Shown piece by piece: positions 1 to 64,000 of a stretch of DNA of 64,000 nucleotides. This DNA is from Dehalococcoidia bacterium (GTDB lineage: Bacteria; Chloroflexota; Dehalococcoidia; DSTF01; JACRBR01): assembly GCA_021731085.1 (NCBI GenBank), contig JAKFYB010000002.1, positions 124,001 to 188,000 on the forward strand, in the 5' to 3' direction. The notes beneath the pieces are model-generated. The model was not told where the DNA came from, did not search any database, and was given only the letters and a program-made list of their open reading frames with translations. Position 1 is the first letter of the stretch. Each line of letters opens with the position of its first letter. A program made the position numbers and the translations under genes.

Positions 1-48
1 CCCTACGGCTGATCCCGTGACGATCGCCGTCTTTCCACGTACATCCAT
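1..48 (-). CDS. Short-chain dehydrogenase/reductase, N-terminus only (gene runs off the window)
   Basis: Only the first 16 codons are present, reading leftwards from ATG at 48. They encode MDVRGKTAIVTGSAVG, the usual opening of a classical SDR: a short beta strand (TAIVTG) and the first half of the TGxxxGxG dinucleotide-binding loop. A GGAGG ribosome-binding site (plus-strand 53-57) lies 4 bases before the ATG and supports the start. Substrate and cofactor cannot be judged from 16 residues. It is divergent from the sugar operon that starts at 257. Confidence 0.7.
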   Translation of the reverse strand, partial: MDVRGKTAIVTGSAVG

Positions 49-238
49 CAATCCTCCAGACCGTGACGATGGCGCTCGGCATTGAATGGCCCGCGCGCGT
101 CCGGCCATGATGACAGCGCTCGCCGTGCGAGGCTAGTGCAAGCCCTCTATGGAGGGGCGGCAATTCCGCCGACCGTTGATCAAGGATGTGGGCCCGGCTT
201 GGCCGCAAGCTGTCCGGAACGGGCGTCAATTTTGATGC

Positions 239-247
239 TGGTAGAAT
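239..247 (+). promoter_or_regulatory. Extended -10 element before rmlA
   Basis: TGG followed by TAGAAT (242-247) fits an extended -10 box. I see no good -35 at 16-18 bases. The hexamer ends only 9 bases before the rmlA ATG at 257, and no Shine-Dalgarno sequence lies between, so the transcript is probably leaderless or nearly so. Inference from spacing only. Confidence 0.4.
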
Positions 248-256
248 GGCGGAATC

Positions 257-1339
257 ATGAAGGAACCGATGAAGGGCCTCGTCATCAGCGGCGGCAAGGG
301 CAGCCGTCTGCGGCCGTTCACATACACCGGCGCCAAGCAGATGGTGCCAATCGCCAACAAACCCATCCTGTTTTACGCGATCGAGCACCTGATCGCGGCG
401 GGGATCACGGACATCACGATCATCATCTCGCCGGAGACGGGCGACCAAATTCAATCGCAGACGGGCACCGGGGAGCGATTCGGCGCGAATATCGACTACA
501 TCGTGCAAGAGCAGCCGGGAGGCATCGCGCAGGCGATCGGTATCGCGGCTGATCACCTGGAAGGGCATCCGTTTGTCGCCTTCCTCGGCGACAACTTTCT
601 CACGCAAGGCATCGTGCCGCAGGTACACGCGTTCGCCGCGGGTGGCGACGAGGCGAGCATCATGCTCAAGCGGGTACCCGATGCGCGCCAGTTCGGTGTC
701 GCCGAGTTTGATGGCGAGCGGCTTGTTCGCGTGGTCGAAAAACCGGAGAGCCCGCCGAGCGATCTCGCCGTCATCGGCATCTATATGTTCACATCGCGCG
801 TGTTCGACGCGATCGGCAGCATCAAACCATCGGCACGGGGCGAGCTTGAGATCACCGACACGATTCAGTGGCTGCTCGACCAGGGCGACCGCGTGCGGGC
901 CGACGTCGTCGATGGCGAATGGATCGATACAGGGCGGCACGCCGACCTCCTGACGGCCAATCGCATCGTGCTGGAAACCGCCCCTGACGACCGCGGCGGA
1001 GGCAACGTCGACGAACAGAGCCGCCTCCACGGGCGCGTCATCCTGCAAGAGGGATGCAAGGTCGTGAACAGCGTGATCAGCGGCCCGGCGATAATCGGCG
1101 AACGCACGGTGATCGAGAATTCGTACGTGGGGCCTTTCACAAGCATCGATCACGACTGCCACATCGAAGGAAGCGAAATCAGCGGGTCGGTCGTACTCGA
1201 GAACACGCGCATTCAGCACATCCAGCACCGGATTGAGGACTCGCTGATCGGCCGCGATGTCGAACTGGTCGGCGACGACCGGAAACCGCGTGGCTACCAG
1301 CTCATTCTCGGCGACTTCAGCCGCGTTCGGGTTCCCTAA
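257..1339 (+). CDS. rmlA: Glucose-1-phosphate thymidylyltransferase, long form
   Basis: Cytoplasmic enzyme that joins glucose-1-phosphate and dTTP to give dTDP-glucose, the first step towards dTDP-rhamnose and related deoxysugars. The 360-residue protein opens with the nucleotidyltransferase signature GGKGSRLRPFTYTGAKQMVP (about residues 13-32). The C-terminal third has left-handed beta-helix style hexads (for example VVNSVISGPAIIGERTVIENS, about 268-288). This matches the roughly 355-residue long RmlA family rather than the 290-residue short form. The second Met (residue 5) is an alternative start. The stop overlaps the rmlB start by one base (TAATG), so the two are translationally coupled. 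First gene of rmlA-rmlB-rmlD-glycosyltransferase. Confidence 0.92.
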   Translation: MKEPMKGLVISGGKGSRLRPFTYTGAKQMVPIANKPILFYAIEHLIAAGITDITIIISPETGDQIQSQTGTGERFGANIDYIVQEQPGGIAQAIGIAADHLEGHPFVAFLGDNFLTQGIVPQVHAFAAGGDEASIMLKRVPDARQFGVAEFDGERLVRVVEKPESPPSDLAVIGIYMFTSRVFDAIGSIKPSARGELEITDTIQWLLDQGDRVRADVVDGEWIDTGRHADLLTANRIVLETAPDDRGGGNVDEQSRLHGRVILQEGCKVVNSVISGPAIIGERTVIENSYVGPFTSIDHDCHIEGSEISGSVVLENTRIQHIQHRIEDSLIGRDVELVGDDRKPRGYQLILGDFSRVRVP

Positions 1340-2370
1340 TGCGAAGACTCTTCGTCGCAGGCGGCGCGGGCTTCATCGGCAGCAATTTCATCCGCTACGT
1401 GATGCGCGAACGTCCTGACGTGGCTGTTGTGAACTTCGATGCGCTGACGTACGCAGGCAATCCGGCGAACCTCGCTGACGTGTCCGACGAGGCGCGCTAT
1501 TCCTTCGTGCACGGAAACGTTGCCGACGCTCCAGCGGTGGCAGCGGCGATGGAGGGCTGCGACGCCGTCGTGAACTTCGCCGCTGAGTCGCACGTCGACC
1601 GGTCGATCGAGGATGCCTCCGACTTCATGGAGACGAACGCGCGCGGCGCGTACAACGTGCTGGCCGCCGCTCGCGATCTCGGCGTCGAATTTGTACTGCA
1701 CATTTCGACGGACGAGGTATACGGGCCCGCGACCAAGGACAATCCTCGGCACGAGAACGACGCGTTCAAGCCGCGCAGCCCCTACGCCGTGAGCAAGGCC
1801 GCGGGCGACATGATGTGCCACGCGTTCGCGGAGACGTATGGACTGCAGGTCGTCGTGGCACGACCGGCGAACAACGTAGGCCCGTACCAGTACCCGGAGA
1901 AGGCGATCCCACTATTCGTGACGAACGCGATCGAGAACGAGCCGTTGCCGGTATACGGCGAGGGCCTGCAGCTACGTGACCGGCTGTACGTCGAGGACAA
2001 CTGCCGTGCGTTGTTGTTGCTGCTCGAACGTGGCGACAAGGGCGAGGCATACAACATCCAGGCGGACAACCATCGTCCAAACATCGATGTCGCGCGGACG
2101 GTGCTTGACTTGCTCGACAAGCCGTACACTTTGATCCAGTTCGTCGAAGACCGCGCGGGGCACGATCCGTGTTACTGGATGGATTCGTCGAAATTGCGAG
2201 CGCTTGGGTGGGAGCCGCAGTTCGATTTCGACGCCGCGATGCAGGAGACCGTGCGCTGGTACGTCGAGCACAAGGACTGGTGGCGACAGATCAAGTCGGG
2301 TGATTTTCGCGCGTACTACGAGCGTCAGTATGGCGATCGTCTGGCGGCGAGCCGTCCGTACGCGTCGTAG
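1339..2370 (+). CDS. rmlB: dTDP-glucose 4,6-dehydratase
   Basis: Converts dTDP-glucose to dTDP-4-keto-6-deoxyglucose using tightly bound NAD. The 343-residue extended-SDR protein has GGAGFIGSNF at residues 7-16 for NAD binding, the STDEVYG segment carrying the catalytic Thr/Asp/Glu, and the YAVSK catalytic Tyr-Lys pair near residue 150. Length is normal for RmlB. It shares one base with the rmlA stop. Some long-form RmlA/RmlB pairs serve deoxysugars other than rhamnose, so the end product is not certain. Confidence 0.93.
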   Translation: MRRLFVAGGAGFIGSNFIRYVMRERPDVAVVNFDALTYAGNPANLADVSDEARYSFVHGNVADAPAVAAAMEGCDAVVNFAAESHVDRSIEDASDFMETNARGAYNVLAAARDLGVEFVLHISTDEVYGPATKDNPRHENDAFKPRSPYAVSKAAGDMMCHAFAETYGLQVVVARPANNVGPYQYPEKAIPLFVTNAIENEPLPVYGEGLQLRDRLYVEDNCRALLLLLERGDKGEAYNIQADNHRPNIDVARTVLDLLDKPYTLIQFVEDRAGHDPCYWMDSSKLRALGWEPQFDFDAAMQETVRWYVEHKDWWRQIKSGDFRAYYERQYGDRLAASRPYAS

Positions 2371-2426
2371 TTTTAAGCGCGCGTCGTTTCCCACGGCCCG
2401 ACACATAGGTCGGCCCTCCAGGGCGA

Positions 2427-2432
2427 TACACT
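2427..2432 (+). promoter_or_regulatory. Possible -10 box giving a leaderless rmlD transcript
   Basis: TACACT lies 6 bases before the rmlD ATG at 2439. There is no Shine-Dalgarno sequence and rmlB ends 68 bases upstream. The same TAnnnT-N6-ATG geometry occurs before 30965 and 49839. No convincing -35 box. Confidence 0.3.
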
Positions 2433-2438
2433 TCCTTC

Positions 2439-3296
2439 ATGAAGATCATCATCACAGGCGCGGGCGGACAGCTTGGCCGCAGCCTATTGCGCGCGCTGGC
2501 GTCGCATGAGACGATTGCGCTTGGCCACGCTGATCTGGATGTGACCAGCCTCGGCGCCTGCATTGATGCTTTTGAGTTCCACAAACCCGATGCCGTGATT
2601 CACTGCGCGGCGATGACCGATACGGCGCGGTGCGAGAAAGCGCCGGCGCGGGCGCGCGAGGTCAACGGCATTGGCACGGAGCATGTCGCGCAAGCGTCGG
2701 CCCGATCGGGGGCGCGGTTGGTGGCGATAAGCACGAACGAGGTGTTCGGCGGTGACCAGACGACGCCGTATGGAGAGGCTGACCGGCCACACCCACTGAA
2801 CGTCTACGCTGTCTCGAAGCTGGATGGCGAATTGCTGGCTTCGGCAAGGCATCCCGACACGATCATCGTCCGCGCTTCCTGGTTGTACGGCGACGGCTAC
2901 GTGAACTTCAACGAGAAGGTTCTCGCGGCCGTGGCCGAGGGACGGCCCCTGTCGTTTGTGACCGACGAGATCGCGACACCAACGTCCACGGATGAACTCG
3001 CCACCGGGATCCGCGACCTTCTTGAACGCGACGCGGCGCCAGGTGTGTATCACCTTTCAAACGAGGGTGAGGCATCGCGCTACGACTGGGCGCGAGAGAT
3101 CCTGCGGCTTGCAGGAAGGACCGACATTGCTGTCGCGGCAGTGACATCGGACGAGCTCCGCGCGAACGGCTACAGCGGACCAGTGAAGCCGACGTACTCG
3201 GCGTTGGGCAATACGCGGGCGGCGGCCCTGGGCATCAAGCTGCGGCCGTGGCGGGATGCGCTGGCGGCGTACTTCGCAGCGCGCGTGAGCGCATGA
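2439..3296 (+). CDS. rmlD: dTDP-4-dehydrorhamnose reductase (NAD-dependent sugar epimerase/reductase family)
   Basis: Predicted to reduce a dTDP-4-keto-6-deoxyhexose, the last step of dTDP-rhamnose synthesis. The 285-residue protein has GAGGQLGRSLL (residues 6-16) for NAD(P)H, the STNEVFGG segment and the YAVSKLDGE catalytic Tyr-Lys motif, all typical of RmlD. It ends on the next gene in an ATGA overlap (3293-3296). The 3,5-epimerase RmlC, which normally acts between RmlB and RmlD, is not here or elsewhere in the window. Either it is encoded elsewhere or the product is a different 6-deoxysugar. Confidence 0.87.
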   Translation: MKIIITGAGGQLGRSLLRALASHETIALGHADLDVTSLGACIDAFEFHKPDAVIHCAAMTDTARCEKAPARAREVNGIGTEHVAQASARSGARLVAISTNEVFGGDQTTPYGEADRPHPLNVYAVSKLDGELLASARHPDTIIVRASWLYGDGYVNFNEKVLAAVAEGRPLSFVTDEIATPTSTDELATGIRDLLERDAAPGVYHLSNEGEASRYDWAREILRLAGRTDIAVAAVTSDELRANGYSGPVKPTYSALGNTRAAALGIKLRPWRDALAAYFAARVSA

Positions 3297-4228
3297 CGTC
3301 CGAAGAACCGTCCGTCGCGATTATCGTCGTGAACTACAACAGCGCCTGGTTCATCGACGAGTGGTGCGCTTCGCTGCGCGCGATCGACTACGTGAACTGG
3401 CGGCTGGTCATCGTTGATGCGCACTCGAATGACGACTCGCTGGCACGCATCGAGGCAGCGTTTCCTGAGGCGACGTACCTCCGCTGCGGCGACAACGTGG
3501 GCTTTGCGATGGGAGTGAACATCGGCGTGCGGGATGCGGAACAGCGTGGCGATGACTTCGTGTTGTTTCTGAATCCAGACACGGTCGTTGAGGCGAACTT
3601 TCTCACGCGGCTGGTGGAAGTGACGGATGAGCGGACGATGGTCGTGCCGAAGATCCTGCATCTCGACAATGCTCGATCGGACGTGAAACTGATCTCGACG
3701 CACGCGGGTGGTTTCGACTGGCGGCTCGGCCTGTTTCGCGACACCTTTCACGGCCAACCGGAAGGGCCTGCGACGAACGTGCGGCGCGACGGCTTGGAGA
3801 CGGCCTCGTTTGCATGTGCGCTCGTGCCGACGGCCGCGTTTCAGGCTGCGGGAATGCTCGACGAAGCGTTCTTCATGTACTACGAAGAGACCGACTGGTT
3901 GCGGCGCGCGATCGCGAAGGGCTACCGGATCCGCTACGAGCCGTCGTCGCTCATACACCATCGAGAGTCCGGGGCGAGTGGCGGTGGCTGGATGACGCCC
4001 TTCAAGCTCTACTACGCAACACGAAATCGGCTGTATCTCGTGCGCAAGAACTCGCGATCGCGGCGCGACTTCGCGTACTTCACGGCGTACTTCTGGGCGA
4101 CGCGTGCTGGCACGACGGCAAAACTTGTGCGTGCAAAGAAGTGGCGCATGTTGCGGGCGATGTGGCGCGGAGTGCGCGACTACTATCGCGGCAGGATGGG
4201 CCGGACGTACCAGGTGCAGGATCTCTAA
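3293..4228 (+). CDS. Glycosyltransferase family 2, probably a deoxysugar (rhamnosyl) transferase
   Basis: GT-A fold transferase of 311 residues, expected to move the dTDP-activated sugar made by the upstream genes onto a polysaccharide or glycan at the inner face of the membrane. It starts with the GT2 beta strand VAIIVVNYNSAWF, has the metal-binding LNPDT motif (a DxD equivalent) near residue 90, and a FMYYEETDW acceptor-side segment seen in many rhamnosyltransferases. I chose ATG 3293, which overlaps the rmlD stop (ATGA), over an in-frame start at 3248 lying inside rmlD. No transmembrane segment. The acceptor is unknown. Confidence 0.82.
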   Translation: MTSEEPSVAIIVVNYNSAWFIDEWCASLRAIDYVNWRLVIVDAHSNDDSLARIEAAFPEATYLRCGDNVGFAMGVNIGVRDAEQRGDDFVLFLNPDTVVEANFLTRLVEVTDERTMVVPKILHLDNARSDVKLISTHAGGFDWRLGLFRDTFHGQPEGPATNVRRDGLETASFACALVPTAAFQAAGMLDEAFFMYYEETDWLRRAIAKGYRIRYEPSSLIHHRESGASGGGWMTPFKLYYATRNRLYLVRKNSRSRRDFAYFTAYFWATRAGTTAKLVRAKKWRMLRAMWRGVRDYYRGRMGRTYQVQDL

Positions 4229-5715
4229 CGCGTGGCGGCGCCATTCGTCGGGAACGTGAATGTGAACGTTACGCCGCCGGCCGCCTCGTTGGCCGCTTGA
4301 ATCCGGCCGTGATTGAGTTCGACCAGTTCGCGCGCAATTGAGAGACCGAGACCGCTGCCGGAGGCCGTTCTGCGTGCACGATCGCCGCGAAAGAAGCGGT
4401 CGAAGATGCGAGGCAGGTCGTCCTCGTCGATCCTCGAACCCGAGTTGGTAACCGCGCAGAACAACCGGGCGGTGTCCGCGGCAGCAACGACGGTGATGTC
4501 GCCGTTCTTTGGCGCGAATTTCACGGCGTTCTCGAGGACGTTCGTGATGGCGCGCTCGAGCTTGTCAGGATCGGCGTCTTGCAGTACCAAGTCCGGCTGG
4601 ATGTCCAGGCCGACCTCCACATCCTTGGCATGCGCGACGGGCTCAATGCGGCGGACGCAGCGGGCGACAAGCTCGTCGAAGTCGACGTTCTCGCGACGCG
4701 TTATGAGCTGACCCGCATCGATTTCGCCGAGATAGAGGAGGTCTTCAAGCAGTGCGTTGACGTGCTGCGCTTCTTCGCCCAGTACCTGCCCGATGTGCTG
4801 CACGTCGTCCGGTTCCGCCGTGCCGTCGGTTAGGGCGTGGGCATAGCCGGTGATCGACGTCATCGGTGTTTTCAGGTCGTGCGAGACGTTGGCCAGCAGG
4901 GCGCGCATCTGGTGATCGCGCTGGCCGACGCGCTCGGCCATCACCGTGAAGGCGCGAGCGAGGCGGCCGACCTCATCATCGCGGCCAACTTCGACGCGTT
5001 GACCAAAGTCGCCCTGCGCCATTGCTTCGGAGGCGGCGGTGAGGCGACGGACGGGGGTCGACACTTGGCCGGCGAGGAGGATGGCGGGAATCAAGGAGAG
5101 GGGTATCGCGATGAGACCGGCGAGGACGAGTGATGGCAGCACGCCGCGCCAGGCGTCGGCGATCGTGTCGGATTCGACCGCTATGATGATGCGGAACGGC
5201 ACAACGTCGTCGCCGGCAACACCGAATGCATCGAAGTCGGTTCCTGACGACGCTGAGACGAAGGTCAGATCCTGTTCGGGAAAGTCGGCGCTGGGCTGCC
5301 AGGCGACGAAGCCGCGGTTGTAGTCGTTAAGTGACGACTTGGGAATGCGCAAGATGACACCGCCCAATCGTTCCCCCGTGTCGTAGAGCACGACGTCCTG
5401 ACCGGTGACGATGAGGATACGTGCGTCCTTCGCATTCGCGATCTCTTGTAGCGCTTCGGAGAGCTGCTGCGGCCGAGGCGCACCGTTGGACTCCGCGGCA
5501 GGGTCTCTGTCGTTCGCGACCAGCGCAATGAGCGCTTGCTGATAGATAAGGGGCGATGAGGCGGCGATGCGGTCGAGCGCGCGCTGCTCGCGGTCGGCCC
5601 GGTCGCGTGCGACGAATACCGCGCCAGCGAGGCCGAGGGCAATGACGATGATGCCCATCATGGCGAGAACGAGCTTCGTCTGGAAACTGAAGAGGAACGA
5701 GCGCAGGCGTGCCAT
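4225..5715 (-). CDS. Two-component sensor histidine kinase (HAMP-HisKA-HATPase)
   Basis: Membrane sensor of 496 residues paired with the regulator just upstream. Order: short cytoplasmic N-terminus, TM1 (about 13-37), extracytoplasmic sensor region (about 40-180), TM2 (about 193-216), HAMP (about 217-268), and a dimerisation helix with the phospho-accepting His in NVSHDLKTP (His279). An ATPase domain follows with the N box (NVLENAVKFAP) and the G boxes (RIFDRFFRGDRA, GSGLGLSIA). Everything needed for autophosphorylation is present. The sensor region has no motif I recognise, so the signal is unknown. The start overlaps the regulator's stop (TGATG). The 3' end overlaps the convergent glycosyltransferase by 4 bp. 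Confidence 0.93.
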   Translation of the reverse strand: MARLRSFLFSFQTKLVLAMMGIIVIALGLAGAVFVARDRADREQRALDRIAASSPLIYQQALIALVANDRDPAAESNGAPRPQQLSEALQEIANAKDARILIVTGQDVVLYDTGERLGGVILRIPKSSLNDYNRGFVAWQPSADFPEQDLTFVSASSGTDFDAFGVAGDDVVPFRIIIAVESDTIADAWRGVLPSLVLAGLIAIPLSLIPAILLAGQVSTPVRRLTAASEAMAQGDFGQRVEVGRDDEVGRLARAFTVMAERVGQRDHQMRALLANVSHDLKTPMTSITGYAHALTDGTAEPDDVQHIGQVLGEEAQHVNALLEDLLYLGEIDAGQLITRRENVDFDELVARCVRRIEPVAHAKDVEVGLDIQPDLVLQDADPDKLERAITNVLENAVKFAPKNGDITVVAAADTARLFCAVTNSGSRIDEDDLPRIFDRFFRGDRARRTASGSGLGLSIARELVELNHGRIQAANEAAGGVTFTFTFPTNGAATR

Positions 5716-6413
5716 CACGCTGGAACGGCCTCGACGAGGCGGTACCCGCTGCCCCAGACCGTCTCGATCCGGAGCCCGGAGCCTTCGAGCTTACTGCGCA
5801 GGCGCACGATGTGAACATCCACAGTGCGCATGCCGTAGAAGGACGTGCCCCAGACGAGGTCCAGGAGCTTCTCGCGGTCGAGGGTGACATTGAGGAAGCG
5901 GCCAAACGTGGCGAGGAGGTCAAACTCCTTCGGAGTGAGTGTGATGACTTCGCCGCGCACGGTGGCTCGGCGGTTGGGTATGTCCATCCAGAGTTCACCT
6001 GCAGCGATCGTTTCGCTCTGAGGCTCGGCCGTGGTGCGGCTGCGGCGGAGGACGGACTGGACGCGAGCGACGAGCTCGGCCGGGTTAAACGGCTTTGTGA
6101 CGTAGTCATCCGCGCCATATTGCAGGCCGGCGACCTTGTCGACGTCGGACGTGCGGGCGGTGAGGAAGATCACGGGCAATTCACTGCGCTTGCGCAGGTG
6201 GCGAACGATCTGTAGTCCGTCGGGGCCCGGCATCATGATGTCGAGGATGGCGAGATCGAACGCCTCGTCGCGGAGCAGGCGTTCGGCGGCGTCACCATCG
6301 TGTGCGGTCGTCACGTCGTAGCCGGCTTTCCGTAGGTACATGCGGACGAGCTCCGCGATGTTCTTGTCGTCGTCTGCAACCAGAATGCGGGCGAGCCCGT
6401 CGCTGGTGTTCAT
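5715..6413 (-). CDS. OmpR/PhoB-family response regulator
   Basis: DNA-binding regulator of 232 residues, phosphorylated by the kinase encoded immediately downstream. The receiver domain (about 9-122) has the acidic pocket ADDD (13-16), the phospho-acceptor Asp58 in LAILDIMMPG, the conserved Thr in FLTAR and the Lys in YVTKPFN. The C-terminal winged helix (about 135-228) has the usual LTPKEFDLLATF and VWGTSFYGMRTVDVHI segments. A GGAG lies about 11 bases before the ATG, which is long but usable. First gene of a two-gene operon. The target genes cannot be read from sequence. Confidence 0.94.
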   Translation of the reverse strand: MNTSDGLARILVADDDKNIAELVRMYLRKAGYDVTTAHDGDAAERLLRDEAFDLAILDIMMPGPDGLQIVRHLRKRSELPVIFLTARTSDVDKVAGLQYGADDYVTKPFNPAELVARVQSVLRRSRTTAEPQSETIAAGELWMDIPNRRATVRGEVITLTPKEFDLLATFGRFLNVTLDREKLLDLVWGTSFYGMRTVDVHIVRLRSKLEGSGLRIETVWGSGYRLVEAVPA

Positions 6414-6642
6414 AATTGTTACGTCTCCAGTCGGAAATAATCGGCAGGCGACGGTCTGGCGCGTTCGCGCCCGAGTGTCGCACTGCCTCTGACATCCTAG
6501 CGTCAGCTTCGATCCGCATGTGTTGCGGACTCGTTAATCTCGGCCTCGCGAACGACGCCGGAAATTTCTTTCCGGAATTCCTGTTTGGCCCTACAGATTT
6601 TGCGGTGGAAGACGATTGATGTCAGTGAGACAACTGAACAAG

Positions 6643-6757
6643 CTCCGACAAAGGCAAACCCGTCGAAAGGCGGCGACGCAAAGCTACGGGCCTAAGTCCC
6701 TCACCGAGCTGAGGGGGATGGCCGCCGAGCTACCGAAGGCTCCTGAGTGGGTCGGAG
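6643..6757 (+). ncRNA. Cyclic-di-GMP class I riboswitch aptamer (GEMM-I)
   Basis: The segment carries the recognisable GEMM-I core: AAAGGCAAACC (6650-6660), a GAAA tetraloop (6664-6667), GACGCAAAGC (6675-6684), the tetraloop-receptor strands CCTAAG (6691-6696) and GGATGGCC (6716-6723), and GAGCTACC (6727-6734). A 7-bp closing helix P1 pairs CTCCGAC (6643-6649) with GTCGGAG (6751-6757). In this family the RNA folds around one c-di-GMP and controls expression in cis. A terminator follows at once, so control by premature termination is expected. No two-domain or tandem copy is visible. Confidence 0.88.
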
Positions 6758-6758
6758 T

Positions 6759-6795
6759 CTGTAGCCCTCGACCGGCTATAGATCGAGGGTTTTTT
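6759..6795 (+). terminator. Intrinsic terminator of the c-di-GMP riboswitch, with an overlapping alternative hairpin
   Basis: CCCTCGA (6765-6771) pairs with TCGAGGG (6783-6789) and is followed by six T (6790-6795), a standard intrinsic terminator. Overlapping it, CTGTAGCC (6759-6766) can pair with GGCTATAG (6774-6781, one G-U pair). The two helices share bases 6765-6766 and the second sits in the loop of the first, so they may compete. P1 of the aptamer ends two bases upstream, so ligand binding could tip the balance. The direction of the switch is not evident. Confidence 0.85.
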
Positions 6796-7298
6796 GATGC
6801 CCTCCGGCCCCATCGTTAAGACGGAGTCCGGCTGTGGTAAAAGTAGACACGCTTTCCCAGCGCTCACGCCCACAGTGGGCGGGCGCGGCCGAACACATCG
6901 TCCGTCTGATTCACCCAGGTTCCACCAGCGCAGAAGGCCGGGGTCACACTACCCCAACCCCTGACCCTGACCCCCGTGGTCCCGGCCTGAGCACCCCGTG
7001 TGCGCTTCGCTTGTGCAACAGTGCGCCGTCCGTTCCTGAAGACGCGGTCTACCCAGACCGCGAGGACGGTGCCACCGGATCGAGCCGGGGCCTGCAACCC
7101 ACGCGTTAGCTGGTTCACCAGTCAGCTTCGCAATGCCCGTCTTCCTGGACGGGCCCCCGGCTCGATCCGGTCCCACTCATCTGCTGAAACCATCGGCAGT
7201 CAAACCCAAGGCCTGTTGCCACTGCTTGACAGGCCTCGCCTCACATCGAGATACCGTTTCAATACGCGGAAGCTGCTCGGGCCGCAGTCGCGCGACTC
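6796..7298 (+). other. 500-base region without a convincing gene, unusually rich in inverted repeats; candidate structured RNA
   Basis: No reading frame here resembles a protein. Helices that can form: 6867-6872/6876-6881; 6936-6942/6981-6987; a two-part hairpin 7023-7031/7064-7072 capped by 7044-7050/7055-7061; a perfect 17-bp stem 7074-7090/7155-7171 enclosing hairpins 7108-7112/7123-7127 and 7135-7141/7148-7154; and 7209-7216/7229-7236. The 7023-7072 hairpin abuts the 17-bp stem, and the 7135-7154 hairpin abuts its inner end, as in a stacked multi-branch RNA. It does not match RNase P, tmRNA, SRP or 6S RNA as I know them. It could be the leader of the downstream gene, a separate RNA, or DNA-level structure. 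Confidence 0.5.
7074..7171 (+). repeat. 17-bp perfect inverted repeat with a branched 64-base interior
   Basis: Arms 7074-7090 and 7155-7171 are exact reverse complements (ACCGGATCGAGCCGGGG and its complement). The interior holds two more hairpins, at 7108-7127 and 7135-7154. No T-run follows the right arm, so it is not a simple intrinsic terminator. Confidence 0.8.
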
Positions 7299-7326
7299 TT
7301 GACAGGACTTGGGCGAGGCGTATAGT
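7299..7326 (+). promoter_or_regulatory. Near-consensus sigma-70-type promoter of the repeat-protein gene
   Basis: A perfect -35 box TTGACA (7299-7304) and a -10 box TATAGT (7321-7326) are separated by 16 bp. Transcription would start near 7333, giving a leader of about 50 bases. It lies after the riboswitch and the structured region, so the gene below can be transcribed without passing through the riboswitch. Confidence 0.8.
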
Positions 7327-7383
7327 AGCCGCAGAGTCCCGCACGCAACATCTGTAAGTCACTGTTCAGCCCGGAGGTTCCTC

Positions 7384-9795
7384 ATGACAGGGAAGTCGTC
7401 GCTTCGCGCCGCTCTGATCACGTCATCCGTCGTTGGCATGGCCCTGTTTGCCATCATCGTCGGAGCGGCGCTCGCGTTCCAAGCGAAAAACACGGAAGCA
7501 GGCGCTCCCCTACCGTGGGAGATGCACTTCGACTGCAATCCGGCGGTCGGAATCCAGACGTCCTGTACGTATCCTTCGGGCACGTTGACGGTCAACGTCG
7601 ATGCGATCGTCGTCAACGACTCGGCCCCTGCGACGCGCATCGGCGCAGGCGGATTCGATGCGGTGGTGAGTCAACTCGTGCTCGATCCGGTGATTCCGGG
7701 CTCGTGCGACCCATCGGGGTTTGACTGCAACCCGAACTTTGACCAAACAGCTATTACCGGCGCATTCGCGTGCAGTCCGCCAGCGCCCGCGCCCGACGTT
7801 AACACTGATCCGTCGATCGCGGATTCAAAGATTGGCTGCTTCAACGGCGCCGCCGATGGACCCATCATGGCGACAGGCAGCGCGTTGCGCTTCGCGACCG
7901 TCCACTACAACGTCGTGGCCGACGCAACGACGCCTATGACCGTCGTCGAAGGAAACCTCTACGACGAGTCGTTTACAGAACTCCTGTCATGCAATCCCAT
8001 CGTCACGGTGCCGGGAACCTGCTTCGACGCCATCATTACCATTGGAACGCCAACGGCGACTGCCACGGCAACAAACACGCCAGCGAATACACCAACGCCA
8101 ACGCCGACGCCAACGGACACGGCGACGCCAACGGCAACAAACACGCCGACGGAGACACCCACACCGACTGACACTCCCACGAGCACGCCGACGAACACGC
8201 CAACGGCCACCAACACACCCAGTGTTGCGGACTCCGATGGTGACGGCCTGCTGAACGCCCAGGAACTGCTTATCGGTACGGACCCAAACAACCCTGACAC
8301 GGATGGAGACGGGCTTTCGGATGGCGATGAAGTCAACATCCACGGGACCGATCCGCTGAACCCCGACACCGACGGCGACGGTCTTTCGGACAGTCAGGAA
8401 GTGCAGACAACGCTCACCAATCCGCTCAACCCCGATTCCGACGGCGACGGACTGAGTGACGGCGCTGAAGTCAACACGCATAACTCCAACCCCAACGACA
8501 GCGACTCTGACAACGATGGCCTTTCTGACTACGCCGAGGTGATCAACTTTCTCACGAATCCGAACGATGCAGACTCAGACAATGATGGTCTCGACGACTT
8601 CCAGGAGGTCATCACAGGGACGAACCCGAATGACGCTGACACAGACAACGACGGACTCTCAGACGGAGATGAAGTCCTTGTTCACGGCACGTCGCCCTTC
8701 CTTGCTGACACGGATGGCGACGGGCTGTCCGACCCCACGGAAATCAACGTCACCAACACCGACCCGACGGACGCGGACACAGATGGCGACAGCCTCAACG
8801 ACGGATCGGAAGTGAACACGCACAACACGGATCCAAACGACCCCGACTCGGACGGAGACACCCTCACGGATGGCGCTGAGGTGCTGACCTACACGAGTAA
8901 TCCGAACAACACGGACACGGACGGAGACACGCTGCCGGACGACTACGAAGTCACGAACTCATGCCTCAACATCATCGTCGCCGATGGTGCTGGTGATCCC
9001 GATGCGGATGCTGTAACGAGCGTCGGCGAGTTCGGCCAGGGCACACTGCCCTGCGATCCCGACACAGACGACGACGGCTTTAAGGACAAGCCTTCAGCTT
9101 CGCAGGCATACATCAATTCGAACGTTAACGAGGACAACTGCATCCTCATTGCCAACCCGGGGCAGCTGAACAACGATGGTGATCGCATCGACCTGCCGCC
9201 GGCGTTCGCGTTCGACGACCTGACGAACCCGAACTCGGACGCGACCGGTGACGAATGCAACCCTGACGACGACAACGACGGCCTTTCGGACGTATTGGAG
9301 ACGAGCGGGCCACCGTGTGCGAGCGCGACCGGTCCGACGAACCCGGCGCTGCTCGACACTGATCAGGATCGGACGCACGACGGGTTTGAGTGCCAGTTCA
9401 ACACTGACCCGACCAACCCTGCGAGCCGACCTCCGAACGTGATTCCACCGGATCCCGACAACGACGGACTGCCGACGCTGCTCGAGGCGATCCTCGGGAC
9501 GAACCCGAACGACCCTGACTCCGACAATGACGGATCTCGCGATGGCACCGAAGTGCGGTCATACAACAGCAACCCGAACGCGCTGGATTCTGACGCTGAT
9601 GGGTGCCGCGATGCGAAGGAAATCGCGAGCGTCAACTTTGACCGCGTGGTGAACGTCGCAGATCTCGGGTTGCTCGCAAGCAATTATGGTCCGTCGAGTA
9701 GTCCATCCTATGTTCTGGCATTCGACGTGAATAAGGACGGCTCGATCAATTCGGCCGATATGGGCTTCCTCGCCAGCCAGTTCGGTGTCTGCTAG
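7384..9795 (+). CDS. Secreted thrombospondin type 3 repeat protein with C-terminal dockerin-like domain
   Basis: Exported calcium-binding protein of 803 residues. Order: signal peptide (about 1-38, hydrophobic core [19 protein letters not shown]); a Cys-containing beta-rich domain (about 40-220) I cannot name with certainty but which resembles cohesin-like modules; a T/P-rich linker (about 222-281); about ten or eleven 22-23-residue DxDxDGxxD repeats (about 283-525); further scattered DxDNDG units; and a final dockerin-like segment (about 745-803) with paired DxNxDGxxNxxD calcium loops ([12 protein letters not shown]). The ATG at 7384 follows GGAGG (7373-7377) and opens the signal peptide directly. 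Possible roles are surface layer, adhesion or scaffold. Its position behind a c-di-GMP riboswitch fits a surface or biofilm function. The exact ligand is unknown. Confidence 0.85.
8230..8958 (+). repeat. Tandem 66-69-bp repeats encoding calcium-binding TSP3 units
   Basis: About eleven degenerate copies encode a 22-23-residue unit of the form D[TS]D[GN]DGLSDxxEVxxxxTxPxxx. The copies differ at many third positions, so the array is old and maintained by protein selection. The preceding 8047-8218 is low-complexity ACG/CCA coding sequence for the Thr/Pro linker. Confidence 0.9.
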
Positions 9796-9817
9796 CGGAC
9801 TACACGCGCACCTAGGC

Positions 9818-9851
9818 AAGAAGGGGGAGGCCACATGGCCTCCCCCTTCTT
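9818..9851. terminator. Bidirectional intrinsic terminator between convergent genes
   Basis: A perfect 15-bp stem pairs 9818-9832 with 9837-9851 around an ACAT loop. It has a purine-rich left arm (AAGAAGGGGGAGGCC) and a pyrimidine-rich right arm, so it can serve the repeat-protein gene from the left and the ABC exporter operon from the right. The T content sits in the arm (CTTCTTC) rather than in a clean tail. Confidence 0.8.
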
Positions 9852-9871
9852 CGTTGTCCTCATCTAACCGC

Positions 9872-11701
9872 TTACCCAGGCGCCAGTTCTCCGGAAGCGG
9901 GTGCCACGACCTCAGCCGGAACATCCCGCTGTTGGAGCAGCCAGAGCTTGAAGTAGCGTCCTCGCAGCGCGAGTAGCTCGTCGTGGGTTCCCTGTTCAAC
10001 GATCTCGCCGTGGTTCAGGACGATAATCCGGTCACAGCCGCGCACCGTCGCCAGTCGGTGAGCGATGATAATGCTCGTCCGCTTGGCCGTCAGTCGTTCG
10101 AGGCTGTCCTGGATGAGCGCTTCCGTCTCCGAGTCGATGTTCGCTGTTGCTTCATCGAGCACGAGCATAACCTCCGGGTCGAAGGCGACCGACCGTGCGA
10201 AAGCCAGCAGCTGCTTCTGGCCTGTGCTCAGGTTTGCGCCGCGCTCGACGAGCTTGTGCTGGTAGCCATCAGGCAGTTGATTGATGAAGCGGTCAGCGCC
10301 CACCAGCCTCGCGGCCTGCCGGACCTGTTCCGTCGTGATCGACTCATCGCGTAGCCGGATGTTCTCTTCGATGGTGCCGGTGAAGATGAACGGATCCTGG
10401 AGCACGAGGCCGATGTGACGGCGGACCTGGTGCTGCTTTGCCGTCGCGATGTTCACACCATCGAGCCGGATGGCGCCTTCCTGAATATCGTAGAAGCGCA
10501 GCAACAAATTGATCAGGCTCGTCTTGCCCGCGCCGGTTGCGCCGACGAAGGCGACGCGCTCACCCGGAGCGATGCGGAAGCTCACGCCCTTGAGTACCCA
10601 CGTTCCAGGCGTGTAGGCGAAGCGCACGTTCTCAAAGTCAACTTGGCCGGCGATCTTCTCGGGCAGATCAACCGCCTCGGCGCTGTCTTTGACTCCTTCT
10701 GGCTCGTCAAGCAGCGTGAAAATGCGTTCGAGAGCTGCCATCGCCGACTGGAGGATGTTGAACCTGTCCGCGATCTCCCGCACGGGGTTGTAGTACATAC
10801 CGACGAGCGTCAGGAACGCGACGAACTGGCCGATGGTGAGTTCCGTGTCGAGCACGAACTGGCCACCGACGACGATGATGACGCCGGTCGTGATTGCGCT
10901 CACCATGGCGACGACAGGCTCGAACGCCGCGAACTGGTGGACGACGGACATGTTCGCCGCTTGCAGCGCGCCGCTATTCTCATCGAACTCCACGAGGTCA
11001 GTCTTCTGGCGGCCGAACATCTGGATCAGCAGCATGCCGCTGATGTGTTCGGCGGCGAAGGCGTTCATGCGTGCCGTGTGCAGGCGCTGACGTCGGAACG
11101 CGTTGCGCATTGCTATCGCGAACCATCGCATCAAGAACGCCAGCACTGGCATCATCGCCAACGTAATGAGCGCGAGCTTCCAGTCGATCACGAACAACAA
11201 GATCGCGACGCCTACGATCATGCACACGTCCCTTAAGATCGTGAGGGCGCCGGCCGTCAGAAGCTGGTCAAGCGCAACGATGTCGTTCGTGAGGCGCGTG
11301 ACAAGGCGTCCAACGGGATTGGCGTCGTAAAAGGAGATCGACATCCGTTGCAGGTGGCGAAACAACTCCAGCCGCATGTCGTTCATGACGCGTTGCGACA
11401 CTTGAACGAGCAGCAGCGACTCGGCGTATGTGAAGACGAACAGCAGCACGAGCACGACAAGATAGAGGGCCGAAATCCACCACATGTCGTCGGTCGTGCC
11501 GTTCGCGACATCACGGTCGATCGCTTGTTGCACGAGTAACGGCTGGACGAGCGTAAGGGCCGTCACGAGCACAAGCAGCAGGATGGCGAGCGCCATGCGC
11601 CAGCTGTAGGGCCTGATGTACTGAAGCAACCGCCCGACGAGTTCTGAGTCATACGCCTTACCTATGACGTCGTCCTCTTCGTTGTAGCCGATGGAGGTCA
11701 T
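9872..11701 (-). CDS. ABC exporter, TMD-NBD half-transporter (consensus-catalytic subunit of a heterodimer)
   Basis: Inner-membrane half-transporter of 609 residues: six membrane helices (about 35-320) then an ATPase domain. The ATPase has Walker A GATGAGKTS, the signature NLSTGQKQLL (Gly to Thr in LSGGQ), Walker B VLDEATANID with the catalytic Glu, and an H-loop His (IIAHRLATV). The upstream gene encodes a second half-transporter with Asp in place of the Walker B Glu. Together they look like the TM287/288 or BmrCD type of heterodimeric exporter, in which one of the two ATP sites is degenerate. The substrate may be a drug, lipid or peptide. The ATG overlaps the stop of the upstream gene by 4 bases. 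Confidence 0.92.
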   Translation of the reverse strand: MTSIGYNEEDDVIGKAYDSELVGRLLQYIRPYSWRMALAILLLVLVTALTLVQPLLVQQAIDRDVANGTTDDMWWISALYLVVLVLLFVFTYAESLLLVQVSQRVMNDMRLELFRHLQRMSISFYDANPVGRLVTRLTNDIVALDQLLTAGALTILRDVCMIVGVAILLFVIDWKLALITLAMMPVLAFLMRWFAIAMRNAFRRQRLHTARMNAFAAEHISGMLLIQMFGRQKTDLVEFDENSGALQAANMSVVHQFAAFEPVVAMVSAITTGVIIVVGGQFVLDTELTIGQFVAFLTLVGMYYNPVREIADRFNILQSAMAALERIFTLLDEPEGVKDSAEAVDLPEKIAGQVDFENVRFAYTPGTWVLKGVSFRIAPGERVAFVGATGAGKTSLINLLLRFYDIQEGAIRLDGVNIATAKQHQVRRHIGLVLQDPFIFTGTIEENIRLRDESITTEQVRQAARLVGADRFINQLPDGYQHKLVERGANLSTGQKQLLAFARSVAFDPEVMLVLDEATANIDSETEALIQDSLERLTAKRTSIIIAHRLATVRGCDRIIVLNHGEIVEQGTHDELLALRGRYFKLWLLQQRDVPAEVVAPASGELAPG

Positions 11702-13455
11702 GCGGAATCACCTCCCGCAACCACGTCCGCCTCCAACTGCTGTTCGAGACGCTGCCGGCGGTCGATCTGCGCGTAGGCGCCGTCCAGCGCGACCAGTTCG
11801 TCGTGCGTGCCTCGCTCAACGATCCGGCCCTCTTCGAGGACGATGATCTGGTCGGCCCACTGCACCGCTGACACGCGATGGGCGATGATCACGGCCGTCC
11901 TACCGGCGATGTACTCGCGGAGGCCGCTCAGGATTCGCTCCTCTGTGTACGCATCGACGTGCGAGAGAGCGTCGTCGAGCACGAGAATCTGGGCCTCGCG
12001 TGCCAGGGCACGGGCGATCGCCGTACGCTGCTTCTGTCCGCCAGAGAGCGAGACGCCGCGCTCACCGACGACAGTCTGCATGCCACGAGGTAGCTGTTCG
12101 AGGTCGTTCACGAGCTGCGACACCTGCACAGCCTGTTGGATCTGTGCGGGATCGGCGCCGCCGCCCCAGGCGATGTTTTCTTCGAGCGTGGCGGAGAAGA
12201 GGAACGACTCTTGCGGGACGAACGAGATGGACGCGTGCAACTGTCCAAGTGGGATCTCGCGTAGATCCGTGCCGTCAAGCGTGACACGCCCTTCCTTAAC
12301 GTCGTACACGCGGGCGATGAGGTTGACCAATGACGTCTTGCCGGAGCCGGTGGCGCCAACGATGGCCATCGTGGTGCCGGCTGGGACGGCAAGGTTGATG
12401 TCGTACAGGACGGGCCGGTTGAAGTATCCGAAGCTCACATTCTCAAAAGCAATATTGCCCACGACGTTTGTGATCGGTGATACATCGCCTTCGTCCGCGA
12501 CTGCCGGCTTACGTGAGAGCACCTCCTCGACCCGCACCATCGAGGCCGCGGATTGCTGGTACATGTTGAACGTCCAGCCGAGGCTGATCATGGGAAACGT
12601 GAGCAGCACGATGTACGCGTTGAACTGGACAAACTGACCGAGCGTGATGGCACCGGACTCCACCCGCAATGCGCCAACATAGAGCACCACGAGGGTGCTA
12701 AGCCCGATGAGGACCGTGAGCATCGGCCAGATTGCGGTGCTGAGGCGCGCCCATGACACGTTGGCCTGCTCGAATCTGTGCAGCTCCTCTTGGAATGCCT
12801 TCGCTTCGTTGTCTTCCTGGACATAGGCCTTGATGACTCGTGCCCCGGAGAAATTTTCCGTAACAAACGTTGCAAGATTTCCGAACTGGGTCTGAACGAT
12901 GTGGTAGCGCTTTTCAATGACCCGACCCTCGTAGATGAAGAGGAGTGAGATGAGAAGGAGCGGTACGGACGCGAGCAGCGCGAGTTGGACATCGATTGTG
13001 AGCATGATCACAAGCCCGGCCACGAAGAGCAGGATCGAACGGAACAGGTCCATCAGGCCGGGGCCGAGGAACTCGCGCACGGTGGTCACATCGTTTGATA
13101 CACGCGCCAAGAGGTCGCCCGTCTGATTCTCGTGGAAGAATTTTTGGTCGAGGCGCTGCAGATGTGCATACACGTCGTTGCGGAGTTCGTATTCAATGCA
13201 CCGGGACGAGCCGCTGACGAAGATGCGGGTTATGTAGCGGAACCCGCTGTCGAGGGCCTGGATGCCAATGGTGAGGCCAGCAAAGAACAGCAGCTTCTCC
13301 GTCGAGACGCCTTCCCGAAGACTGTCGACCGCCCGGCCGAGCACGAAGGGCGCCATGATGCTGGCCGCGGACGCCAGAGCGAGGGCCAAGAGTCCGAGCG
13401 ACATGCGGACGCGATACCGGTAGACGTACGGCCAAAGCCGCGCGGTGAAAACCAC
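11698..13455 (-). CDS. ABC exporter, TMD-NBD half-transporter (degenerate-site subunit)
   Basis: First gene of the exporter pair, 585 residues from the chosen GTG at 13455. This start follows AAAGG by about 8 bases and leaves about 18 residues before TM1, as usual for the family. The frame stays open to a GTG at 13572, giving 624 residues, but the extra part does not look like an exporter N-terminus. The ATPase domain has Walker A GATGSGKTS, the intact signature SLSGGQKQRTAIAR and Walker B LVLDDALSHVD. The second Asp of LVLDD replaces the catalytic Glu. That predicts slow or no hydrolysis at this subunit's own Walker site, as in known heterodimeric exporters. The substrate is unknown. Confidence 0.9.
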   Translation of the reverse strand: MVFTARLWPYVYRYRVRMSLGLLALALASAASIMAPFVLGRAVDSLREGVSTEKLLFFAGLTIGIQALDSGFRYITRIFVSGSSRCIEYELRNDVYAHLQRLDQKFFHENQTGDLLARVSNDVTTVREFLGPGLMDLFRSILLFVAGLVIMLTIDVQLALLASVPLLLISLLFIYEGRVIEKRYHIVQTQFGNLATFVTENFSGARVIKAYVQEDNEAKAFQEELHRFEQANVSWARLSTAIWPMLTVLIGLSTLVVLYVGALRVESGAITLGQFVQFNAYIVLLTFPMISLGWTFNMYQQSAASMVRVEEVLSRKPAVADEGDVSPITNVVGNIAFENVSFGYFNRPVLYDINLAVPAGTTMAIVGATGSGKTSLVNLIARVYDVKEGRVTLDGTDLREIPLGQLHASISFVPQESFLFSATLEENIAWGGGADPAQIQQAVQVSQLVNDLEQLPRGMQTVVGERGVSLSGGQKQRTAIARALAREAQILVLDDALSHVDAYTEERILSGLREYIAGRTAVIIAHRVSAVQWADQIIVLEEGRIVERGTHDELVALDGAYAQIDRRQRLEQQLEADVVAGGDSA

Positions 13456-13579
13456 GGAGGATGCCTTTGACAAAAGTGGGACAGACGTGAAGTTTAGATG
13501 ACACGTAACGCGCCCGGTAGAGTACAATCTGGGCACGAAGACGCGAAGCAGGAATCGTGAGCATGACTTCACCTATCCC

Positions 13580-13608
13580 TTGACACAGACTCAGGTTTGG
13601 GGGATTGT
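13580..13608 (+). promoter_or_regulatory. Possible promoter of the peptide-transport operon
   Basis: A perfect -35 TTGACA (13580-13585) is followed after 17 bp by a weak -10 GATTGT (13603-13608). It lies 56 bases before the ATG at 13664 and points towards it. It overlaps the 5' end of the longer alternative reading of the divergent exporter gene, a further argument against that longer start. Confidence 0.5.
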
Positions 13609-13663
13609 AGGCCACATTCACGAGGTTGAGGGAGTGGGTTCTCACTGAAGGGAGACTTGAGAC

Positions 13664-15391
13664 ATGGCTGGTAGCTTCTGGAATAAGTACACAACGCAGC
13701 GCCTCTCGCGGCGCCGGATGTTGCAGAGCACGGGTGTCGCAGGCGCGGCAGCTGGCGCGGTGCTGTTGGTTGGATGTGGTGGCGGGGACGACGATCCGGA
13801 GGGCACGCCTGGCACGGGAACGACGCCGAGCGCGACGGGCGAAGCAGGAACGCCGGTAGTCGGTGGGCGCTACTCCGTTGCCAGCACGGCAGACTTTGAC
13901 ACGTTCGACCCGTACATCGGCATTGCAGCTTCTGTGGGTTACTTCCCTCGTCTCTACAACACCCTCGTGAACTTCTCGTCGCTCGACTCTAGTTTCCGGT
14001 TCGACGACCTGTCGACAGGATACGAGCAGCCGGACGACAGCACGTACGTCTTTGCGATTCGCCCTGGCGTGAAGGTCGGCCCGAATGCACTCGGCGTTCC
14101 GGAGCGCGACCTCGTCGCTTCCGACATCGTGACCAGCTACGACCGGATCAAGAGCCTCCCCCAGTCGAATGCATTCGCCTTCATTGGCACGTGGGTGACG
14201 TCGCAAGAAGCATCAGCGGATGACATGACCTACACGATGGGCATGAAGGGACCGTACGGCTACTTCCGGCCGCGCATCGGCAGCGCGATCAGCACCATCG
14301 TCCCGAAGGAAGCGCTGACGGATGAGAACATCGGGAAGCTCCGGCAGAACGCAGCGGGCGCCGGCGCATTCATCCTTGACTCGTACACGGAGGGTCAGGG
14401 CGCGTCGATAAGCCGCAACCCGAACTACTACCGCAAGGACGAGGCCAACGGCGGCGCGGCGATACCGTACATCGACGGATTCGACGTGAAGATCATCACA
14501 GACCGCAGCGCGATGAGCACAGCGTTCAGCGCGAGCCCACCACAGTTGGATGTCTACACGGCCGCGGATGTCAACGAGGCACTCTCACTGAACTCCGACG
14601 GCAAGTACACGGAGCGCAAGGACCCCGTGAACACGTTCGTCGCGTTCACGATGAACCCGGACAAGGACCCCTGGAAGGACGACCGCATCCGCCAGGCGGC
14701 GATGCACGCGATCAACCGCGAGCAGATCATTGAACTCGTCTACAGCGGCGAAGCGAAGGCCAACGGACTTGTGCACTGGCCGCTCGGCGACATCGGCCTC
14801 CCGGACGACGAGCGCGACGAGCTGCAGAAGTACGATCCGGCGAAGTCGAAGGAGTTGATTAAGGCGGCCACCGGCGAGGACACGATTGACATCACCGTCA
14901 TCTTCCCGGCTGAGTCCGCGATTGAAGAGCACAACCTGATTCTCCCAATCTGGCTCGAGCAGATGGCTGCTGCCGGATTCAATGTGAAGCAGGAGCCGCA
15001 GGACTTCGCAGCGTGGCTCGACAACTACACGAACCTCAACTATGACGCGAGTCTTGCGCTGAACCAGGTGTATGAGACGGCTGAGTTCAACATGGACTTC
15101 CAGCACTCGAAGGGGCCCGCGGGAAACAATATCTACGCGAAGGGTGTGGGCGCGCTGTACCCGGACATCGATGCGGAAATCGACCGAGTCAAGACGCTGA
15201 CGGACCCGGAAGAGTTCAAGACGGCTATGCACGAGTTGCAGCGGCGCCTGTACGAAGTAGGGCCGACGTTCCTGCCGCTTGTGAGCCCGTACTCGTTCAC
15301 GCTGTACCAGCCGTACGTCAAGGCGATTCCGGAAGGCATCGGCGCGAGCGGTCTCTGGGTCAACACATGGTACCTGGACGGTAAGTCCTAG
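13664..15391 (+). CDS. ABC transporter substrate-binding lipoprotein, family 5 (peptide/nickel type)
   Basis: Extracytoplasmic solute-binding protein of 575 residues for a Dpp/Opp-type importer. The N-terminus has a Tat-like motif SRRRML (residues 15-20), a hydrophobic stretch and a lipobox LVGC with the lipidated Cys at 38, followed by a Gly/Asp/Thr-rich linker. The rest matches SBP family 5: an early VASTADFDTFDPY strand and the typical DDRIRQAAMHAINREQII segment near residue 340. GGGAG about 10 bases upstream supports the start. It is followed 15 bases later by the two permease genes. Substrate could be peptides, nickel or another oligomer. Confidence 0.9.
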   Translation: MAGSFWNKYTTQRLSRRRMLQSTGVAGAAAGAVLLVGCGGGDDDPEGTPGTGTTPSATGEAGTPVVGGRYSVASTADFDTFDPYIGIAASVGYFPRLYNTLVNFSSLDSSFRFDDLSTGYEQPDDSTYVFAIRPGVKVGPNALGVPERDLVASDIVTSYDRIKSLPQSNAFAFIGTWVTSQEASADDMTYTMGMKGPYGYFRPRIGSAISTIVPKEALTDENIGKLRQNAAGAGAFILDSYTEGQGASISRNPNYYRKDEANGGAAIPYIDGFDVKIITDRSAMSTAFSASPPQLDVYTAADVNEALSLNSDGKYTERKDPVNTFVAFTMNPDKDPWKDDRIRQAAMHAINREQIIELVYSGEAKANGLVHWPLGDIGLPDDERDELQKYDPAKSKELIKAATGEDTIDITVIFPAESAIEEHNLILPIWLEQMAAAGFNVKQEPQDFAAWLDNYTNLNYDASLALNQVYETAEFNMDFQHSKGPAGNNIYAKGVGALYPDIDAEIDRVKTLTDPEEFKTAMHELQRRLYEVGPTFLPLVSPYSFTLYQPYVKAIPEGIGASGLWVNTWYLDGKS

Positions 15392-15406
15392 CACGGAAGA
15401 GCGCAC

Positions 15407-16354
15407 ATGCAGACGTTCATCATCCGCAGGTTGTTGATCGGTGTGCTGATCATCTTCGTGCTGTCTGTCGCAGTGTTCTATTTGTTGCGCATCGTGCCTG
15501 GGGATCCCGCTGTACGAAGATGCGGGCTCCAGTGCACGGAGGCGCAGATTGCGGCCATCCGTGAGGAGATGGGTCTCAATGACTCATATCCGCAACAGTA
15601 CTGGGATTGGCTGAGCGGCGTGCTGACGGGGGATCTCGGAACATCTCAAGTCAATGATCGACCCGTATCCGAGTCGATTAGAAACCGGCTGCCGGTGACG
15701 CTCGAGTTGATGGTGCTGACGATGATCATGACGATCTTCGTGGGCATACCGTTCGGGATCATCTCCGCCGTCTGGAAGAACTCTCCAGTAGATCTCTCTG
15801 TGCGATTCACGGCGATCCTCGGCCTTGCCGTACCCGCTTTCTGGGTCGCGACGATGGTTCTGATCATCCCAGTCGAGTTGTGGGGGTACGCGCCGCCGAT
15901 CGGTGAATACATCCCCTTCCGGGAGGATCCCCTCCGCAACATGCAGCAGTTTCTTCCGGCCGCCGCGGTACTGGCATTAGGTTCAGCGGCCGGCGTCATG
16001 CGGCTCACGAGGTCGTCGCTGCTTGAAACGATGCGGCAGGACTACATGCGCACCGCGCGCGCCAAAGGCCTCAAGGAGCGAAGTGTTGTGTTTGGGCACG
16101 GGCTCAAGAACTCACTCATTCCGGTGGTCACTGTCCTTGGCCTCCAGGTTTCCGGCTTGCTTGGCGGCGCGCTTATCATCGAACAGATCTTCACATTGCC
16201 CGGACTTGGCGACTACACGTTTCGGGCGCTCTTTGCGAAGGACTTCGAGGTCGTACAGACGATGACGCTGTATGCGGGCGTCACCGTCGTGCTCCTGAAC
16301 CTCGCCGTGGACGTTAGCTATGCGTGGCTCGACCCTCGCATTCGTTACTCATAG
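15407..16354 (+). CDS. ABC transporter permease, DppB/OppB family
   Basis: First inner-membrane permease of the importer, 315 residues with six predicted helices. The N-terminus IIRRLLIGVLIIFVLSVAVF is a typical DppB opening, followed by LRIVPGDPA. The ATPase-contact (EAA) loop is visible as METMRQDYMRTARAKGLKE-like sequence near residues 205-225, and the family ending AVDVSYAWLDPRIRYS is present. It sits between the binding protein and the second permease, and pairs with the latter as a heterodimer. Confidence 0.93.
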   Translation: MQTFIIRRLLIGVLIIFVLSVAVFYLLRIVPGDPAVRRCGLQCTEAQIAAIREEMGLNDSYPQQYWDWLSGVLTGDLGTSQVNDRPVSESIRNRLPVTLELMVLTMIMTIFVGIPFGIISAVWKNSPVDLSVRFTAILGLAVPAFWVATMVLIIPVELWGYAPPIGEYIPFREDPLRNMQQFLPAAAVLALGSAAGVMRLTRSSLLETMRQDYMRTARAKGLKERSVVFGHGLKNSLIPVVTVLGLQVSGLLGGALIIEQIFTLPGLGDYTFRALFAKDFEVVQTMTLYAGVTVVLLNLAVDVSYAWLDPRIRYS

Positions 16355-16365
16355 GGGAACCCACG

Positions 16366-17271
16366 ATGGCAGAAGACGTAGCGGTCCGTTCCAGCGTGTT
16401 CCTTGAAGACACCGATCACATGTCGGCGCCGACTATGGGGTTTTTCCCCAAAATGTGGACGCTGGCGCGCCAGAACCCCCTCGGTGCGTTCGGACTGGTC
16501 GTCATCGTCGTGTTCGTGGTCATGGCGATCTTCGCACCGCTGATCGCACCGTTCGACCCGAACGCGTTTGCCGGATCACGCGACGAACCCATGTCCAGCA
16601 CCCACTACTTCGGGACGGAACGCTTGGGTAGGGATATTTTCAGCCGTACCGTGTACGGCGCGCGAATCTCCCTTTCAGTAGCCGTCGTTTCGGTACTGCT
16701 CGGCGGCACCATCGGCATTCTGTTCGGGATTGTCTCCGGCTACATGGGCGGCTTTGTTGACTCTACGTTCCAGCGCAGCGTTGACGCCATCATCGCCTTC
16801 CCGGCGCTCCTCCTTCTGCTCATCATCACGCAGGCTCTCGGGCCGTCGTATCGGACGATTGTCTTTGCGCTGATGCTCGCCGTCATACCGGGCGTAACGC
16901 GTGTTGTTCGTGGCGCCGTGCTGTCTGAGAAGAACAACCAGTACATCGAATCTGCCCGCGCGAGCGGAGCAGCAACGCCACGCGTGATTCTGCGGCACAT
17001 TCTGCCCAACATCATGGCCCTCGGCATCATCGTCATGACGACGCTGCTTGGTGGCATCATCCTTGCGGAGTCCGCGCTTTCATTCCTCGGCCTGGGTATT
17101 CCTGGAGTAACGTCGTGGGGGCAGGACGTCAACCGTGCACGCACGCAGCCCTACCACATTCCTTCGGCGTTCTTCCCTGGCCTAGCAATCACTTTGACAG
17201 TCCTCGCGTTCAACCTGCTTGGCGACTCTGTGCGGGACGTGATCGATCCACGCCTCCGCGGCAGCCGGTAA
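16366..17271 (+). CDS. ABC transporter permease, DppC/OppC family
   Basis: Second permease of the importer, 301 residues. I chose ATG 16366, preceded by AGGGGA, over an in-frame start at 16324 that lies inside dppB. It has the DppC landmarks: a cytoplasmic N-terminal tail, first helix near PLGAFGLVVIVVFVVMAIFA, the FGTERLGRDIFSRTVYG loop, the EAA-like loop (about YIESARASGAATPRVILRHI) and the end DSVRDVIDPRLRGSR. No DppD or DppF ATPase gene follows; the operon ends here. The ATPases must be encoded elsewhere or shared with another importer. Confidence 0.93.
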   Translation: MAEDVAVRSSVFLEDTDHMSAPTMGFFPKMWTLARQNPLGAFGLVVIVVFVVMAIFAPLIAPFDPNAFAGSRDEPMSSTHYFGTERLGRDIFSRTVYGARISLSVAVVSVLLGGTIGILFGIVSGYMGGFVDSTFQRSVDAIIAFPALLLLLIITQALGPSYRTIVFALMLAVIPGVTRVVRGAVLSEKNNQYIESARASGAATPRVILRHILPNIMALGIIVMTTLLGGIILAESALSFLGLGIPGVTSWGQDVNRARTQPYHIPSAFFPGLAITLTVLAFNLLGDSVRDVIDPRLRGSR

Positions 17272-17452
17272 CACCACCACTCGTCCCCTTCCTGATTGAC
17301 TCTCATTAGCCTGCCGGGCGTCTGTGTATGAGCGCGCATTGGATGATGTCTAATTCCGGAACACGACCTCAGCCTTGCTCCCTGCCTTCTGCATGCGTAA
17401 CGTACGGCATCAGCGCACGCCCCGCGTGCATCGCGACTGGGAGGTCGAGAGT

Positions 17453-18316
17453 TTGGAAGAGCCTCAATCACGCTTCTACACGTCGCAGCGTCTGCGCCTC
17501 CACTACGCCGTCTGGGGGCATGAAGCATCCCCACCACTCCTCCTCATCCACGGAAACCGCGACCACGCCCGCACATGGGACGAGGTCGCCGTCCGGCTGC
17601 AAGAGCAGTTCTGCGTGTACGCCGTCGACCTGCGCGGGCATGGTGACAGTGCCTGGGCCGTCGGCGGCCAGTACTCAATGCCGGAGTTCGTTCTCGATGT
17701 AGCGACCTTGGGCGCCCAGCTCAATCGCTCGCCACTGACGGTGATCGGACATTCGCTGGGCGGCGCTGTTGCCTTGAACTACACCGGGATCTTTCCAAAG
17801 CACGTCAGCCGCGTGGTGGCGATCGAGGGCCTCGGACCACCCCTGCGCGAACCGACGCCGGGCTCGCTACGGATGCGGAAGTGGATCAAGGACATGCAGC
17901 ACTTCGACACACGAAAGCCGAAGCGGTATGCCTCAGTCGATGACGCCGTGAAGCGGATGCGTGAGGAGAACCCGCACCTGACACCCGACATGGCGAAGCA
18001 CCTCACCGTCAACGGCATGAACACGAATGCCGAAGACGGCTCGCTGAGCTGGAAGTTCGACAACTACGTGCGCCTGCACTCGCCATACGAGTTCAATGTC
18101 GCGGAAGCGCGGGAAATCTGGAACCAGATCCGCTGTCCTACCCTCCTGATCCGCGGTTCGGAGAGTTGGGCATCAGACCCCGAGCAGGACGGGCGAGCTA
18201 GCGCGTTCCACGACTACCGCAATGTCATGATCAAGGACGCTGGCCACTGGGTGCACCACGACCAGCTCGAGCCGTTTATGACCGTTGTCTGGCGTTTCCT
18301 GCAGGACACAGCCTAA
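17453..18316 (+). CDS. Alpha/beta-fold hydrolase
   Basis: Cytoplasmic hydrolase of about 287 residues. The fold is shown by the oxyanion HGN segment (LLLIHGNRDHARTW), the strand DLRGHGDS, the nucleophile elbow GHSLGG (Ser near residue 101), and a C-terminal AGHWVHHDQ that supplies the catalytic His. The TTG start at 17453 has GGGAGG 8 bases upstream. The frame stays open to 17375, but that longer N-terminus is basic and unlike the family. The substrate (ester, lactone, epoxide or haloalkane) cannot be assigned. The 3' end shares a 4-bp CTAA overlap with convergent opcA. Confidence 0.8.
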   Translation: MEEPQSRFYTSQRLRLHYAVWGHEASPPLLLIHGNRDHARTWDEVAVRLQEQFCVYAVDLRGHGDSAWAVGGQYSMPEFVLDVATLGAQLNRSPLTVIGHSLGGAVALNYTGIFPKHVSRVVAIEGLGPPLREPTPGSLRMRKWIKDMQHFDTRKPKRYASVDDAVKRMREENPHLTPDMAKHLTVNGMNTNAEDGSLSWKFDNYVRLHSPYEFNVAEAREIWNQIRCPTLLIRGSESWASDPEQDGRASAFHDYRNVMIKDAGHWVHHDQLEPFMTVVWRFLQDTA

Positions 18317-19410
18317 CCAGCCAGGGCAATGGCAAGTCTTAGCGCCGCTGCATAGATGGCACGATCGGTCTGGCCCTGTATGGCGAGCGTGAGGACCGAG
18401 GCGTCATCCATCGGCTCCGCCGCGACAGTCCGGCGCACAGGCTCCTCAGTCCAATCGGAACGAACATGCATGTGTCCGCTTTCGCTGTGAAACGAGACGG
18501 CCAATGTGGCCGCATCTGTATGGAGCGTGACGCTCTCAAGTTCTATGCCAGCTGGTGAAGGCGCTATCTGCACAACGACTGGCCGGCTTCCGTCGTAGAA
18601 CGTCGCGACAACGCGCGTATTCGCAGACTCGATGGTGGCGGCCGTCAGATCGAGGCGGGACACCAGCCATCCCGCATGAAGCAACGCCCCGGAACTGACG
18701 CTTCCTGACCCACCAACGACCTCGATCGACGCGATCTTGTCGATCAACTCGCCGCCGCGCCCGTCGAAGAGCTGCGCCGTCAGTTCGCGCCAGGCCGCAC
18801 CGCGCTGCCACGCAAGGTCGACGATTTGCACGTCGTCGTCGTCACTCGCAGCAGACTGAATCGCCGCCAATGACAGGGCGACGACCGCGCCGCCGGCCGA
18901 GTCCACATACAGGTAATCAGTGATCTCGAGGATCTCGTCGGGCACGCGACGGAGCGGCTCCGGGTCGCCGACGAGCCAGAGGTGAACGGGGAGTTCCGGC
19001 ACGAGGAGCGCGAGGACTGCTGATGCGAGTTCCGCCTGCATCCTGGGCGCTGCACGAAGCAGTATCTCTTCGGAGCAGATGTGCTTTCCACCGCTTGCCG
19101 TCCGCCAGCAGTGAGCAGAGATCGCCGACTCGACCTGTGTGGCGTCGTCCGCCTGCGCCGCCAGAATGCCGCGACACGGGTGCTGCTGCGCGAGGGAATC
19201 CATCAGATGCTCGAACCGCTCCCCCGCTTCCAGTTCGAGGCCCCAACTGACGACGTTGCTGATTCGGAGGCGCACGCTCGACGAATCAAGGGCGCCGGAG
19301 GAGGCGTCACGCCAGATATCATCGAATGCGGACTCGATCTCACCTGCCTTGACTGGCAGGAAATGCTCGATGAGCCGCTCCACTGATGGGCGTCCTACAT
19401 CCGGTGCCAT
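18313..19410 (-). CDS. opcA: Glucose-6-phosphate dehydrogenase assembly protein OpcA-like
   Basis: Protein of 365 residues encoded directly after zwf, with start overlapping the zwf 3' end by 16 bases. OpcA proteins of Actinobacteria and Cyanobacteria promote assembly or redox control of G6PDH. The call rests on the gene order zwf-opcA, the length, and recognisable segments such as LLVPELPVHLWLVGDP and the C-terminal region. Sequence conservation is modest, so the function is family-based. Last gene of the seven-gene operon that begins with tkt. It ends in a 4-bp overlap with the hydrolase on the other strand. Confidence 0.8.
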   Translation of the reverse strand: MAPDVGRPSVERLIEHFLPVKAGEIESAFDDIWRDASSGALDSSSVRLRISNVVSWGLELEAGERFEHLMDSLAQQHPCRGILAAQADDATQVESAISAHCWRTASGGKHICSEEILLRAAPRMQAELASAVLALLVPELPVHLWLVGDPEPLRRVPDEILEITDYLYVDSAGGAVVALSLAAIQSAASDDDDVQIVDLAWQRGAAWRELTAQLFDGRGGELIDKIASIEVVGGSGSVSSGALLHAGWLVSRLDLTAATIESANTRVVATFYDGSRPVVVQIAPSPAGIELESVTLHTDAATLAVSFHSESGHMHVRSDWTEEPVRRTVAAEPMDDASVLTLAIQGQTDRAIYAAALRLAIALAG

Positions 19411-20927
19411 TCGCGTCCATCCCCTTCCATCAGGTCGCGCGCGCCGTCAGGTCCCCAGCTACCGGCCTCGTAGAACTCGAGGGGCCGCTCGCCGTTGCCC
19501 CATGCGTCAATGACGGGCGAAAGCAGCGACCATGCGGCCTCGACGCTATCCCAACGTGTGAACAGCGTTGAGTCGCCAATGATCGCATCGAGGAGAAGGC
19601 GCTCATACGCCTCGGGCGGATCCGTGCCAAAGGAAGTGCCGTATCGAAAATCCATGTTCACGGGCCGGACATCACTTCGTGTGCCCGGAACCTTCGCGCC
19701 GAAGCGAAGCGAAATGCCTTCGTCCGGCTGGATGCGCAGCACGAGCAGGTTCGGTGTGGGGTCGTCGCCGCCGCCCAACTGCCTAAAGAGCTGGAGCGGT
19801 GGGGTCTTGAATGTGATGGCGACCTCGGTCGCGCGCTTCGGCAGGCGCTTTCCCGTGCGGAGGTAGAACGGGACATCGGCCCATCGCCAGTTCTCGATAT
19901 GAAGACGCAACGCCGCATACGTCTCGGTCACGGATCGGGGATCGACTCCCTCCTCGTCGCGGTAGCCGGACACGGTCTGCCCGACGATAGCGCCCGATGC
20001 GTACTGAGCGCGCACAGTCTCCAGTGCGACGTTCTCGACGGGAACGATCGCCTGGAAGACCTTTGCTTTCTCGTCACGCACAGCATCCCCGCTGACAGAG
20101 GCTACGGGTTCCATCGCCACCAGTGCGAGTACCTGCAAGAGGTGGTTTTGCACCATATCTCTCAGAGCGCCTGCGTGCTCGTAGTAGCCGCCGCGGCCCT
20201 CGACGCCGACCGTTTCGCCGACGGACACCTGCACGTTGTCAACATAGCGGCGATTCCAGATCGGCTCGAAGATTCCATTGCCGAAGCGGAAGACGAGGAT
20301 GTTCTGCACGGTCTCCTTACCGAGGTAGTGGTCTATGCGGTAAATCTGCCGCTCGCGGAAGACCTGGCCGATGTGTTCGTCGAGTTGCCGTGCAGAAGCA
20401 AGGTCGCGTCCGTAAGGTTTCTCGACGACGAGCCGCGTCCAACCGCTTGTCGCTGCAGGTCGGGCCAGATTGTTCTTTCCAAGTCCCTCCGCGATTACTT
20501 CGTAGGAGTCAGGCGGAGTGGCGAGATAGAACAGGCGATTGCCTCGCGCGCCGTGCGCCTCGTCTTGCTTCTTGAGGCGCTCGCCCAGGCGCGCGTAGGC
20601 AGCGTCGTCGTCGAAGGTGCCACTTACGTAGTGCAACCCGCGCGCGAAGCTGTCCCACAATTCTTCGACCAGCGGTTCGCGAGAGTACTCCTGGACTGCT
20701 TCCTTCATGAGCGCTCGAAACTGGACGTCGTCCCAGTCGCGGCGGGCGAAGCCGACCACGGAGAACCCGGCCGGCAACAGGCGCAGGCGCGACAAGTTGT
20801 ACAGCGCCGGGACAAGCTTGCGCGCGGTCAGGTCGCCCGTCGCGCCAAAGACGACCACTGCGCATGGATCCGCCGATTTCTGGATGCGCGTGCCCGCGCG
20901 GAGTGGGTTGGGTGTGGCAGCGCTCAC
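19395..20927 (-). CDS. zwf: Glucose-6-phosphate 1-dehydrogenase
   Basis: Oxidises glucose-6-phosphate to 6-phosphogluconolactone and makes NADPH, the entry to the oxidative pentose phosphate pathway. The 510-residue cytoplasmic enzyme has the N-terminal nucleotide loop FGATGDLTARKLVPAL, the EKPYGRD segment and the active-site signature RIDHYLGKE with its His and Lys. Length is normal. The start ATGAGC (20925-20927) overlaps the gnd stop in an ATGA arrangement, so the two are translationally coupled. It is followed by its probable assembly factor opcA. Confidence 0.97.
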   Translation of the reverse strand: MSAATPNPLRAGTRIQKSADPCAVVVFGATGDLTARKLVPALYNLSRLRLLPAGFSVVGFARRDWDDVQFRALMKEAVQEYSREPLVEELWDSFARGLHYVSGTFDDDAAYARLGERLKKQDEAHGARGNRLFYLATPPDSYEVIAEGLGKNNLARPAATSGWTRLVVEKPYGRDLASARQLDEHIGQVFRERQIYRIDHYLGKETVQNILVFRFGNGIFEPIWNRRYVDNVQVSVGETVGVEGRGGYYEHAGALRDMVQNHLLQVLALVAMEPVASVSGDAVRDEKAKVFQAIVPVENVALETVRAQYASGAIVGQTVSGYRDEEGVDPRSVTETYAALRLHIENWRWADVPFYLRTGKRLPKRATEVAITFKTPPLQLFRQLGGGDDPTPNLLVLRIQPDEGISLRFGAKVPGTRSDVRPVNMDFRYGTSFGTDPPEAYERLLLDAIIGDSTLFTRWDSVEAAWSLLSPVIDAWGNGERPLEFYEAGSWGPDGARDLMEGDGREWHRM

Positions 20928-21835
20928 TTGCCGGGATCCGCGTCTTGAACTGCGTGGCCGCCGAATTCGTTGCGCAGTGCCGCCTGCACCTTCGCGGAGA
21001 AGGACTCCTGTTGGCGCGAGGCGAAGCGGCGCATGAGTGAGAGTGTGATGATCGGCGCGGGGACATCCTGATCGATGGCCTCCTGCACTGTCCAGCGACC
21101 CTCGCCGGAATCCTCAACGTAGCCGCGAATGGAGCCCAAGCGCGGGTCTCGCTCGAATGCGCGCTCGGTGAGTTCGAGGAGCCAGGATCGCACCACGGAA
21201 CCGCGGTTCCACAGCGCCGAGACCTGATGGAGATCGATGTCAAAGGACGAGCCCGCGAGCAGTTCGAAGCCTTCGCCGTATGCGGCCATCATTCCGTACT
21301 CGATGCCGTTGTGGATCATCTTCACGAAGTGGCCGGCGCCGCTTGGGCCGACGTGTGCGTAGCCGTTCTCAGGCGCGAGCGTCCTCAGGGCGGGCTCAAC
21401 TTGCGCGAAGGCCGAGGCCGATCCGCCAACCATCAGGCAGAAACCTTCTTTCAGGCCCCAGATTCCACCGCTCGTTCCGGCGTCGAGGTATTCGATGCCC
21501 TGGAACTTCAGCGCCTCTCCGCGGCGCATGGTGTCGTGATAGTTGGAGTTACCGCCATCGATGAGTATGTCGCCTTTGGCCAGAGAAGGAACGACGGCGT
21601 CAATCGTTGCGTCGACGGGCGCACCGGATGGAACCATCATCCAGATCGCACGCCGTTCGCCGGAGAGTAGGTTCGCAACTTCGGCGACGGAAGCCGCGCC
21701 CGTCGCGCCGTTGCGCACGGCTTCCTCCACTGCAGCCGGGTTGAGATCCGTCACGACGACACGATGGCCACCTTCGAGCAGGCGCTTGGTCATGTTTGCG
21801 CCCATGCGTCCGAGCCCAACCATCCCGATATCCAC
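20924..21835 (-). CDS. gnd: 6-phosphogluconate dehydrogenase, short decarboxylating (GndA/YqeC-like) type
   Basis: Converts 6-phosphogluconate to ribulose-5-phosphate and CO2. At 303 residues it belongs to the short class (about 300 residues) rather than the 470-residue Gnd. The N-terminus GLGRMGANMTKRLLEGGHRV binds the dinucleotide. DGGNSNYHD and the active-site block GPSGAGHFVKMIHNGIEYGM, with the catalytic Lys, are intact. Short forms often prefer NAD, but the cofactor is not certain here. It is coupled to zwf downstream (ATGA) and lies 20 bases after pgi. Confidence 0.95.
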   Translation of the reverse strand: MDIGMVGLGRMGANMTKRLLEGGHRVVVTDLNPAAVEEAVRNGATGAASVAEVANLLSGERRAIWMMVPSGAPVDATIDAVVPSLAKGDILIDGGNSNYHDTMRRGEALKFQGIEYLDAGTSGGIWGLKEGFCLMVGGSASAFAQVEPALRTLAPENGYAHVGPSGAGHFVKMIHNGIEYGMMAAYGEGFELLAGSSFDIDLHQVSALWNRGSVVRSWLLELTERAFERDPRLGSIRGYVEDSGEGRWTVQEAIDQDVPAPIITLSLMRRFASRQQESFSAKVQAALRNEFGGHAVQDADPGK

Positions 21836-21855
21836 GGTTAGCCTCCTTGTAGTGC

Positions 21856-23523
21856 CTACTCGTTCAGCGCTGTCTGCAGTGCTGCTTGAAGGTCATTCAG
21901 TGTGCTGTTGTTGCTGCCCAGATCAATGGTAACGACAGGGCGACCGAGACGGAGGAGTGATGCGCGGTCGCCCGCAGCCTGTGCGCGTTTCAACTGGCCG
22001 AACGCGTACGACTTGCCGGGAATAGAAATATCGGCTGGAGGGCCAGCGCCGTCCGCACCAGCATCGCCCAACACCTGGAGAAAGGCACCCACCTGCGGGC
22101 CACCCTTGTGGAACTGGCCGGTGGAATGGAGGAATCGCGGCCCGTAGCCCAGCGTCGTCGGTACATCAAAATGTTTGCCGACGGCCTTCCGAATAGCCGC
22201 AAACGCTCGCTCTGAGCCAGTGCTAGCGGGTGTGTACGACGTGATAGCGAAGTACTTGGCTGTCTCCAGTGCCTGCCCTAGAGAACTCAGGGAGGCAGTT
22301 TCTTCGGACGATCCGAGACTCGTGGCATCGATCGCAATCGCACCCGTCGCTTCGAGATCAGCCAGCCCGCGGTTGGTGTTGTCTTTCGACTCCTGCACAT
22401 TTGGCTCGTCGAACGGATTGATACCGAGAATCTGACCGACGATGGCAGTCGCGAACTCCCAGTTGAAGAACTCACGCCCAAGCTCGTAGGCGCCACGAAG
22501 GTCGATTGTGATCACGGGATGTCCTGCCTCGGCCACCGCTGCTGCATGGCGATCCAGCGCCATGTTGTCATCCCCATCCACGCGCAGCTGGACGAAACAG
22601 CGGTCAGCGCCGTAGTGCGAGGGATCGAGCAGCGGCTCATCGACGACAGGGAGGATGCCTGTGCCCTGCTTGCCGGTGCTCTCGGCGATCAGCTGTTCGA
22701 CCCACAAACCAAACGAGGCGATCGTTGGGGAGAGCAGGAACGTGCATTTGTCACGACCGTGTAGTGCTAACTCGCCGAGCGCCGCTCCGAGCAGCGCAGT
22801 ATCGTTTGACAGCGTCCGCGCGTTCGCTACGGCACCGGTCGCAGACGCGAGCAGCGCACGGATGTCGAGGCCGGCCACCGCAGAAGGAACAAGGCCGAAG
22901 TACGAGAGTGCGGAGTAGCGGCCGCCAATATCTCCAGGGTTCACGAACACGCGACGAAATCCATGCTGTGTCGCGAGGTCTTGAAGCGGCGTTCCGGCGT
23001 CGGTAATCGCCACGAAGTTCTCGCCTGCGCGCGAACCCTTAGCGTCACCGACCAGCCTGTGGAAGTAGGCGAACAGGCACAGAGCCTCAAGCGTCGTCCC
23101 GGACTTGGACGACACGAAGAACAGTGTCTTCGCGACGTCGATGCGTTCTCGCACGTGCAGGATGGTCGCGGGGTCCGTGGTGTCGAGGATGTGAAGCCGG
23201 AGGGCTGCATCACCTGGAGATCGATCGGTGATACTCTGGCGCAGCACTTCCGGCGCCAAGGATGACCCGCCCATGCCGAGAACTACGGCGTCCCGGAAGC
23301 CCGCGTCGCGCACCTCCCTGCTGAACGCCTCGATCTCTTCGACACGGCTCTGCATCAGGCCGACTACGTCGAGCCATCCGAGGCGATTCGCAACCGACGA
23401 TTGCCTGGCGGCATCCCCGCCCCAGAACGACGCATCCCGGCGCCACACCCGGTCGAGTTCAGGAGCGAGCAAGGCGGCACGCGCGCGCACAGGCTCTTCC
23501 AAACTCCCGAGTGACATCTTCAT
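21856..23523 (-). CDS. pgi: Glucose-6-phosphate isomerase
   Basis: Interconverts fructose-6-phosphate and glucose-6-phosphate, linking the non-oxidative products back to G6PDH in this operon. The 555-residue protein has VLGMGGSSLAPEV and FFVSSKSGTTLE, the two sugar-phosphate binding loops of the SIS domains. It is of the divergent type often encoded next to tal in Chloroflexota, Actinobacteria and Cyanobacteria. There the neighbour may even be fused (tal-pgi); here they are separate genes overlapping by 4 bases (23520-23523). Confidence 0.92.
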   Translation of the reverse strand: MKMSLGSLEEPVRARAALLAPELDRVWRRDASFWGGDAARQSSVANRLGWLDVVGLMQSRVEEIEAFSREVRDAGFRDAVVLGMGGSSLAPEVLRQSITDRSPGDAALRLHILDTTDPATILHVRERIDVAKTLFFVSSKSGTTLEALCLFAYFHRLVGDAKGSRAGENFVAITDAGTPLQDLATQHGFRRVFVNPGDIGGRYSALSYFGLVPSAVAGLDIRALLASATGAVANARTLSNDTALLGAALGELALHGRDKCTFLLSPTIASFGLWVEQLIAESTGKQGTGILPVVDEPLLDPSHYGADRCFVQLRVDGDDNMALDRHAAAVAEAGHPVITIDLRGAYELGREFFNWEFATAIVGQILGINPFDEPNVQESKDNTNRGLADLEATGAIAIDATSLGSSEETASLSSLGQALETAKYFAITSYTPASTGSERAFAAIRKAVGKHFDVPTTLGYGPRFLHSTGQFHKGGPQVGAFLQVLGDAGADGAGPPADISIPGKSYAFGQLKRAQAAGDRASLLRLGRPVVTIDLGSNNSTLNDLQAALQTALNE

Positions 23524-24662
23524 GCAGCCGACTTCGCCTTAATCTCCGCTACCTTTTTCGACGTGGTGTCGGATATCTCGACGAACGACTTCGAGAACGA
23601 CTCGACGCCCGCGCTCTGCAGCTCGTCCGTGACGTCGTCGAGAGAAATGCCAGCCTCGTCGAGTCTCCGCAGGACGGACTTTGCATCGTCAACGCCCAAG
23701 TCGATGGTGCGTGCGACTACGCCGTGATCCTCGAACGCGTCGATGGTCGCTGGAGGGAGCGTGTTGACCGTGTCGGGTCCGATGAGATTGTCGACGTACA
23801 ACAAGTCATTGTAGGCCTTGTTCTTCGTGCCAGTACTCGCCCACAAGGGGCGCTGGACTTTCCCACCCACAGCCCGCAACTTCGCGAAACGGTCGCTCCC
23901 AAACACGGAGAGAAACTGCTGGTATGCGACACGTGCGTTGGCGTTTGCGGCCTTTCCAAGCAGCGCCCTTAGCTGTTCCTTCGTGCCGCTATCAGTTGCC
24001 CTTTCAACTCGCTCTTCGATCAGCTTGTCGACGGCTGTATCGACGCGGCTGACGAAGAAGCTGGCCACGGAGTTCGTGGCGGTCAAGGACTGCCCTGCAT
24101 CGAGCCTGCGCTCGAGGGCCCGGACATACGCTTCCATCACTCTCTCATAGAACGAGATAGCAAAGATCAACGTTATGTTGATATTGACGCCTGCGGCTAG
24201 GCACTCCTCGATGGCGGGAATGCCGGCGTCCGTGGCGGGAATCTTCACCATGAGATTCGGGCGGTCGATAGCTGCCCACCAGCGTTTCGCTTCGTCGATC
24301 GTGCCCTGCGTGTCGTACGCTTTCTCCGGCGAGACCTCGATCGAAACGAACCCGTCGCTGCCACCGGATGCGTCGAACACCGGCGCGAGGATGTCGCATG
24401 CCTTGCGGATGTCATCGGTTGCAATCCGTTCGAACATGTCCGGCGGCGGGACACCTTCTTCCAGCAATGCACGTATCTGTGCGTCGTAGTCGTCGCCGGC
24501 GGCGATCGCCTGCGCAAAGATTGTTGGATTTGCGGTAACACCACGAATGCCGCGATCGACGTAGCCTTGCAGGCCACCATCGTTGAGCATGTTGCGCCGG
24601 ATGAAGTCGAGCCATGGGGATTGGCCCTGCTGCTCGTACAGTTCTTTAAGCCTGCTCGCCAT
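23520..24662 (-). CDS. tal: Transaldolase
   Basis: Moves a dihydroxyacetone unit between sugar phosphates in the non-oxidative pentose phosphate branch. At 380 residues it is the long bacterial class (TalB-unlike, near 370-380). Visible motifs are DFIRRNMLNDGGLQGYVDRG, GVTANPTIF, the Schiff-base Lys in NLMVKIPATDAG, and NTLPPATIDAFEDHG near the C-terminus. The stop lies inside the pgi start (4-base overlap). The start at 24662 is 4 bases after the rpiB stop. Confidence 0.95.
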   Translation of the reverse strand: MASRLKELYEQQGQSPWLDFIRRNMLNDGGLQGYVDRGIRGVTANPTIFAQAIAAGDDYDAQIRALLEEGVPPPDMFERIATDDIRKACDILAPVFDASGGSDGFVSIEVSPEKAYDTQGTIDEAKRWWAAIDRPNLMVKIPATDAGIPAIEECLAAGVNINITLIFAISFYERVMEAYVRALERRLDAGQSLTATNSVASFFVSRVDTAVDKLIEERVERATDSGTKEQLRALLGKAANANARVAYQQFLSVFGSDRFAKLRAVGGKVQRPLWASTGTKNKAYNDLLYVDNLIGPDTVNTLPPATIDAFEDHGVVARTIDLGVDDAKSVLRRLDEAGISLDDVTDELQSAGVESFSKSFVEISDTTSKKVAEIKAKSAA

Positions 24663-24666
24663 GGTT

Positions 24667-25128
24667 CTACTCCTTCGTGCCAGCGAAGCGCGCTTCGATC
24701 GCCAGCACTTTGTTCAGGCGTCTCACGTGCCGCTCGTCACCCGAAAACGTCGCCCCAAGGAACGAGCGCACCAATTCCCGCGCAAGCTCGCTGCCGACGA
24801 TGCGTGCGCCGATGGTAAGGACGTTCATGTCGTCGTGCTCGACGCCCTGGTGCGCTGAATACGTGTCGTGGCAGACGGCAGCTCTGACGCCGGCGATCTT
24901 GCATGCGGCGATCGAAGCCCCCACGCCGCTGCCACAGAGGATGATCCCCCGGTCGGCCTCGCCGCTGGTCACACTCAGTCCCACCGCATCCGCGTAGTCG
25001 GGATAGTCGACGGGGTCGGTGCTGTCCGTCCCCTTGTCGACGACGACGTGCCCAAGCGCGCGAACCTCGTCGAAGATGTCAGCCTTGAGGGCGTACCCCC
25101 CGTGATCCGTGCCGACAGCCACGCGCAT
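24667..25128 (-). CDS. rpiB: Ribose-5-phosphate isomerase B
   Basis: Interconverts ribulose-5-phosphate and ribose-5-phosphate. The 153-residue RpiB/LacAB-family enzyme has GTDHGGYALK at the N-terminus, the catalytic Cys segment GIILCGSGVG and the conserved block AVCHDTYSAHQGVEHDDMNV. It sits 3 bases after tkt and 4 before tal. No ribulose-phosphate 3-epimerase gene (rpe) is in the operon, although the pathway needs one. Confidence 0.95.
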   Translation of the reverse strand: MRVAVGTDHGGYALKADIFDEVRALGHVVVDKGTDSTDPVDYPDYADAVGLSVTSGEADRGIILCGSGVGASIAACKIAGVRAAVCHDTYSAHQGVEHDDMNVLTIGARIVGSELARELVRSFLGATFSGDERHVRRLNKVLAIEARFAGTKE

Positions 25129-25131
25129 TCC

Positions 25132-27168
25132 CTACACCCTCACACTGCCAAGTTGCTCGACCAATTGTTGGGTACGCGCGACGACGTTCTCAACCGTGAT
25201 GCCGAGCAACTCGTAGACATCCTTCGCGGGCGCCGACGCGCCAAACCTTCCGTCGATGCCGATCTTCACACCATGCTCGCCCACCCAGCGCTCCCAGCCG
25301 AGCGTGACACCTGCCTCTATCGAAACGCGGCAGCGTACATCCGGAGGAAGAATTGAATCTCGGTAGCTCTGCTCCTGGTCTTCGAAGAGTTCCCAGCACG
25401 GCATGCTCACAACTCTGGCGTCTACACCGCGGGCCGCAAGCACAGTCTGCGCTTCGATAGCCAAGCCGACCTCGGAGCCCGTCCCGATGAGGATCGCGTC
25501 TGGTCGTCCGCCCTGGGCCTCACTGACGACGTACGCCCCGCGCAGCAAGCCGGCGGCGCCACCGTCGACAGTGCCCGGCAGATTCGGCACAGCTTGTCGC
25601 GAGAAAGCCAACACCGTAGGGCCGTGGCGGCGTTCGAGCGCGACCTTCCAGGCCATCGATGCCTCATTGGCATCTGCGGGGCGCACGACGTACACCTTGG
25701 GTATTGCACGGAGCGAGGCTAGGTGCTCGATCGGTTGGTGCGTCGGACCATCTTCGCCCAGGCCGATGCTGTCGTGGGTGTAGAGGAAGATCGAGCCGAA
25801 GTCGCTAAGAGCGGCGATGCGTATCGCGGGACGGTTGTAGTCCGAGAACACGAGGAAGGTGCCGCCGAACGGTATCACGCCACCGTGCGCGGACATGCCG
25901 TTCAGCGCGGCTCCCATTGCGTGCTCGCGGACGCCGTAAAAGACATTTCGACCACCGGGATTGCCGTTGCTCATCACGCCGGCGCCCTTGATCGCGGTAT
26001 TGTTCGACTCGCCTAAATCCGCGGACCCACCGATCAAGGTGGCCAGGCCCGCGCCCACGCGCTCAAGGAAGTTACCCGAGGCCACGCGCGTCGCGATCGC
26101 CTTGTCTTCGACGGCATACGCCGGCAAGACTGCTTCCCAGTTCGACGGCAGGCGCCCAGCGAGGCCGTCGGTGAACTGCTGCGCCTCTGCCGGGAATCTA
26201 GCGCGATATGCGTCGAATTTCTCGTTCCAGACGGCATGCGCGACCACACCACGCGCCGCTGTTTCCTTCGTGTGCGCGATGGCAGCGTCTGGGACGAGAA
26301 ACTGCGCATCCTCCGGCCATCCGTACGCCTTCTTCGTGAGGCGGACTTCATCCTCGCCGAGCGGAGTACCGTGCGACTTCGAGCTGTCCTGCTTGTTCGG
26401 GCTGCCGTAGCCAATGTGCGTACGCGCGATGATGATCGACGGACGTTCGTCGTTTTTGGCGGCGAGTAGTGCGGCCTCGACTGCTGCCGCGTCCATCCCG
26501 TCGATGCGCAGCACGTGCCATGCGTATGCCTCGAACCGCATCCCGACGTCTTCTGTGAACGCAAGGTCTGTCGGCCCGTCGAGCTGGACGAGGTTCGAGT
26601 CGTAGAGCACGACGAGCTTTCCAAGCCTCTGGTGGCCGGCGAACGACGCAGCCTCGTGACTGATGCCTTCCTGCAGGTCGCCATCGCTGGCAAGCACGTA
26701 CGTGTGGTGGTCGACGATTCCCGCGTCGGTGCGGTTGTACGTGGCGGCGAGAAAGCGTTCGGCCATCGCCATGCCCACCGCTGTCGCGAACCCCTGGCCG
26801 AGCGGCCCAGTCGTGGTCTCCGTGCCCGGCAGCAGGTCAGACTCCGGGTGACCCGCGAGCGGCGAGCCTAGCTGCCTGAAACGGTTGATATCGTCGAGCG
26901 TGATCCCCGGGTAGCCGTACAGGTATTGCAGGCTGTAGAGCAGCATCGACGCGTGGCCCGCCGACAGCACGAAGCGGTCGCGGTCGGGCCACGATGGGTC
27001 GGACGGATCGTGCTTCATGACGCGGTCCCAGAGGACGTACGTCATGAGTCCCGCGCCCATAGGCGCGCCTGGATGTCCGGAGTTGGCCTTCTGAACGGCG
27101 TCTATCGACAGCGTACGAATCGTGTTGACCGCGAGCTGATCCACCTCGTTCAGATTCACATCTGGCAT
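25132..27168 (-). CDS. tkt: Transketolase
   Basis: Thiamine-diphosphate enzyme that transfers two-carbon ketol units in the non-oxidative pentose phosphate branch. Full-length at 678 residues. Landmarks are the early [12 protein letters not shown] segment, the ThDP/Mg motif [17 protein letters not shown], the pyrimidine-domain glutamate region [10 protein letters not shown] and the phosphate-binding His in [21 protein letters not shown] ribosome-binding site precedes the ATG at 27168. First gene of the operon tkt-rpiB-tal-pgi-gnd-zwf-opcA. Confidence 0.97.
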
Positions 27169-27217
27169 GCCGGATCACTCCCCCGAGCTTCAGTCGTGCT
27201 TTCACGTTGTCGTTGGA

Positions 27218-27223
27218 AGTATA
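27218..27223 (-). promoter_or_regulatory. -10 box (TATACT) of the pentose phosphate operon
   Basis: On the minus strand TATACT lies about 50 bases before the tkt ATG, in an otherwise non-coding gap of 126 bases. The -35 position holds only weak matches (AGTTCT/TTCTGA). No operator repeat is obvious. Confidence 0.45.
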
Positions 27224-27294
27224 CCCGTGGCACCAGCTTCAGAACTGCACTTATGTCGGCTGAAGATGCTTCAAGTGTGTGTCGTGTGCAATCG

Positions 27295-28296
27295 TCAGGC
27301 GAAAAGCGCGGGGCTCCCGCCTGTATGGACGAAGACGACCGCATCGGTCGCCGCAAAGCGCTCTTCTGCGATCATCGAGAAGAGGCCGACGAGGCCCTTG
27401 CCGGTGTAGATCGGGTCAGCGAGCACGCCTTCTATCTGCGCGAGGCGCTCGATGGCTCGCTGGCCATCCGGCGTTGCGACGCCATAGCCCGCGCCGAGCG
27501 CCCGGCCATCCACAGTCACCAAATCGGCTTCTGTTTCCGGAATACCTAGCTCGACAGCCAGACTCGCGACTATCGACCGAACCTCCGTAGTGAGTTCAGC
27601 GACTGACTTCGCGACAGCAAGTCCAACAACGGGAGCGTCCACGCGGAGCCCGAGGAAACCCACGATCAACCCCGCCTGCGTGCCACCCGTTGCTGTCGCC
27701 AGCACGACAGTGAACTCGGTCTCGCCTGCAATCTGGCACTGGCGTAGGAGTTCGTCCGCGGCGAGGACATGGCCAACGGCGCCTCGCGCGTCGGAGCCGC
27801 CGACGGGGATCGTATATGGGATACGCCCTGCGCTTTCGATGGTGGTTTCTATTTCTCGCATGAGCGTGGCTCTGACGTTTCGATCGTCGCTGCCGGTGAA
27901 CCGGATCTCGGCGCCGAGCAGACGGTCAAGCAGGAGATTGCCTGCGTACCACTCGGGTTCCGTCCCGCTGACGACGAGGTGCGCGCGCAAACCCGCCTTC
28001 GCACAGGCGGCCGCCGTGAGCCGGCAATGGTTTGACTGCTGGCGACCGGCGGTGATGACGTCCGTAGCGCCGCGCTCGAGCGCAGCGCCGATAAGGAACT
28101 CGAGATTGCGCGTCTTGTTGCCCCCGAGGGCGAGCGACAGCAGATCATCGCGCTTGAGGTACAGGCGCGGCACCGATTTGCAGCCGTCTCGTCGCAGCGA
28201 AGTCTCGAGGCGCTCGGCTCGCTGGAGTGGTGTCGGGAACGTGGCGAGTGAAAAGCGCGGATAGCTGGCAACGAGGCTCTGGTACGATTGCGTCAC
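27295..28296 (-). CDS. D-cysteine desulfhydrase / ACC deaminase-family PLP enzyme
   Basis: Fold-type II pyridoxal-phosphate enzyme of 333 residues. Family members release ammonia from D-cysteine (with H2S and pyruvate) or from 1-aminocyclopropane-1-carboxylate. The PLP Lys lies in GGNKTRNLE, followed by the QQSNHCRLTAAA substrate loop and a Gly/Ser-rich phosphate cradle ATATGGTQAGL. The N-terminal FPTPLQRAERL is the family's usual opening. D-cysteine desulfhydrase is the more common identity, but the specificity residues cannot be settled by eye. Divergent from the cupin gene with 34 bases between. Confidence 0.85.
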   Translation of the reverse strand: MTQSYQSLVASYPRFSLATFPTPLQRAERLETSLRRDGCKSVPRLYLKRDDLLSLALGGNKTRNLEFLIGAALERGATDVITAGRQQSNHCRLTAAACAKAGLRAHLVVSGTEPEWYAGNLLLDRLLGAEIRFTGSDDRNVRATLMREIETTIESAGRIPYTIPVGGSDARGAVGHVLAADELLRQCQIAGETEFTVVLATATGGTQAGLIVGFLGLRVDAPVVGLAVAKSVAELTTEVRSIVASLAVELGIPETEADLVTVDGRALGAGYGVATPDGQRAIERLAQIEGVLADPIYTGKGLVGLFSMIAEERFAATDAVVFVHTGGSPALFA

Positions 28297-28330
28297 CGGG
28301 CGATTCTACGCGATCTGGAGCTTCGAAACG

Positions 28331-28720
28331 ATGGTCACGAGAGTCTCGAAAGAGAGCCTGACCGGCAACCCCGGCCAGAACAATGCAATGGAGCGCGTCA
28401 TAGCGATCTCGCGCGACACTGTCGGCAGCGAGAACCTGTACTCGAGCATCGTGCACACTAAACCCGGCGGGCGCACCGAGATCCACCATCACGGCGCGTG
28501 TGAGACGAGCATCTACATTCTTGCGGGGCGAGCGCGCTTCTATTCCGGCGAGGGCCTGCGGGACATCATCGACGCGAACGAGGGCGACTTCGTGTTCGTG
28601 CCCGCGTTTGAAGTCCACGTCGAAGAGAATGCATCGGGTTCCGAGGACCTCGTCGTGCTGCTCTCGCGAAACTGTCCCGGGTCGGTGGTACATATCGTCG
28701 ACGGGACGATGCCCGAGTAG
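28331..28720 (+). CDS. Single-domain cupin protein
   Basis: Protein of 129 residues with one RmlC-like beta barrel. The first cupin motif is visible as GGRTEIHHHGACETSIYILAG, with His-x-His and Glu metal ligands, and the second as GDFVFVPAFEVHVEEN with a His. A transition metal and a small-molecule or sensing role are likely, but no reaction can be assigned. GGAG lies about 13 bases before the ATG. The stop overlaps the next gene's GTG by one base (TAGTG), coupling it to the kinase-like gene. Confidence 0.8.
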   Translation: MVTRVSKESLTGNPGQNNAMERVIAISRDTVGSENLYSSIVHTKPGGRTEIHHHGACETSIYILAGRARFYSGEGLRDIIDANEGDFVFVPAFEVHVEENASGSEDLVVLLSRNCPGSVVHIVDGTMPE

Positions 28721-29685
28721 TGATTGTCCACTCCGACGTCGATTCGCTGTTACGCGCACACCGTCTGGAGGCTGTCGCCGAGGTTCCGTTCACGCACACC
28801 GGCTTCTCCGGTGCGACGTTGACGCGCCTCACCCGCGCCGACACAACATTCGTGCTCAAACGAATGGCCATCACCCGCGACTGGATCATGCGTGCGACGA
28901 ACGACGAGTCGTGCCGCGAGGTCGAGCTTGCGGCGGCAGCGCCCGAGCTCGGACCACAGATCCGCACGCCGGCGGTCGGAGTTGCTCGCGACCGCGACGG
29001 ATTCGCGCTGCTCATGCACGACGTCACGCCAGATCTGATCGCTCCTAGCGCAATCTCTCGAAGCCAACTCGAGACGATCATCGAGCACATGGCAGAGCTG
29101 CACCGGATCACACCACCCAACGGAATAGTGGGATGGTGCGATGTCAATCGACGGCTCACGCTGCTGACTCCACAGACGGCCTCGATCGCCGCCGCGTATG
29201 GCGCGCCTGTTGCCGATGACATTGTTGGCGGTTGGAAGCTTTTCGCGACGCTTGCGCCCACAGAAGTAGCGCGCCTGATCGACCGGCTGCAGAAGGATGC
29301 CTCCGTGCTTCTTCGAGCGCTGGAGTACCTGCCGGCGGCCTTCCTTCACGGTGATCTAAAACTCGACAACATAGGCCTCGCGCCGGATGGACGCATGTGG
29401 CTGATCGATTGGGCGCTGACCGTGGTCGCGCCGCCCGCCGTCGAACTGGGTTGGTTTCTCGCGATCAACTCGCGGCGTCTGCCTGTTTCGCTCGGTGAGA
29501 CGATGTCGATGTATGCGGACGCAGCGCGAATCCCGCCAGCGAGTCGAGAGGGCCACGATCGGCTCACGATTCTTTGCGGGTTGCTGCTGCGAGGATGGCG
29601 GAAGGCGCTCGATGCGCATGAGGGCGAGCCCGAAGAGTTGCGGTGGTGGTGCGCGAAGGCAGAGGAAGCCGCTGTGATCCTCTAG
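28720..29685 (+). CDS. Aminoglycoside phosphotransferase (APH)-fold kinase
   Basis: Protein-kinase-like small-molecule kinase of 321 residues. The catalytic loop HGDLKLDN (210-217, with Asp212 and Asn217) and the metal-binding Asp in LIDWAL (Asp230) are intact. An N-lobe Lys is present in FVLKRMA. The family includes antibiotic kinases, but also choline, homoserine and other metabolite kinases, so a resistance role should not be assumed. The GTG start overlaps the cupin stop, suggesting a shared task. It ends in a 4-bp CTAG overlap with the sulfotransferase gene. Confidence 0.82.
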   Translation: MIVHSDVDSLLRAHRLEAVAEVPFTHTGFSGATLTRLTRADTTFVLKRMAITRDWIMRATNDESCREVELAAAAPELGPQIRTPAVGVARDRDGFALLMHDVTPDLIAPSAISRSQLETIIEHMAELHRITPPNGIVGWCDVNRRLTLLTPQTASIAAAYGAPVADDIVGGWKLFATLAPTEVARLIDRLQKDASVLLRALEYLPAAFLHGDLKLDNIGLAPDGRMWLIDWALTVVAPPAVELGWFLAINSRRLPVSLGETMSMYADAARIPPASREGHDRLTILCGLLLRGWRKALDAHEGEPEELRWWCAKAEEAAVIL

Positions 29686-30383
29686 TGAGTGGAGAGCGCC
29701 CGCACTTGCGCATAGAGTCCGCGCAGCTCCTCCGGCGGTTCGACGACGTGGTGCCGCAGGTCGGCACGAACGCTCGACGGATCAAGCTTCTTCCCGACGA
29801 AGGCCGACAACGCCGTTGTAGCGGTCGAAGGGTCGCTCTGCAGTTGTGAGAACTCGACTGTGAACGCGTCGAGCGCGTAGTCGTTGAGGACTTCCAGAAG
29901 CCGTTCGTACTGGCTCTTCCAGACGTGATACGCGGCGAGCTTTGGGTCGTCGCCAACCTGTCCGAAGTACGCCATCGTCGAGGCGGCGACTTCTGCTGGA
30001 CTGCGTAGGCAGACAATGATCTTGGGACGACCTTCGAGAAAACCGAGCCAAGACTCCAGCGTCCAGCAGAACCGTGGATCCTTCCACGCCGGTGTTGCGC
30101 GCGCCGCGGCATCCAGCATGTAGTCGGCATATTGCTGCGCTGCATCGAGCAGTTGGGCGCGGCTTGCCCCGGTGAACGGAGGTCCGATTCCAGCCGCGTG
30201 CAAGATCGCCTGGTTCACTTCGATGATGTTGCGTTCTTCGAAGTACCCTTCGGCGTTGTGTTCGTCGCCCTCCACGAGATTGTGGCCCACCGCGATGCCT
30301 GCGTTGTGTAGCAGTTGTGCCACAGCGCTGGTGCCGGAGCGCCCGCTGCCGCAGATGAGGAATTGTGGATTCGCGGACGTCAC
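29682..30383 (-). CDS. Sulfotransferase-family protein
   Basis: Protein of 233 residues with the PAPS-binding P-loop-like motif CGSGRSGTSAVAQLL (about 11-25). The 3'-phosphate motif region KIIVCLRSPAEVAAS (about 114-128) follows, with the conserved Arg and Ser. These are the two hallmarks of PAPS-dependent sulfotransferases. The acceptor (glycan, lipid or small molecule) is unknown. Its start overlaps the stop of the nitroreductase gene (ATGA), so the two form an operon, although no functional link is obvious. Confidence 0.8.
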   Translation of the reverse strand: MTSANPQFLICGSGRSGTSAVAQLLHNAGIAVGHNLVEGDEHNAEGYFEERNIIEVNQAILHAAGIGPPFTGASRAQLLDAAQQYADYMLDAAARATPAWKDPRFCWTLESWLGFLEGRPKIIVCLRSPAEVAASTMAYFGQVGDDPKLAAYHVWKSQYERLLEVLNDYALDAFTVEFSQLQSDPSTATTALSAFVGKKLDPSSVRADLRHHVVEPPEELRGLYAQVRALSTH

Positions 30384-30889
30384 GACCAGCGGTTGCGTTT
30401 CACGTAGTCATCCCAGGGAAGTCGCGCCGCCTCGGGCACGGACTTTGGCGGCTTGGAACGATAGCCAAACCCAACAACGATGCACACGCGCCAGTCCTCG
30501 GGGAGGCCCAGCTTCTCGCGTCCACACTCGACGTGATGGATGCTGACCGGACACGACCCGACACCTTCGCCCCAGGCAGCCACCATCATGTTCTGTGCGG
30601 CGCGCCCTGCATCGAACTCCTGCCGCGTGCCAACGTCTGTGAGCGCCACGGCAATCGCCAGCTTTGCCGTCGGAAGCCAGCCGGCGAAGTCGCCGCAAGT
30701 CGCGATGACAGCGATTTGCTCCGGATCATCGATGACGATGAATCTGCATGGCTGCGTGTTCTTGGAACTGCCCGCCATCCGCCCGGCCTGCACGATGCGA
30801 CGCGCCGTCTCTTCCGAAATGGGCTGGTCAGTAAACGACCGCGTGTCCCGCTTCGAGACGATCGTCTTGAAGGCACTGTTTTCTGGCAT
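30380..30889 (-). CDS. Nitroreductase-family flavoprotein
   Basis: FMN-dependent NAD(P)H oxidoreductase of 169 residues, of the small nitroreductase class. The N-terminal RDTRSFTDQPISEETARRIV with the FMN-binding RxxR region, the SSKNTQPCRFIVI segment and the C-terminal VGFGYRSKPPKS are typical. The substrate is unknown; flavin, nitroaromatics and quinones are all possible. First gene of a pair with the sulfotransferase. Divergent from the LLM oxidoreductase at 30965. Confidence 0.85.
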   Translation of the reverse strand: MPENSAFKTIVSKRDTRSFTDQPISEETARRIVQAGRMAGSSKNTQPCRFIVIDDPEQIAVIATCGDFAGWLPTAKLAIAVALTDVGTRQEFDAGRAAQNMMVAAWGEGVGSCPVSIHHVECGREKLGLPEDWRVCIVVGFGYRSKPPKSVPEAARLPWDDYVKRNRWS

Positions 30890-30952
30890 GCATGATTATC
30901 CCGCCATCCGCGGCCTGTCACCAGTGCCCTCACGCATACCGGCGGGGAGCGG

Positions 30953-30958
30953 TAACCT
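30953..30958 (+). promoter_or_regulatory. Possible -10 box, leaderless start of the LLM gene
   Basis: TAACCT is followed by 6 bases and then the ATG at 30965. There is no Shine-Dalgarno sequence, and the -35 is weak. Same geometry as before rmlD and the histidine phosphatase gene. Confidence 0.3.
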
Positions 30959-30964
30959 AACCGC

Positions 30965-31969
30965 ATGCGATATGGATTCACCTTCCCCTTCGACGGTCTT
31001 CCCCTCCACGCCCACAAGGACGCCCTACAGGAGGCGGAGCGGCTCGGCTACACCGACGCCTGGTCGTATGAGATCGACGGCGTCGACTGCTTCACACCAC
31101 TAGCGCTGGCCGCCGCGTGGACGGACAAACTGCTTCTTGGCACGGCGATCGCGAACACCTACACACGCGCCCCGCTCGCGCTGGCGATCTCCGCCAACGG
31201 CATGGCTGAAGCGGCGCCAGATCGCTTCGCGCTTGGCATCGGCGCTGGCTCATCGGTCATTGTCGGCCAATGGGGCGGCGTACCCTTCGACATGCCGTAT
31301 CGCAAGGTGCGCGACGTTAACCGGATGGTGCAGGCGATGCTCACCGGCGAGAAAGTCGTCAAGGAACTCGAGACGACGCAATCGAACGGCTTCAGGCTGT
31401 CTCGCAAGATGGCGCCAACGCCGAAGATCTACATCGCCGCGCTGCGCGAGAGGATGCTGCGGCTTGCAGGGGCCGAATCTGATGGAGTGATCATCAACTG
31501 GCTGAGTGCCGGAGATGTACCGAAATGCGTCGCCGCCGCGCGCAAGGGCGCGGAGAAGGCCGGGAAGGATCCGGCAACACTCGAAGTCGTATGCAGGATC
31601 TTCGTCTGCATGACAGAAGACAAGAATCTCATCGACATGCTCGGCCGCCGCATGATCGCCGCTTACCTCAATGTCCCGGTGTATGCCGCGTTTCACGAGT
31701 GGCTCGGCCGCGGGCCAGCGTTACAGGGCATGTGGGATAACTGGCAGGCCGGCGACCGAAAGGCCGCGACGGCGGCGATCGCGCCACAAACGATCGAGGA
31801 TCTGCTGGTGTACGGCGACGCGGAGACGTGCCGACGAAAGATCCAGGCCTACGTCGACAATGGCGTGACGGTGCCAGTCATAAACTTCATCCCGCTGGCT
31901 GGAGATGCGGCTGGCAGGGCCAACCACTCGCTCGAGATGCTGCGGGCACTCGCGCCTACGCGGGCGTGA
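30965..31969 (+). CDS. LLM-class (luciferase-like) flavin-dependent oxidoreductase
   Basis: TIM-barrel oxidoreductase of 334 residues in the bacterial luciferase / F420-dependent family. The N-terminal MRYGFTFPFDGLPLHAHKDA barrel strand, GTAIANTYTRAPLALAI and ALGIGAGSS are typical of F420-using LLM enzymes of Actinobacteria and Chloroflexota. Whether F420 or FMN is used cannot be decided here, and no F420 biosynthesis gene is in the window. It converges on the P450 gene with a 14-base overlap. Confidence 0.87.
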   Translation: MRYGFTFPFDGLPLHAHKDALQEAERLGYTDAWSYEIDGVDCFTPLALAAAWTDKLLLGTAIANTYTRAPLALAISANGMAEAAPDRFALGIGAGSSVIVGQWGGVPFDMPYRKVRDVNRMVQAMLTGEKVVKELETTQSNGFRLSRKMAPTPKIYIAALRERMLRLAGAESDGVIINWLSAGDVPKCVAAARKGAEKAGKDPATLEVVCRIFVCMTEDKNLIDMLGRRMIAAYLNVPVYAAFHEWLGRGPALQGMWDNWQAGDRKAATAAIAPQTIEDLLVYGDAETCRRKIQAYVDNGVTVPVINFIPLAGDAAGRANHSLEMLRALAPTRA

Positions 31970-33173
31970 ACTTCACCGTCATTGAGGACGGGCCACCAGG
32001 GCGCAACGCACCACCCTCGCCCGCATCGAGCACTTCGAGGCGCGTGATGCGCTCGGCCATCTTGGCGAATGCGATCTGTCCCTCGAGGCGGGCAAGCGGC
32101 GCACCTAGGCAGTAGTGAATCCCCATCCCAAAGCCTAAGTGGCGGTTCGGGTCGCGGTCGATGATGAATTCGTCGGCCCGGTCGAACGCCTCTTCATCGC
32201 GATTCGCTGATCCAAGCAGCGCCAACAGGCGATCACCGGCCGGGATCGTCGTGCCGCGCACCTCGACATCGCGAGTCGTGCGACGAATGGTCGCCGGGAA
32301 CGGCGGGTAGTAGCGCAAGCACTCTTCAACGAAGCTGTTCACGAGTTCCGGCCGAGCGCGCAATTGGTCGAGCACCTCCGGATGCTTTGAGAGCACGCGT
32401 GCGGCGTTCACGAGCAGTCCCGTCGTCGTCTCGTTGCCAGCGACGAGGAGCACGCGAGAAACGACCAGCAGATCCTCGACTGACAGGCGCTCGCCATCTT
32501 CACCCACGGCATGTACGAGCGCGCTGAGTAGCGTATCTTCGGGCTGCTGGCGAATCTTCTCGATGTGCTTGGCGAAGTAGGCATCAAACTCGCGGTTGAT
32601 GTCATCGATGTTATTAGAGTCCGGATCGAAGAGAGCTGTGCCGACGTTTTCGATGATAGCGTCGGACCAGCGCTTGAACGTCGCCAGATCACCATCCTGC
32701 ACGCCGAGCATGCTGGCAATCACGCCGACGGGCAGCGGATACGACATCCCCTCAACGTAGTCGCAGGTCCCCTTCTCCAGCATCGCGTCAATCAAGCGGT
32801 CGCAGTTCTCTTCGATGAAGCCGCGCTGCAGCTCGACCATCCGCGGCGTAAAGGCCTTCGTCAGAAGTCCGCGCATACGGGTGTGGATCGGAGGGTCGTC
32901 GAAGAGGATCGTCGGCGGACGCTTCTCTCCCCGCTCGTCGGCGACTGACACGCGTGAGGAAAACGTCTCGGGATCACGAAGAATGCGCAACACGTCCTCG
33001 TACTTGGCGATGCCCCAGAATCGCTCACCCATTTGCACCACTGGGTTGTTCGCGCGGAGCATCTTGAACAGCGGAAACGGATCGCCTTCAAAGACGGGGA
33101 CGTTGAAGAGGCTTCCGGATCCGAGCGTCGCTTCGGCGGCATCCGGCGCTTCGGACGTGACGGTGTCGGCCAT
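31956..33173 (-). CDS. Cytochrome P450
   Basis: Soluble bacterial P450 of 405 residues. It has the oxygen-activation helix AGNETT (245-250), the ExxR pair (Glu284, Arg287 in ECLRYYPP), and the heme loop FGMGIHYCLGAPLARLE with the thiolate Cys355. All catalytic elements are intact. The substrate is unknown. No ferredoxin or ferredoxin reductase is adjacent. The divergent flavin reductase at 33351 and the ferredoxin at 40359 are possible but unproven electron partners. AAAGGGA lies 8 bases before the ATG, and a strong promoter is present at 33225-33254. Confidence 0.95.
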   Translation of the reverse strand: MADTVTSEAPDAAEATLGSGSLFNVPVFEGDPFPLFKMLRANNPVVQMGERFWGIAKYEDVLRILRDPETFSSRVSVADERGEKRPPTILFDDPPIHTRMRGLLTKAFTPRMVELQRGFIEENCDRLIDAMLEKGTCDYVEGMSYPLPVGVIASMLGVQDGDLATFKRWSDAIIENVGTALFDPDSNNIDDINREFDAYFAKHIEKIRQQPEDTLLSALVHAVGEDGERLSVEDLLVVSRVLLVAGNETTTGLLVNAARVLSKHPEVLDQLRARPELVNSFVEECLRYYPPFPATIRRTTRDVEVRGTTIPAGDRLLALLGSANRDEEAFDRADEFIIDRDPNRHLGFGMGIHYCLGAPLARLEGQIAFAKMAERITRLEVLDAGEGGALRPGGPSSMTVKFTPA

Positions 33174-33224
33174 GGCGGCATCCCTTTCCTGCGGTTCGCC
33201 AACAGCGAATATTTAGGTGAAGAC

Positions 33225-33254
33225 AAAATAAACCTGCTTGAGGCACCCTGTCAA
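33225..33254 (-). promoter_or_regulatory. Sigma-70-type promoter of the P450 gene
   Basis: On the minus strand a perfect TTGACA (33254-33249) is followed after 17-18 bp by TTATTT/TATTTT (around 33231-33225). This lies about 52 bases before the P450 ATG. It is one of the better promoters in the window and sits in an AT-richer gap. Confidence 0.7.
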
Positions 33255-33317
33255 GCCCTACGGAAGGTTCAAAGCGAAGCTAACCTCAGCGTTAGTAGCC
33301 ACCTGAATGGCCTCGGC

Positions 33318-33323
33318 TACAAT
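33318..33323 (+). promoter_or_regulatory. -10 box (TACAAT) before the flavin reductase gene
   Basis: TACAAT lies 28 bases before the proposed GTG start at 33351. No clear -35 at the right distance. Confidence 0.35.
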
Positions 33324-33350
33324 CGAGGGCGGAGTCGAAAGGACTTGTAC

Positions 33351-33863
33351 GTGCCAGAAGAGAATGCACGACCAGCGCTCGACATGATGAACTACGGCAT
33401 GTACGTCGTCGGTTCACGCGGCGCCGCGGGCCTCAACGTCATGGCGGCGCACTGGCTGATGCAGATCAGCTTCAAACCTCGCATGGTCGCCCTTTCCGTC
33501 GAAAATGATGCCCGCACGCTGGCCAACATCCGGGAGACGCGCGTCTTCACCATCAACGTCATGGGCGAGGACTCGCGCGAGCTCGTAGCAGGCTTTCTGC
33601 AGCCCGCGAATCCGAGCAAGGTTCAGGGCCGCAACCCGGCTGGGCAGCTCGTCGTCGACAAGCTGGCTGGCGTCGAGTACAAGCTGATGGCAACCGAATG
33701 CCCCGTGCTCCGTGATGCCTTGGCGTGGTTTGAGTGCGAAGTGGATGGCGGGTTACCCGCTGGCGACCACACGCTAATCGTCGCGCGCATCACGGACGGT
33801 GGGCAGATCAACGTCGGGAAGCCGCTCCGCGACGATGATCTCGGATGGACATACTCGGGCTAG
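33351..33863 (+). CDS. Flavin reductase-like (FMN-binding split-barrel) protein
   Basis: Protein of 170 residues with the flavin reductase / HpaC-like fold. MNYGMYVVGSR is followed by MAAHWLMQISFKPRMVALSVEN, where flavin and NAD(P)H would bind, then the family's FTINVMGED strand. I chose GTG 33351, which has GAAAGGA 7 bases upstream. The frame continues upstream through the P450 start region, but that part has no protein-like character. It may supply reduced flavin to a partner monooxygenase. It is divergent from a P450, which would not normally use free flavin. Confidence 0.8.
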   Translation: MPEENARPALDMMNYGMYVVGSRGAAGLNVMAAHWLMQISFKPRMVALSVENDARTLANIRETRVFTINVMGEDSRELVAGFLQPANPSKVQGRNPAGQLVVDKLAGVEYKLMATECPVLRDALAWFECEVDGGLPAGDHTLIVARITDGGQINVGKPLRDDDLGWTYSG

Positions 33864-33895
33864 GTCAGTGGTCTCCGCCAGGCCGAGGCCGGCGG

Positions 33896-35218
33896 CTACG
33901 AAGCGGTGCGCCACGCGACGCCAAACAGCGGGATCGGTTCCTCAAACCCGCGCAACGTCGCCGGCCCCTTGTTCACCAGCACGAAGCCGTCTCCGGCCAA
34001 CTCGCGTACATTGTCTGTCACGAGAATCTGGTGCGCTTCTGACACACTGCAGACGCGCGCTGCCAGATTGACGGCGGTGCCAAACAGGTCTTCATCTTCG
34101 ACTACCGGCTGGCCCGCGTTGATGCCGATTCTCAGTTCCAGGGCAAGATCCGCTGTCGCGTTGTGCTCGGCGACCGCGCGCTGGATCTGAATCGCCGCGT
34201 CAAGCGCACGCGGCGTCGACAGAAACGACGCCATAATGCCGTCCCCCGTGTGCTTCACTTCGCTGCCCAGGTTAGCTTTCAGCGCATCGCGGACGATGCC
34301 GTTATGGGCGCGCACAAGATTCTGCGTTAGTTCATCGCCTATACGCTGGGCGATCGCGGTCGAATCCACGATGTCGGTAAACATGATTGTCATGGTGCGC
34401 ACGCGGCTGGGATCAAGCGCCGGAGCCCCGAGAAACTCTGCGATGGGCCCCCGCTCGCTTGACGGATTCTTGGCGTAGTTGCCATCGAGGAACCGCAGGG
34501 TCGCATTCGGAATCGCATCAGCAAGCGACGTCGCAATAGTCACACCGTCGTACGGCGTCTCACGATGCTGGAGGACGAGCACCGGCATCTGCAGTTCAGG
34601 CAGCAGGTGCATAACGTCGATCTTCGCGAGCTCGCCAATCGCGCGGATTGCGTTGTCCTGGGATGTGCACGCGCGCGCAAAGGACGCGTATGCTTTCGCG
34701 CCATCGGTGCCCCAACCGTAGCCGAGGCTGGCCAGCGTCTCCGTAAACATCTCCCAATTCGCGCGCATGAGGCCCGTCACAGCCTTGGTTTGCTGTTGCT
34801 CGCTGACAGTTCGGAAGTCCGCGTGCGCGTCGTACAACACGAGGCGCGAGACAAGATCCGGATGACGGGCGGCGAACACGATCGCGACGGGCGCAGTGGT
34901 CTGGAACCCCAGCAACGCAATTGGCCGCGTAGTTAGCTGTCCAACAACCGCTGCCAAATCCAGCACGCGTGCGTTAAGGCTGATGTCGTCAACATCCCGA
35001 TCCGAGAGTCCAGATCCTCTGCCGTCGAAGCGGACGAGTGTACGGTAGTCGGCAAGGTGGCTATACAGCTCGATATCGACAGGGCGTTCCAGTTCGAGCG
35101 CGATGTGCTCGAACGGCCAGCCGGACAAGTACACGAATGGCGCGCCATCGCCAACCGTCCAAAATGCGATACGTACGCCGTCTACAGTCTCGACGTGGCG
35201 AATCTCAGGAGTTTCCAC
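33896..35218 (-). CDS. Alpha/beta-hydrolase-fold domain fused to a class III adenylate/guanylate cyclase
   Basis: Two-domain protein of 440 residues. Residues 10-265 follow the alpha/beta hydrolase pattern (FDGRGSGLSDRD; strand ALLGFQTTAPVAIVFAARHP). But the nucleophile elbow GxSxG is GFQTT (104-108), with Gln106 where Ser should be, and no catalytic His is seen near FLDGNYAKN. The C-terminal cyclase domain (272-435) looks active: both metal Asp (Asp282, Asp326), the purine-specifying Lys322 and Asp377, and transition-state Asn384 and Arg388. Lys/Asp favour ATP, so cAMP is the expected product. The hydrolase fold probably acts as a ligand sensor for the cyclase. Confidence 0.87.
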   Translation of the reverse strand: METPEIRHVETVDGVRIAFWTVGDGAPFVYLSGWPFEHIALELERPVDIELYSHLADYRTLVRFDGRGSGLSDRDVDDISLNARVLDLAAVVGQLTTRPIALLGFQTTAPVAIVFAARHPDLVSRLVLYDAHADFRTVSEQQQTKAVTGLMRANWEMFTETLASLGYGWGTDGAKAYASFARACTSQDNAIRAIGELAKIDVMHLLPELQMPVLVLQHRETPYDGVTIATSLADAIPNATLRFLDGNYAKNPSSERGPIAEFLGAPALDPSRVRTMTIMFTDIVDSTAIAQRIGDELTQNLVRAHNGIVRDALKANLGSEVKHTGDGIMASFLSTPRALDAAIQIQRAVAEHNATADLALELRIGINAGQPVVEDEDLFGTAVNLAARVCSVSEAHQILVTDNVRELAGDGFVLVNKGPATLRGFEEPIPLFGVAWRTAS

Positions 35219-35238
35219 GCGAAGATTGTACCGCCGAC

Positions 35239-35694
35239 CTAGGCATGCGAGCGGGCCTGCAAGCGGGCAGCAAATTCATGAACTGCTGCCACCTGTTCTC
35301 GTGTTTCGACAGACCCCGGTCGCAATTCTCGAACACGCTCGACGGCCGCATCCGATGTGAGGCCGCCGCGGACAAGCCAGCACGCGACGACCGTCCCGGC
35401 GCGCCCTAGGCCGGCGGCGCAGTGGACGTCGGCCACGCCGCCATCTGCAATCGTGCGATCAATCGCCGCGAGCGCAGTGTCTATCTGGCTGGCAGTCGGC
35501 GGCGTGAAGTCCCGGACAGGTAAATGCAGCTCAGTGAGCGAAACACGTGCGAGGCGTTTGGCGCCATGGTCGCGGTCGTGGAGGTTGATCAGCAGCGTGA
35601 CACCTTCGGCGCGCAGTTGTTCGTACTCCTCGTCGCCGACCGGATAGCTCGACACAATCAACCCGTCGTCGACGCGTGTCCAGTTGAAGCCCAC
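35239..35694 (-). CDS. Dual-specificity / tyrosine protein phosphatase
   Basis: Cysteine phosphatase of 151 residues. The P-loop HCAAGLGRAGT gives His91, nucleophile Cys92 and Arg98 (HCx5R). The preceding RDFTPPTASQ carries a candidate general acid, Asp62. The small size and single domain fit the dual-specificity class, which may act on phosphoproteins or on phosphorylated lipids or sugars. It starts one base after the upstream esterase gene ends and lies 20 bases before the cyclase fusion, so the three genes are probably co-transcribed. Confidence 0.88.
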   Translation of the reverse strand: MGFNWTRVDDGLIVSSYPVGDEEYEQLRAEGVTLLINLHDRDHGAKRLARVSLTELHLPVRDFTPPTASQIDTALAAIDRTIADGGVADVHCAAGLGRAGTVVACWLVRGGLTSDAAVERVRELRPGSVETREQVAAVHEFAARLQARSHA

Positions 35695-35695
35695 G

Positions 35696-36550
35696 CTATG
35701 AGCCGGCGGCGGCTGCCGCGGGCGCGGGAAGCGAGAACGACCGCGGGTTCGTCACGTAGCGGTCGAGGAACAATGCCATGATGCCCGCCACCTGCCGGCC
35801 GAATTCCGGCGTACTGTCGAAGGCATGCGGCGCATCCGCATACACGTGTAGCTCCGTTGGTACGCCCGCCTCGATGAGCCGCGTGTACATCTCGAAGCTC
35901 GAAGCGTCCGGAACGATCGCGTCCTTGTTCCCTGTGACAAGCAACGTCGGAGGGAATCCGGCCTTCGCCCATTCCACGGGGCTTGCACGCCGTGCATCGT
36001 CCGGGCCAGCGGTCTTCTCGAACAGAAAGCGGATCGTTGGCGCTAGCGGCTGTCCCGCGACCTGCAGGATCGTCGGCGCGTACATGGCGACGCATGCCGC
36101 GACGTGTGTGGCCACACCGGGGTTGCCGCCGTTGCCCTCGAACTCAGGTTCGCCAGGCGTGCCAGCCACCATGAGCGCGACGTGAGCCCCAGCGCTGTTG
36201 CCCTCGACGATGATCTTCTCCGGATCGATGCCGAGCCTCGCAGCGTTCGCGCGCATCCAACGCAGGGCAGCCTTCACGTCGTGGATCTGCGCCGGCCACT
36301 TCGATTCGCCGGCAAGGCGGTATTCCGTCGCAACGCAGACATAGCCGATGCGTCCGAGCAGGATGCCGTAGCCATGAAGCTGCGATCGGTCGCCGCTCAA
36401 CCAGCTGCCGCCATGCACTAGCAGGACGGCGGGCCGGTTCGAGCCGGCTTGAGGCGGGTGATACACGGTGCACTTGAGGTCGCGGCCACCGCCGGTTCCA
36501 AACACGACGTCCGCTTCGACCGTCACACGACCAGTTTGCTGATCCGCCAT
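35696..36550 (-). CDS. Alpha/beta hydrolase, esterase/lipase (BD-FAE/hormone-sensitive-lipase-like)
   Basis: Hydrolase of 284 residues with the oxyanion-hole motif HGGSW (46-50), the nucleophile elbow VEGNSAGAHVAL (Ser119), a late Asp region (VTGNKDAIVPDA) and the catalytic His near DAPHAFDS. This order matches carboxylesterases of the HSL/BD-FAE type acting on small esters or acetylated sugars. No signal peptide, so it is cytoplasmic. First gene of a three-gene run with the phosphatase and the cyclase fusion. Confidence 0.87.
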   Translation of the reverse strand: MADQQTGRVTVEADVVFGTGGGRDLKCTVYHPPQAGSNRPAVLLVHGGSWLSGDRSQLHGYGILLGRIGYVCVATEYRLAGESKWPAQIHDVKAALRWMRANAARLGIDPEKIIVEGNSAGAHVALMVAGTPGEPEFEGNGGNPGVATHVAACVAMYAPTILQVAGQPLAPTIRFLFEKTAGPDDARRASPVEWAKAGFPPTLLVTGNKDAIVPDASSFEMYTRLIEAGVPTELHVYADAPHAFDSTPEFGRQVAGIMALFLDRYVTNPRSFSLPAPAAAAAGS

Positions 36551-36743
36551 TGCCGCCTCCGATAGCTGCGATTGATCTCTTGCACGACACTACGATCATC
36601 GCTCGCAACGAGCAAGAACTGAAGCTGATTCCGCCATTCGTCAACTAGCAGCTACCCAGATACGAGCCTAGAATGATGCGCTCAAAAAAGAGCGGCGCTC
36701 CGGCGAGGAGGAGCATCCAATAACAACGAGGGGAATCACCATC

Positions 36744-38201
36744 ATGGCCCGCAAGAACGGCACGAATCCAAGCGACCTGCCCGCCGCAACATACACGTTC
36801 AGCATCCAGGCGCAGTACGCGAACAAGCCCGGCATGCTCGCCCAGATCGCGGCGGCAGTGGGCGACCGTGGCGGCAGCATCGGTGACATTGACGTTGTGA
36901 AGAGCACCGGTTCGACGATGGTGCGCGACATTAGCGTGTCCGCGCGGGATAGCGACCATGCGCGAGACATCGTCGAGCACGTCAAGCGTGTCAAGGGCGT
37001 GCAGGTCAAGAGCGTCTCGGATCGCGTCTTCCAGTCGCACAAGGGCGGCAAGATCGAGATTCGCAACAGGGTGCCGGTCACGTCTCGTCGCGATCTCTCG
37101 GTCGTGTACACGCCGGGTGTCGCGCGTGTCTGCCTCGCAATCGACAAAGACCCCGAGGCCGCGTACTCGATGACTATCAAGGGCAACACCGTCGCAGTGG
37201 TGAGCGATGGGACGGCAATCCTCGGACTCGGCGACCTCGGTCCGGAGGCGGCGATGCCGGTCATGGAGGGCAAGGCCATGCTCTTCAAAGCATTCGGCGG
37301 CGTCGACGCATGGCCCATCTGTCTCGCGACGAAGGATCAGGATGAGATTGTCAATATCGTGAAAGCGATTGCGCCAGGCTTTGGCGGCATCAACCTCGAG
37401 GACATCTCCGCGCCACGCTGCTTCTACATCGAAGAGCGCCTGAAGAAAGAACTCAACATCCCGGTGTTCCACGATGACCAGCACGGAACCGCCGTTGTTG
37501 TGTTGGCTGCCGTGCTCAACGCGGTGCGCATCGTGAAGAAGGACATCACCGACCTCAAAGTTGTCGTGCTCGGCGTGGGCGCGGCGGGCGTTGCCTGCTC
37601 GAAGATCCTGATGTCGGCAGGCGTGACGAACATCATTGGCTGTGACCGCGCCGGCATCATCCACAAGGGCCGCAAAGAGAACATGAACTTCATGAAGGAC
37701 TGGTTCGCCGAGAACACGAACCTGGAGGGCGTAAGCGGTTCGGTGTCCGACGCGATGGAAGGCGCCGACGTGTTCCTTGGCCTCGCTGGCCCGAACCAGA
37801 TCACAGTCGACGACGTGAAGAAGATGGCGCGTGACCCGATCGTCATGGCGATGGCCAACCCCGATCCAGAGATCCGCCCCGAGCTGGCGAACCCACACGT
37901 CGCGGTGATGGCAACGGGCCGTAGCGATTTCCCGAACCAGATCAACAACGTCCTGTGCTTCCCCGGCCTCTTCCGCGGCGTGCTCGACGTCCGCGCGCGG
38001 CAGATCACGGAGAACATGAAGCTACGCGCGGCTGAGGCGATCGCCGCGGCTGTCGGCAAGAACGAGCTCAGTTCGGAGTACATCATCCCGAGCGTGTTCC
38101 ACCCGACTGTCGCGAAGAACGTCGCGAAGGCCGTCGCGGAGGCGGCGATCGAGGATGGCGTCGCGGAGCGCGAGAGGCCACCGATCCCGGTGTTCCTCTA
38201 G
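36744..38201 (+). CDS. NAD(P)-dependent malic enzyme with N-terminal ACT domain
   Basis: Decarboxylates malate to pyruvate with reduction of NAD(P). Of its 485 residues, an N-terminal ACT domain (about 10-88) precedes the catalytic part. The latter has the Tyr in SVVYTPGVARVC, the Lys/metal region in GLGDLGPEAAMPVMEGKAML, the FHDDQHGTA metal-binding block and the NAD loop VVLGVGAAGVACSKIL. The fusion with ACT, a domain that usually binds amino acids, suggests allosteric control. The 193-base gap upstream ends in GAGGGG, a good ribosome-binding site 10 bases before the ATG. Confidence 0.94.
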   Translation: MARKNGTNPSDLPAATYTFSIQAQYANKPGMLAQIAAAVGDRGGSIGDIDVVKSTGSTMVRDISVSARDSDHARDIVEHVKRVKGVQVKSVSDRVFQSHKGGKIEIRNRVPVTSRRDLSVVYTPGVARVCLAIDKDPEAAYSMTIKGNTVAVVSDGTAILGLGDLGPEAAMPVMEGKAMLFKAFGGVDAWPICLATKDQDEIVNIVKAIAPGFGGINLEDISAPRCFYIEERLKKELNIPVFHDDQHGTAVVVLAAVLNAVRIVKKDITDLKVVVLGVGAAGVACSKILMSAGVTNIIGCDRAGIIHKGRKENMNFMKDWFAENTNLEGVSGSVSDAMEGADVFLGLAGPNQITVDDVKKMARDPIVMAMANPDPEIRPELANPHVAVMATGRSDFPNQINNVLCFPGLFRGVLDVRARQITENMKLRAAEAIAAAVGKNELSSEYIIPSVFHPTVAKNVAKAVAEAAIEDGVAERERPPIPVFL

Positions 38202-38212
38202 GAACTCAGAAC

Positions 38213-39598
38213 CTAGGCGTTGTGGGCCGTCTGCTCGGCGATGAAGGCGACAAACGTCTGCTGTGCTTCCTCGTCAGCCGTGCGGCTCGACTCCCATACC
38301 AACCAGGCACCGAGGGACGCGACGGTCACGGTCGCGAGCAGCATTGAGTAGCGCAGGGCATCGCCTTCGCTGAAGTCTGCCATCTGGAACAGCTCCGAGA
38401 CGCCGCCGACAACGAGCGGCGCCATAGCCGCGCCCATCACGGACAGCGACAGGCCGAACGCAGCGAACGACTGACTGCGGATCCGCGGCGGCGAGCAAGC
38501 GGCGACGATCGGAATCAATCCACCGGATCCGATAGAGGCCGCGAACGCACCGAAAATAAGCAACACCAGCGCGAGAGGCGCGTACGGCACAGCGAACGCA
38601 GCCGTCCACGTGACGAGTAGGATGACGACCGACAACGCGCCCAGCCGGCCGAGGTAGCCAAGCCCACGATGGAGGCGGTTGTCGGCGAACGGGCCTGCGA
38701 ACCACTGGCCGATGAATGCAGCCACCGCGAGGATCCCGAAGACGCCGCCGGCCTGCTCCGTCGTGAGTCCGTACTCCCGCTCAAATAGCGTCGGCAGCCA
38801 CACGAGGACGCCAATCAGCGTGAAGCCAATCGCTGCGTTCGCGAAAATCATGTACCTGAGTGTCCGCGACTTGAAAATGATCCCGAGGCTTTCAAAGAAG
38901 CCCTTCTTGTCCGTTGGCTCGCGTAAGAACTCCCCAAGCATTGGGTTGTCGACGCGGGCTTCGTCAAGCTCTGCCGCGCCGCGCTTTGGCTCCGGAAGGG
39001 TCAGCGCGACAAGGCCGAAGATGAGGCCAGGAATCGCAGCAGCCGCGAAACCCCAGCGCCAACCGATGCCGGCAACGATCGCGGCTCCGAGCACCGCACC
39101 AAGGATTGAGCCAAAGGCGTTTGCAGAACGCCAGTAGTTCATCACGCGACCACGGACAGAGGACGGATAGTAGTCGGACAGGAGGCTGAGGTGCGTTGGC
39201 CCTATCGTCGCTTGACCGATACCGAGCAATCCTCGTGTCAGGAAGAGTTGCAAGAAGGTTCGTGAGAACGCTGCGAGTAGTCCGGAGAAGCCCCAGATCA
39301 TGGCTCCGACCGCGAGAATCGTCGTCCGCTTGGACCTGTCCGCGAGGTTACCGACTGGCAACGAGAGGATGCCCGTGAGGAAGATCACCGCGAGGGGCAG
39401 CAAGCCGACTGTGAAGTCCGACAGCCCGAAATACACGCGGATGTCGTCGAGAGCGATCGTAAGGACGGCGCGGTCGAACTCATCGACAGCGTTGAGGATG
39501 AAGAGGATCACGAGAGGGCGGAGCGCGTACTGCCGAAGTGACGGCAGCTTGCGCGTGATATCGGGAATCGCGGCAGCTTCTGCTGATGGGTCGATCAC
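38213..39598 (-). CDS. Major facilitator superfamily transporter
   Basis: Inner-membrane secondary transporter of 461 residues with about 12 hydrophobic helices. The MFS loop 2-3 signature is visible as GNLADRSKRTTILAVG (about residues 82-97), and a related sequence FADNRLHRGLGYLGR appears in the second half. The pattern resembles the spinster/hexuronate-type MFS families, but the substrate cannot be named. It converges on the malic enzyme gene with 11 bases between. Confidence 0.9.
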   Translation of the reverse strand: MIDPSAEAAAIPDITRKLPSLRQYALRPLVILFILNAVDEFDRAVLTIALDDIRVYFGLSDFTVGLLPLAVIFLTGILSLPVGNLADRSKRTTILAVGAMIWGFSGLLAAFSRTFLQLFLTRGLLGIGQATIGPTHLSLLSDYYPSSVRGRVMNYWRSANAFGSILGAVLGAAIVAGIGWRWGFAAAAIPGLIFGLVALTLPEPKRGAAELDEARVDNPMLGEFLREPTDKKGFFESLGIIFKSRTLRYMIFANAAIGFTLIGVLVWLPTLFEREYGLTTEQAGGVFGILAVAAFIGQWFAGPFADNRLHRGLGYLGRLGALSVVILLVTWTAAFAVPYAPLALVLLIFGAFAASIGSGGLIPIVAACSPPRIRSQSFAAFGLSLSVMGAAMAPLVVGGVSELFQMADFSEGDALRYSMLLATVTVASLGAWLVWESSRTADEEAQQTFVAFIAEQTAHNA

Positions 39599-39757
39599 GC
39601 AGGCATGGTATTCGGCGCGCCGCTTAGGCGCCCTCCGGGATGACGATTCGGCAGGCGCGCGGACGGATCGGCAGGCCGGCTATCGCAAACGTGCGCGTAA
39701 CGGCGCAAACGGCTACTGTTTCCGCAACCCTGCCGACTTTCATCCGGAGGCACCACA

Positions 39758-40354
39758 ATGAACACCTTCGCCTCGAAGGCTGGCTGGGTCATGGCCGCGC
39801 TCGCTAGCGTCACCTTAGTTGCGTCGTGGGCCGGCGCGATCAACGCCGGGCCGCTGGATCCGCCCGGCGATCCCGCTTCGACGATGAAGACGCTCGATGA
39901 CATCCCGGGATCATGGAGCCGTTTGCTGTCTTCGACGGGTGGCTGTGCTTCCGACCGCTTCGATTGCGTGCTCGAAGGCGACAGTGCCGTGCTGGATCGC
40001 GAGACCGGCATCGTCTGGGAGCGTACCCCGTCGGAGAACACGCTCGACTGGGACACCGCGTTCACGGCGTGCCGCGACCGGAATGTTGGCGGCCGCCGGG
40101 GGTGGCGCGCGCCGACCGTGGCGGAACTCCAGTCACTACTCGATGAAACGACTGCCGACGGCTTGCCGGTCGATCACCCGTTTGTGTACGCCGGTCCGAA
40201 CGTCACGTTCTGGTCAAGTGCACGCGATACCGCCAGTCCGGCCGGGAGGTCGCTGCGCGTGAGCATTGATGACGGCACGGCGGTGAACGATCTGAACGAA
40301 ACAGCTCACAGAGTCTGGTGCGTACGTGGTCCGGGCGGCGTCGATGTGCAGTAG
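39758..40354 (+). CDS. Exported protein with Lcl C-terminal (DUF1566) domain
   Basis: Protein of 198 residues with a signal peptide (about 1-30: basic start, hydrophobic GWVMAALASVTLVASWAGA). Residues 75-195 show the Lcl/DUF1566 pattern: TGIVWERTPSENTLDWDTAF, ACRDRNVGGRRGWRAPTVAE, VTFWSSARDTAS and the closing HRVWCVRG. In other bacteria this domain occurs in surface or collagen-like proteins with adhesion-type roles. GGAGG 7 bases before the ATG supports the start. No partner gene nearby. Confidence 0.8.
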   Translation: MNTFASKAGWVMAALASVTLVASWAGAINAGPLDPPGDPASTMKTLDDIPGSWSRLLSSTGGCASDRFDCVLEGDSAVLDRETGIVWERTPSENTLDWDTAFTACRDRNVGGRRGWRAPTVAELQSLLDETTADGLPVDHPFVYAGPNVTFWSSARDTASPAGRSLRVSIDDGTAVNDLNETAHRVWCVRGPGGVDVQ

Positions 40355-40358
40355 GGGG

Positions 40359-40616
40359 CTAACTCTTCACGAGCAGCGCATCGTTGTCGTAAAGCTTGTA
40401 CACGCGCACGCCGCCTGCCGCACCGACCTCTAGGCAGAGGCCGCAAAGGATGCACTCGTCGATGTTGTCTTCGACGAGCGATACGCGGCCACCCTTGTCC
40501 ACGAAGATGTCGACCGGGCACACGCCTTCGAGATGCTTCGCGGCTGCGGCGTCGTTCGCGACAACGTCATCGACCTCGACTCGAACGAACATGCCTGTCT
40601 CTGATCGAAGGGTCAT
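40359..40616 (-). CDS. Small 4Fe-4S ferredoxin, FixX-like
   Basis: Electron carrier of 85 residues with exactly four Cys: Cys33 (in GVCPVDIF) and Cys55, Cys58, Cys61 (in ECILCGLC). CxxCxxC plus a distant CP is enough for one 4Fe-4S cluster, and the CP-before-CxxCxxC order is that of FixX-like ferredoxins that serve electron-transfer flavoprotein dehydrogenases. No ETF genes are in the window. It lies 31 bases downstream of sucD on the same strand and may be the last gene of that operon. Confidence 0.8.
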   Translation of the reverse strand: MTLRSETGMFVRVEVDDVVANDAAAAKHLEGVCPVDIFVDKGGRVSLVEDNIDECILCGLCLEVGAAGGVRVYKLYDNDALLVKS

Positions 40617-40647
40617 CGCGATACTCCAACCGTAATCTGCAGTGATG

Positions 40648-41556
40648 TCACGCTCCGCCTCCGGCGAGCCGGCGCTTGAGAATGTCGGGGATATCCTGGA
40701 TTTGCTCGGCGACCGAAATACCTGCGTCCTTCATGCGGGTCAGCTTCTCGGCCGTGGTGTCTGCTTTGCCTTCAACGATCGTGCCCGCGTGGCCGAAGCG
40801 CATGCCGGGCATCTCGTCCATGAACTTGCCTGCCATGAACGCGACGACGGGCAGCTTTGAGCCGCTCGCCTTCATGTATTCGGCAAGCTGCGCCTCCATG
40901 CGACCACCTGGCTCGCTGTAGATGACGATCGCTTTCGTTTCGGGGTCAGCATCGAACAGCGGCATCAATTCCGCGTAGGTCGAACCGATGATGGCGTCGC
41001 CGCCGATGCTGACGGCCGTGCTCTGTCCGAGGCCCGCTGCTGTGAGCGTGTTCGCAATCTCGGTCGTCATACCGCCTGAGCGGGACATGATGCCGATCGG
41101 GCCGGGTGTGTATGCCTTGCGCGCCGAAACCGCCGCGCCGCCCATGCCGCCGACTCGCGACTTGCCAGGCGTCAGCACGCCCAGGCAGTTCGGCCCGATG
41201 ATCCGCGCGCCTTCGCGATTCGCGTACTCAACCATCTGCGCCACTTCGAGGCGCGGAATACGTTCCGTGACGATGACGATGAGCTTGATGCCGTTCTCGA
41301 TCGCCTCGAAGCAAGCGTCGCGCACCGCGGGCGGTGGCACGGAGATAACGCTGGCATCAACGCGCTGCTTCTTCGTGATCGCCGCAACGGTGTCGTACAC
41401 CGGAACGCCGTGCACGTCGCGGCCGCCGCGGCCCGGCGTCACGCCCCCAACGAGCTTCGAGCCGTAGTCGATGCACTCGCGCGCCATGTTTACGGCCTCG
41501 CGGCCTGTGATGCCCTGGATGATGAACGTCGTGTTCTCGTCGATCAGGATGCTCAT
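40648..41556 (-). CDS. sucD: Succinate-CoA ligase (ADP-forming), alpha subunit
   Basis: Alpha subunit of 302 residues, which with SucC makes ATP or GTP from succinyl-CoA in the citric acid cycle. It starts MSILIDENTTFIIQGITG, the CoA-binding Rossmann strand. It carries the phosphohistidine segment RFGHAGTIVEG (His in GHAGT; most relatives have GHAGA) and the IYSEPGG loop. I chose the ATG at 41556 over an in-frame start at 41685, because the 43 extra residues are not family-like and overlap the DUF1330 gene. The stop of that upstream gene overlaps the ATG by 4 bases. Confidence 0.93.
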   Translation of the reverse strand: MSILIDENTTFIIQGITGREAVNMARECIDYGSKLVGGVTPGRGGRDVHGVPVYDTVAAITKKQRVDASVISVPPPAVRDACFEAIENGIKLIVIVTERIPRLEVAQMVEYANREGARIIGPNCLGVLTPGKSRVGGMGGAAVSARKAYTPGPIGIMSRSGGMTTEIANTLTAAGLGQSTAVSIGGDAIIGSTYAELMPLFDADPETKAIVIYSEPGGRMEAQLAEYMKASGSKLPVVAFMAGKFMDEMPGMRFGHAGTIVEGKADTTAEKLTRMKDAGISVAEQIQDIPDILKRRLAGGGA

Positions 41557-41882
41557 GAAGACACCGATTCCTTTGGCCCATGCGGCTGCTCGGGCATCGT
41601 AAGACCCTCCAACATGATCAGCGTGCCGTTCGTCGCATCCTTGCGCAGACTGATGACGGCCTGATATGCCGGCGATTCGTACCACGCCTTCAGCGACGCC
41701 ATGTCGGGAAACTCGCCGATGACGGTGCGCGGGAACGGCGGCGAGCCTTCGACCGCCTCCACATCGTTCGCTGCGACGAGATGACCGCCGAAGGGCCCAA
41801 TCGTCGACATGACTGCCGAGGCGTACTGGCGGTACATGTCGAGGTCGTGGACGGACATCTGTGCAATCACGTAGGCGGCCAT
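41553..41882 (-). CDS. DUF1330-family protein
   Basis: Small protein of 109 residues with the DUF1330 ferredoxin-like fold pattern: AAYVIAQMSVHDLDMYRQYA at the N-terminus, GGHLVAANDVEAVEG, and the signature VIGEFPDMASLKAWYESPAY. Function unknown. ATG 41882 follows GAAGG by 9 bases and overlaps the upstream stop (TGATG). Its own stop overlaps the sucD start, so it is translationally locked into the sucC-sucD operon. Confidence 0.85.
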   Translation of the reverse strand: MAAYVIAQMSVHDLDMYRQYASAVMSTIGPFGGHLVAANDVEAVEGSPPFPRTVIGEFPDMASLKAWYESPAYQAVISLRKDATNGTLIMLEGLTMPEQPHGPKESVSS

Positions 41883-42307
41883 CACACCCATCCTTCGCGT
41901 TTGTAGATCTTGAAGCCGTCAGCGAGCGCCTGCTTGATCTGCTTTAGGATGACGGCATCCTGGGTCTTCAGGTGGAAGCATGATCTGCCCTTGAGGAGCG
42001 ACAGGAGTTCTGGCTTGAACATCTCCTTCACTTCAACCTCGGCGTAGATTGGCATGTAGTAGAAACCGATGTAGCCTTTGCGCGGAATCACGCCCGCAAA
42101 GTAGATCTCTTTGCGCTTACGACCGTGGACGACCATCGGCTTTGTCTTCCACAGGTGGTACCCGCCCCACTCGTCGGTTCGCACTTCGAACGGCGGCGTG
42201 TACTTCGCGAGCAACGCCTTCATCTCAGCGAAGATGCCGTCGGGCAACTCCACCTTCTTGGCAGAAGTCTTGCTGGGTGAGCGCTTGGTAGGCGCGTTGG
42301 TCGCCAT
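41882..42307 (-). CDS. DUF1801/YdhG-like protein
   Basis: Protein of 141 residues: a basic Ser/Lys-rich N-terminal tail (about 1-22), then a domain resembling DUF1801 (YdhG-like). Visible segments are VVHGRKRKEIYFAGVIPRKG, IGFYYMPIY, LLSLLKGRSCFHLKT and the C-terminal LADGFKIYKREGWV. Function unknown. I chose ATG 42307, which overlaps the sucC stop (TGATG); the frame is open further upstream but lies inside sucC. The three TGATG-type junctions in a row show that sucC, this gene, the DUF1330 gene and sucD are one translational unit. Confidence 0.75.
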   Translation of the reverse strand: MATNAPTKRSPSKTSAKKVELPDGIFAEMKALLAKYTPPFEVRTDEWGGYHLWKTKPMVVHGRKRKEIYFAGVIPRKGYIGFYYMPIYAEVEVKEMFKPELLSLLKGRSCFHLKTQDAVILKQIKQALADGFKIYKREGWV

Positions 42308-43509
42308 CACGCGCCTCCGACTTTCATGACGGCGCGGCGAGCGGCCTCGGACATCGGGACGGTGCGGTCGGCATACTCGACTCCGTACTTCTCGAGAATC
42401 TTGAAGCCGTCGGCCTCCCATGATCCGGGGATGCGAAAGATTGCGATCGTGTCAGCGGGGTCGCGGCCCGACTCGATCACGCCCTTGATCACGCCACGAG
42501 CGACAATGTCCACGCGCGTGTTGCTCACGACGTTCATAATCACACAGATCTTCTCAACGCCCGGCTGTTGGAGTATCAGCTTCGTCAGCTCTTGCGCCTT
42601 GTGGACACTCGGATTGCCGCCGATCTCGCAGTAGTTGGCCGGCTTGCCGCCATACTTCTTCAGCGCATCGAAGATCGTCAGGCTGCCGCCTCCGGCGCCG
42701 ATCACACATCCGAGATTGCCATCGAACTCCACCACGCGGACGACGCCCCGGTGATCCTCAGCATCCACCGTGGCGACACGCATCTCAAATTCGGTGGGCT
42801 CGCGGGACTGGCGCGACTCGTCGGGACCGATGCCCAGTTCTTCGAGCACAGACCGCTGCTGGTCGCGCGCCTCGTCCTCCATGTCCATGTGCGAGTCGAG
42901 CGCAATGAAGCTGCCGTCCTCAAGTTGGGCGAGCGGATTGATCTCAGCGAGCGTGAGGCCGTGCGCGAGAAATGTCTTGGCAAGCCGCGAGACGATGCGC
43001 GAAAGCTGGTTTAGTTCGTTGCCGGAGATACCGAGCGATGCGACAAGCTCCTTGAACTTGAACTCCTGCAGCGGCTGGAACGTCGAGAAGTGAACGCGCG
43101 CGACGTGCTCGGGATGCGTCTCGGCGACCTCCTCGATGTCGATGCCGCCCATATCGCTGAAGATGGCGACCGGCAGCTTGGCGTTGCCGTCGTAGATGAT
43201 GCCGGCGTAGTACTCCTTCTTCACCGATGACTTGCTCTCGACGAGCACGCAGCGTGGCGCCTGCTCGTTGATCACGAGCTTGAGAATGTGCTCGGCGTGC
43301 TTTCGCGCTTCATCGGCGGAGGTCGCGAACTGGATGCCGCCGGCCTTCATGCGGCCGCCACTCAGCACCTGCGACTTCAGCACCACCTCGCCGCCGATTT
43401 CGCCGGCCAGCCGTGCCGCCTCGTCGGCCGACGTCACAGCGCCGCCTTTGGAGGTGGGGACGCCGTTTTTGGCTAGCAGCGCCTTCGCTTCGTATTCGTA
43501 GAATCTCAT
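42307..43509 (-). CDS. sucC: Succinate-CoA ligase (ADP-forming), beta subunit
   Basis: ATP-grasp beta subunit of 400 residues. It begins MRFYEYEAKALLAKNGVPTS, the family start. It has the LKSQVLSGGRMKAGGIQFA nucleotide-binding region (the usual Gly-Arg-Gly-Lys is SGGRMK here), the metal-binding LAEINPLAQLEDG, and the CoA-ligase domain GCVIGAGGGSLTIFDALKKYGG. ATG 43509 was preferred to 43554, which adds 15 non-family residues. Related malate-CoA ligases look similar, so substrate specificity is not absolutely certain. First gene of the operon. Confidence 0.9.
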   Translation of the reverse strand: MRFYEYEAKALLAKNGVPTSKGGAVTSADEAARLAGEIGGEVVLKSQVLSGGRMKAGGIQFATSADEARKHAEHILKLVINEQAPRCVLVESKSSVKKEYYAGIIYDGNAKLPVAIFSDMGGIDIEEVAETHPEHVARVHFSTFQPLQEFKFKELVASLGISGNELNQLSRIVSRLAKTFLAHGLTLAEINPLAQLEDGSFIALDSHMDMEDEARDQQRSVLEELGIGPDESRQSREPTEFEMRVATVDAEDHRGVVRVVEFDGNLGCVIGAGGGSLTIFDALKKYGGKPANYCEIGGNPSVHKAQELTKLILQQPGVEKICVIMNVVSNTRVDIVARGVIKGVIESGRDPADTIAIFRIPGSWEADGFKILEKYGVEYADRTVPMSEAARRAVMKVGGA

Positions 43510-43599
43510 TCGAATCTCATTCGCTCGTCCCTCGATATGCCTTCGACGGTGCATGGTACGAGGGGAAGCGCGTTCGAACCACAGTGCCTTCTCGCCACC

Positions 43600-43627
43600 T
43601 AGACCTCGAACAGCCGTTCGCTATACT
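43600..43627 (+). promoter_or_regulatory. Promoter of the PHP-domain gene
   Basis: TAGACC (43600-43605), 16 bp, then TATACT (43622-43627). The hexamers match consensus at 4 of 6 and 5 of 6 positions. Transcription would start near 43634, about 28 bases before the proposed GTG start. Confidence 0.55.
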
Positions 43628-43661
43628 TCGCCCAAACCCCGACCCTACCGATAAGGATCCA

Positions 43662-44360
43662 GTGTTAGTCGACCTGCATACCCACACGCGCCCGCTCTCG
43701 TGGGATTCGTATCTCACGCCCGACGACCTCGTCGAGCGGTCGAAGCAGGCCGGGCTGGACGGCATCTGCCTCAGCGAGCACGACTATCTCTGGGACCCGC
43801 GGGAGGTCGCTGAGTTGGCGAAGCGCCACAACTACCCCGTCTTCCCGGCGATCGAGATCAACACCGATGACGGCCACATTCTGGTCTACGGCATCGACAA
43901 GTACGTGTACGGCATGCACCGCTCGCACGAACTCGCGCGTCACGTGAAGGACGCGAAGGGCGCGATGGTCGCCGCCCACCCGTACCGCCGCCAGATGCCC
44001 TGGTACATGGAGGACGAGCGTGACTACGAAGAGGCGCTCATTCGCGCGTCGCGCAACCCGGCGTACCAGTACTGCGCCGGCCTCGAGGCGCTCAACGGCC
44101 GCGGGACGATGAAGGAGAACGAGTTCTCGCGCCGTCTGTGCGAGTACATGAAGATGCCAGGGACGGCCGGCACGGACTCGCACTCACGAAGCGATATCGG
44201 TCGCTGCGCGACGGAGTTCGACCGCGACCTCGCGAGCGTCGAGGACCTCATCAAAGAGCTGGCCGCCGGCCGCTTCCGCCCGGTCGACATGACCGGCGGC
44301 ACGCCGCACCGCCTCGACCTGACGGCGATTCACAACGCTGGACAGTCGGCGGCTGGCTAG
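43662..44360 (+). CDS. PHP-domain metal-dependent phosphoesterase
   Basis: Protein of 232 residues with the PHP fold. Metal-binding motifs in order are DLHTHTRPLSWDS, GICLSEHDYLW, an ExN segment in FPAIEINTDDGH, a MVAAHPYRR His, and GTAGTDSHSRSDIG. The usual PHP set of His, Asp and Glu ligands is therefore complete. Related PHP proteins hydrolyse nucleoside or oligonucleotide phosphates (YciV/Trz-like), but the substrate is not clear. The GTG start follows AAGGA by 4 bases; upstream sequence in frame overlaps sucC and is not protein-like. The end shares a 4-bp CTAG overlap with the next gene. Confidence 0.85.
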   Translation: MLVDLHTHTRPLSWDSYLTPDDLVERSKQAGLDGICLSEHDYLWDPREVAELAKRHNYPVFPAIEINTDDGHILVYGIDKYVYGMHRSHELARHVKDAKGAMVAAHPYRRQMPWYMEDERDYEEALIRASRNPAYQYCAGLEALNGRGTMKENEFSRRLCEYMKMPGTAGTDSHSRSDIGRCATEFDRDLASVEDLIKELAAGRFRPVDMTGGTPHRLDLTAIHNAGQSAAG

Positions 44361-45052
44361 TTCTCTCGGCTGAAAGACGACCCAGAGACCTGAGACTCGG
44401 GCAAGTCGCACAACACGTAGCCTTCCCCATCAAATGCACCAACGAGAAGCTGTGTCGCAGCACTCGCGAGGTGTTCAATGGTGGTGGGTGACCACTTAGT
44501 GCCTGATTCGCTAGGCAGTTTGGTCTTCACGCCGACAAGCTGCCAGGAAGGTGGCCCCCAATCAAGAGCCTTTAGCGCCGCAGCAGGCGAAGGGCCTGGC
44601 GACACAACCCAGTACAGATCTGAATCCACATAGGCAACAAGCGACTTGTCGACAGAATCAAGGAACGGATCGCCACGCCTTGCTACCGTGTCCTCTAATA
44701 CCCACGCGCTGCTCCCCACGGACCCACGTGCAATCTCCTCAGCCAGTTCGTCCTGAGGTGCAAGAACCCTTTGCCAACCGATAGAGCGCTCGCTGTCGGA
44801 AGGTTCAGTCAGCCCATGCTCGAAATTTTGCACTCTCGAAACGACGACACCATCCACCACCAAGCCTCGGTAGTTGACTGCTTCGTCGACGCGATTGAGC
44901 AAGAGACGAGAAAGCGTCCCGCCCCTGGCCAGCACATTGCGGACGTGGCTTGTCGCGCGTCCGCGATCCGCTTCCTGTGTAAAGTCCAACCGCATGGTCC
45001 ACGTCGGAACCGAGCTCGTTGGCTCCAAGCTAAAGTGCGTCGTTTGGTCCAA
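44357..45052 (-). CDS. Hypothetical protein
   Basis: Unrecognised soluble protein of 231 residues with no signal peptide, membrane helix or known motif. It is rich in Ser, Asp and Val. Segments such as YRGLVVDGVVVSRVQNF and KSLVAYVDSDLYWVVSPG suggest alternating beta strands. Third-position base use looks more even than in its neighbours, which may mean recent acquisition or relaxed selection. The stop lies in a 4-bp overlap with the PHP gene. The start is 5 bases after the upstream thiolase gene's stop, so the two may share a transcript. It could be a genuine orphan. Confidence 0.6.
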   Translation of the reverse strand: MDQTTHFSLEPTSSVPTWTMRLDFTQEADRGRATSHVRNVLARGGTLSRLLLNRVDEAVNYRGLVVDGVVVSRVQNFEHGLTEPSDSERSIGWQRVLAPQDELAEEIARGSVGSSAWVLEDTVARRGDPFLDSVDKSLVAYVDSDLYWVVSPGPSPAAALKALDWGPPSWQLVGVKTKLPSESGTKWSPTTIEHLASAATQLLVGAFDGEGYVLCDLPESQVSGSSFSREN

Positions 45053-45056
45053 GCCC

Positions 45057-46316
45057 TTAGCGTTCGAGAACGTGGATCGCCATCGCGGCGGCTTCGCCCT
45101 TCATCATGCCGCCGCCGTTCTGCGTGAGGCCGACCTTCGCGTTCCCGCCCTTCACCTGGCGGTCGCCGCATTCGCCCTGGAGCTGCCAGTAGACCTCGAC
45201 AAGCTGCGCGCACCCGGTCGCGCCGATCGGGTGGCCCTTCGACAGCAGGCCGCCGGAGGGGTTCACAGGAATCTTGCCGGTGATCTCGGTCGCGCCTTCT
45301 TCGATGAGCTTGCCACCGTCACCGACCTTGCACAGGCCCAGTTCTTCGTACTCGATCAGTTCCGCGGGGGCTGACGCGTCGTGTAGTTCGATGACGTCGA
45401 TGTCTTCGGGGCCGACGCCGGCCATCGCGTAGGCCTTGTTCGCCATACGCGTCGTCACGCCGGGCTCGCCCTTCTCGCGGTCCTTGCCGCTGCCGAGGAT
45501 GGACGCCGTCACCCAGACAGGCTTCGTCGTGAGCTGCCGTGCCTTCTCTTCGCTGACAAGGATTAGCGCCGCCGCGCCGTCGCCGATCGGCGAGCACATC
45601 AGACGGGTCAACGGTTCGGCGACCATCGGCGATGCGAGAATCTCCTCGACCGTATACGTCTCACGGTACTGCGCGTTCGGGTTGAGGGCGGCGTTCGCAT
45701 GGCTCTTGACCGCGACCTTTGCAAACTGGATCGCCGTTGTGCCGTGGCGCTTCATGTGCTCGCGGGCAGATGCGGCGTAGAAATCCATGAACATTGAACG
45801 TGATTCGCCCGCGCCGCCTGCTTTGCCACCGCCACCTGCATCGTCAGCCTTCTTGGCCTCGGTCTCGCTGCGGCCGCGTTCCGCGGTGCGCGCCATCAGC
45901 TCCTTGATCGCCTCGATGTCCACGGCCGAGCCGATCGCCTGGAACGAGCGCTTCTTCTCTTCGTGATAGAGTTTCTCGACGCCGAGCGCGAGCACGCAGT
46001 CGTACATGCCGGACGCGACGTACATCCACGCGAGGTGGAATGCAGTCGAGGATGAGGCGCAGGCGTTCTCGGTGTTGATCATCGGGATATCGCCGAAGCC
46101 CATGTCGCGCAGGATGACCTGTGCGCGGATCATCTCCTGGCCAGTGATCAGCCCCGCCGTCGCATTGCCGACGATGGCCGCCTCAATGTCCGGCATCTCG
46201 ACGCCGGCGGCCTTCATCGCCGAATCGACCGCTTCTTTACCGAGCGACTTCAGCCCGCGGTCCATGTGCTTGCCGAACTTGGTCATCCCGGCGCCGACGA
46301 CAGCTACCCTGCGCAT
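45057..46316 (-). CDS. Thiolase-family protein, SCP-x / lipid-transfer type
   Basis: Thiolase-fold enzyme of 419 residues. The N-terminal MRRVAVVGAGMTKFGKH and ENACASSSTAFHLAW with nucleophile Cys86 are typical of sterol-carrier-protein-x-type thiolases, as are VIELHDASAPAELIEYEELG and GGLLSKGHPIGATG with its His. These act in side-chain beta-oxidation of sterols or branched acyl-CoAs. Residues 145-174 form a Gly/Ala/Lys-rich insertion between two conserved blocks, unlike the family's usual short loop. No DUF35/OB-fold partner, often needed by this class, is adjacent. Confidence 0.87.
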   Translation of the reverse strand: MRRVAVVGAGMTKFGKHMDRGLKSLGKEAVDSAMKAAGVEMPDIEAAIVGNATAGLITGQEMIRAQVILRDMGFGDIPMINTENACASSSTAFHLAWMYVASGMYDCVLALGVEKLYHEEKKRSFQAIGSAVDIEAIKELMARTAERGRSETEAKKADDAGGGGKAGGAGESRSMFMDFYAASAREHMKRHGTTAIQFAKVAVKSHANAALNPNAQYRETYTVEEILASPMVAEPLTRLMCSPIGDGAAALILVSEEKARQLTTKPVWVTASILGSGKDREKGEPGVTTRMANKAYAMAGVGPEDIDVIELHDASAPAELIEYEELGLCKVGDGGKLIEEGATEITGKIPVNPSGGLLSKGHPIGATGCAQLVEVYWQLQGECGDRQVKGGNAKVGLTQNGGGMMKGEAAAMAIHVLER

Positions 46317-46437
46317 GCGATCTCCTCCCGCCCGTCAAGGGCGATCGTCTCGTGTGGTGTGCCCTCAATGGTACGCCTCCGGCCCCGTTCTTTCCACCGA
46401 GGAACCTGCGGCCCTCATCCGGTGTAACAATGGCTGA

Positions 46438-47016
46438 GTGGATGCCGTCGAGCTTGACGAGACCACCGCCATCGAGCGAGCCGTCGCCGGCGATCACGCC
46501 GCATTCGGGACGCTCGTCGAGCGCTACCAGCAGGTCGCCTTTCGCGCGGCATATCTCATCGTGCGCGACGCGCAGGAGGCAGAAGACGTCGCGCAGGAGG
46601 CCTTTGTGCGGGCATACGGGCAGCTGGCGACGTTCCGGATCGGCGAACCACTGCGGCCCTGGCTGCTGCGCATCGTGCAGAACCAGGCGCTGAACACAAT
46701 CCGCGCCCGCAACCGCCGTACAGGGCTCCTCGGTCGCATCGCGATCTTCGCACCTCACACAGCCCCTTCGCCGCATGCAGAGGTGGCCGCATCGGATGAG
46801 TCGTCACAGGTTCTCGCAGCGATCGCGGAGCTACCGGACGACGACCGAACGATCCTGCACCTGCGCTACTTCCTCGAACTTCCGGAGCGAGAAATCGCTG
46901 CGGCGATCGGGCGTCCGCCGGGCACGGTGAAGTCGCGACTGCATCGCGCGGGTCAACGCCTGCGGGCGGTCATCGAAACGAAATACCCGCGTCTCCGGGA
47001 GGGCGACGATGGCTGA
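46438..47016 (+). CDS. RNA polymerase sigma factor, ECF (sigma-70 family)
   Basis: Sigma factor of 192 residues. Region 2 (about 24-90) includes LVERYQQVAFRAAYLIVRDA, QEAEDVAQEAFVRAYGQLATF and PWLLRIVQNQALNTIR. Region 4 (about 122-178) has LPDDDRTILHLRYFLELPERE and GRPPGTVKSRLHRAGQRLR. No Shine-Dalgarno sequence precedes the GTG at 46438, so the mRNA may be leaderless. The stop lies inside the start of the next gene (8-base overlap), the usual coupling of a sigma factor to its anti-sigma factor. Confidence 0.93.
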   Translation: MDAVELDETTAIERAVAGDHAAFGTLVERYQQVAFRAAYLIVRDAQEAEDVAQEAFVRAYGQLATFRIGEPLRPWLLRIVQNQALNTIRARNRRTGLLGRIAIFAPHTAPSPHAEVAASDESSQVLAAIAELPDDDRTILHLRYFLELPEREIAAAIGRPPGTVKSRLHRAGQRLRAVIETKYPRLREGDDG

Positions 47017-47758
47017 ACAGACAATGTACGGGCACGACCTGCTGTTGCGTGCGGCGGCAGACGCGGCGTATCCGGCGACGCCTCCTCTACGGTCGACAGT
47101 GGAGGCGCACGTAGCGACGCGCGGGGTCTCGCCTACTTCGCCGTCTCCTGCACGACGCGCGTTTGCACCGCTCGCCGCTCTCGGCGTCGCCGCAGGGGTC
47201 ATCCTTGCGGTGTTCGTGGTGCCGACGTCTCGCAGTGCAGTCGCCGATTTCTTTGGCATCGAAGGCTCGCGCATCGACATCCTCCCGACGGCGACCGCAC
47301 CGACGCCGTTCCCTACGCCGCAAGACATCGACGCCAACGCGGTACCATCGACGATCGAGCAGGCTGCCGTCCTAGCGGGCTTTTCGCCAGCTCTCCTGGA
47401 GGGCACGTCTCCGTCGCGCGTATACACCGTCTCGTACGGCGCGGAGCACGGCGTCATCCTCCGATATCCGGAGTTCGATCTCTGGCAGGTCGGGGAAGGA
47501 AGCTTCGAGGGCTACTTCGACAAAGGCGTGCCCTCGGACGTCGTCGTCACCGATCTCATCGTTGCGGGTGTGCCCGGCACCTGGATCACGGGCGGTCCGC
47601 ACTTCGTCCTGTACCACAACGGGACCGACGACGGCCAAGGTGAGCCGCGCACGGTCGAGCGCAACACACTGATCTGGCGCACAGACGCAGCGCTGTACCG
47701 AATCGAGACGCTGCTGCCGATCGAGGAAGCGCTCGCCATCGCCGACACTCTGCCGTGA
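47009..47758 (+). CDS. Probable membrane-bound anti-sigma factor
   Basis: Protein of 249 residues coupled to the ECF sigma gene by an 8-base overlap. A short cytoplasmic part (1-50) is followed by one membrane helix (about 51-71) and an extracytoplasmic domain (75-249) with a Pro/Thr linker. The C-terminal part (VILRYPEFDLWQVGEG, GVPGTWITGGPHFVLYHNG, LIWRTDAALYRIETLLPIEEALAIADTL) resembles DUF4367-like domains of anti-sigma and sporulation proteins. The Zn-binding HxxxCxxC motif of classical anti-sigma factors is absent. The role is inferred mainly from position and topology. Confidence 0.7.
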   Translation: MAEQTMYGHDLLLRAAADAAYPATPPLRSTVEAHVATRGVSPTSPSPARRAFAPLAALGVAAGVILAVFVVPTSRSAVADFFGIEGSRIDILPTATAPTPFPTPQDIDANAVPSTIEQAAVLAGFSPALLEGTSPSRVYTVSYGAEHGVILRYPEFDLWQVGEGSFEGYFDKGVPSDVVVTDLIVAGVPGTWITGGPHFVLYHNGTDDGQGEPRTVERNTLIWRTDAALYRIETLLPIEEALAIADTLP

Positions 47759-47826
47759 GTGCGCGGCGGGCGCGCGGGAACCGGCGACAGGCCCGCGGTG
47801 TATGAGACGCGAACGGGAGGTGTCTC

Positions 47827-48423
47827 ATGCGACGATGGATAGCAGTAACAGCGTTCGTTTCAGTACTCGCGATCGCGGCGTCAGGACTGGTGCTCCAGCG
47901 GACGGCTGACGCAGGCGGTGGTGGCTGTCACGAGCCGGTCACGGACGCGGCGGGGGACGCCGTGGTTCTGCAACAGAACTGCATGATGCCGACGATTCTG
48001 CGTGCGGATGCAGGCTCCACGATCAGGTTCACGAACAACGATGAGGCACTCCACAGCGTGACCGGCGCGTCCACAGGCTGGGGCGACTTCGACACGATGG
48101 GGCAGATGCAGACCGTCACACAGACGTTTGCAAACGACGGAATCTATCCGTACTTCTGCGTCCTTCACCCAGGCATGATCGGCGTGATTGTAGTTGGCGA
48201 TCCGAGCGGATCTGGCGCCGTCGACCTGAACGGAGACAACAAACTCGGGGTGGGGTCACCCGCGGAATTCGTGTCGTCCGCTCCAAACACTGCAGCCGAT
48301 GTGGATTCGGCGGCCGACGGCGGCGGCAATGTCGTCGCAGCGTCGATGCTATCCGGTGCAGTCGCGCTGATCTTGGGCGTGGCGGTTACGGCCGTCGTGT
48401 TGCGTCGCAGGCAAACGGCCTAA
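47827..48423 (+). CDS. Cupredoxin (plastocyanin/azurin-like) anchored at the C-terminus
   Basis: Exported type 1 copper protein of 198 residues: signal peptide (about 1-30), cupredoxin domain (about 33-126), a linker, then a C-terminal membrane helix (about 170-192) with a basic RRRQTA tail. Copper ligands are His76 (EALHSVTG), Cys111, His114 and Met117 (YFCVLHPGM), the complete type 1 set. Likely an extracytoplasmic electron carrier or copper-binding protein. GGGAGG precedes the ATG. It follows the sigma/anti-sigma pair by 68 bases and may be one of its targets. A strong terminator follows. Confidence 0.88.
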   Translation: MRRWIAVTAFVSVLAIAASGLVLQRTADAGGGGCHEPVTDAAGDAVVLQQNCMMPTILRADAGSTIRFTNNDEALHSVTGASTGWGDFDTMGQMQTVTQTFANDGIYPYFCVLHPGMIGVIVVGDPSGSGAVDLNGDNKLGVGSPAEFVSSAPNTAADVDSAADGGGNVVAASMLSGAVALILGVAVTAVVLRRRQTA

Positions 48424-48441
48424 CACCCACAGAAACAGAAG

Positions 48442-48470
48442 GAGAGCCTCGGACAATGTCCGAGGCTCTC
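48442..48470. terminator. Bidirectional intrinsic terminator between convergent genes
   Basis: A perfect 13-bp stem GAGAGCCTCGGAC / GTCCGAGGCTCTC (48442-48454, 48458-48470) with an AAT loop. The T-rich tail is poor on both strands. It lies between the cupredoxin gene and the thiolase gene that converge here. Confidence 0.75.
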
Positions 48471-48495
48471 TCGTGTTCGCGTAACCGAGCGACGT

Positions 48496-49650
48496 TTAGT
48501 TCAAGCGCTCGATGATCGTCGCGGTGCCGATGCCGCCGCCACAGCACATTACTTCGTGACCGTAACGCCCACCGGTGCGCTCGAGTTCGTGGAGGAGCGA
48601 CGTCATGAGGCGCGCGCCCGTGCAGCCCAGCGGGTGACCGAGGGCGATGGCGCCACCGTTCACGTTGACCTTGCTCAGGTCCGCGCCCGTCTCCTTCTGC
48701 CACGCGAGAACCACGGAGGCGAACGCCTCGTTAATCTCGACGCGATCGATGTCTTCCATCTTGAGGCCGGCCTTCTTGAGGACGGCGGGGGTCGCCGTGA
48801 TCGGGCCTGTCAGCATCAAGTGCGGGTCGCTGCCGACCACCGCCTGCGCGACGATGCGGGCGCGTGGCTTCAGGCCAAGCTCCTTCGCCTTATCCGCCGA
48901 CATCAGCAGCACAGCGGCCGCGCCGTCGGTGATCTGCGACGAGTTGCCGGCATGGTGCAGGCCGTTCTCACCGAACGACGGCTGCAGCTTCGCTAGACCC
49001 TCCATCGTCGACTCGCGAATGCCCTCGTCCGTCGCGAAGGTCGCCTTCACGCCTTCGTGCTCGACTTCGACGGGAAGGATCTCCTTCTCGAACTTGCCGG
49101 CGTCCTGCGCGGCGCGTGCGCGGCGCTGGCTCTCGACCGCAAACGCGTCGAGGTCTTCGCGCGTGATACCCCACTGGCGCGCGATGTTGTCCGCAGCGAC
49201 GCCCTGCGATGTCAGGTCGTACGCCTCGCGCATGTGCTCCGTGAACGGGAAGCCCGCCACCTTGAAGTTCGAGCCCATCGGCACGCGCGACATGTTCTCA
49301 ACGCCAGCGCCAATCGCGACATCGACGACACCCGCAGCGATCAGGTTCGCCGCGAAGTGAATGGCCTGCTGGCCGGAGCCGCACTGGCGGTCGACCGTCG
49401 TGCCGGGGATTTCGATCGGGAAGTTCGCCTCAAGGACGATGTTGCGACCGATGTTCGCGGCCTGCTCGCCAACCTGGGAGACGTTGCCGAAGACGACGTC
49501 GCCGACTTCATTCGCGTCGACACCCACCTGATCGACAACGGCACGCAGCACGGCCGCGCCCAGCGTCACAGGATGCGAACTCGAAAGTTGGCCGTTGCGG
49601 CGACCCATGCCGGTCCGCACGGCGTTCACAATAACTACTTCGTTGGCCAA
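48496..49650 (-). CDS. Acetyl-CoA C-acetyltransferase (thiolase)
   Basis: Thiolase of 384 residues that cleaves or condenses acyl-CoA and acetyl-CoA. All three active-site elements are present: nucleophile Cys90 in TTVDRQCGSGQQAIH, the His in GGAIALGHPLGCTGARLM, and the second Cys in CCGGGIGTATII. The length and VIVNAVRTGMGRRNG opening match AtoB/FadA-type enzymes. It could serve fatty-acid degradation or acetoacetyl-CoA formation; no beta-oxidation partner is adjacent. Confidence 0.94.
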   Translation of the reverse strand: MANEVVIVNAVRTGMGRRNGQLSSSHPVTLGAAVLRAVVDQVGVDANEVGDVVFGNVSQVGEQAANIGRNIVLEANFPIEIPGTTVDRQCGSGQQAIHFAANLIAAGVVDVAIGAGVENMSRVPMGSNFKVAGFPFTEHMREAYDLTSQGVAADNIARQWGITREDLDAFAVESQRRARAAQDAGKFEKEILPVEVEHEGVKATFATDEGIRESTMEGLAKLQPSFGENGLHHAGNSSQITDGAAAVLLMSADKAKELGLKPRARIVAQAVVGSDPHLMLTGPITATPAVLKKAGLKMEDIDRVEINEAFASVVLAWQKETGADLSKVNVNGGAIALGHPLGCTGARLMTSLLHELERTGGRYGHEVMCCGGGIGTATIIERLN

Positions 49651-49803
49651 GACTGCCTCCTGTAATGCACGTCCCGCGCGCGGGACGCCTCGGCGTGGGC
49701 TAGTCGGCCCGCGCTACTCGTGATGTGAAGATCGTATGACAGTGTATCGCCGGTTGCGCTTTTCGCCTACCCCCTCGCCGACATTTGATGAAACCGCAGG
49801 TTC

Positions 49804-49832
49804 TTGTCGCAGAAACGCGCCCCACGTACCTT
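49804..49832 (+). promoter_or_regulatory. Promoter of a probable leaderless histidine phosphatase mRNA
   Basis: TTGTCG (49804-49809), exactly 17 bp, then TACCTT (49827-49832). The ATG at 49839 begins 6 bases after the -10 box, where transcription would start, and there is no Shine-Dalgarno sequence. This also argues for ATG 49839 as the true start. Confidence 0.5.
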
Positions 49833-49838
49833 GTCCGC

Positions 49839-50582
49839 ATGACCGACCGCCCCATTGCCGACGCCGACGATAACCCAAAGACCGTTCCCGCACCCATCGA
49901 CCCGATGGCCTTCTACTTCCAAGACGTGCTGCTTCTGAGCAAGAAGGACGCCACGCGGCTGTACCTGATCCGGCATGGGCAATCCGCCTCGAATCAGGCC
50001 CGCGTCGAAGGCCGCCTCGGCGAGTTCGACCCGCCGCTGACCGAAATCGGCGTCCAGCAGGCGGAGCGTGTAGGCGAGCGGATGGCCGGCTACGGAGTCG
50101 ATGCCATCTACGCCAGCCCACTCCAGCGTGCCTACAACACAGCGCTGCCCATCTCGAAACGAACAGGCATCGAGATCAAGGTCGTCGACGACATCCAGGA
50201 GATCAATGAGCCCAACCGCGATGGCAGCATCGACCCCAACTACAACCGCGAAAATGTCGACCACCTCGCCGTCAAAGCGCGCTTCGAGGCGGAGCCGACA
50301 TGGGACAACCTGCCGGGCGGCGAGAGCAGCGCCCATTTCCGCGAGCGCATCGCCCGTGGCTTCGCGCAGATCGTCGAAGAGTGCCCGGGTCAGAAGGTCG
50401 CGGTCGCCTGCCACGGCGGCGTCATCCAGACGTATGTTGGCATGGTGCTAGGGCTCGACAAGAACGATTTTCCGTTCTACGCATTCAACGCGTCCATCAC
50501 GTCGATTCGCGCGTGGCAGGACAAGCGCGCTCTCTGGCGCCTCAACGAACTGGCGCACCTCGAGGGCCTGCGGATGACGTAG
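49839..50582 (+). CDS. Histidine phosphatase family protein (phosphoglycerate mutase-like)
   Basis: Cytoplasmic phosphatase of 247 residues. The RHG motif LIRHGQSASNQARVEGRLGE carries the catalytic His and the phosphate-binding Arg. LTEIGVQQAERV and IYASPLQRAYNTA follow, and the second catalytic His lies in VAVACHGGVIQTYVG. That is the full set for this superfamily. The 40 residues before the RHG motif are longer than usual. A start at 49785 is possible, but promoter spacing favours 49839. The substrate (sugar phosphate or other phosphoester) is unknown. Confidence 0.88.
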   Translation: MTDRPIADADDNPKTVPAPIDPMAFYFQDVLLLSKKDATRLYLIRHGQSASNQARVEGRLGEFDPPLTEIGVQQAERVGERMAGYGVDAIYASPLQRAYNTALPISKRTGIEIKVVDDIQEINEPNRDGSIDPNYNRENVDHLAVKARFEAEPTWDNLPGGESSAHFRERIARGFAQIVEECPGQKVAVACHGGVIQTYVGMVLGLDKNDFPFYAFNASITSIRAWQDKRALWRLNELAHLEGLRMT

Positions 50583-50585
50583 GGC

Positions 50586-51455
50586 GTGGACCTCGCCCGC
50601 GTGCCCGCCTTTGTCCCCTGCCTGTCGATCGGCGATCTTGTTGTCGTGGCAGAAATTTCATCCGCGAAGCTCAGCATTCGTGCAGAACTCTTGCCGTCCG
50701 GCCCGAGTACACACGTGCTTGATGTCGGGTGCGGCGATGGCCGGCACATCCTTGCGGCGGCAGCGCGCGGCTGTGTCGCGGTGGGCGTTGACTATGACCC
50801 TGCCGAACTGCTGAAGGCGCGGGCGCGTCTGGGCGGGATGCCGATCGACCTCATCGCCGCCGATGCCTCGCACCTGCCGTTCGCAGATAGAGCATTCGGC
50901 GCCGTGATCTGCACCGAGACGTTGGAGCATCTTCCCGACGATCAGGGCGCGATGCGAGAGATCGCGCGTGTACTCGCGGACGGCGCGTTGCTACACGGAG
51001 CAGTTCCGTCTCACTTCACGGAGCGGCTGTACTTCGCGCTGTCGGCGGGTTATCGGAACGCCCCGGGCGGACACGTCCGCATCTTCTCACCTGCTTCGCT
51101 TGCATCGAAGCTCGCTCGCGCGCGGCTGCGCGTTGATGACGTGCGCTACATCCACTTCGTGGACTCGCTGGTGTGGCTGCGCTTCTGCCTGACCGACTAT
51201 CTCCGCCCGCAGCATCACCCTCGGACCGACTTCGAGGCCGCCGTGCTGGTGGCGATGGCGGTCGAAAGGCCGGTCGCAACGTGGCGCACTCGGTTGCGCT
51301 CGGCGATCGGCTCATCACGCTTCATCGCCGCGCTCGACTGGCTCGGCGCGCTCATCTGGCCGAAGAGTCTGATGTTTGTCGCGACAAAGACGTCGGTGGC
51401 GATCCACTCGCGCGTTCCGACGATCGCGCTGGAACCAGACGAAGTGTTAGCGTAG
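50586..51455 (+). CDS. Class I SAM-dependent methyltransferase
   Basis: Protein of up to 289 residues with the class I methyltransferase core: motif I HVLDVGCGDGRHILAAAARG (about 43-62), motif II GVDYDPAELLKAR with the ribose-binding acidic residue, IAADASHLPFADRAFGAVIC and LEHLPDD. The C-terminal region is long and has a hydrophobic LIWPKSLMFVA stretch. The substrate is unknown. The start is uncertain: GTG 50586 is the first candidate and a later GTG is possible. It lies 3 bases after the phosphatase gene and is followed by a second methyltransferase. Confidence 0.82.
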   Translation: MDLARVPAFVPCLSIGDLVVVAEISSAKLSIRAELLPSGPSTHVLDVGCGDGRHILAAAARGCVAVGVDYDPAELLKARARLGGMPIDLIAADASHLPFADRAFGAVICTETLEHLPDDQGAMREIARVLADGALLHGAVPSHFTERLYFALSAGYRNAPGGHVRIFSPASLASKLARARLRVDDVRYIHFVDSLVWLRFCLTDYLRPQHHPRTDFEAAVLVAMAVERPVATWRTRLRSAIGSSRFIAALDWLGALIWPKSLMFVATKTSVAIHSRVPTIALEPDEVLA

Positions 51456-51459
51456 AGCG

Positions 51460-52206
51460 ATGACAGCACTGTACGACACCATCGGCACCACGTACGGTCG
51501 CTATCGCCGGCCAGACCTTCGCGTCCAGGCCGCGATCGATGCTGCGCTCGGCGATGCCAAGACCGTCGTGAATATCGGCGCGGGCTCAGGCTCCTACGAA
51601 CCCGCAGGCCTGATCATCGCGGTCGAGCCTGCACGGACGATGATCGCACAGCGCCCGATTGGATCCGCGCCCGTCGTGCAGGCTGTCGCCGAGCATCTGC
51701 CCTTCCGTGACAAGCAGTTCGATGCGGCGCTCGCCATCCTCACCACGCATCACTGGCCTGACCCGCGCGCTGGCCTCAGGGAAATGGCACGCATCTCGCA
51801 CAAGCAGATCATTCTCACACACAATGACGCCGCATTCGCCAACTTCTGGCTGACTGTGGAGTACATCCCCGAGCTCCCAAGACTCGACCTCGCCGAGCGC
51901 TTCATGCCGCCGATCGAAGATACGATGCGCATCACCGACATCATCCCGGTGCCCGTGCCATGGGACTGCACAGACGGATTCTTGTGCTCCTACTGGCGGC
52001 GGCCAGAGATGTATCTCGACCCCGACGCACGCGCCGCGATATCAGGCCTCGCCCTCCTCGGCGATGACATCACCGGCCCGGCCATCAACCGTCTAGCCGC
52101 TGACATCAAGTCTGGCGCCTGGGACGCGCGCTACGGCCATCTCCGCGAACTCGACGAGCTCGACCTCGGATATCGCATCATCGTCGCCGAAGGTGTGATC
52201 GGTTGA
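51460..52206 (+). CDS. Class I SAM-dependent methyltransferase (methyltransferase domain 11 type)
   Basis: Protein of 248 residues. The opening TIGTTYGRYRRPDLRVQAAI and motif I TVVNIGAGSGSYEPAG are followed by VQAVAEHLPFRDKQFDAALAILTTHHWPD, the motif IV region where catalysis or substrate binding occurs. It is unrelated in detail to the methyltransferase just upstream. The stop overlaps the next gene's ATG (TGATG), so it is co-translated with the APH-like kinase. The methyl acceptor is unknown. Confidence 0.85.
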   Translation: MTALYDTIGTTYGRYRRPDLRVQAAIDAALGDAKTVVNIGAGSGSYEPAGLIIAVEPARTMIAQRPIGSAPVVQAVAEHLPFRDKQFDAALAILTTHHWPDPRAGLREMARISHKQIILTHNDAAFANFWLTVEYIPELPRLDLAERFMPPIEDTMRITDIIPVPVPWDCTDGFLCSYWRRPEMYLDPDARAAISGLALLGDDITGPAINRLAADIKSGAWDARYGHLRELDELDLGYRIIVAEGVIG

Positions 52207-53135
52207 TGGCCCTCGATCCGGCCTTCGAGAAGCGCATGGTTGAGGTGTTCGGCGAGGACGGTCGCACGTGGCTTGACGGTCTGCCTGCGTTACTTGAGGC
52301 GTACGCAACACGCTGGGACCTCGAGATCCACGCGCCTTTCCCGCTGAGCTACAACTACGTCGCTCCGTGCACGCGCGAAGATGGGACACCGGCTGTCCTC
52401 AAGGCGGGTGTGAAACGCGGCCCCGTTGGACACGAGATGGCCGCGCTAGGTCACTGGGGCGGGGATGGCGCGGTGCGCGTGTTCGAATCGGACGAAGCAG
52501 CAGGGGTCTTTCTGCTGGAACACCTCAAGCCGGGCGTGCCCATCATAGCTATCGACGACGCCGAAGCAACGACGGTAGCAGCACGGTTGATGCGACGCAT
52601 TTGGCGACCGCCGCCAGCTGACCACGCGTTCCCCACGCTCGCCGACTGGGCGGGAGCCTTCGACCTCCTCCGGAAGAGACATCATGGCACGACGGGTCCT
52701 CTTTCGAAGGCCAAGATAGAACGCGGCGCGTCCCTCTATCGCGATCTGCTCGCATCTCAGCCTGACCAGATCGCCCTGCACGGCGACTTACACCATACGA
52801 ATATCCTCAGCGCCGAGCGCGAACCGTGGCTCATCATCGATCCGCACGGCGTCGTCGGTGACCCGGCCTTCGAGGTCGGGGCTTGGCTGCGCAATCCCGT
52901 GACCGATCCGGGAGAGCGGTACGAGGAGCGTGGACTCCTGCGTCAACCGGATGTCGCCGGTATCCTCAGCCGCCGGCTCGACATCTTCGCCAGCGAACTG
53001 GCGCTCGACCGGCAGCGCTTGCGCGATTGGGGCATCGCCTTCGCGACCCTGTCCGCGTGCTGGTCGGACGAATCGAGCCACACGGAAAGCTGGCAGCAGG
53101 CGCTGACAGTCGCGGACATCCTCGCTACTCTCTGA
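52206..53135 (+). CDS. Aminoglycoside/hydroxyurea phosphotransferase-family kinase (APH_6_hur type)
   Basis: Small-molecule kinase of 309 residues. The catalytic loop ALHGDLHHTNIL has Asp194 and Asn199, and LIIDPHGVVGDPAFEVGAWL has the metal Asp plus the GDP-FE-A pattern typical of the streptomycin 6-phosphotransferase / hydroxyurea kinase family. The N-terminal Lys is in PAVLKAGV. All kinase residues are present. It may confer resistance or act on a cellular metabolite. The start overlaps the methyltransferase stop (TGATG), which hints that the two modify the same compound. Confidence 0.85.
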   Translation: MALDPAFEKRMVEVFGEDGRTWLDGLPALLEAYATRWDLEIHAPFPLSYNYVAPCTREDGTPAVLKAGVKRGPVGHEMAALGHWGGDGAVRVFESDEAAGVFLLEHLKPGVPIIAIDDAEATTVAARLMRRIWRPPPADHAFPTLADWAGAFDLLRKRHHGTTGPLSKAKIERGASLYRDLLASQPDQIALHGDLHHTNILSAEREPWLIIDPHGVVGDPAFEVGAWLRNPVTDPGERYEERGLLRQPDVAGILSRRLDIFASELALDRQRLRDWGIAFATLSACWSDESSHTESWQQALTVADILATL

Positions 53136-53159
53136 CCACGTTGCCGGCGCCTCATCCGC

Positions 53160-53165
53160 TATCCT
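53160..53165 (+). promoter_or_regulatory. Possible -10 box before tldD (leaderless)
   Basis: TATCCT ends 5 bases before the ATG at 53171, with no Shine-Dalgarno sequence between. A TTGCCG at 53141-53146 is too close to be a proper -35. Confidence 0.3.
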
Positions 53166-53170
53166 GAAGC

Positions 53171-54613
53171 ATGAGCACCGACACCGGCCGCCTCGCAGAA
53201 TCCTTCTTTCACGACAACTACAGCATCGATCAGGCCACAGCATCGGATCTGCTCGCGACGGCGATGAGCCGTGGCGGCGAGCACGCCGAACTCTTCTTCG
53301 AGCATCGCCAGGGTTCCAATATCGCATTCGAGCAGCAGGCGGTGAAGACGGCGAGCCGCAGCACGACGCAGGGCGTCGGCATCCGCGTCATCCAGGGCGA
53401 GGCCATCGGCTACGCCTACAGCGAAGACCTCTCGCGCGAGTCTATGCGGCGCGCCGCTGACACCGCCGCCCGCATCGCCAGCCGTGGTAAGACCGCCGAC
53501 CCCGTCGACGTCGTCCACTACGAATCTGCGAATTACTTCGCCCCGACTGCAAACACCGTCGACGTGCCTGCTGCCGAGAAGGTCGATCTTATCCGGCGCG
53601 CCGACGAAGCCGCGCGGGCCTACGACAGCAGCATTGCCCGAGCGGACATCAACTTCATCGACGAACTCAAACGCGTGATGATTGTCACGAGCGACGGGCG
53701 CATCGCCGGCGACATCCAGCCGCTCGTGCGCTTCAACGTTTCGTGTCTCTCAGAGCGCGATGGCAGCCGCCAGACGGCCCGCTGGGGCGGTGGCGGCCGC
53801 ATGGGCCTTGCCTATTTCGAACAGCAGACACCCGAGATGCTCGCGCAGGAAGCGGCGCGGCAGGCAGTGCTGCTGCAGTCTGCCATCGAAGCGCCGGCCG
53901 GCATGTTTCCCGTCGTCCTCGCATCAGGCGACAGCGGCATTCTTCTCCACGAGGCCGTTGGCCACGGTCTTGAGGCCGACTTCAACCGCAAGAAAACGAG
54001 CAACTACACCGACCAGGTAGGCAACGTCGTCGCGTCCGAACTTTGCACTGTCGTCGATGACGGCACGATCCAGGACAGCCGCGGCAGCATCAATATCGAC
54101 GACGAGGGCAACGCGCCCGGCTACAACGTCCTCATCGAGAACGGAGTTCTCGCGGGATATATGCAGGACCGCATGAGCACCGGTCACTTCGGCGTGAAGC
54201 CGACGGGCAACGGCCGCCGCCAGTCGTTCAAGCACCATCCGATGCCCCGTATGACGAACACGTACATGCTCGCAGGGCAGTCGTCGCCTGAGGACATCAT
54301 TCGCGGCGTCGATCGCGGCATCTACTGCGTGTCGTTCAACGGCGGCCAGGTAGATATCACGAACGGTGACTTCGTCTTCAGCGTCACCGAGGGCTACATG
54401 ATCGAAGACGGCAAGATCACGGCGCCCATTCGTGGCGTGAACCTCATCGGCAACGGCCCGGACGTTCTACGCAAAGTGACCGCCGTCGGCAGCGACTTCA
54501 AGCTCAGCGACGGGCGCTGGACGTGCGGCAAGGACGGGCAGTCCGTTCCCGTCGGCGTCGGCATCCCAACCGTCCTCATCAGCAGCATGACCGTCGGCGG
54601 CACCGCCGCGTGA
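53171..54613 (+). CDS. tldD: Metalloprotease TldD
   Basis: Subunit of the TldD/TldE (PmbA) protease, which in E. coli processes peptides such as microcin B17 precursor and CcdA by cutting unfolded chains. The 480-residue protein has the zinc motif HEAVGHGLEADF (His260, Glu261, His265) that defines the active subunit. The GVGIRVIQGEAIGYAYS and GSRQTARWGGGGRMGLA blocks of the PmbA/TldD fold are present, with the C-terminal Gly/Ala-rich region. Partner tldE follows at 55221 after two small genes. Confidence 0.94.
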   Translation: MSTDTGRLAESFFHDNYSIDQATASDLLATAMSRGGEHAELFFEHRQGSNIAFEQQAVKTASRSTTQGVGIRVIQGEAIGYAYSEDLSRESMRRAADTAARIASRGKTADPVDVVHYESANYFAPTANTVDVPAAEKVDLIRRADEAARAYDSSIARADINFIDELKRVMIVTSDGRIAGDIQPLVRFNVSCLSERDGSRQTARWGGGGRMGLAYFEQQTPEMLAQEAARQAVLLQSAIEAPAGMFPVVLASGDSGILLHEAVGHGLEADFNRKKTSNYTDQVGNVVASELCTVVDDGTIQDSRGSINIDDEGNAPGYNVLIENGVLAGYMQDRMSTGHFGVKPTGNGRRQSFKHHPMPRMTNTYMLAGQSSPEDIIRGVDRGIYCVSFNGGQVDITNGDFVFSVTEGYMIEDGKITAPIRGVNLIGNGPDVLRKVTAVGSDFKLSDGRWTCGKDGQSVPVGVGIPTVLISSMTVGGTAA

Positions 54614-55038
54614 AGCCTGCCATGGGGCTTGTGAAAATGGCTATCGTTTCCTCGCTGTTCGCCGTCACGATAGCGAACTACTGCGTGTGGAAGCAGCGGC
54701 GGAACAGCCAGTCGCAGCGACACTTCGCAGGACTACCTTAGTCAACTCGAAGCTTCACTGATCTCGTAGAACGCTTGGAAAGCAGTGGAAACAACGAAGA
54801 ATCTGTCGAGACGGCTGGCGCTGCCGCGTGGGAGGACTTTCTGAAGGAACTGGGTGATCTCAAGCCGCCTGCGGCACTTCGGCCCGAACATGACGAATTC
54901 TTGGAGTCTGCAAGCGCTCTTTCCGCAGACACGAGTACGGATGGTCTAGTTCTGGCGGATAGAATGACTGAGGCGTGCGTCGCCATCGAAGTGAAGGCGA
55001 CGTCACTCGGAGAAGCAGTCGACTTGGCATGTGAGTAA
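54610..55038 (+). pseudogene. Lipoprotein gene disrupted by two compensating frameshifts
   Basis: Three reading-frame pieces add up to one lipoprotein. Piece 1 (from GTG 54610, or ATG 54622): MGLVKMAIVSSLFAVTIA, a signal peptide. Piece 2 (about 54677-54769, next frame): TTACGSSGGTASRSDTSQD then YLSQLEASLIS, with Cys at a lipobox-like position. Piece 3 (about 54748-55038, first frame again): VERLESSGNN onward, including AAAWEDFLKELGDLKPPAAL and the ending EAVDLACE. This Leu/Glu-rich pattern recalls a lipoprotein family I know from Chloroflexota. The shifts lie near 54668-54682 and 54760-54775. It is a true pseudogene or has two sequencing/assembly indels. A short protein from TTG 54775 alone is less likely. 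Confidence 0.6.
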
Positions 55039-55104
55039 GATCTCGGATCGCCACTGAGACGCACACGCATCAAGCGGGACCCCGTCCCGGAAAGGAACGC
55101 CATC

Positions 55105-55206
55105 ATGAAGAAGCTCATCATCGTCGCCGCAGTCCTTGGAATCGCAGTATTCGCGTTCATGAAGCTCTCCGGCTCCAAGAGCGAAGAGTTCGAGTTCGGC
55201 AGCTAG
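55105..55206 (+). CDS. 33-residue single-pass membrane peptide between tldD and tldE
   Basis: ATG at 55105 follows AAAGGA (55091-55096) by 8 bases. The peptide is MKKLIIVAAVLGIAVFAF, a membrane helix with two lysines in front, then a short tail ending SKSEEFEFGS. The good ribosome-binding site, the membrane helix with positive-inside charge, and the 14-base gap to tldE support a real gene. No function is known. A membrane anchor, a TldD/E substrate or a regulatory peptide are all possible. Confidence 0.6.
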   Translation: MKKLIIVAAVLGIAVFAFMKLSGSKSEEFEFGS

Positions 55207-55220
55207 GCCGACTCCACTCC

Positions 55221-56573
55221 ATGCAAGAAGATCTCCGCAGCATCGCGTCTGACATCGTAGAACGTGCGCGCCAACTCGGTGCGAACGAAGCCGACGCGTA
55301 TATCCATAGCGGCGTCGAATCGACGATCTCCGTTCGCAAGCAGGAGACGGAGAAGCTCTTCGAGGCAGGATCGCGCTCGGTCTCAATCCGCGTCATTAAA
55401 GAGAAGCGCACGGCCGTCTGCAATACGTCCGACTTTACACCGAAGGCGCTCGACGAGATGGTGCAGACAGCCGTCGAGCTAGCGTCGATCAGCGAACCGG
55501 ACGAGTACGCAGGGCTGCCGGCGAAAGAAGATCTCGCGACCGAGTTCGGCGCGGCGCTCCAGATGTACGACGAGCGGATCGACTCGCTGAACATGGACGA
55601 GATGAAGGACATCGTCCTCCGCGCGGAGCAGGCTGCCTTCGACTTCGACAAGCGCATCACGAACAGCGAAGGAGCAGAGTTCGGCGTCGAGCGCGGCGAG
55701 ACCGTGCTCGCGAACACGTTCGGCTTCTGCGCGAGCTTTCCGTACACAGCCGCGTCGTTCTCGGTCTCAATCCTCGCTGACGATGCGGGCGGCAAGAAGC
55801 AGAGCGACTACTGGTTCACGGCGGAGCGCGCCTTCCACAAACTCGAGACTCCCGAAGATGTCGGCCGCCGCGCTGCCGCGCGCGTGATCCGCAAGCTCGG
55901 TGCGCGCAAGGTGCAGACGCGCGAAGTTCCCGTCGTCTTCGAAGCAGGCGCGACGGGCTCCCTCATGGGCATGATCGTGGGTGCAGCTTCAGGCGAGGCG
56001 TTGTTCAAGCGCTCGACGTTTCTCACGGATGACGAGGGCAAGGAAGTTGGCTCGCCGCTGATGACCATCACCGACGATGGCACGCTGCCCGGACGCCTCG
56101 GCTCGCGGCCGTTCGACGGTGAAGGCGTGACTCGCCGGCGCAATGTGCTGTTCGATCGCGGCGCGTTCAAGATGTTCCTGTTCGACAGCTATTACGCGCG
56201 CCGCCTCGGCCGCCGTACGACGGGTAGCGCTGCCCGCGCGGGCGACAGCATCACGATCGGCACCGGCAACCTCATCTGGGAGCCGGGCGCATCCGACCCA
56301 CAGCACATCATGGGCGACGTGAAGGACGGCCTGTACCTCACCGGCCTCATGGGCTTCGGGCTCAACCCGACGACGGGCGACGTATCGAAGGGCGCGCACG
56401 GCATCTGGATCGAAAACGGCCAGCTCGCCTATCCCGTCGAAGAGATAAACGTCAGCGGCAACCTGAAGGACATCATGCGCAACATCGATGCCGTCGGCAG
56501 CGACCTTGAGTGGCGCGCGGGCTCGGCGACGCCAACCATCCGCGTGTCTAAGATGATGGTCACCGGACTCTAG
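55221..56573 (+). CDS. tldE: TldE/PmbA-family protein (partner subunit of TldD)
   Basis: Protein of 450 residues with the PmbA/TldD fold: ADAYIHSGVESTISVRKQET and SVSIRVIKEKRTAVCNTSDF in the N-terminal half, and PVVFEAGATGSLMGMIVGAA where TldD has HExxxH. The zinc motif is absent, as expected for the TldE partner. The C-terminal Gly-rich sheet region (GDVSKGAHGIWIENGQLAYP) is intact. It forms a heterodimer with TldD in known systems. ATG 55221 is 14 bases after the small membrane peptide gene. Confidence 0.92.
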   Translation: MQEDLRSIASDIVERARQLGANEADAYIHSGVESTISVRKQETEKLFEAGSRSVSIRVIKEKRTAVCNTSDFTPKALDEMVQTAVELASISEPDEYAGLPAKEDLATEFGAALQMYDERIDSLNMDEMKDIVLRAEQAAFDFDKRITNSEGAEFGVERGETVLANTFGFCASFPYTAASFSVSILADDAGGKKQSDYWFTAERAFHKLETPEDVGRRAAARVIRKLGARKVQTREVPVVFEAGATGSLMGMIVGAASGEALFKRSTFLTDDEGKEVGSPLMTITDDGTLPGRLGSRPFDGEGVTRRRNVLFDRGAFKMFLFDSYYARRLGRRTTGSAARAGDSITIGTGNLIWEPGASDPQHIMGDVKDGLYLTGLMGFGLNPTTGDVSKGAHGIWIENGQLAYPVEEINVSGNLKDIMRNIDAVGSDLEWRAGSATPTIRVSKMMVTGL

Positions 56574-56576
56574 GCG

Positions 56577-57407
56577 CTACACCGCCTGCCAGTAGCGCTT
56601 CCCCTCACCGCGCAGGACGCGACCGAACGACAGGCCCGGGAAGTGGTTCCCTCGCACGAGTGCAGTCGTACCTTCGAGCTCGCGCATGGCCGCCTCCTGG
56701 CCCGCGCGTGCGAGCGCCGGATCGACATCGCCAGCGCCTGACCACTCCGTCTCGGTGATCTGCGCTGGGCATGACACGGCATCGCCGAGGATGAACGCTC
56801 GGTCGGTGCCCGACGACACGACGACGCCCGCGTGACCGGGAGTGTGCCCCGGCATCCAGTACACATCGACGCCCGGCGCAAGTGATGCGCCGCCATTCGC
56901 CGCCTCCCAGCGCGGAGCAACCGCCTCGAAGATATCGCGCCGTGCAACCTGCTGGGGCGGCAATTCGCCGGCCCAGTAGTCCTGTTCGGCGGAGGTCCAG
57001 CGGTAGGTCGCGTTCGGGAAGGCGATCTGTAGTTCCTTGTTCTCGTCACGCAAGGCGGCCGAACCGATGTGGTCGACATGCAGGTGCGTGATGAATACCG
57101 AGTCGATCTCCGACGGCTTCACGCCCGCGGCCGCGAGTTCGCCCATCAGATCGCCGCCGTGGAATGTATCGCCTTTGACTGGTCCGAGACCCGTGTCGAT
57201 CAGGACCATCTTGTCGCCGCTGCGGATGACGAAGCAGGTGAACGGGAAGGTGTAGAAGCCTTCGTCGTCGAGCAGCGCCTTGTGTGGTTCCCATGTCTCA
57301 GGCGTGGACAGCGGGAAGTATTCGGTGCCCTTCATCTTCGCCTGGCCGTCCGACACAACGATGATCTCGATGTCGCCGACTTTGAACCTGTTCGCCGTTC
57401 CACTCAT
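56577..57407 (-). CDS. Metallo-beta-lactamase-fold hydrolase (lactonase-like)
   Basis: MBL-fold enzyme of 276 residues with the zinc motif THLHVDHIG (His108, His110, Asp112, His113). A later His lies in MPGHTPGHAGVVV, a bridging Asp in FILGDAVSC, and a last His in VRGNHFPGLSFG. This set matches the lactonase/YtnP-like group, which opens N-acyl-homoserine or other lactones, but many cousins have other substrates. It is cytoplasmic, with no signal peptide. GGGAGAGC precedes the ATG. It converges on tldE with 3 bases between the stops. Confidence 0.88.
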   Translation of the reverse strand: MSGTANRFKVGDIEIIVVSDGQAKMKGTEYFPLSTPETWEPHKALLDDEGFYTFPFTCFVIRSGDKMVLIDTGLGPVKGDTFHGGDLMGELAAAGVKPSEIDSVFITHLHVDHIGSAALRDENKELQIAFPNATYRWTSAEQDYWAGELPPQQVARRDIFEAVAPRWEAANGGASLAPGVDVYWMPGHTPGHAGVVVSSGTDRAFILGDAVSCPAQITETEWSGAGDVDPALARAGQEAAMRELEGTTALVRGNHFPGLSFGRVLRGEGKRYWQAV

Positions 57408-57749
57408 GGTGCTGCTCTCCCTGGAAAAAATGCTCGAAAAAAAGTGGCGAATAATAACCAGTCAACTGATCAATTAAATCATCCGCAACAGGCACTGTTT
57501 GGGCGACATCTTCCGCCAGCATAAGGACTCACCGGGTGAAGTCACAGACCCTGATGGCACTCACACGCGAGCGGGCGTTGGCTTCTCGAGCCAAGAGTAT
57601 CCAGCGGTCGCGACTTCACCTGTCGCGGCCGACCATGGATTTCCGGCACGCGTGGTTGCGACCGGCGCCGAACCTCTCCGGGCGCCGCCAACAACATAGG
57701 CCAGCGATGCTGGCCCATTCTGAACGAGTTATGCGCGGGATACGACGGG
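57408..57749. other. 342-base intergenic region: AT-rich promoter zone, then a GC-rich hairpin-rich segment
   Basis: 57425-57480 is AT-rich (TATTAT and TTGAC-like elements on the minus strand) and probably holds the promoter of the lactonase-like gene. 57530-57720 is GC-rich and self-complementary: 57535-57543/57612-57620 (GGTGAAGTC with its complement), 57578-57583/57589-57594, 57663-57669/57681-57687 and 57699-57705/57709-57715 (GGCCAGC GAT GCTGGCC). The last has no T-run. No known RNA family is recognised. A possible 66-codon gene overlaps it (57499-57699). Confidence 0.4.
57499..57699 (+). CDS. Possible small hypothetical protein (66 residues)
   Basis: TTG-initiated reading frame of 66 codons with protein-like composition (for example DSPGEVTDPDGTHTRAGVGF and GFPARVVATGAEPLRAPPTT). 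It ends at the GGCCAGC/GCTGGCC hairpin. There is no clear ribosome-binding site, no hydrophobic segment and no recognised family. It overlaps the hairpin-rich segment described above, so its open frame may be chance in GC-rich DNA. Confidence 0.25.
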   Translation: MGDIFRQHKDSPGEVTDPDGTHTRAGVGFSSQEYPAVATSPVAADHGFPARVVATGAEPLRAPPTT

Positions 57750-58601
57750 TCAGGCTTCGGATATGCCGGCGATGAGGTTACCCAGCTTGCGGTAAACATC
57801 CGGCGAGAACGCCATGCCGATGTGCGTCGCCGAGACGCGATGATTAAGCGCCTCCTCTTCCTCGATGCAGACGCGCCAGTCGACGACGCCATCATACGTC
57901 GAGTAGATCGCGTGGCGGTCGAAGTCGTCCTTCGGTTCGCCATCGCGCATCGTCGCCACGAACTCACACGAGCACTGCGGCGTGAAGCACTTGCTCGTCA
58001 CCTCGCGGCGCCGCTTGCGCTCCCCAACAATGTTCGAGCGCACGAAGTTGGCGACACTTAGCACCATCGGGTGCGCCTGCACGCCCTGGAACGGCGACCC
58101 CATCGTAATCACGTGATTGACGATGTTGGATGTGCGGTGCGCCGCGCCCCGCGCCAGCATGCCGCCGAGCGAATGGCCGACGATGGTAACCGGCTTCCCG
58201 GTGTCCTCGTACGCCTGATGGATTGTCATGCACAGCCGCTGCGTCAGGATCTCCGGGCAGTCCACATTTCGCCCGATGCCGCTGAAGTACGGCTTGTAGC
58301 CGATGCGCCGGAGCCACAGGTACAGCTCGGTCAGGTACTTGTCGTCGCCGAGGAAGCCCGGCACCACGACGACGGGCTCGCCGTTGCCGTGCGGGATGCC
58401 AAAACCGTAGTAGACGGGCGAGAGATGCAGCGCGAGCCAATCGACAGGAAAAAAAGCCTCGACCCAGAGCGGCCGAGACGTGGGCTCGTACCCACCGAGG
58501 TCAACTTCGCCGGGGACGGCGTTCTCCAGTCCCCCGCCATTGCTGCCGGCATCCGTCCGATAGAAGCTACCCGCGGATAACGCCATATTGCCTGCTATCA
58601 C
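57750..58601 (-). CDS. Lipase/esterase-like alpha/beta hydrolase
   Basis: Protein of up to 283 residues. PVVVVPGFLGDDKYLTELYLWL forms the first strand and oxyanion region, TIVGHSLGGMLARGAAHR carries the nucleophile Ser144, and an Asp (STYDGVVDW) and His (SATHIGMAF) follow in the right order. The pattern is that of triacylglycerol lipase / PGAP1-like acyl hydrolases. The N-terminus is uncertain: GTG 58601 or an ATG five codons later. It lies opposite a WS/DGAT gene, and both may handle acyl lipids. Confidence 0.82.
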   Translation of the reverse strand: MIAGNMALSAGSFYRTDAGSNGGGLENAVPGEVDLGGYEPTSRPLWVEAFFPVDWLALHLSPVYYGFGIPHGNGEPVVVVPGFLGDDKYLTELYLWLRRIGYKPYFSGIGRNVDCPEILTQRLCMTIHQAYEDTGKPVTIVGHSLGGMLARGAAHRTSNIVNHVITMGSPFQGVQAHPMVLSVANFVRSNIVGERKRRREVTSKCFTPQCSCEFVATMRDGEPKDDFDRHAIYSTYDGVVDWRVCIEEEEALNHRVSATHIGMAFSPDVYRKLGNLIAGISEA

Positions 58602-58762
58602 GAGAATGCCCCGGCACAGAGTTGCCCCCGGGCGTAGTGCCTATCTCAGGCACCATTCATAATGCTTCTCGGCAACTCACCGTATCACCTTCGGGGCCGA
58701 TTCCGTTGCGCTTTCATACGAATTGTTAGCGCGCCGGTAACGCTACCTGAGGTTCAGGGGAG

Positions 58763-58768
58763 TATAAT
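58763..58768 (+). promoter_or_regulatory. Consensus -10 box (TATAAT) of the WS/DGAT gene
   Basis: A perfect TATAAT lies 54 bases before the ATG at 58823, in the 221-base gap between divergent genes. The -35 at 17 bp is poor (TAACGC-like), so an activator may be needed. GGAGAGC 9 bases before the ATG is the ribosome-binding site. Confidence 0.6.
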
Positions 58769-58822
58769 CGCCGAAGGATACCGGCGTCCACGAAGCGCAC
58801 GGCGCAGGAGAGCGAGCCAATC

Positions 58823-60316
58823 ATGGCCGACAACACGAAGTTGACACAGCGAATGAGTGCCGAAGATGCTGCATTCCTGTACTTTGAGCGGCCCGAGGCT
58901 GCCCTCCATATCGGCTCAGTTGGCATCTACGAAGGCACTATTGCTCTCGAGGATCTCTACAAGCGCATGGAAGCGCGGATGCACCTCATTCCGCGATACC
59001 GCCAGCGGCCCGTCACGCCACCACTCTACGCCGGTCACCCCACGTGGGAGGACGACCCAGAGTTTTCGCTCGAACGTCACCTACGGGTGGTCCAGCTGCC
59101 GGCACCGGGCACTGAGGCGCAGCTTCGGCAGTTCTCGTCCGAGTTGTTTGCGCCCATGCTTCCCCGCGACCGCCCGCTGTGGGACATCACCCTCGTCCAT
59201 GGACTGGAGGGTGATCGCACGGCGTTTGTCTCGCGCGTTCACCACTGTCTCGTTGACGGCGTGTCAGGTATCGAACTGTTGCTTGCGGTGCTCGACCTCA
59301 CGCCGAACCCGGAGCCGACGCCTCCTCCACCTGAGGCATGGAACCCTGGCCCGCTGCCCGATCCACTGACGGCGTGGGCGGACGCGATGTTCGATCAGTG
59401 GAACAAGGGCATCGCGCAGTACAACCAGTGGCAGGCGAACGTCCTCAACCCGCGCGACCAGATGCGCTCGATGACAGATCTTGGTCGCGCGATGCAGACC
59501 GTCCTCCCGAACCTGCGCCCACCGACTCGCACCCCTTGGAACCGCCCGATCGGCGGTGCACGCCGCGTCGCCTGGACGAGTATGTCGTTTCAGGAGGTCC
59601 GCGGTGTGCGTGGCGCCCTCGGCGGCACCGTGAACGACGTCATGCTCACAGTCCTCGGAGGCGCGCTCGGCCGTTACCTGTATGGCAAGGGCATCAACAC
59701 CGACGACATGCGCGTGCGGCTGATGATCCCCGTGAATGTGCGCAACGAGTCCGAAAAGGGCGCACTCGGTAACCGCGTCTCGATGATGCTGCCGAACATT
59801 CCCGTGGGCATCGCCGATCCCGCGAAGCGACTCGACGCCGTCCGCGGCGAGATGGAGACGCTAAAGGCGCGCAACCAGGCCGACGCTTTCGAGTCGCTTC
59901 GCCGAATGGGCGAGAATCTGCCTGCTCTCTATCACGTGATGGCGGGCATGGGTGGCATCCCGCCGGGCGGCGCCAACCTCGTTTGTACAAATGTGCCCGG
60001 CCCGATGATCCCGCTGTACGCCGTCGGCCACCGCATGATCGCGCACTACCCGCTCGTGCCATTGGCCGGCGACCTCGGGATCGGCGTGGGCATCACGAGC
60101 TTCGACAAGGGCCTCTACATGGGCGTCATGGCAGACCCCAACATCCTGCCAGACATCGACATCATCGGTGAGTACTTGGCCGATGAGTTCCGCCGCCTCC
60201 GCGAAGCCGCCGGCGTGCCCATCGATGACCTGCCTCAAATCGGCACGCGAAAGAAGAAGCCAGCGCCGTCATCGAGCGCGAAGGCCATGCCCATCAGCAC
60301 GCCCGTTACGGCGTAG
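58823..60316 (+). CDS. Wax ester synthase / diacylglycerol O-acyltransferase (WS/DGAT)
   Basis: Bifunctional acyltransferase of 497 residues that esterifies fatty alcohols or diacylglycerol with acyl-CoA, making storage lipids. The catalytic motif HHCLVDG (140-146, HHxxxDG) is intact. The early LSAEDAAFLYFE-like opening, the PLW pair (RDRPLWDITLVHG) and the C-terminal NVRNESEKGALGNRVSMM and FTNVPGP-like (VCTNVPGPMIP) motifs are characteristic. The tail after residue 478 is low-complexity Lys/Ser/Pro. A strong hairpin terminator follows. Confidence 0.93.
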   Translation: MADNTKLTQRMSAEDAAFLYFERPEAALHIGSVGIYEGTIALEDLYKRMEARMHLIPRYRQRPVTPPLYAGHPTWEDDPEFSLERHLRVVQLPAPGTEAQLRQFSSELFAPMLPRDRPLWDITLVHGLEGDRTAFVSRVHHCLVDGVSGIELLLAVLDLTPNPEPTPPPPEAWNPGPLPDPLTAWADAMFDQWNKGIAQYNQWQANVLNPRDQMRSMTDLGRAMQTVLPNLRPPTRTPWNRPIGGARRVAWTSMSFQEVRGVRGALGGTVNDVMLTVLGGALGRYLYGKGINTDDMRVRLMIPVNVRNESEKGALGNRVSMMLPNIPVGIADPAKRLDAVRGEMETLKARNQADAFESLRRMGENLPALYHVMAGMGGIPPGGANLVCTNVPGPMIPLYAVGHRMIAHYPLVPLAGDLGIGVGITSFDKGLYMGVMADPNILPDIDIIGEYLADEFRRLREAAGVPIDDLPQIGTRKKKPAPSSSAKAMPISTPVTA

Positions 60317-60350
60317 GTTCCGGGCTTCGGCGGACGTGGATTGCGAAAGC

Positions 60351-60378
60351 AAAGAGCGAGGCGCTTGCCTCGCTCTTT
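60351..60378. terminator. Bidirectional intrinsic terminator between convergent genes
   Basis: A 12-bp stem AAAGAGCGAGGC / GCCTCGCTCTTT (60351-60362, 60367-60378) with a GCTT loop. TTTCGTT lies on the plus side and AAAG on the other. It lies between WS/DGAT and the convergent GNAT gene. Confidence 0.8.
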
Positions 60379-60399
60379 CGTTCCTCAGCACAGCTAGAA

Positions 60400-60978
60400 T
60401 CAGTCGTTGAAGCCGTCGATATCGTAGGACATGATCAGCATGTCGTGCGTGCGCCCCTCCGTGTCGACGACGTGATCTGCGAGCAGCGCCTCCGGCGTGA
60501 AGCCGATGCGCTCGAACGCACCGCGTGCCGCTTTCTGGTCGGCGACCATGTGCGCCGTCAGCTTGCGCAGCCCCAACTCCTTCGCAAGCTGGAACATCTC
60601 CTCGACCAGGATGGAGCCAAGTCGCATGCCACGGAAATCGGCTCCAACGTTGGTCCGGATCTCACCCACGTGGCGAGTCCACAGCGCTTCGTTGTGATGG
60701 AGCGTCGCGTAACCCGCAATCTTGTCACCTTCGGATGAAATAACAGTGACCGACTTACCCTGCTCGATACTCCGCACCCATTCCTCGACGTTGTGCCGGT
60801 CAGTTATGTCTCGTCGAAGGAACAGCAGGTCCTTCTTCGGCAGGTCCTTCGCGAACGTCAGCACCAGGTCGATGTCCGTGTATGACATCAACCGCATCGT
60901 GAGCGTCTTGCCGTTGCCGAGCTTTACCTCGCGTGGGTACACACGCTTGAACTCGGGGACCTGCACGTCCGTTGTCAT
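60400..60978 (-). CDS. GNAT-family N-acetyltransferase
   Basis: Acetyl-CoA-dependent acetyltransferase of 192 residues. The GNAT core is visible: LTMRLMSYTDIDLVLTF, strand IAGYATLHHN, VGEIRTNVGADFRGMRLGSILVEEM (motif A, with R-G-M-R-L-G as the pyrophosphate loop) and KLTAHMVADQKAARGAFERIGF. ATG 60978 follows AAGGAG by 6 bases; the frame is open further upstream, but that part is not GNAT-like. The substrate is unknown. MLIMSYDIDGF is the C-terminus. Confidence 0.87.
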   Translation of the reverse strand: MTTDVQVPEFKRVYPREVKLGNGKTLTMRLMSYTDIDLVLTFAKDLPKKDLLFLRRDITDRHNVEEWVRSIEQGKSVTVISSEGDKIAGYATLHHNEALWTRHVGEIRTNVGADFRGMRLGSILVEEMFQLAKELGLRKLTAHMVADQKAARGAFERIGFTPEALLADHVVDTEGRTHDMLIMSYDIDGFND

Positions 60979-61142
60979 GAACCGCTCCTTACCACGCCCC
61001 CAGTGCCTGCCGATGGCCCGCGACGCACTTCCTTTGGGTGCGACGATCGTATCACAGCAACAGCCCCAATGGGCGATGCGATGTGAAGCCTCCGTGAATC
61101 CAATTGGGCCTTGAGGGATGCAACCGTTGGCCGAACCCGCCG

Positions 61143-62018
61143 TCAGGGCGCGACGCGCCCTCGCGCCATATCCGCGATTGCCTCGATCCCTCCCGGATAA
61201 CCGCCGCCCGCTATGCCGACCTTCACGATCGCCGAGGCCCACGGGCGAAGGATGGACGTCAGTTCGTCCAGATCGGCGCCGATTGCGTCCGCGATCGGCA
61301 CTTCCATCTCGTCCGTCTCGGATTCAAGGCGTTCTCGGAACGCACGACCTTCCGCCGTGAACGCGTCGCCTTCCACCCAGCCTTTTGCGCGCATTCCGTC
61401 GAGCGCCGCATCCATCTGCGCCATCGTCCACCCGCGCGTGGCCGAGTACGTCTTCAGCGGAATCTGCATCTGTAGCTCGGACATCAGCTGAATTTCCACG
61501 GGTTGCACGAGGGCCTTTGTCCATGTGGAGATGTGACTGTCGCCGCGATGCTCGCGCAGCATGTCGCACAGTCGCCAGAGTTGGCCAACCACGTCCGTCG
61601 GAAATGGGAGCGACTTCAGGCCACTGAAAAGCGGGTGGCCGGCGCCCTCCGCCACATCAAGCCCTCGCTGCAAAAGCTCGATCGCACGCCCGATCGCCTT
61701 CGCATCGGGCTCGCCGAGGAGTCGCCGCAATGAGGCAGTTGCGCCATCGTACCGTGCCTCCAGCAGTGCTTCTGGTGTCGTCTTCGACCAGCCGTCATCC
61801 ACGGAGGCGACGACGATTGCAGGCGAGAACACGCCGAACGCCGACGTCACGACGAGGCCACTCGGCTTTCCGAGTGATGCGCCGCGGCTGCAAAAGTACG
61901 CGCCACCGAAACCCGCCAATCCAAGCTTGGCGTAGTTCGCATGCGCCTCAGGCGCGAAGTACACATTCGCGCCGATTGGTTCACAAAGATTGCGCAGGTC
62001 TCTCGTCCGCTGATCCAT
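61143..62018 (-). CDS. SCO6745-family protein
   Basis: Protein of 291 residues resembling the actinobacterial SCO6745 family, which has a winged-helix-like domain but no proven role. Typical segments are DLRNLCEPIGANVYFAPEAH, YFCSRGASLGKP and, in the C-terminal half, TEGRAFRERLESETDEM before a short end. The start chosen is ATG 62018, with GGGAG 8 bases upstream; two in-frame ATG codons further up (62033, 62060) are possible. There is a 164-base gap to the next gene on this strand. Confidence 0.75.
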   Translation of the reverse strand: MDQRTRDLRNLCEPIGANVYFAPEAHANYAKLGLAGFGGAYFCSRGASLGKPSGLVVTSAFGVFSPAIVVASVDDGWSKTTPEALLEARYDGATASLRRLLGEPDAKAIGRAIELLQRGLDVAEGAGHPLFSGLKSLPFPTDVVGQLWRLCDMLREHRGDSHISTWTKALVQPVEIQLMSELQMQIPLKTYSATRGWTMAQMDAALDGMRAKGWVEGDAFTAEGRAFRERLESETDEMEVPIADAIGADLDELTSILRPWASAIVKVGIAGGGYPGGIEAIADMARGRVAP

Positions 62019-62162
62019 CGATTTCGCTCCCATGCTTCGCCGGGCTTTGGTTCCCAACATTGTATGGCCGAGACTCGTGGCCGCTAGGAGATGCGGCGCA
62101 CTTGTCGTTGGCCCGCGTCGGGACTAGGATTTCGCGAGAATCCGGTTGCAGTGGAGGATGTC

Positions 62163-62564
62163 GTGACCAATCTGGAGACAGTTCAACAAATCTACGCCGC
62201 GTTCGGTGCAGGCGACGTCCAATCGATTCTCTCCAAATTGGCGGAGGATGTCGAGTGGGACGCCGACTCAACGAGTACGGCACCGCTCGTGCAACCCAGG
62301 CATGGGCGTGCTGGCGTGGGAGAGTTCTTCGCAAGTACGGCCGCCGTCGACTTTACGAAGTTTGCGCCGACCGAGTTCTTGGCGAATGACAATGTGGTGA
62401 TCGCCCTGATCGATGTCGAGTTCACGGTCAAGGCGACCGGAAGGACGGTCTCGCAACTGGATGAAGCGCACATCTGGCGGTTCAACAGCGAAGGTCTCGT
62501 AGTGAACTTTCGTCACCGTGTCGACACGCAGGCGCATCATCAAGCGTTCGTGCCTAGTAACTAG
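62163..62564 (+). CDS. NTF2-like / SnoaL-type protein
   Basis: Protein of 133 residues with the cystatin-like alpha+beta barrel of the SnoaL/NTF2 superfamily. TNLETVQQIYAAFGAGDVQS is the first helix pair, followed by LAEDVEWDADSTS, GRAGVGEFFA, then strands ending EAHIWRFNSEGLVVNFRHRV. Members are cyclases, isomerases or ligand-binding proteins, and the function cannot be predicted. The GTG start at 62163 has GGAGG 5 bases before it. It converges on the amidohydrolase gene with a 4-bp CTAG overlap. Confidence 0.8.
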   Translation: MTNLETVQQIYAAFGAGDVQSILSKLAEDVEWDADSTSTAPLVQPRHGRAGVGEFFASTAAVDFTKFAPTEFLANDNVVIALIDVEFTVKATGRTVSQLDEAHIWRFNSEGLVVNFRHRVDTQAHHQAFVPSN

Positions 62565-64000
62565 CCCAGCTGCCAGCGATTGCCGTGCTGCGAGAACCAT
62601 CGCAGCATACCTTCGCGGTCGGTCGGATTGCGGCTCATCCAGCGGATCTCGTGCGAGTCACCTTCGAGGTCGCGCCATGCTGCGCGCAACGATTCGATCT
62701 CGTCCGTGTCGATGCGACATGACGACACGACCGGATCCTCCACACCGTACAAGCGCGCCGCGCTCAGCCCGAACACTTTGCGCTTGATTTCATCCGTGAG
62801 AATCGGGTAGCCGTGCTGCGCTGCGAACTGTGCATCTATCTGGAACGTCCGAAATGCCGCGATCTGCGGCTGCGGCGACCCTGTCCAGATGCAGTCCGTG
62901 CCCCACAGCACGTTGTCTTCGCCACAGTACTTCAGAAGCTTTCCGAGCAAATGCGCTGCCTGCGTTGTGTCCGACATGATGTTGCGCCAGATCGACCCTA
63001 GCTCGGCATACACGTTCGTGTTTGGTTGGACGCCGTTGTCTTCAAGACTCTTGATCAGTACATCCGTGCCCTGCGGGTTCTCCGCGTTGTACGGCCCCTC
63101 GCGCGTGCCTGGGAACCAGCCGGAGTGATAGACGACGAAGTTCATCTCCGGATAGCGAGCAGCAACAACGCCGATGTCGCGCGGTGAGGCCGCCGCCCGG
63201 TCGAATCCGAACAGCGGCAGGCCCTTGTGCGCGCATATCGTCGTCACGCCAAGCTCAAGCGCCTTCTCAATGACCGGAATACCAAGTGCCTCGTCGTCCA
63301 GGTACCAGCCCGTGCCGTCCGGGGCATACGGCGTGTACACCTTCCAGGCATTCACCTCCATGGCCTCGGCGCGCGCTTGCATGCGTTCAAGCTGCGATTC
63401 GAGGGCTCCGGGAAAGGCGTTTGGGACGACCACGCTGTGCAGCTTCATCCGATTCGAGTTCGGAGGCGAAAGCTGATTGATGATGTCTCGCGTGCGCTTC
63501 ATCTCGTCGAAGTTCAATGGGTCTGAATTGTCCGTCGACGTCGGCGTATCTGAGAGAACGGCCATCGTGGTGTCGCTCTCGAGGAAGATGTCGTGTGCGT
63601 AGTAGAATCGGCTCAAGCAGTCGAGCTTGTCGGTCTCGATGCAGGACGGGTCACCGCCGAGAAAACGCGCGAAGAACTGCGCGGTGACGGGACTCTCCTT
63701 CACCCACGGCCCTTCCGGGTCGACGTGGTGCGTCTGGACGTCGAAGATGAACTCGTCACCTTCGAGCTTGCGGCATACCTCGTCGGGATCTGCGTCCGTT
63801 GGCACATCGAACGTGCCGCCGCTTTCAACGCCATCCGGCAATGAGCCTTTATCTTCGTCGTCACAGCCGACGAGATTGATCGCCGCGAGCGTCACTGCGA
63901 TACCGGCGCTGCTCTGCAAGAACCGCCGACGGTCGACGCCCTGCTTGCGGGAAATGCGATCGGCCAACTCATGCGCCAACGCCTCGGATTCGCTGTGCGT
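62561..64000 (-). CDS. Tat-exported amidohydrolase-family protein, 5' end outside the window
   Basis: TIM-barrel metal-dependent hydrolase of at least 479 codons. The N-terminal part has a Tat motif DRRRFLQSSAG, a hydrophobic stretch and LVGCDDED, where Cys could be lipidated. In the body, FDVQTHHVDPEGPW is the metal-binding HxH strand, TTICAHKGLPLFGFD and VYHSGWFPG give further His, and DNVLWGTDCIWTG gives the last Asp. This is the ACMSD / amidohydrolase-2 pattern. The frame is open to the window edge; a TTG at 63979 could start it, but codons beyond read smoothly (THSESEA). The substrate is unknown. Confidence 0.85.
   Translation of the reverse strand, partial: THSESEALAHELADRISRKQGVDRRRFLQSSAGIAVTLAAINLVGCDDEDKGSLPDGVESGGTFDVPTDADPDEVCRKLEGDEFIFDVQTHHVDPEGPWVKESPVTAQFFARFLGGDPSCIETDKLDCLSRFYYAHDIFLESDTTMAVLSDTPTSTDNSDPLNFDEMKRTRDIINQLSPPNSNRMKLHSVVVPNAFPGALESQLERMQARAEAMEVNAWKVYTPYAPDGTGWYLDDEALGIPVIEKALELGVTTICAHKGLPLFGFDRAAASPRDIGVVAARYPEMNFVVYHSGWFPGTREGPYNAENPQGTDVLIKSLEDNGVQPNTNVYAELGSIWRNIMSDTTQAAHLLGKLLKYCGEDNVLWGTDCIWTGSPQPQIAAFRTFQIDAQFAAQHGYPILTDEIKRKVFGLSAARLYGVEDPVVSSCRIDTDEIESLRAAWRDLEGDSHEIRWMSRNPTDREGMLRWFSQHGNRWQLG

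Follow-up and report, generated by a model that had tools for sequence, protein, structure and literature searches.

A candidate c-di-GMP-gated structured RNA with an overlapping short reading frame in a family of Dehalococcoidia

The window considered here, i.e., the whole 64,000-nucleotide stretch of contig JAKFYB010000002.1 that was analysed, carries a c-di-GMP-I riboswitch followed on the same strand by a group of conserved helices, a short open reading frame (ORF) that overlaps them, and a gene for a TSP3/dockerin protein. On the minus strand, positions 4225-6413 hold genes for an OmpR-type response regulator and a histidine kinase, divergent from the riboswitch. The contigs belong to Dehalococcoidia/Chloroflexota MAGs. 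The features of the locus, with the basis of each assignment, are the following:

6642-6757, plus strand: c-di-GMP-I (GGC) riboswitch aptamer including the P1 stem (RF03167 match; P1 is an inverted repeat)
6758-6795, plus strand: expression platform, a terminator with a competing antiterminator (reading of the sequence; platform folds of all six copies)
6823-6826, plus strand: Shine-Dalgarno-like GGAG ahead of the short ORF (GGAG or GGGG at the homologous place in all six copies)
6834-7109, plus strand: short ORF with a GTG start, 91 codons and a stop (same-phase ORF in all six; fast-evolving, product unnamed)
6936-6987, plus strand: hairpin H3, a 12-bp stem (6936-6947/6976-6987) with a 28-nt C-rich loop, ACTACCCCAACCCCTGACCCTGACCCCC (covariation)
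6991-7003, plus strand: hairpin H4, GCAC/GTGC in the window (individual folds and alignment reading)
7004-7022, plus strand: conserved linker, consensus GCTGCGTNTGAGCGAANTGGCG in the relatives (two alignments)
7023-7072, plus strand: two-part hairpin H5, 7023-7031/7064-7072 and 7043-7050/7055-7062 (sequence; folds of all six copies, with differing arm sequences)
7074-7171, plus strand: domain H6, a perfect 17-bp stem (7074-7090/7155-7171) around hairpins 7103-7131 and 7135-7154 (covariation; the inner hairpin pairs in all six)
7299-7326, plus strand: separate promoter of the TSP3/dockerin gene, TTGACA-16-TATAGT (11/12 consensus match; a boundary, outside the RNA)

On sequence grounds, the 5' part of the locus is a member of the c-di-GMP-I riboswitch class (RF01051 / RF03167). 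The Rfam covariance model RF03167 matches 6644-6738 with 67 bits (gathering cut-off 59, E 1.2e-13), and the aptamers of five relatives score 58-76 bits with RF03167 or RF01051, each above the cut-off of its own family. An inverted-repeat search places the P1 arms at 6642-6649/6751-6757, with a possible lengthening to 6638-6649/6751-6762. Downstream of the aptamer, the terminator pairs CCCTCGA (6765-6771) with TCGAGGG (6783-6789) and ends in TTTTTT (6790-6795), while the competing antiterminator of the window pairs TCTGTAGCC (6758-6766) with GGCTATAGA (6774-6782) over 9 bp; its 5' arm shares bases with the extended P1. In the platform folds, five of the six copies (the window and the relatives L003 to L006) form a terminator-like hairpin followed by a T-rich tail; in the sixth, L002, the tail is degenerate and the antiterminator less evident than elsewhere. 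Because all six copies lie behind a c-di-GMP-I riboswitch, five have a terminator-like hairpin, and an antiterminator can be drawn in the window, gating of the candidate RNA by c-di-GMP is well founded, and control of read-through is predicted with high confidence.

In five of the six genomes, all but L006, the 3' strand of P1 (6751-6757, GGGTCGGAG) is also able to base-pair with CTGACCC within the loop of H3 (6958-6973). This pairing of loop and P1 strand (GGGUCGGAG) is among the stronger intramolecular duplexes in those five, and it proves little because the H3 loop is so C-rich.

The original prediction described a candidate new structured RNA spanning 6796-7298, with a perfect 17-bp stem and neighbouring hairpins among its helices. 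These helices are present in the sequence and in a repeat search: the 5' arm of H6, ACCGGATCGAGCCGGGG at 7074-7090, has its exact complement at 7155-7171, and as an inverted repeat the stem extends to 22 nt at 91%. The enclosed hairpin H7 (7135-7154; GCCCGTC/GACGGGC at 7135-7141/7148-7154) directly abuts the 3' arm of H6, with no nucleotide between them, just as had been noted. The two-part hairpin H5 exists as well, with an outer part of 9 bp including one G-U (GCGCCGTCC/GGACGGTGC) and an inner part of 8 bp (CGCGGTCT/AGACCGCG), not the 7 bp first counted. It had been held that such a 17-bp stem is hard to obtain by chance; roughly, fewer than 1e-4 perfect inverted repeats of 17 bp are expected in 500 nt with the base composition found here. 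Folding was compared with dinucleotide shuffles, a check that had been proposed: 6796-7298 folds on the plus strand with -219.9 kcal/mol versus -187.0 +/- 7.3 (z -4.5, 0/100 shuffles as stable), and on the minus strand the z-score is -3.3.

The window element is almost certainly a structured RNA, with a conserved core that comprises about 240 nt, at approximately 6936-7174 (z -4.8 on the plus strand and -3.7 on the minus strand, against shuffled sequence). This is the part of the proposed span that stands; positions 6823-6935 are better read as the short ORF, missed originally, more than as a fold, and 7175-7298 lie outside the core and run into the TSP3 gene's own promoter. A scan of the window region found no U-tract terminator behind H6. 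On the minus strand, the H3 loop (6958-6973, GGGGTCAGGGTCAGGGGTTGGGG) has a G-quadruplex-like pattern.

Diverged copies were found by blastn against 60 relatives in five other genomes, all from one Dehalococcoidia family, and every copy, the window's included, has a c-di-GMP-I aptamer upstream. Six of the eight genomes of the family thus carry the element, one copy each, and the two without it are 72% and 76% complete. Among the 48 c-di-GMP-I riboswitch matches in 15 of the 18 genomes of the order, exactly six have the element behind them, and it is absent behind the other approximately 42 loci. A covariance model of H3 and the linker recovers the six copies with E-values of 1e-18 to 1e-22 in 393 genomes of the class and otherwise gives only weak matches there; no new copies came from 400 genomes of the phylum, viral contigs, or a GTDB-representative genome collection of 84,980 species. 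The next-best match of the model (G131, L090) was rejected, as it lies in an integron attC array and shares only a common general palindrome, and the remaining weak matches are attributed to chance. At L090 (G131:C21, in a Dehalococcoidia genome), positions 90-130 and 907-945 of the locus look like part of a cassette array of an integron, with GTTAGGC in the attC-like sites; the likeness to H3 and the linker is superficial.

Each of the six copies, folded alone, shows the same order of elements: H3 with its large C-rich loop, the small H4, the two-part H5, and the long H6 around one or two hairpins. Plus-strand z-scores range from -4.1 to -6.2, with 0/100 shuffles as stable for each copy, and the minus strand is weaker in all of them. 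In H3, whose loop is the best-conserved stretch of the element, 91.7% of the cells in 12 pairs are paired across the six sequences and four pairs show double changes; in 500 shuffles neither the pairing nor the covariation ever gets as high as observed, and only one of the 720 permutations of the arms reaches the observed pairing. In H6, 101 of 104 cells are paired (97%), with 13 double-change cells in eight pairs, and the true assignment of 3' to 5' arms is unique among the 720 permutations. The distal half of H6 illustrates this, with GCCGGGG/CCCCGGC in the window, GCTTTGGG/CCCAAAGC in L005, GCCTAGG/CCTGGGC in L003, and GCCGGGAG/CTCCCGGC in L006. For the permutation test the arms of H3, H6, and H7 were aligned by hand, and since H7 was picked as the best local hairpin its numbers are flattering, while H3 and H6 are independent of that choice. 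H4, a hairpin of 4-6 bp at an almost constant place in all six copies, was left out of the covariation count because its register varies. Over the counted helices, G-U pairs outnumber C-A mismatches by 11 to 2 (one-sided sign test about 0.01), so that the plus strand is the likely RNA. The 3' domain (H3, H4, H5, and H6) is conserved as RNA.

Regarding known classes, a search of Rfam 15 over 6500-7420 with E-values up to 10 returned the aptamer as the only significant match, with everything else far below its gathering score, and in the whole window nothing except RF03167 reaches the Rfam threshold. The original prediction had recognised no RNase P, tmRNA, or 6S RNA motifs among the helices. 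In the searches, neither RNase P RNA nor tmRNA matches at the element, their genomic copies being located elsewhere (G000:C16 and G000:C14, respectively), and 6S RNA had no match in the eight family genomes, a search that alone could miss a very divergent 6S, while the fold consists of five separate helical elements instead of one long bubble hairpin. There was likewise no Rfam match to ribozymes or group I introns, and the GTTRRRY core site of integron attC, present in the look-alike L090, is absent from the element. The literature searched contained no c-di-GMP-I riboswitch with such an RNA behind it. With homologues found, helices that covary, as had been proposed for checking, and no matching Rfam family, the element is, as far as these tools can tell, new as an RNA family and in its ligand and overlapping ORF, and known in kind, namely as a riboswitch-gated RNA.

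We favour, with a probability of roughly 0.55, the reading that the locus encodes a stand-alone, c-di-GMP-gated structured RNA that may act in trans and is a candidate for dual function. In all six copies GGAG or GGGG lies 3-9 nt ahead of an ATG or GTG, between the terminator and H3. From this start an uninterrupted frame reaches the invariant C-rich loop in constant phase and reads it as TPTPDPDP or close variants; every distance from start to loop (117, 141, 147, 120, 120, and 126 nt) is divisible by three. Shuffled sequences put the chance of such an ORF at 0.03-0.05 per sequence, and the product over six sequences, about 3e-9, ignores common descent and the authors' choice of the Shine-Dalgarno sequence. 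Start, Shine-Dalgarno sequence, and reading phase are thus conserved as in coding genes, and translation of the ORF is probable from these signals. With its constant phase, the ORF hints that the transcript may, in part or more, be an mRNA, which counts against a stand-alone regulatory RNA.

Taken further, these signals would make the transcript a c-di-GMP-controlled mRNA for a fast-evolving small protein of 78-125 aa, with the helices secondary and serving, for example, stability or translation control, and ALRLSE-like residues do recur behind the loop. The pattern of change argues otherwise. Substitutions in the ORF lack the codon-position bias of the SRPBCC control gene (0.47/0.49/0.48 versus 0.22/0.17/0.44), and the excess of third-position change typical of coding genes was not found. 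The peptides are nearly unalignable and stop at unrelated places; in L003 an insertion of 5 nt shifts the frame right behind the loop. In most sequences the loop nucleotides are identical even at synonymous sites, and H6 lies mostly past the stop codon in the window, L004, and L005. Pfam and NCBIfam gave no match for the five orthologues scanned (the window's included, L005 left out). A small-protein mRNA is thus unlikely, and selection probably acts mainly on the RNA, with translation probably occurring as well.

The ORF might instead be a sensor and not a product. In a translation-coupled attenuator, ribosomes translating the ORF would unfold H3 or cover the C-rich stretch, and their loss would let a Rho-type factor, or refolding, end transcription. 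This would fit a reading phase conserved without the peptide, and the missing U-tract terminator after H6. Rho prefers C-rich, G-poor RNA, and the loop has this composition. Against it, no conserved gene follows that could be controlled, and the exact loop sequence is kept beyond the needs of a rut site, within a stable, covarying hairpin; we regard such an attenuator as quite improbable.

The gene behind the element, named by eye from its translation like the other neighbours, varies: its product is a TSP3 protein in the window and in L006, SRPBCC-like in three relatives (L002, L004, and L005), and DinB-like in L003. The element would be a long 5' leader of the TSP3/dockerin gene, tying c-di-GMP to that surface protein, if its position directly upstream on the same strand in the window and L006 were decisive, but behind four of the six copies a different gene follows, and TSP3 has its own near-consensus promoter at 7299-7326 (two promoter-like sites in the scanned region versus 0.2 expected), with a similar one in L006 by eye. 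A leader function is therefore very unlikely, and the link to this gene in the original prediction is incidental. Since the downstream genes change and TSP3 has a promoter of its own, the element is most likely its own unit, a conclusion we consider probable. On the upstream side the gene order shows synteny, all genes being divergent: the window and L004 have an OmpR-like regulator next to a kinase, L002 has a kinase-like ORF, and a small secreted protein gene (MAQ...FLDRVAQKLGI) intervenes in several relatives. L082 (G006) likewise shows such a regulator/kinase pair, and L083 (G003) a kinase-like ORF.

Finally, the helices might have arisen by chance from GC-rich sequence or belong to a DNA element such as a repeat, an integron attC, or a G-quadruplex. 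This reading may appeal to the base composition, the G-quadruplex-like minus strand of the loop, and the resemblance of the linker to an attC half-site (L090). Against it stand the z-scores in six diverged orthologues, the compensatory changes, the one-strand G-U excess, the fixed place behind the riboswitch, the single copy, and the absent core site; it is most improbable, and chance helices are rejected on the z-scores and the covariation.

For the stand-alone gated RNA that we prefer, the transcription unit would consist of the c-di-GMP-I riboswitch, the terminator/antiterminator platform, and then an RNA of approximately 350 nt. On binding c-di-GMP, P1 would lengthen at the expense of the antiterminator and transcription would end; avoidance of the terminator would let RNA polymerase read through into the long form. 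Judging from this geometry, low c-di-GMP would be the condition for making the long RNA, because a ligand-stabilised P1 would favour the terminator. The long RNA could then serve as a trans regulator, its C-rich H3 loop being offered to a G-rich translation start region or to a single-strand RNA-binding protein; action in trans is proposed tentatively. An exact 16-nt complement to the core of the loop, sought in the eight genomes of the family, turns up solely on the antisense strand of the element, and complements with two mismatches are scattered and not common to the genomes. As the ORF begins between the terminator and H3 and crosses the loop, the RNA is a candidate for dual function, and translation could open or close H3. 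More speculative, and rather doubtful at present, is an undescribed dual-function class in which a second-messenger riboswitch gates a trans-acting RNA whose loop is read by ribosomes in a conserved frame, such that c-di-GMP and translation jointly set the availability of the loop.

A close precedent is EutX/Rli55 of Enterococcus and Listeria, where an AdoCbl riboswitch gates a regulatory RNA and this RNA sequesters a regulator; an RNA of this kind acts in trans and could sit anywhere (PMC5821096). In both systems a terminating/read-through riboswitch controls, or in the present case is predicted to control, the RNA domain behind it and not the adjacent gene: here, an aptamer and a termination platform precede a domain conserved as RNA, its non-coding nature being qualified by the overlapping ORF, and independence from the adjacent gene is indicated by three different downstream genes and the separate TSP3 promoter. 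The ligand class, structure, and phylum differ, and whereas EutX carries ANTAR-protein sites (dual hairpins), the element is an unrelated fold of several hairpins, one of them with a C-rich loop, and is overlapped by an ORF. In Clostridioides difficile, a c-di-GMP-II riboswitch is arranged in tandem with a group I ribozyme (PMC9481103). That arrangement also joins a c-di-GMP aptamer to a second structured RNA domain, but its aptamer is of another class, and no group I intron or ribozyme is matched here. With OLE, GOLLD, ROOL, and raiA/ModT, large RNAs of bacteria whose role is partly known at best, the element shares the nature of a conserved, multi-helix, probably stand-alone bacterial RNA; it differs in being smaller (a core of about 240 nt), predicted to be gated by a riboswitch, limited to one family, and unmatched in Rfam. 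SgrS/SgrT is a dual-function sRNA with a short ORF on a regulatory RNA, a likeness limited by the fact that here the ORF overlaps the conserved structure and the peptide is not conserved.

Riboswitches that control a regulatory RNA and not the next gene are rare, and the worked examples found (EutX/Rli55) sense cobalamin; at this locus a common bacterial signal probably switches a regulatory RNA and leaves the gene behind it alone. If transcribed as predicted, the element would extend c-di-GMP signalling by an RNA branch in a poorly studied family of Dehalococcoidia. The conserved reading phase into the loop (window 6823-7109), seen in six genomes together with an unconserved peptide, also makes the locus well suited for learning how to distinguish translation of a leader from production of a small protein.

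While the riboswitch of the window heads a structured RNA, other c-di-GMP-I riboswitches of the family precede protein genes, namely those of a FliA-like sigma factor and a subtilisin-like protease. The protease gene follows the riboswitch at L036 and L037. A second c-di-GMP-I riboswitch lies ahead of the sigma factor gene at L056, in the window's own genome (G000:C12), and at L040, L043, L050, L051, L055, and L058, which suggests a c-di-GMP-controlled sigma regulon in this Dehalococcoidia family.
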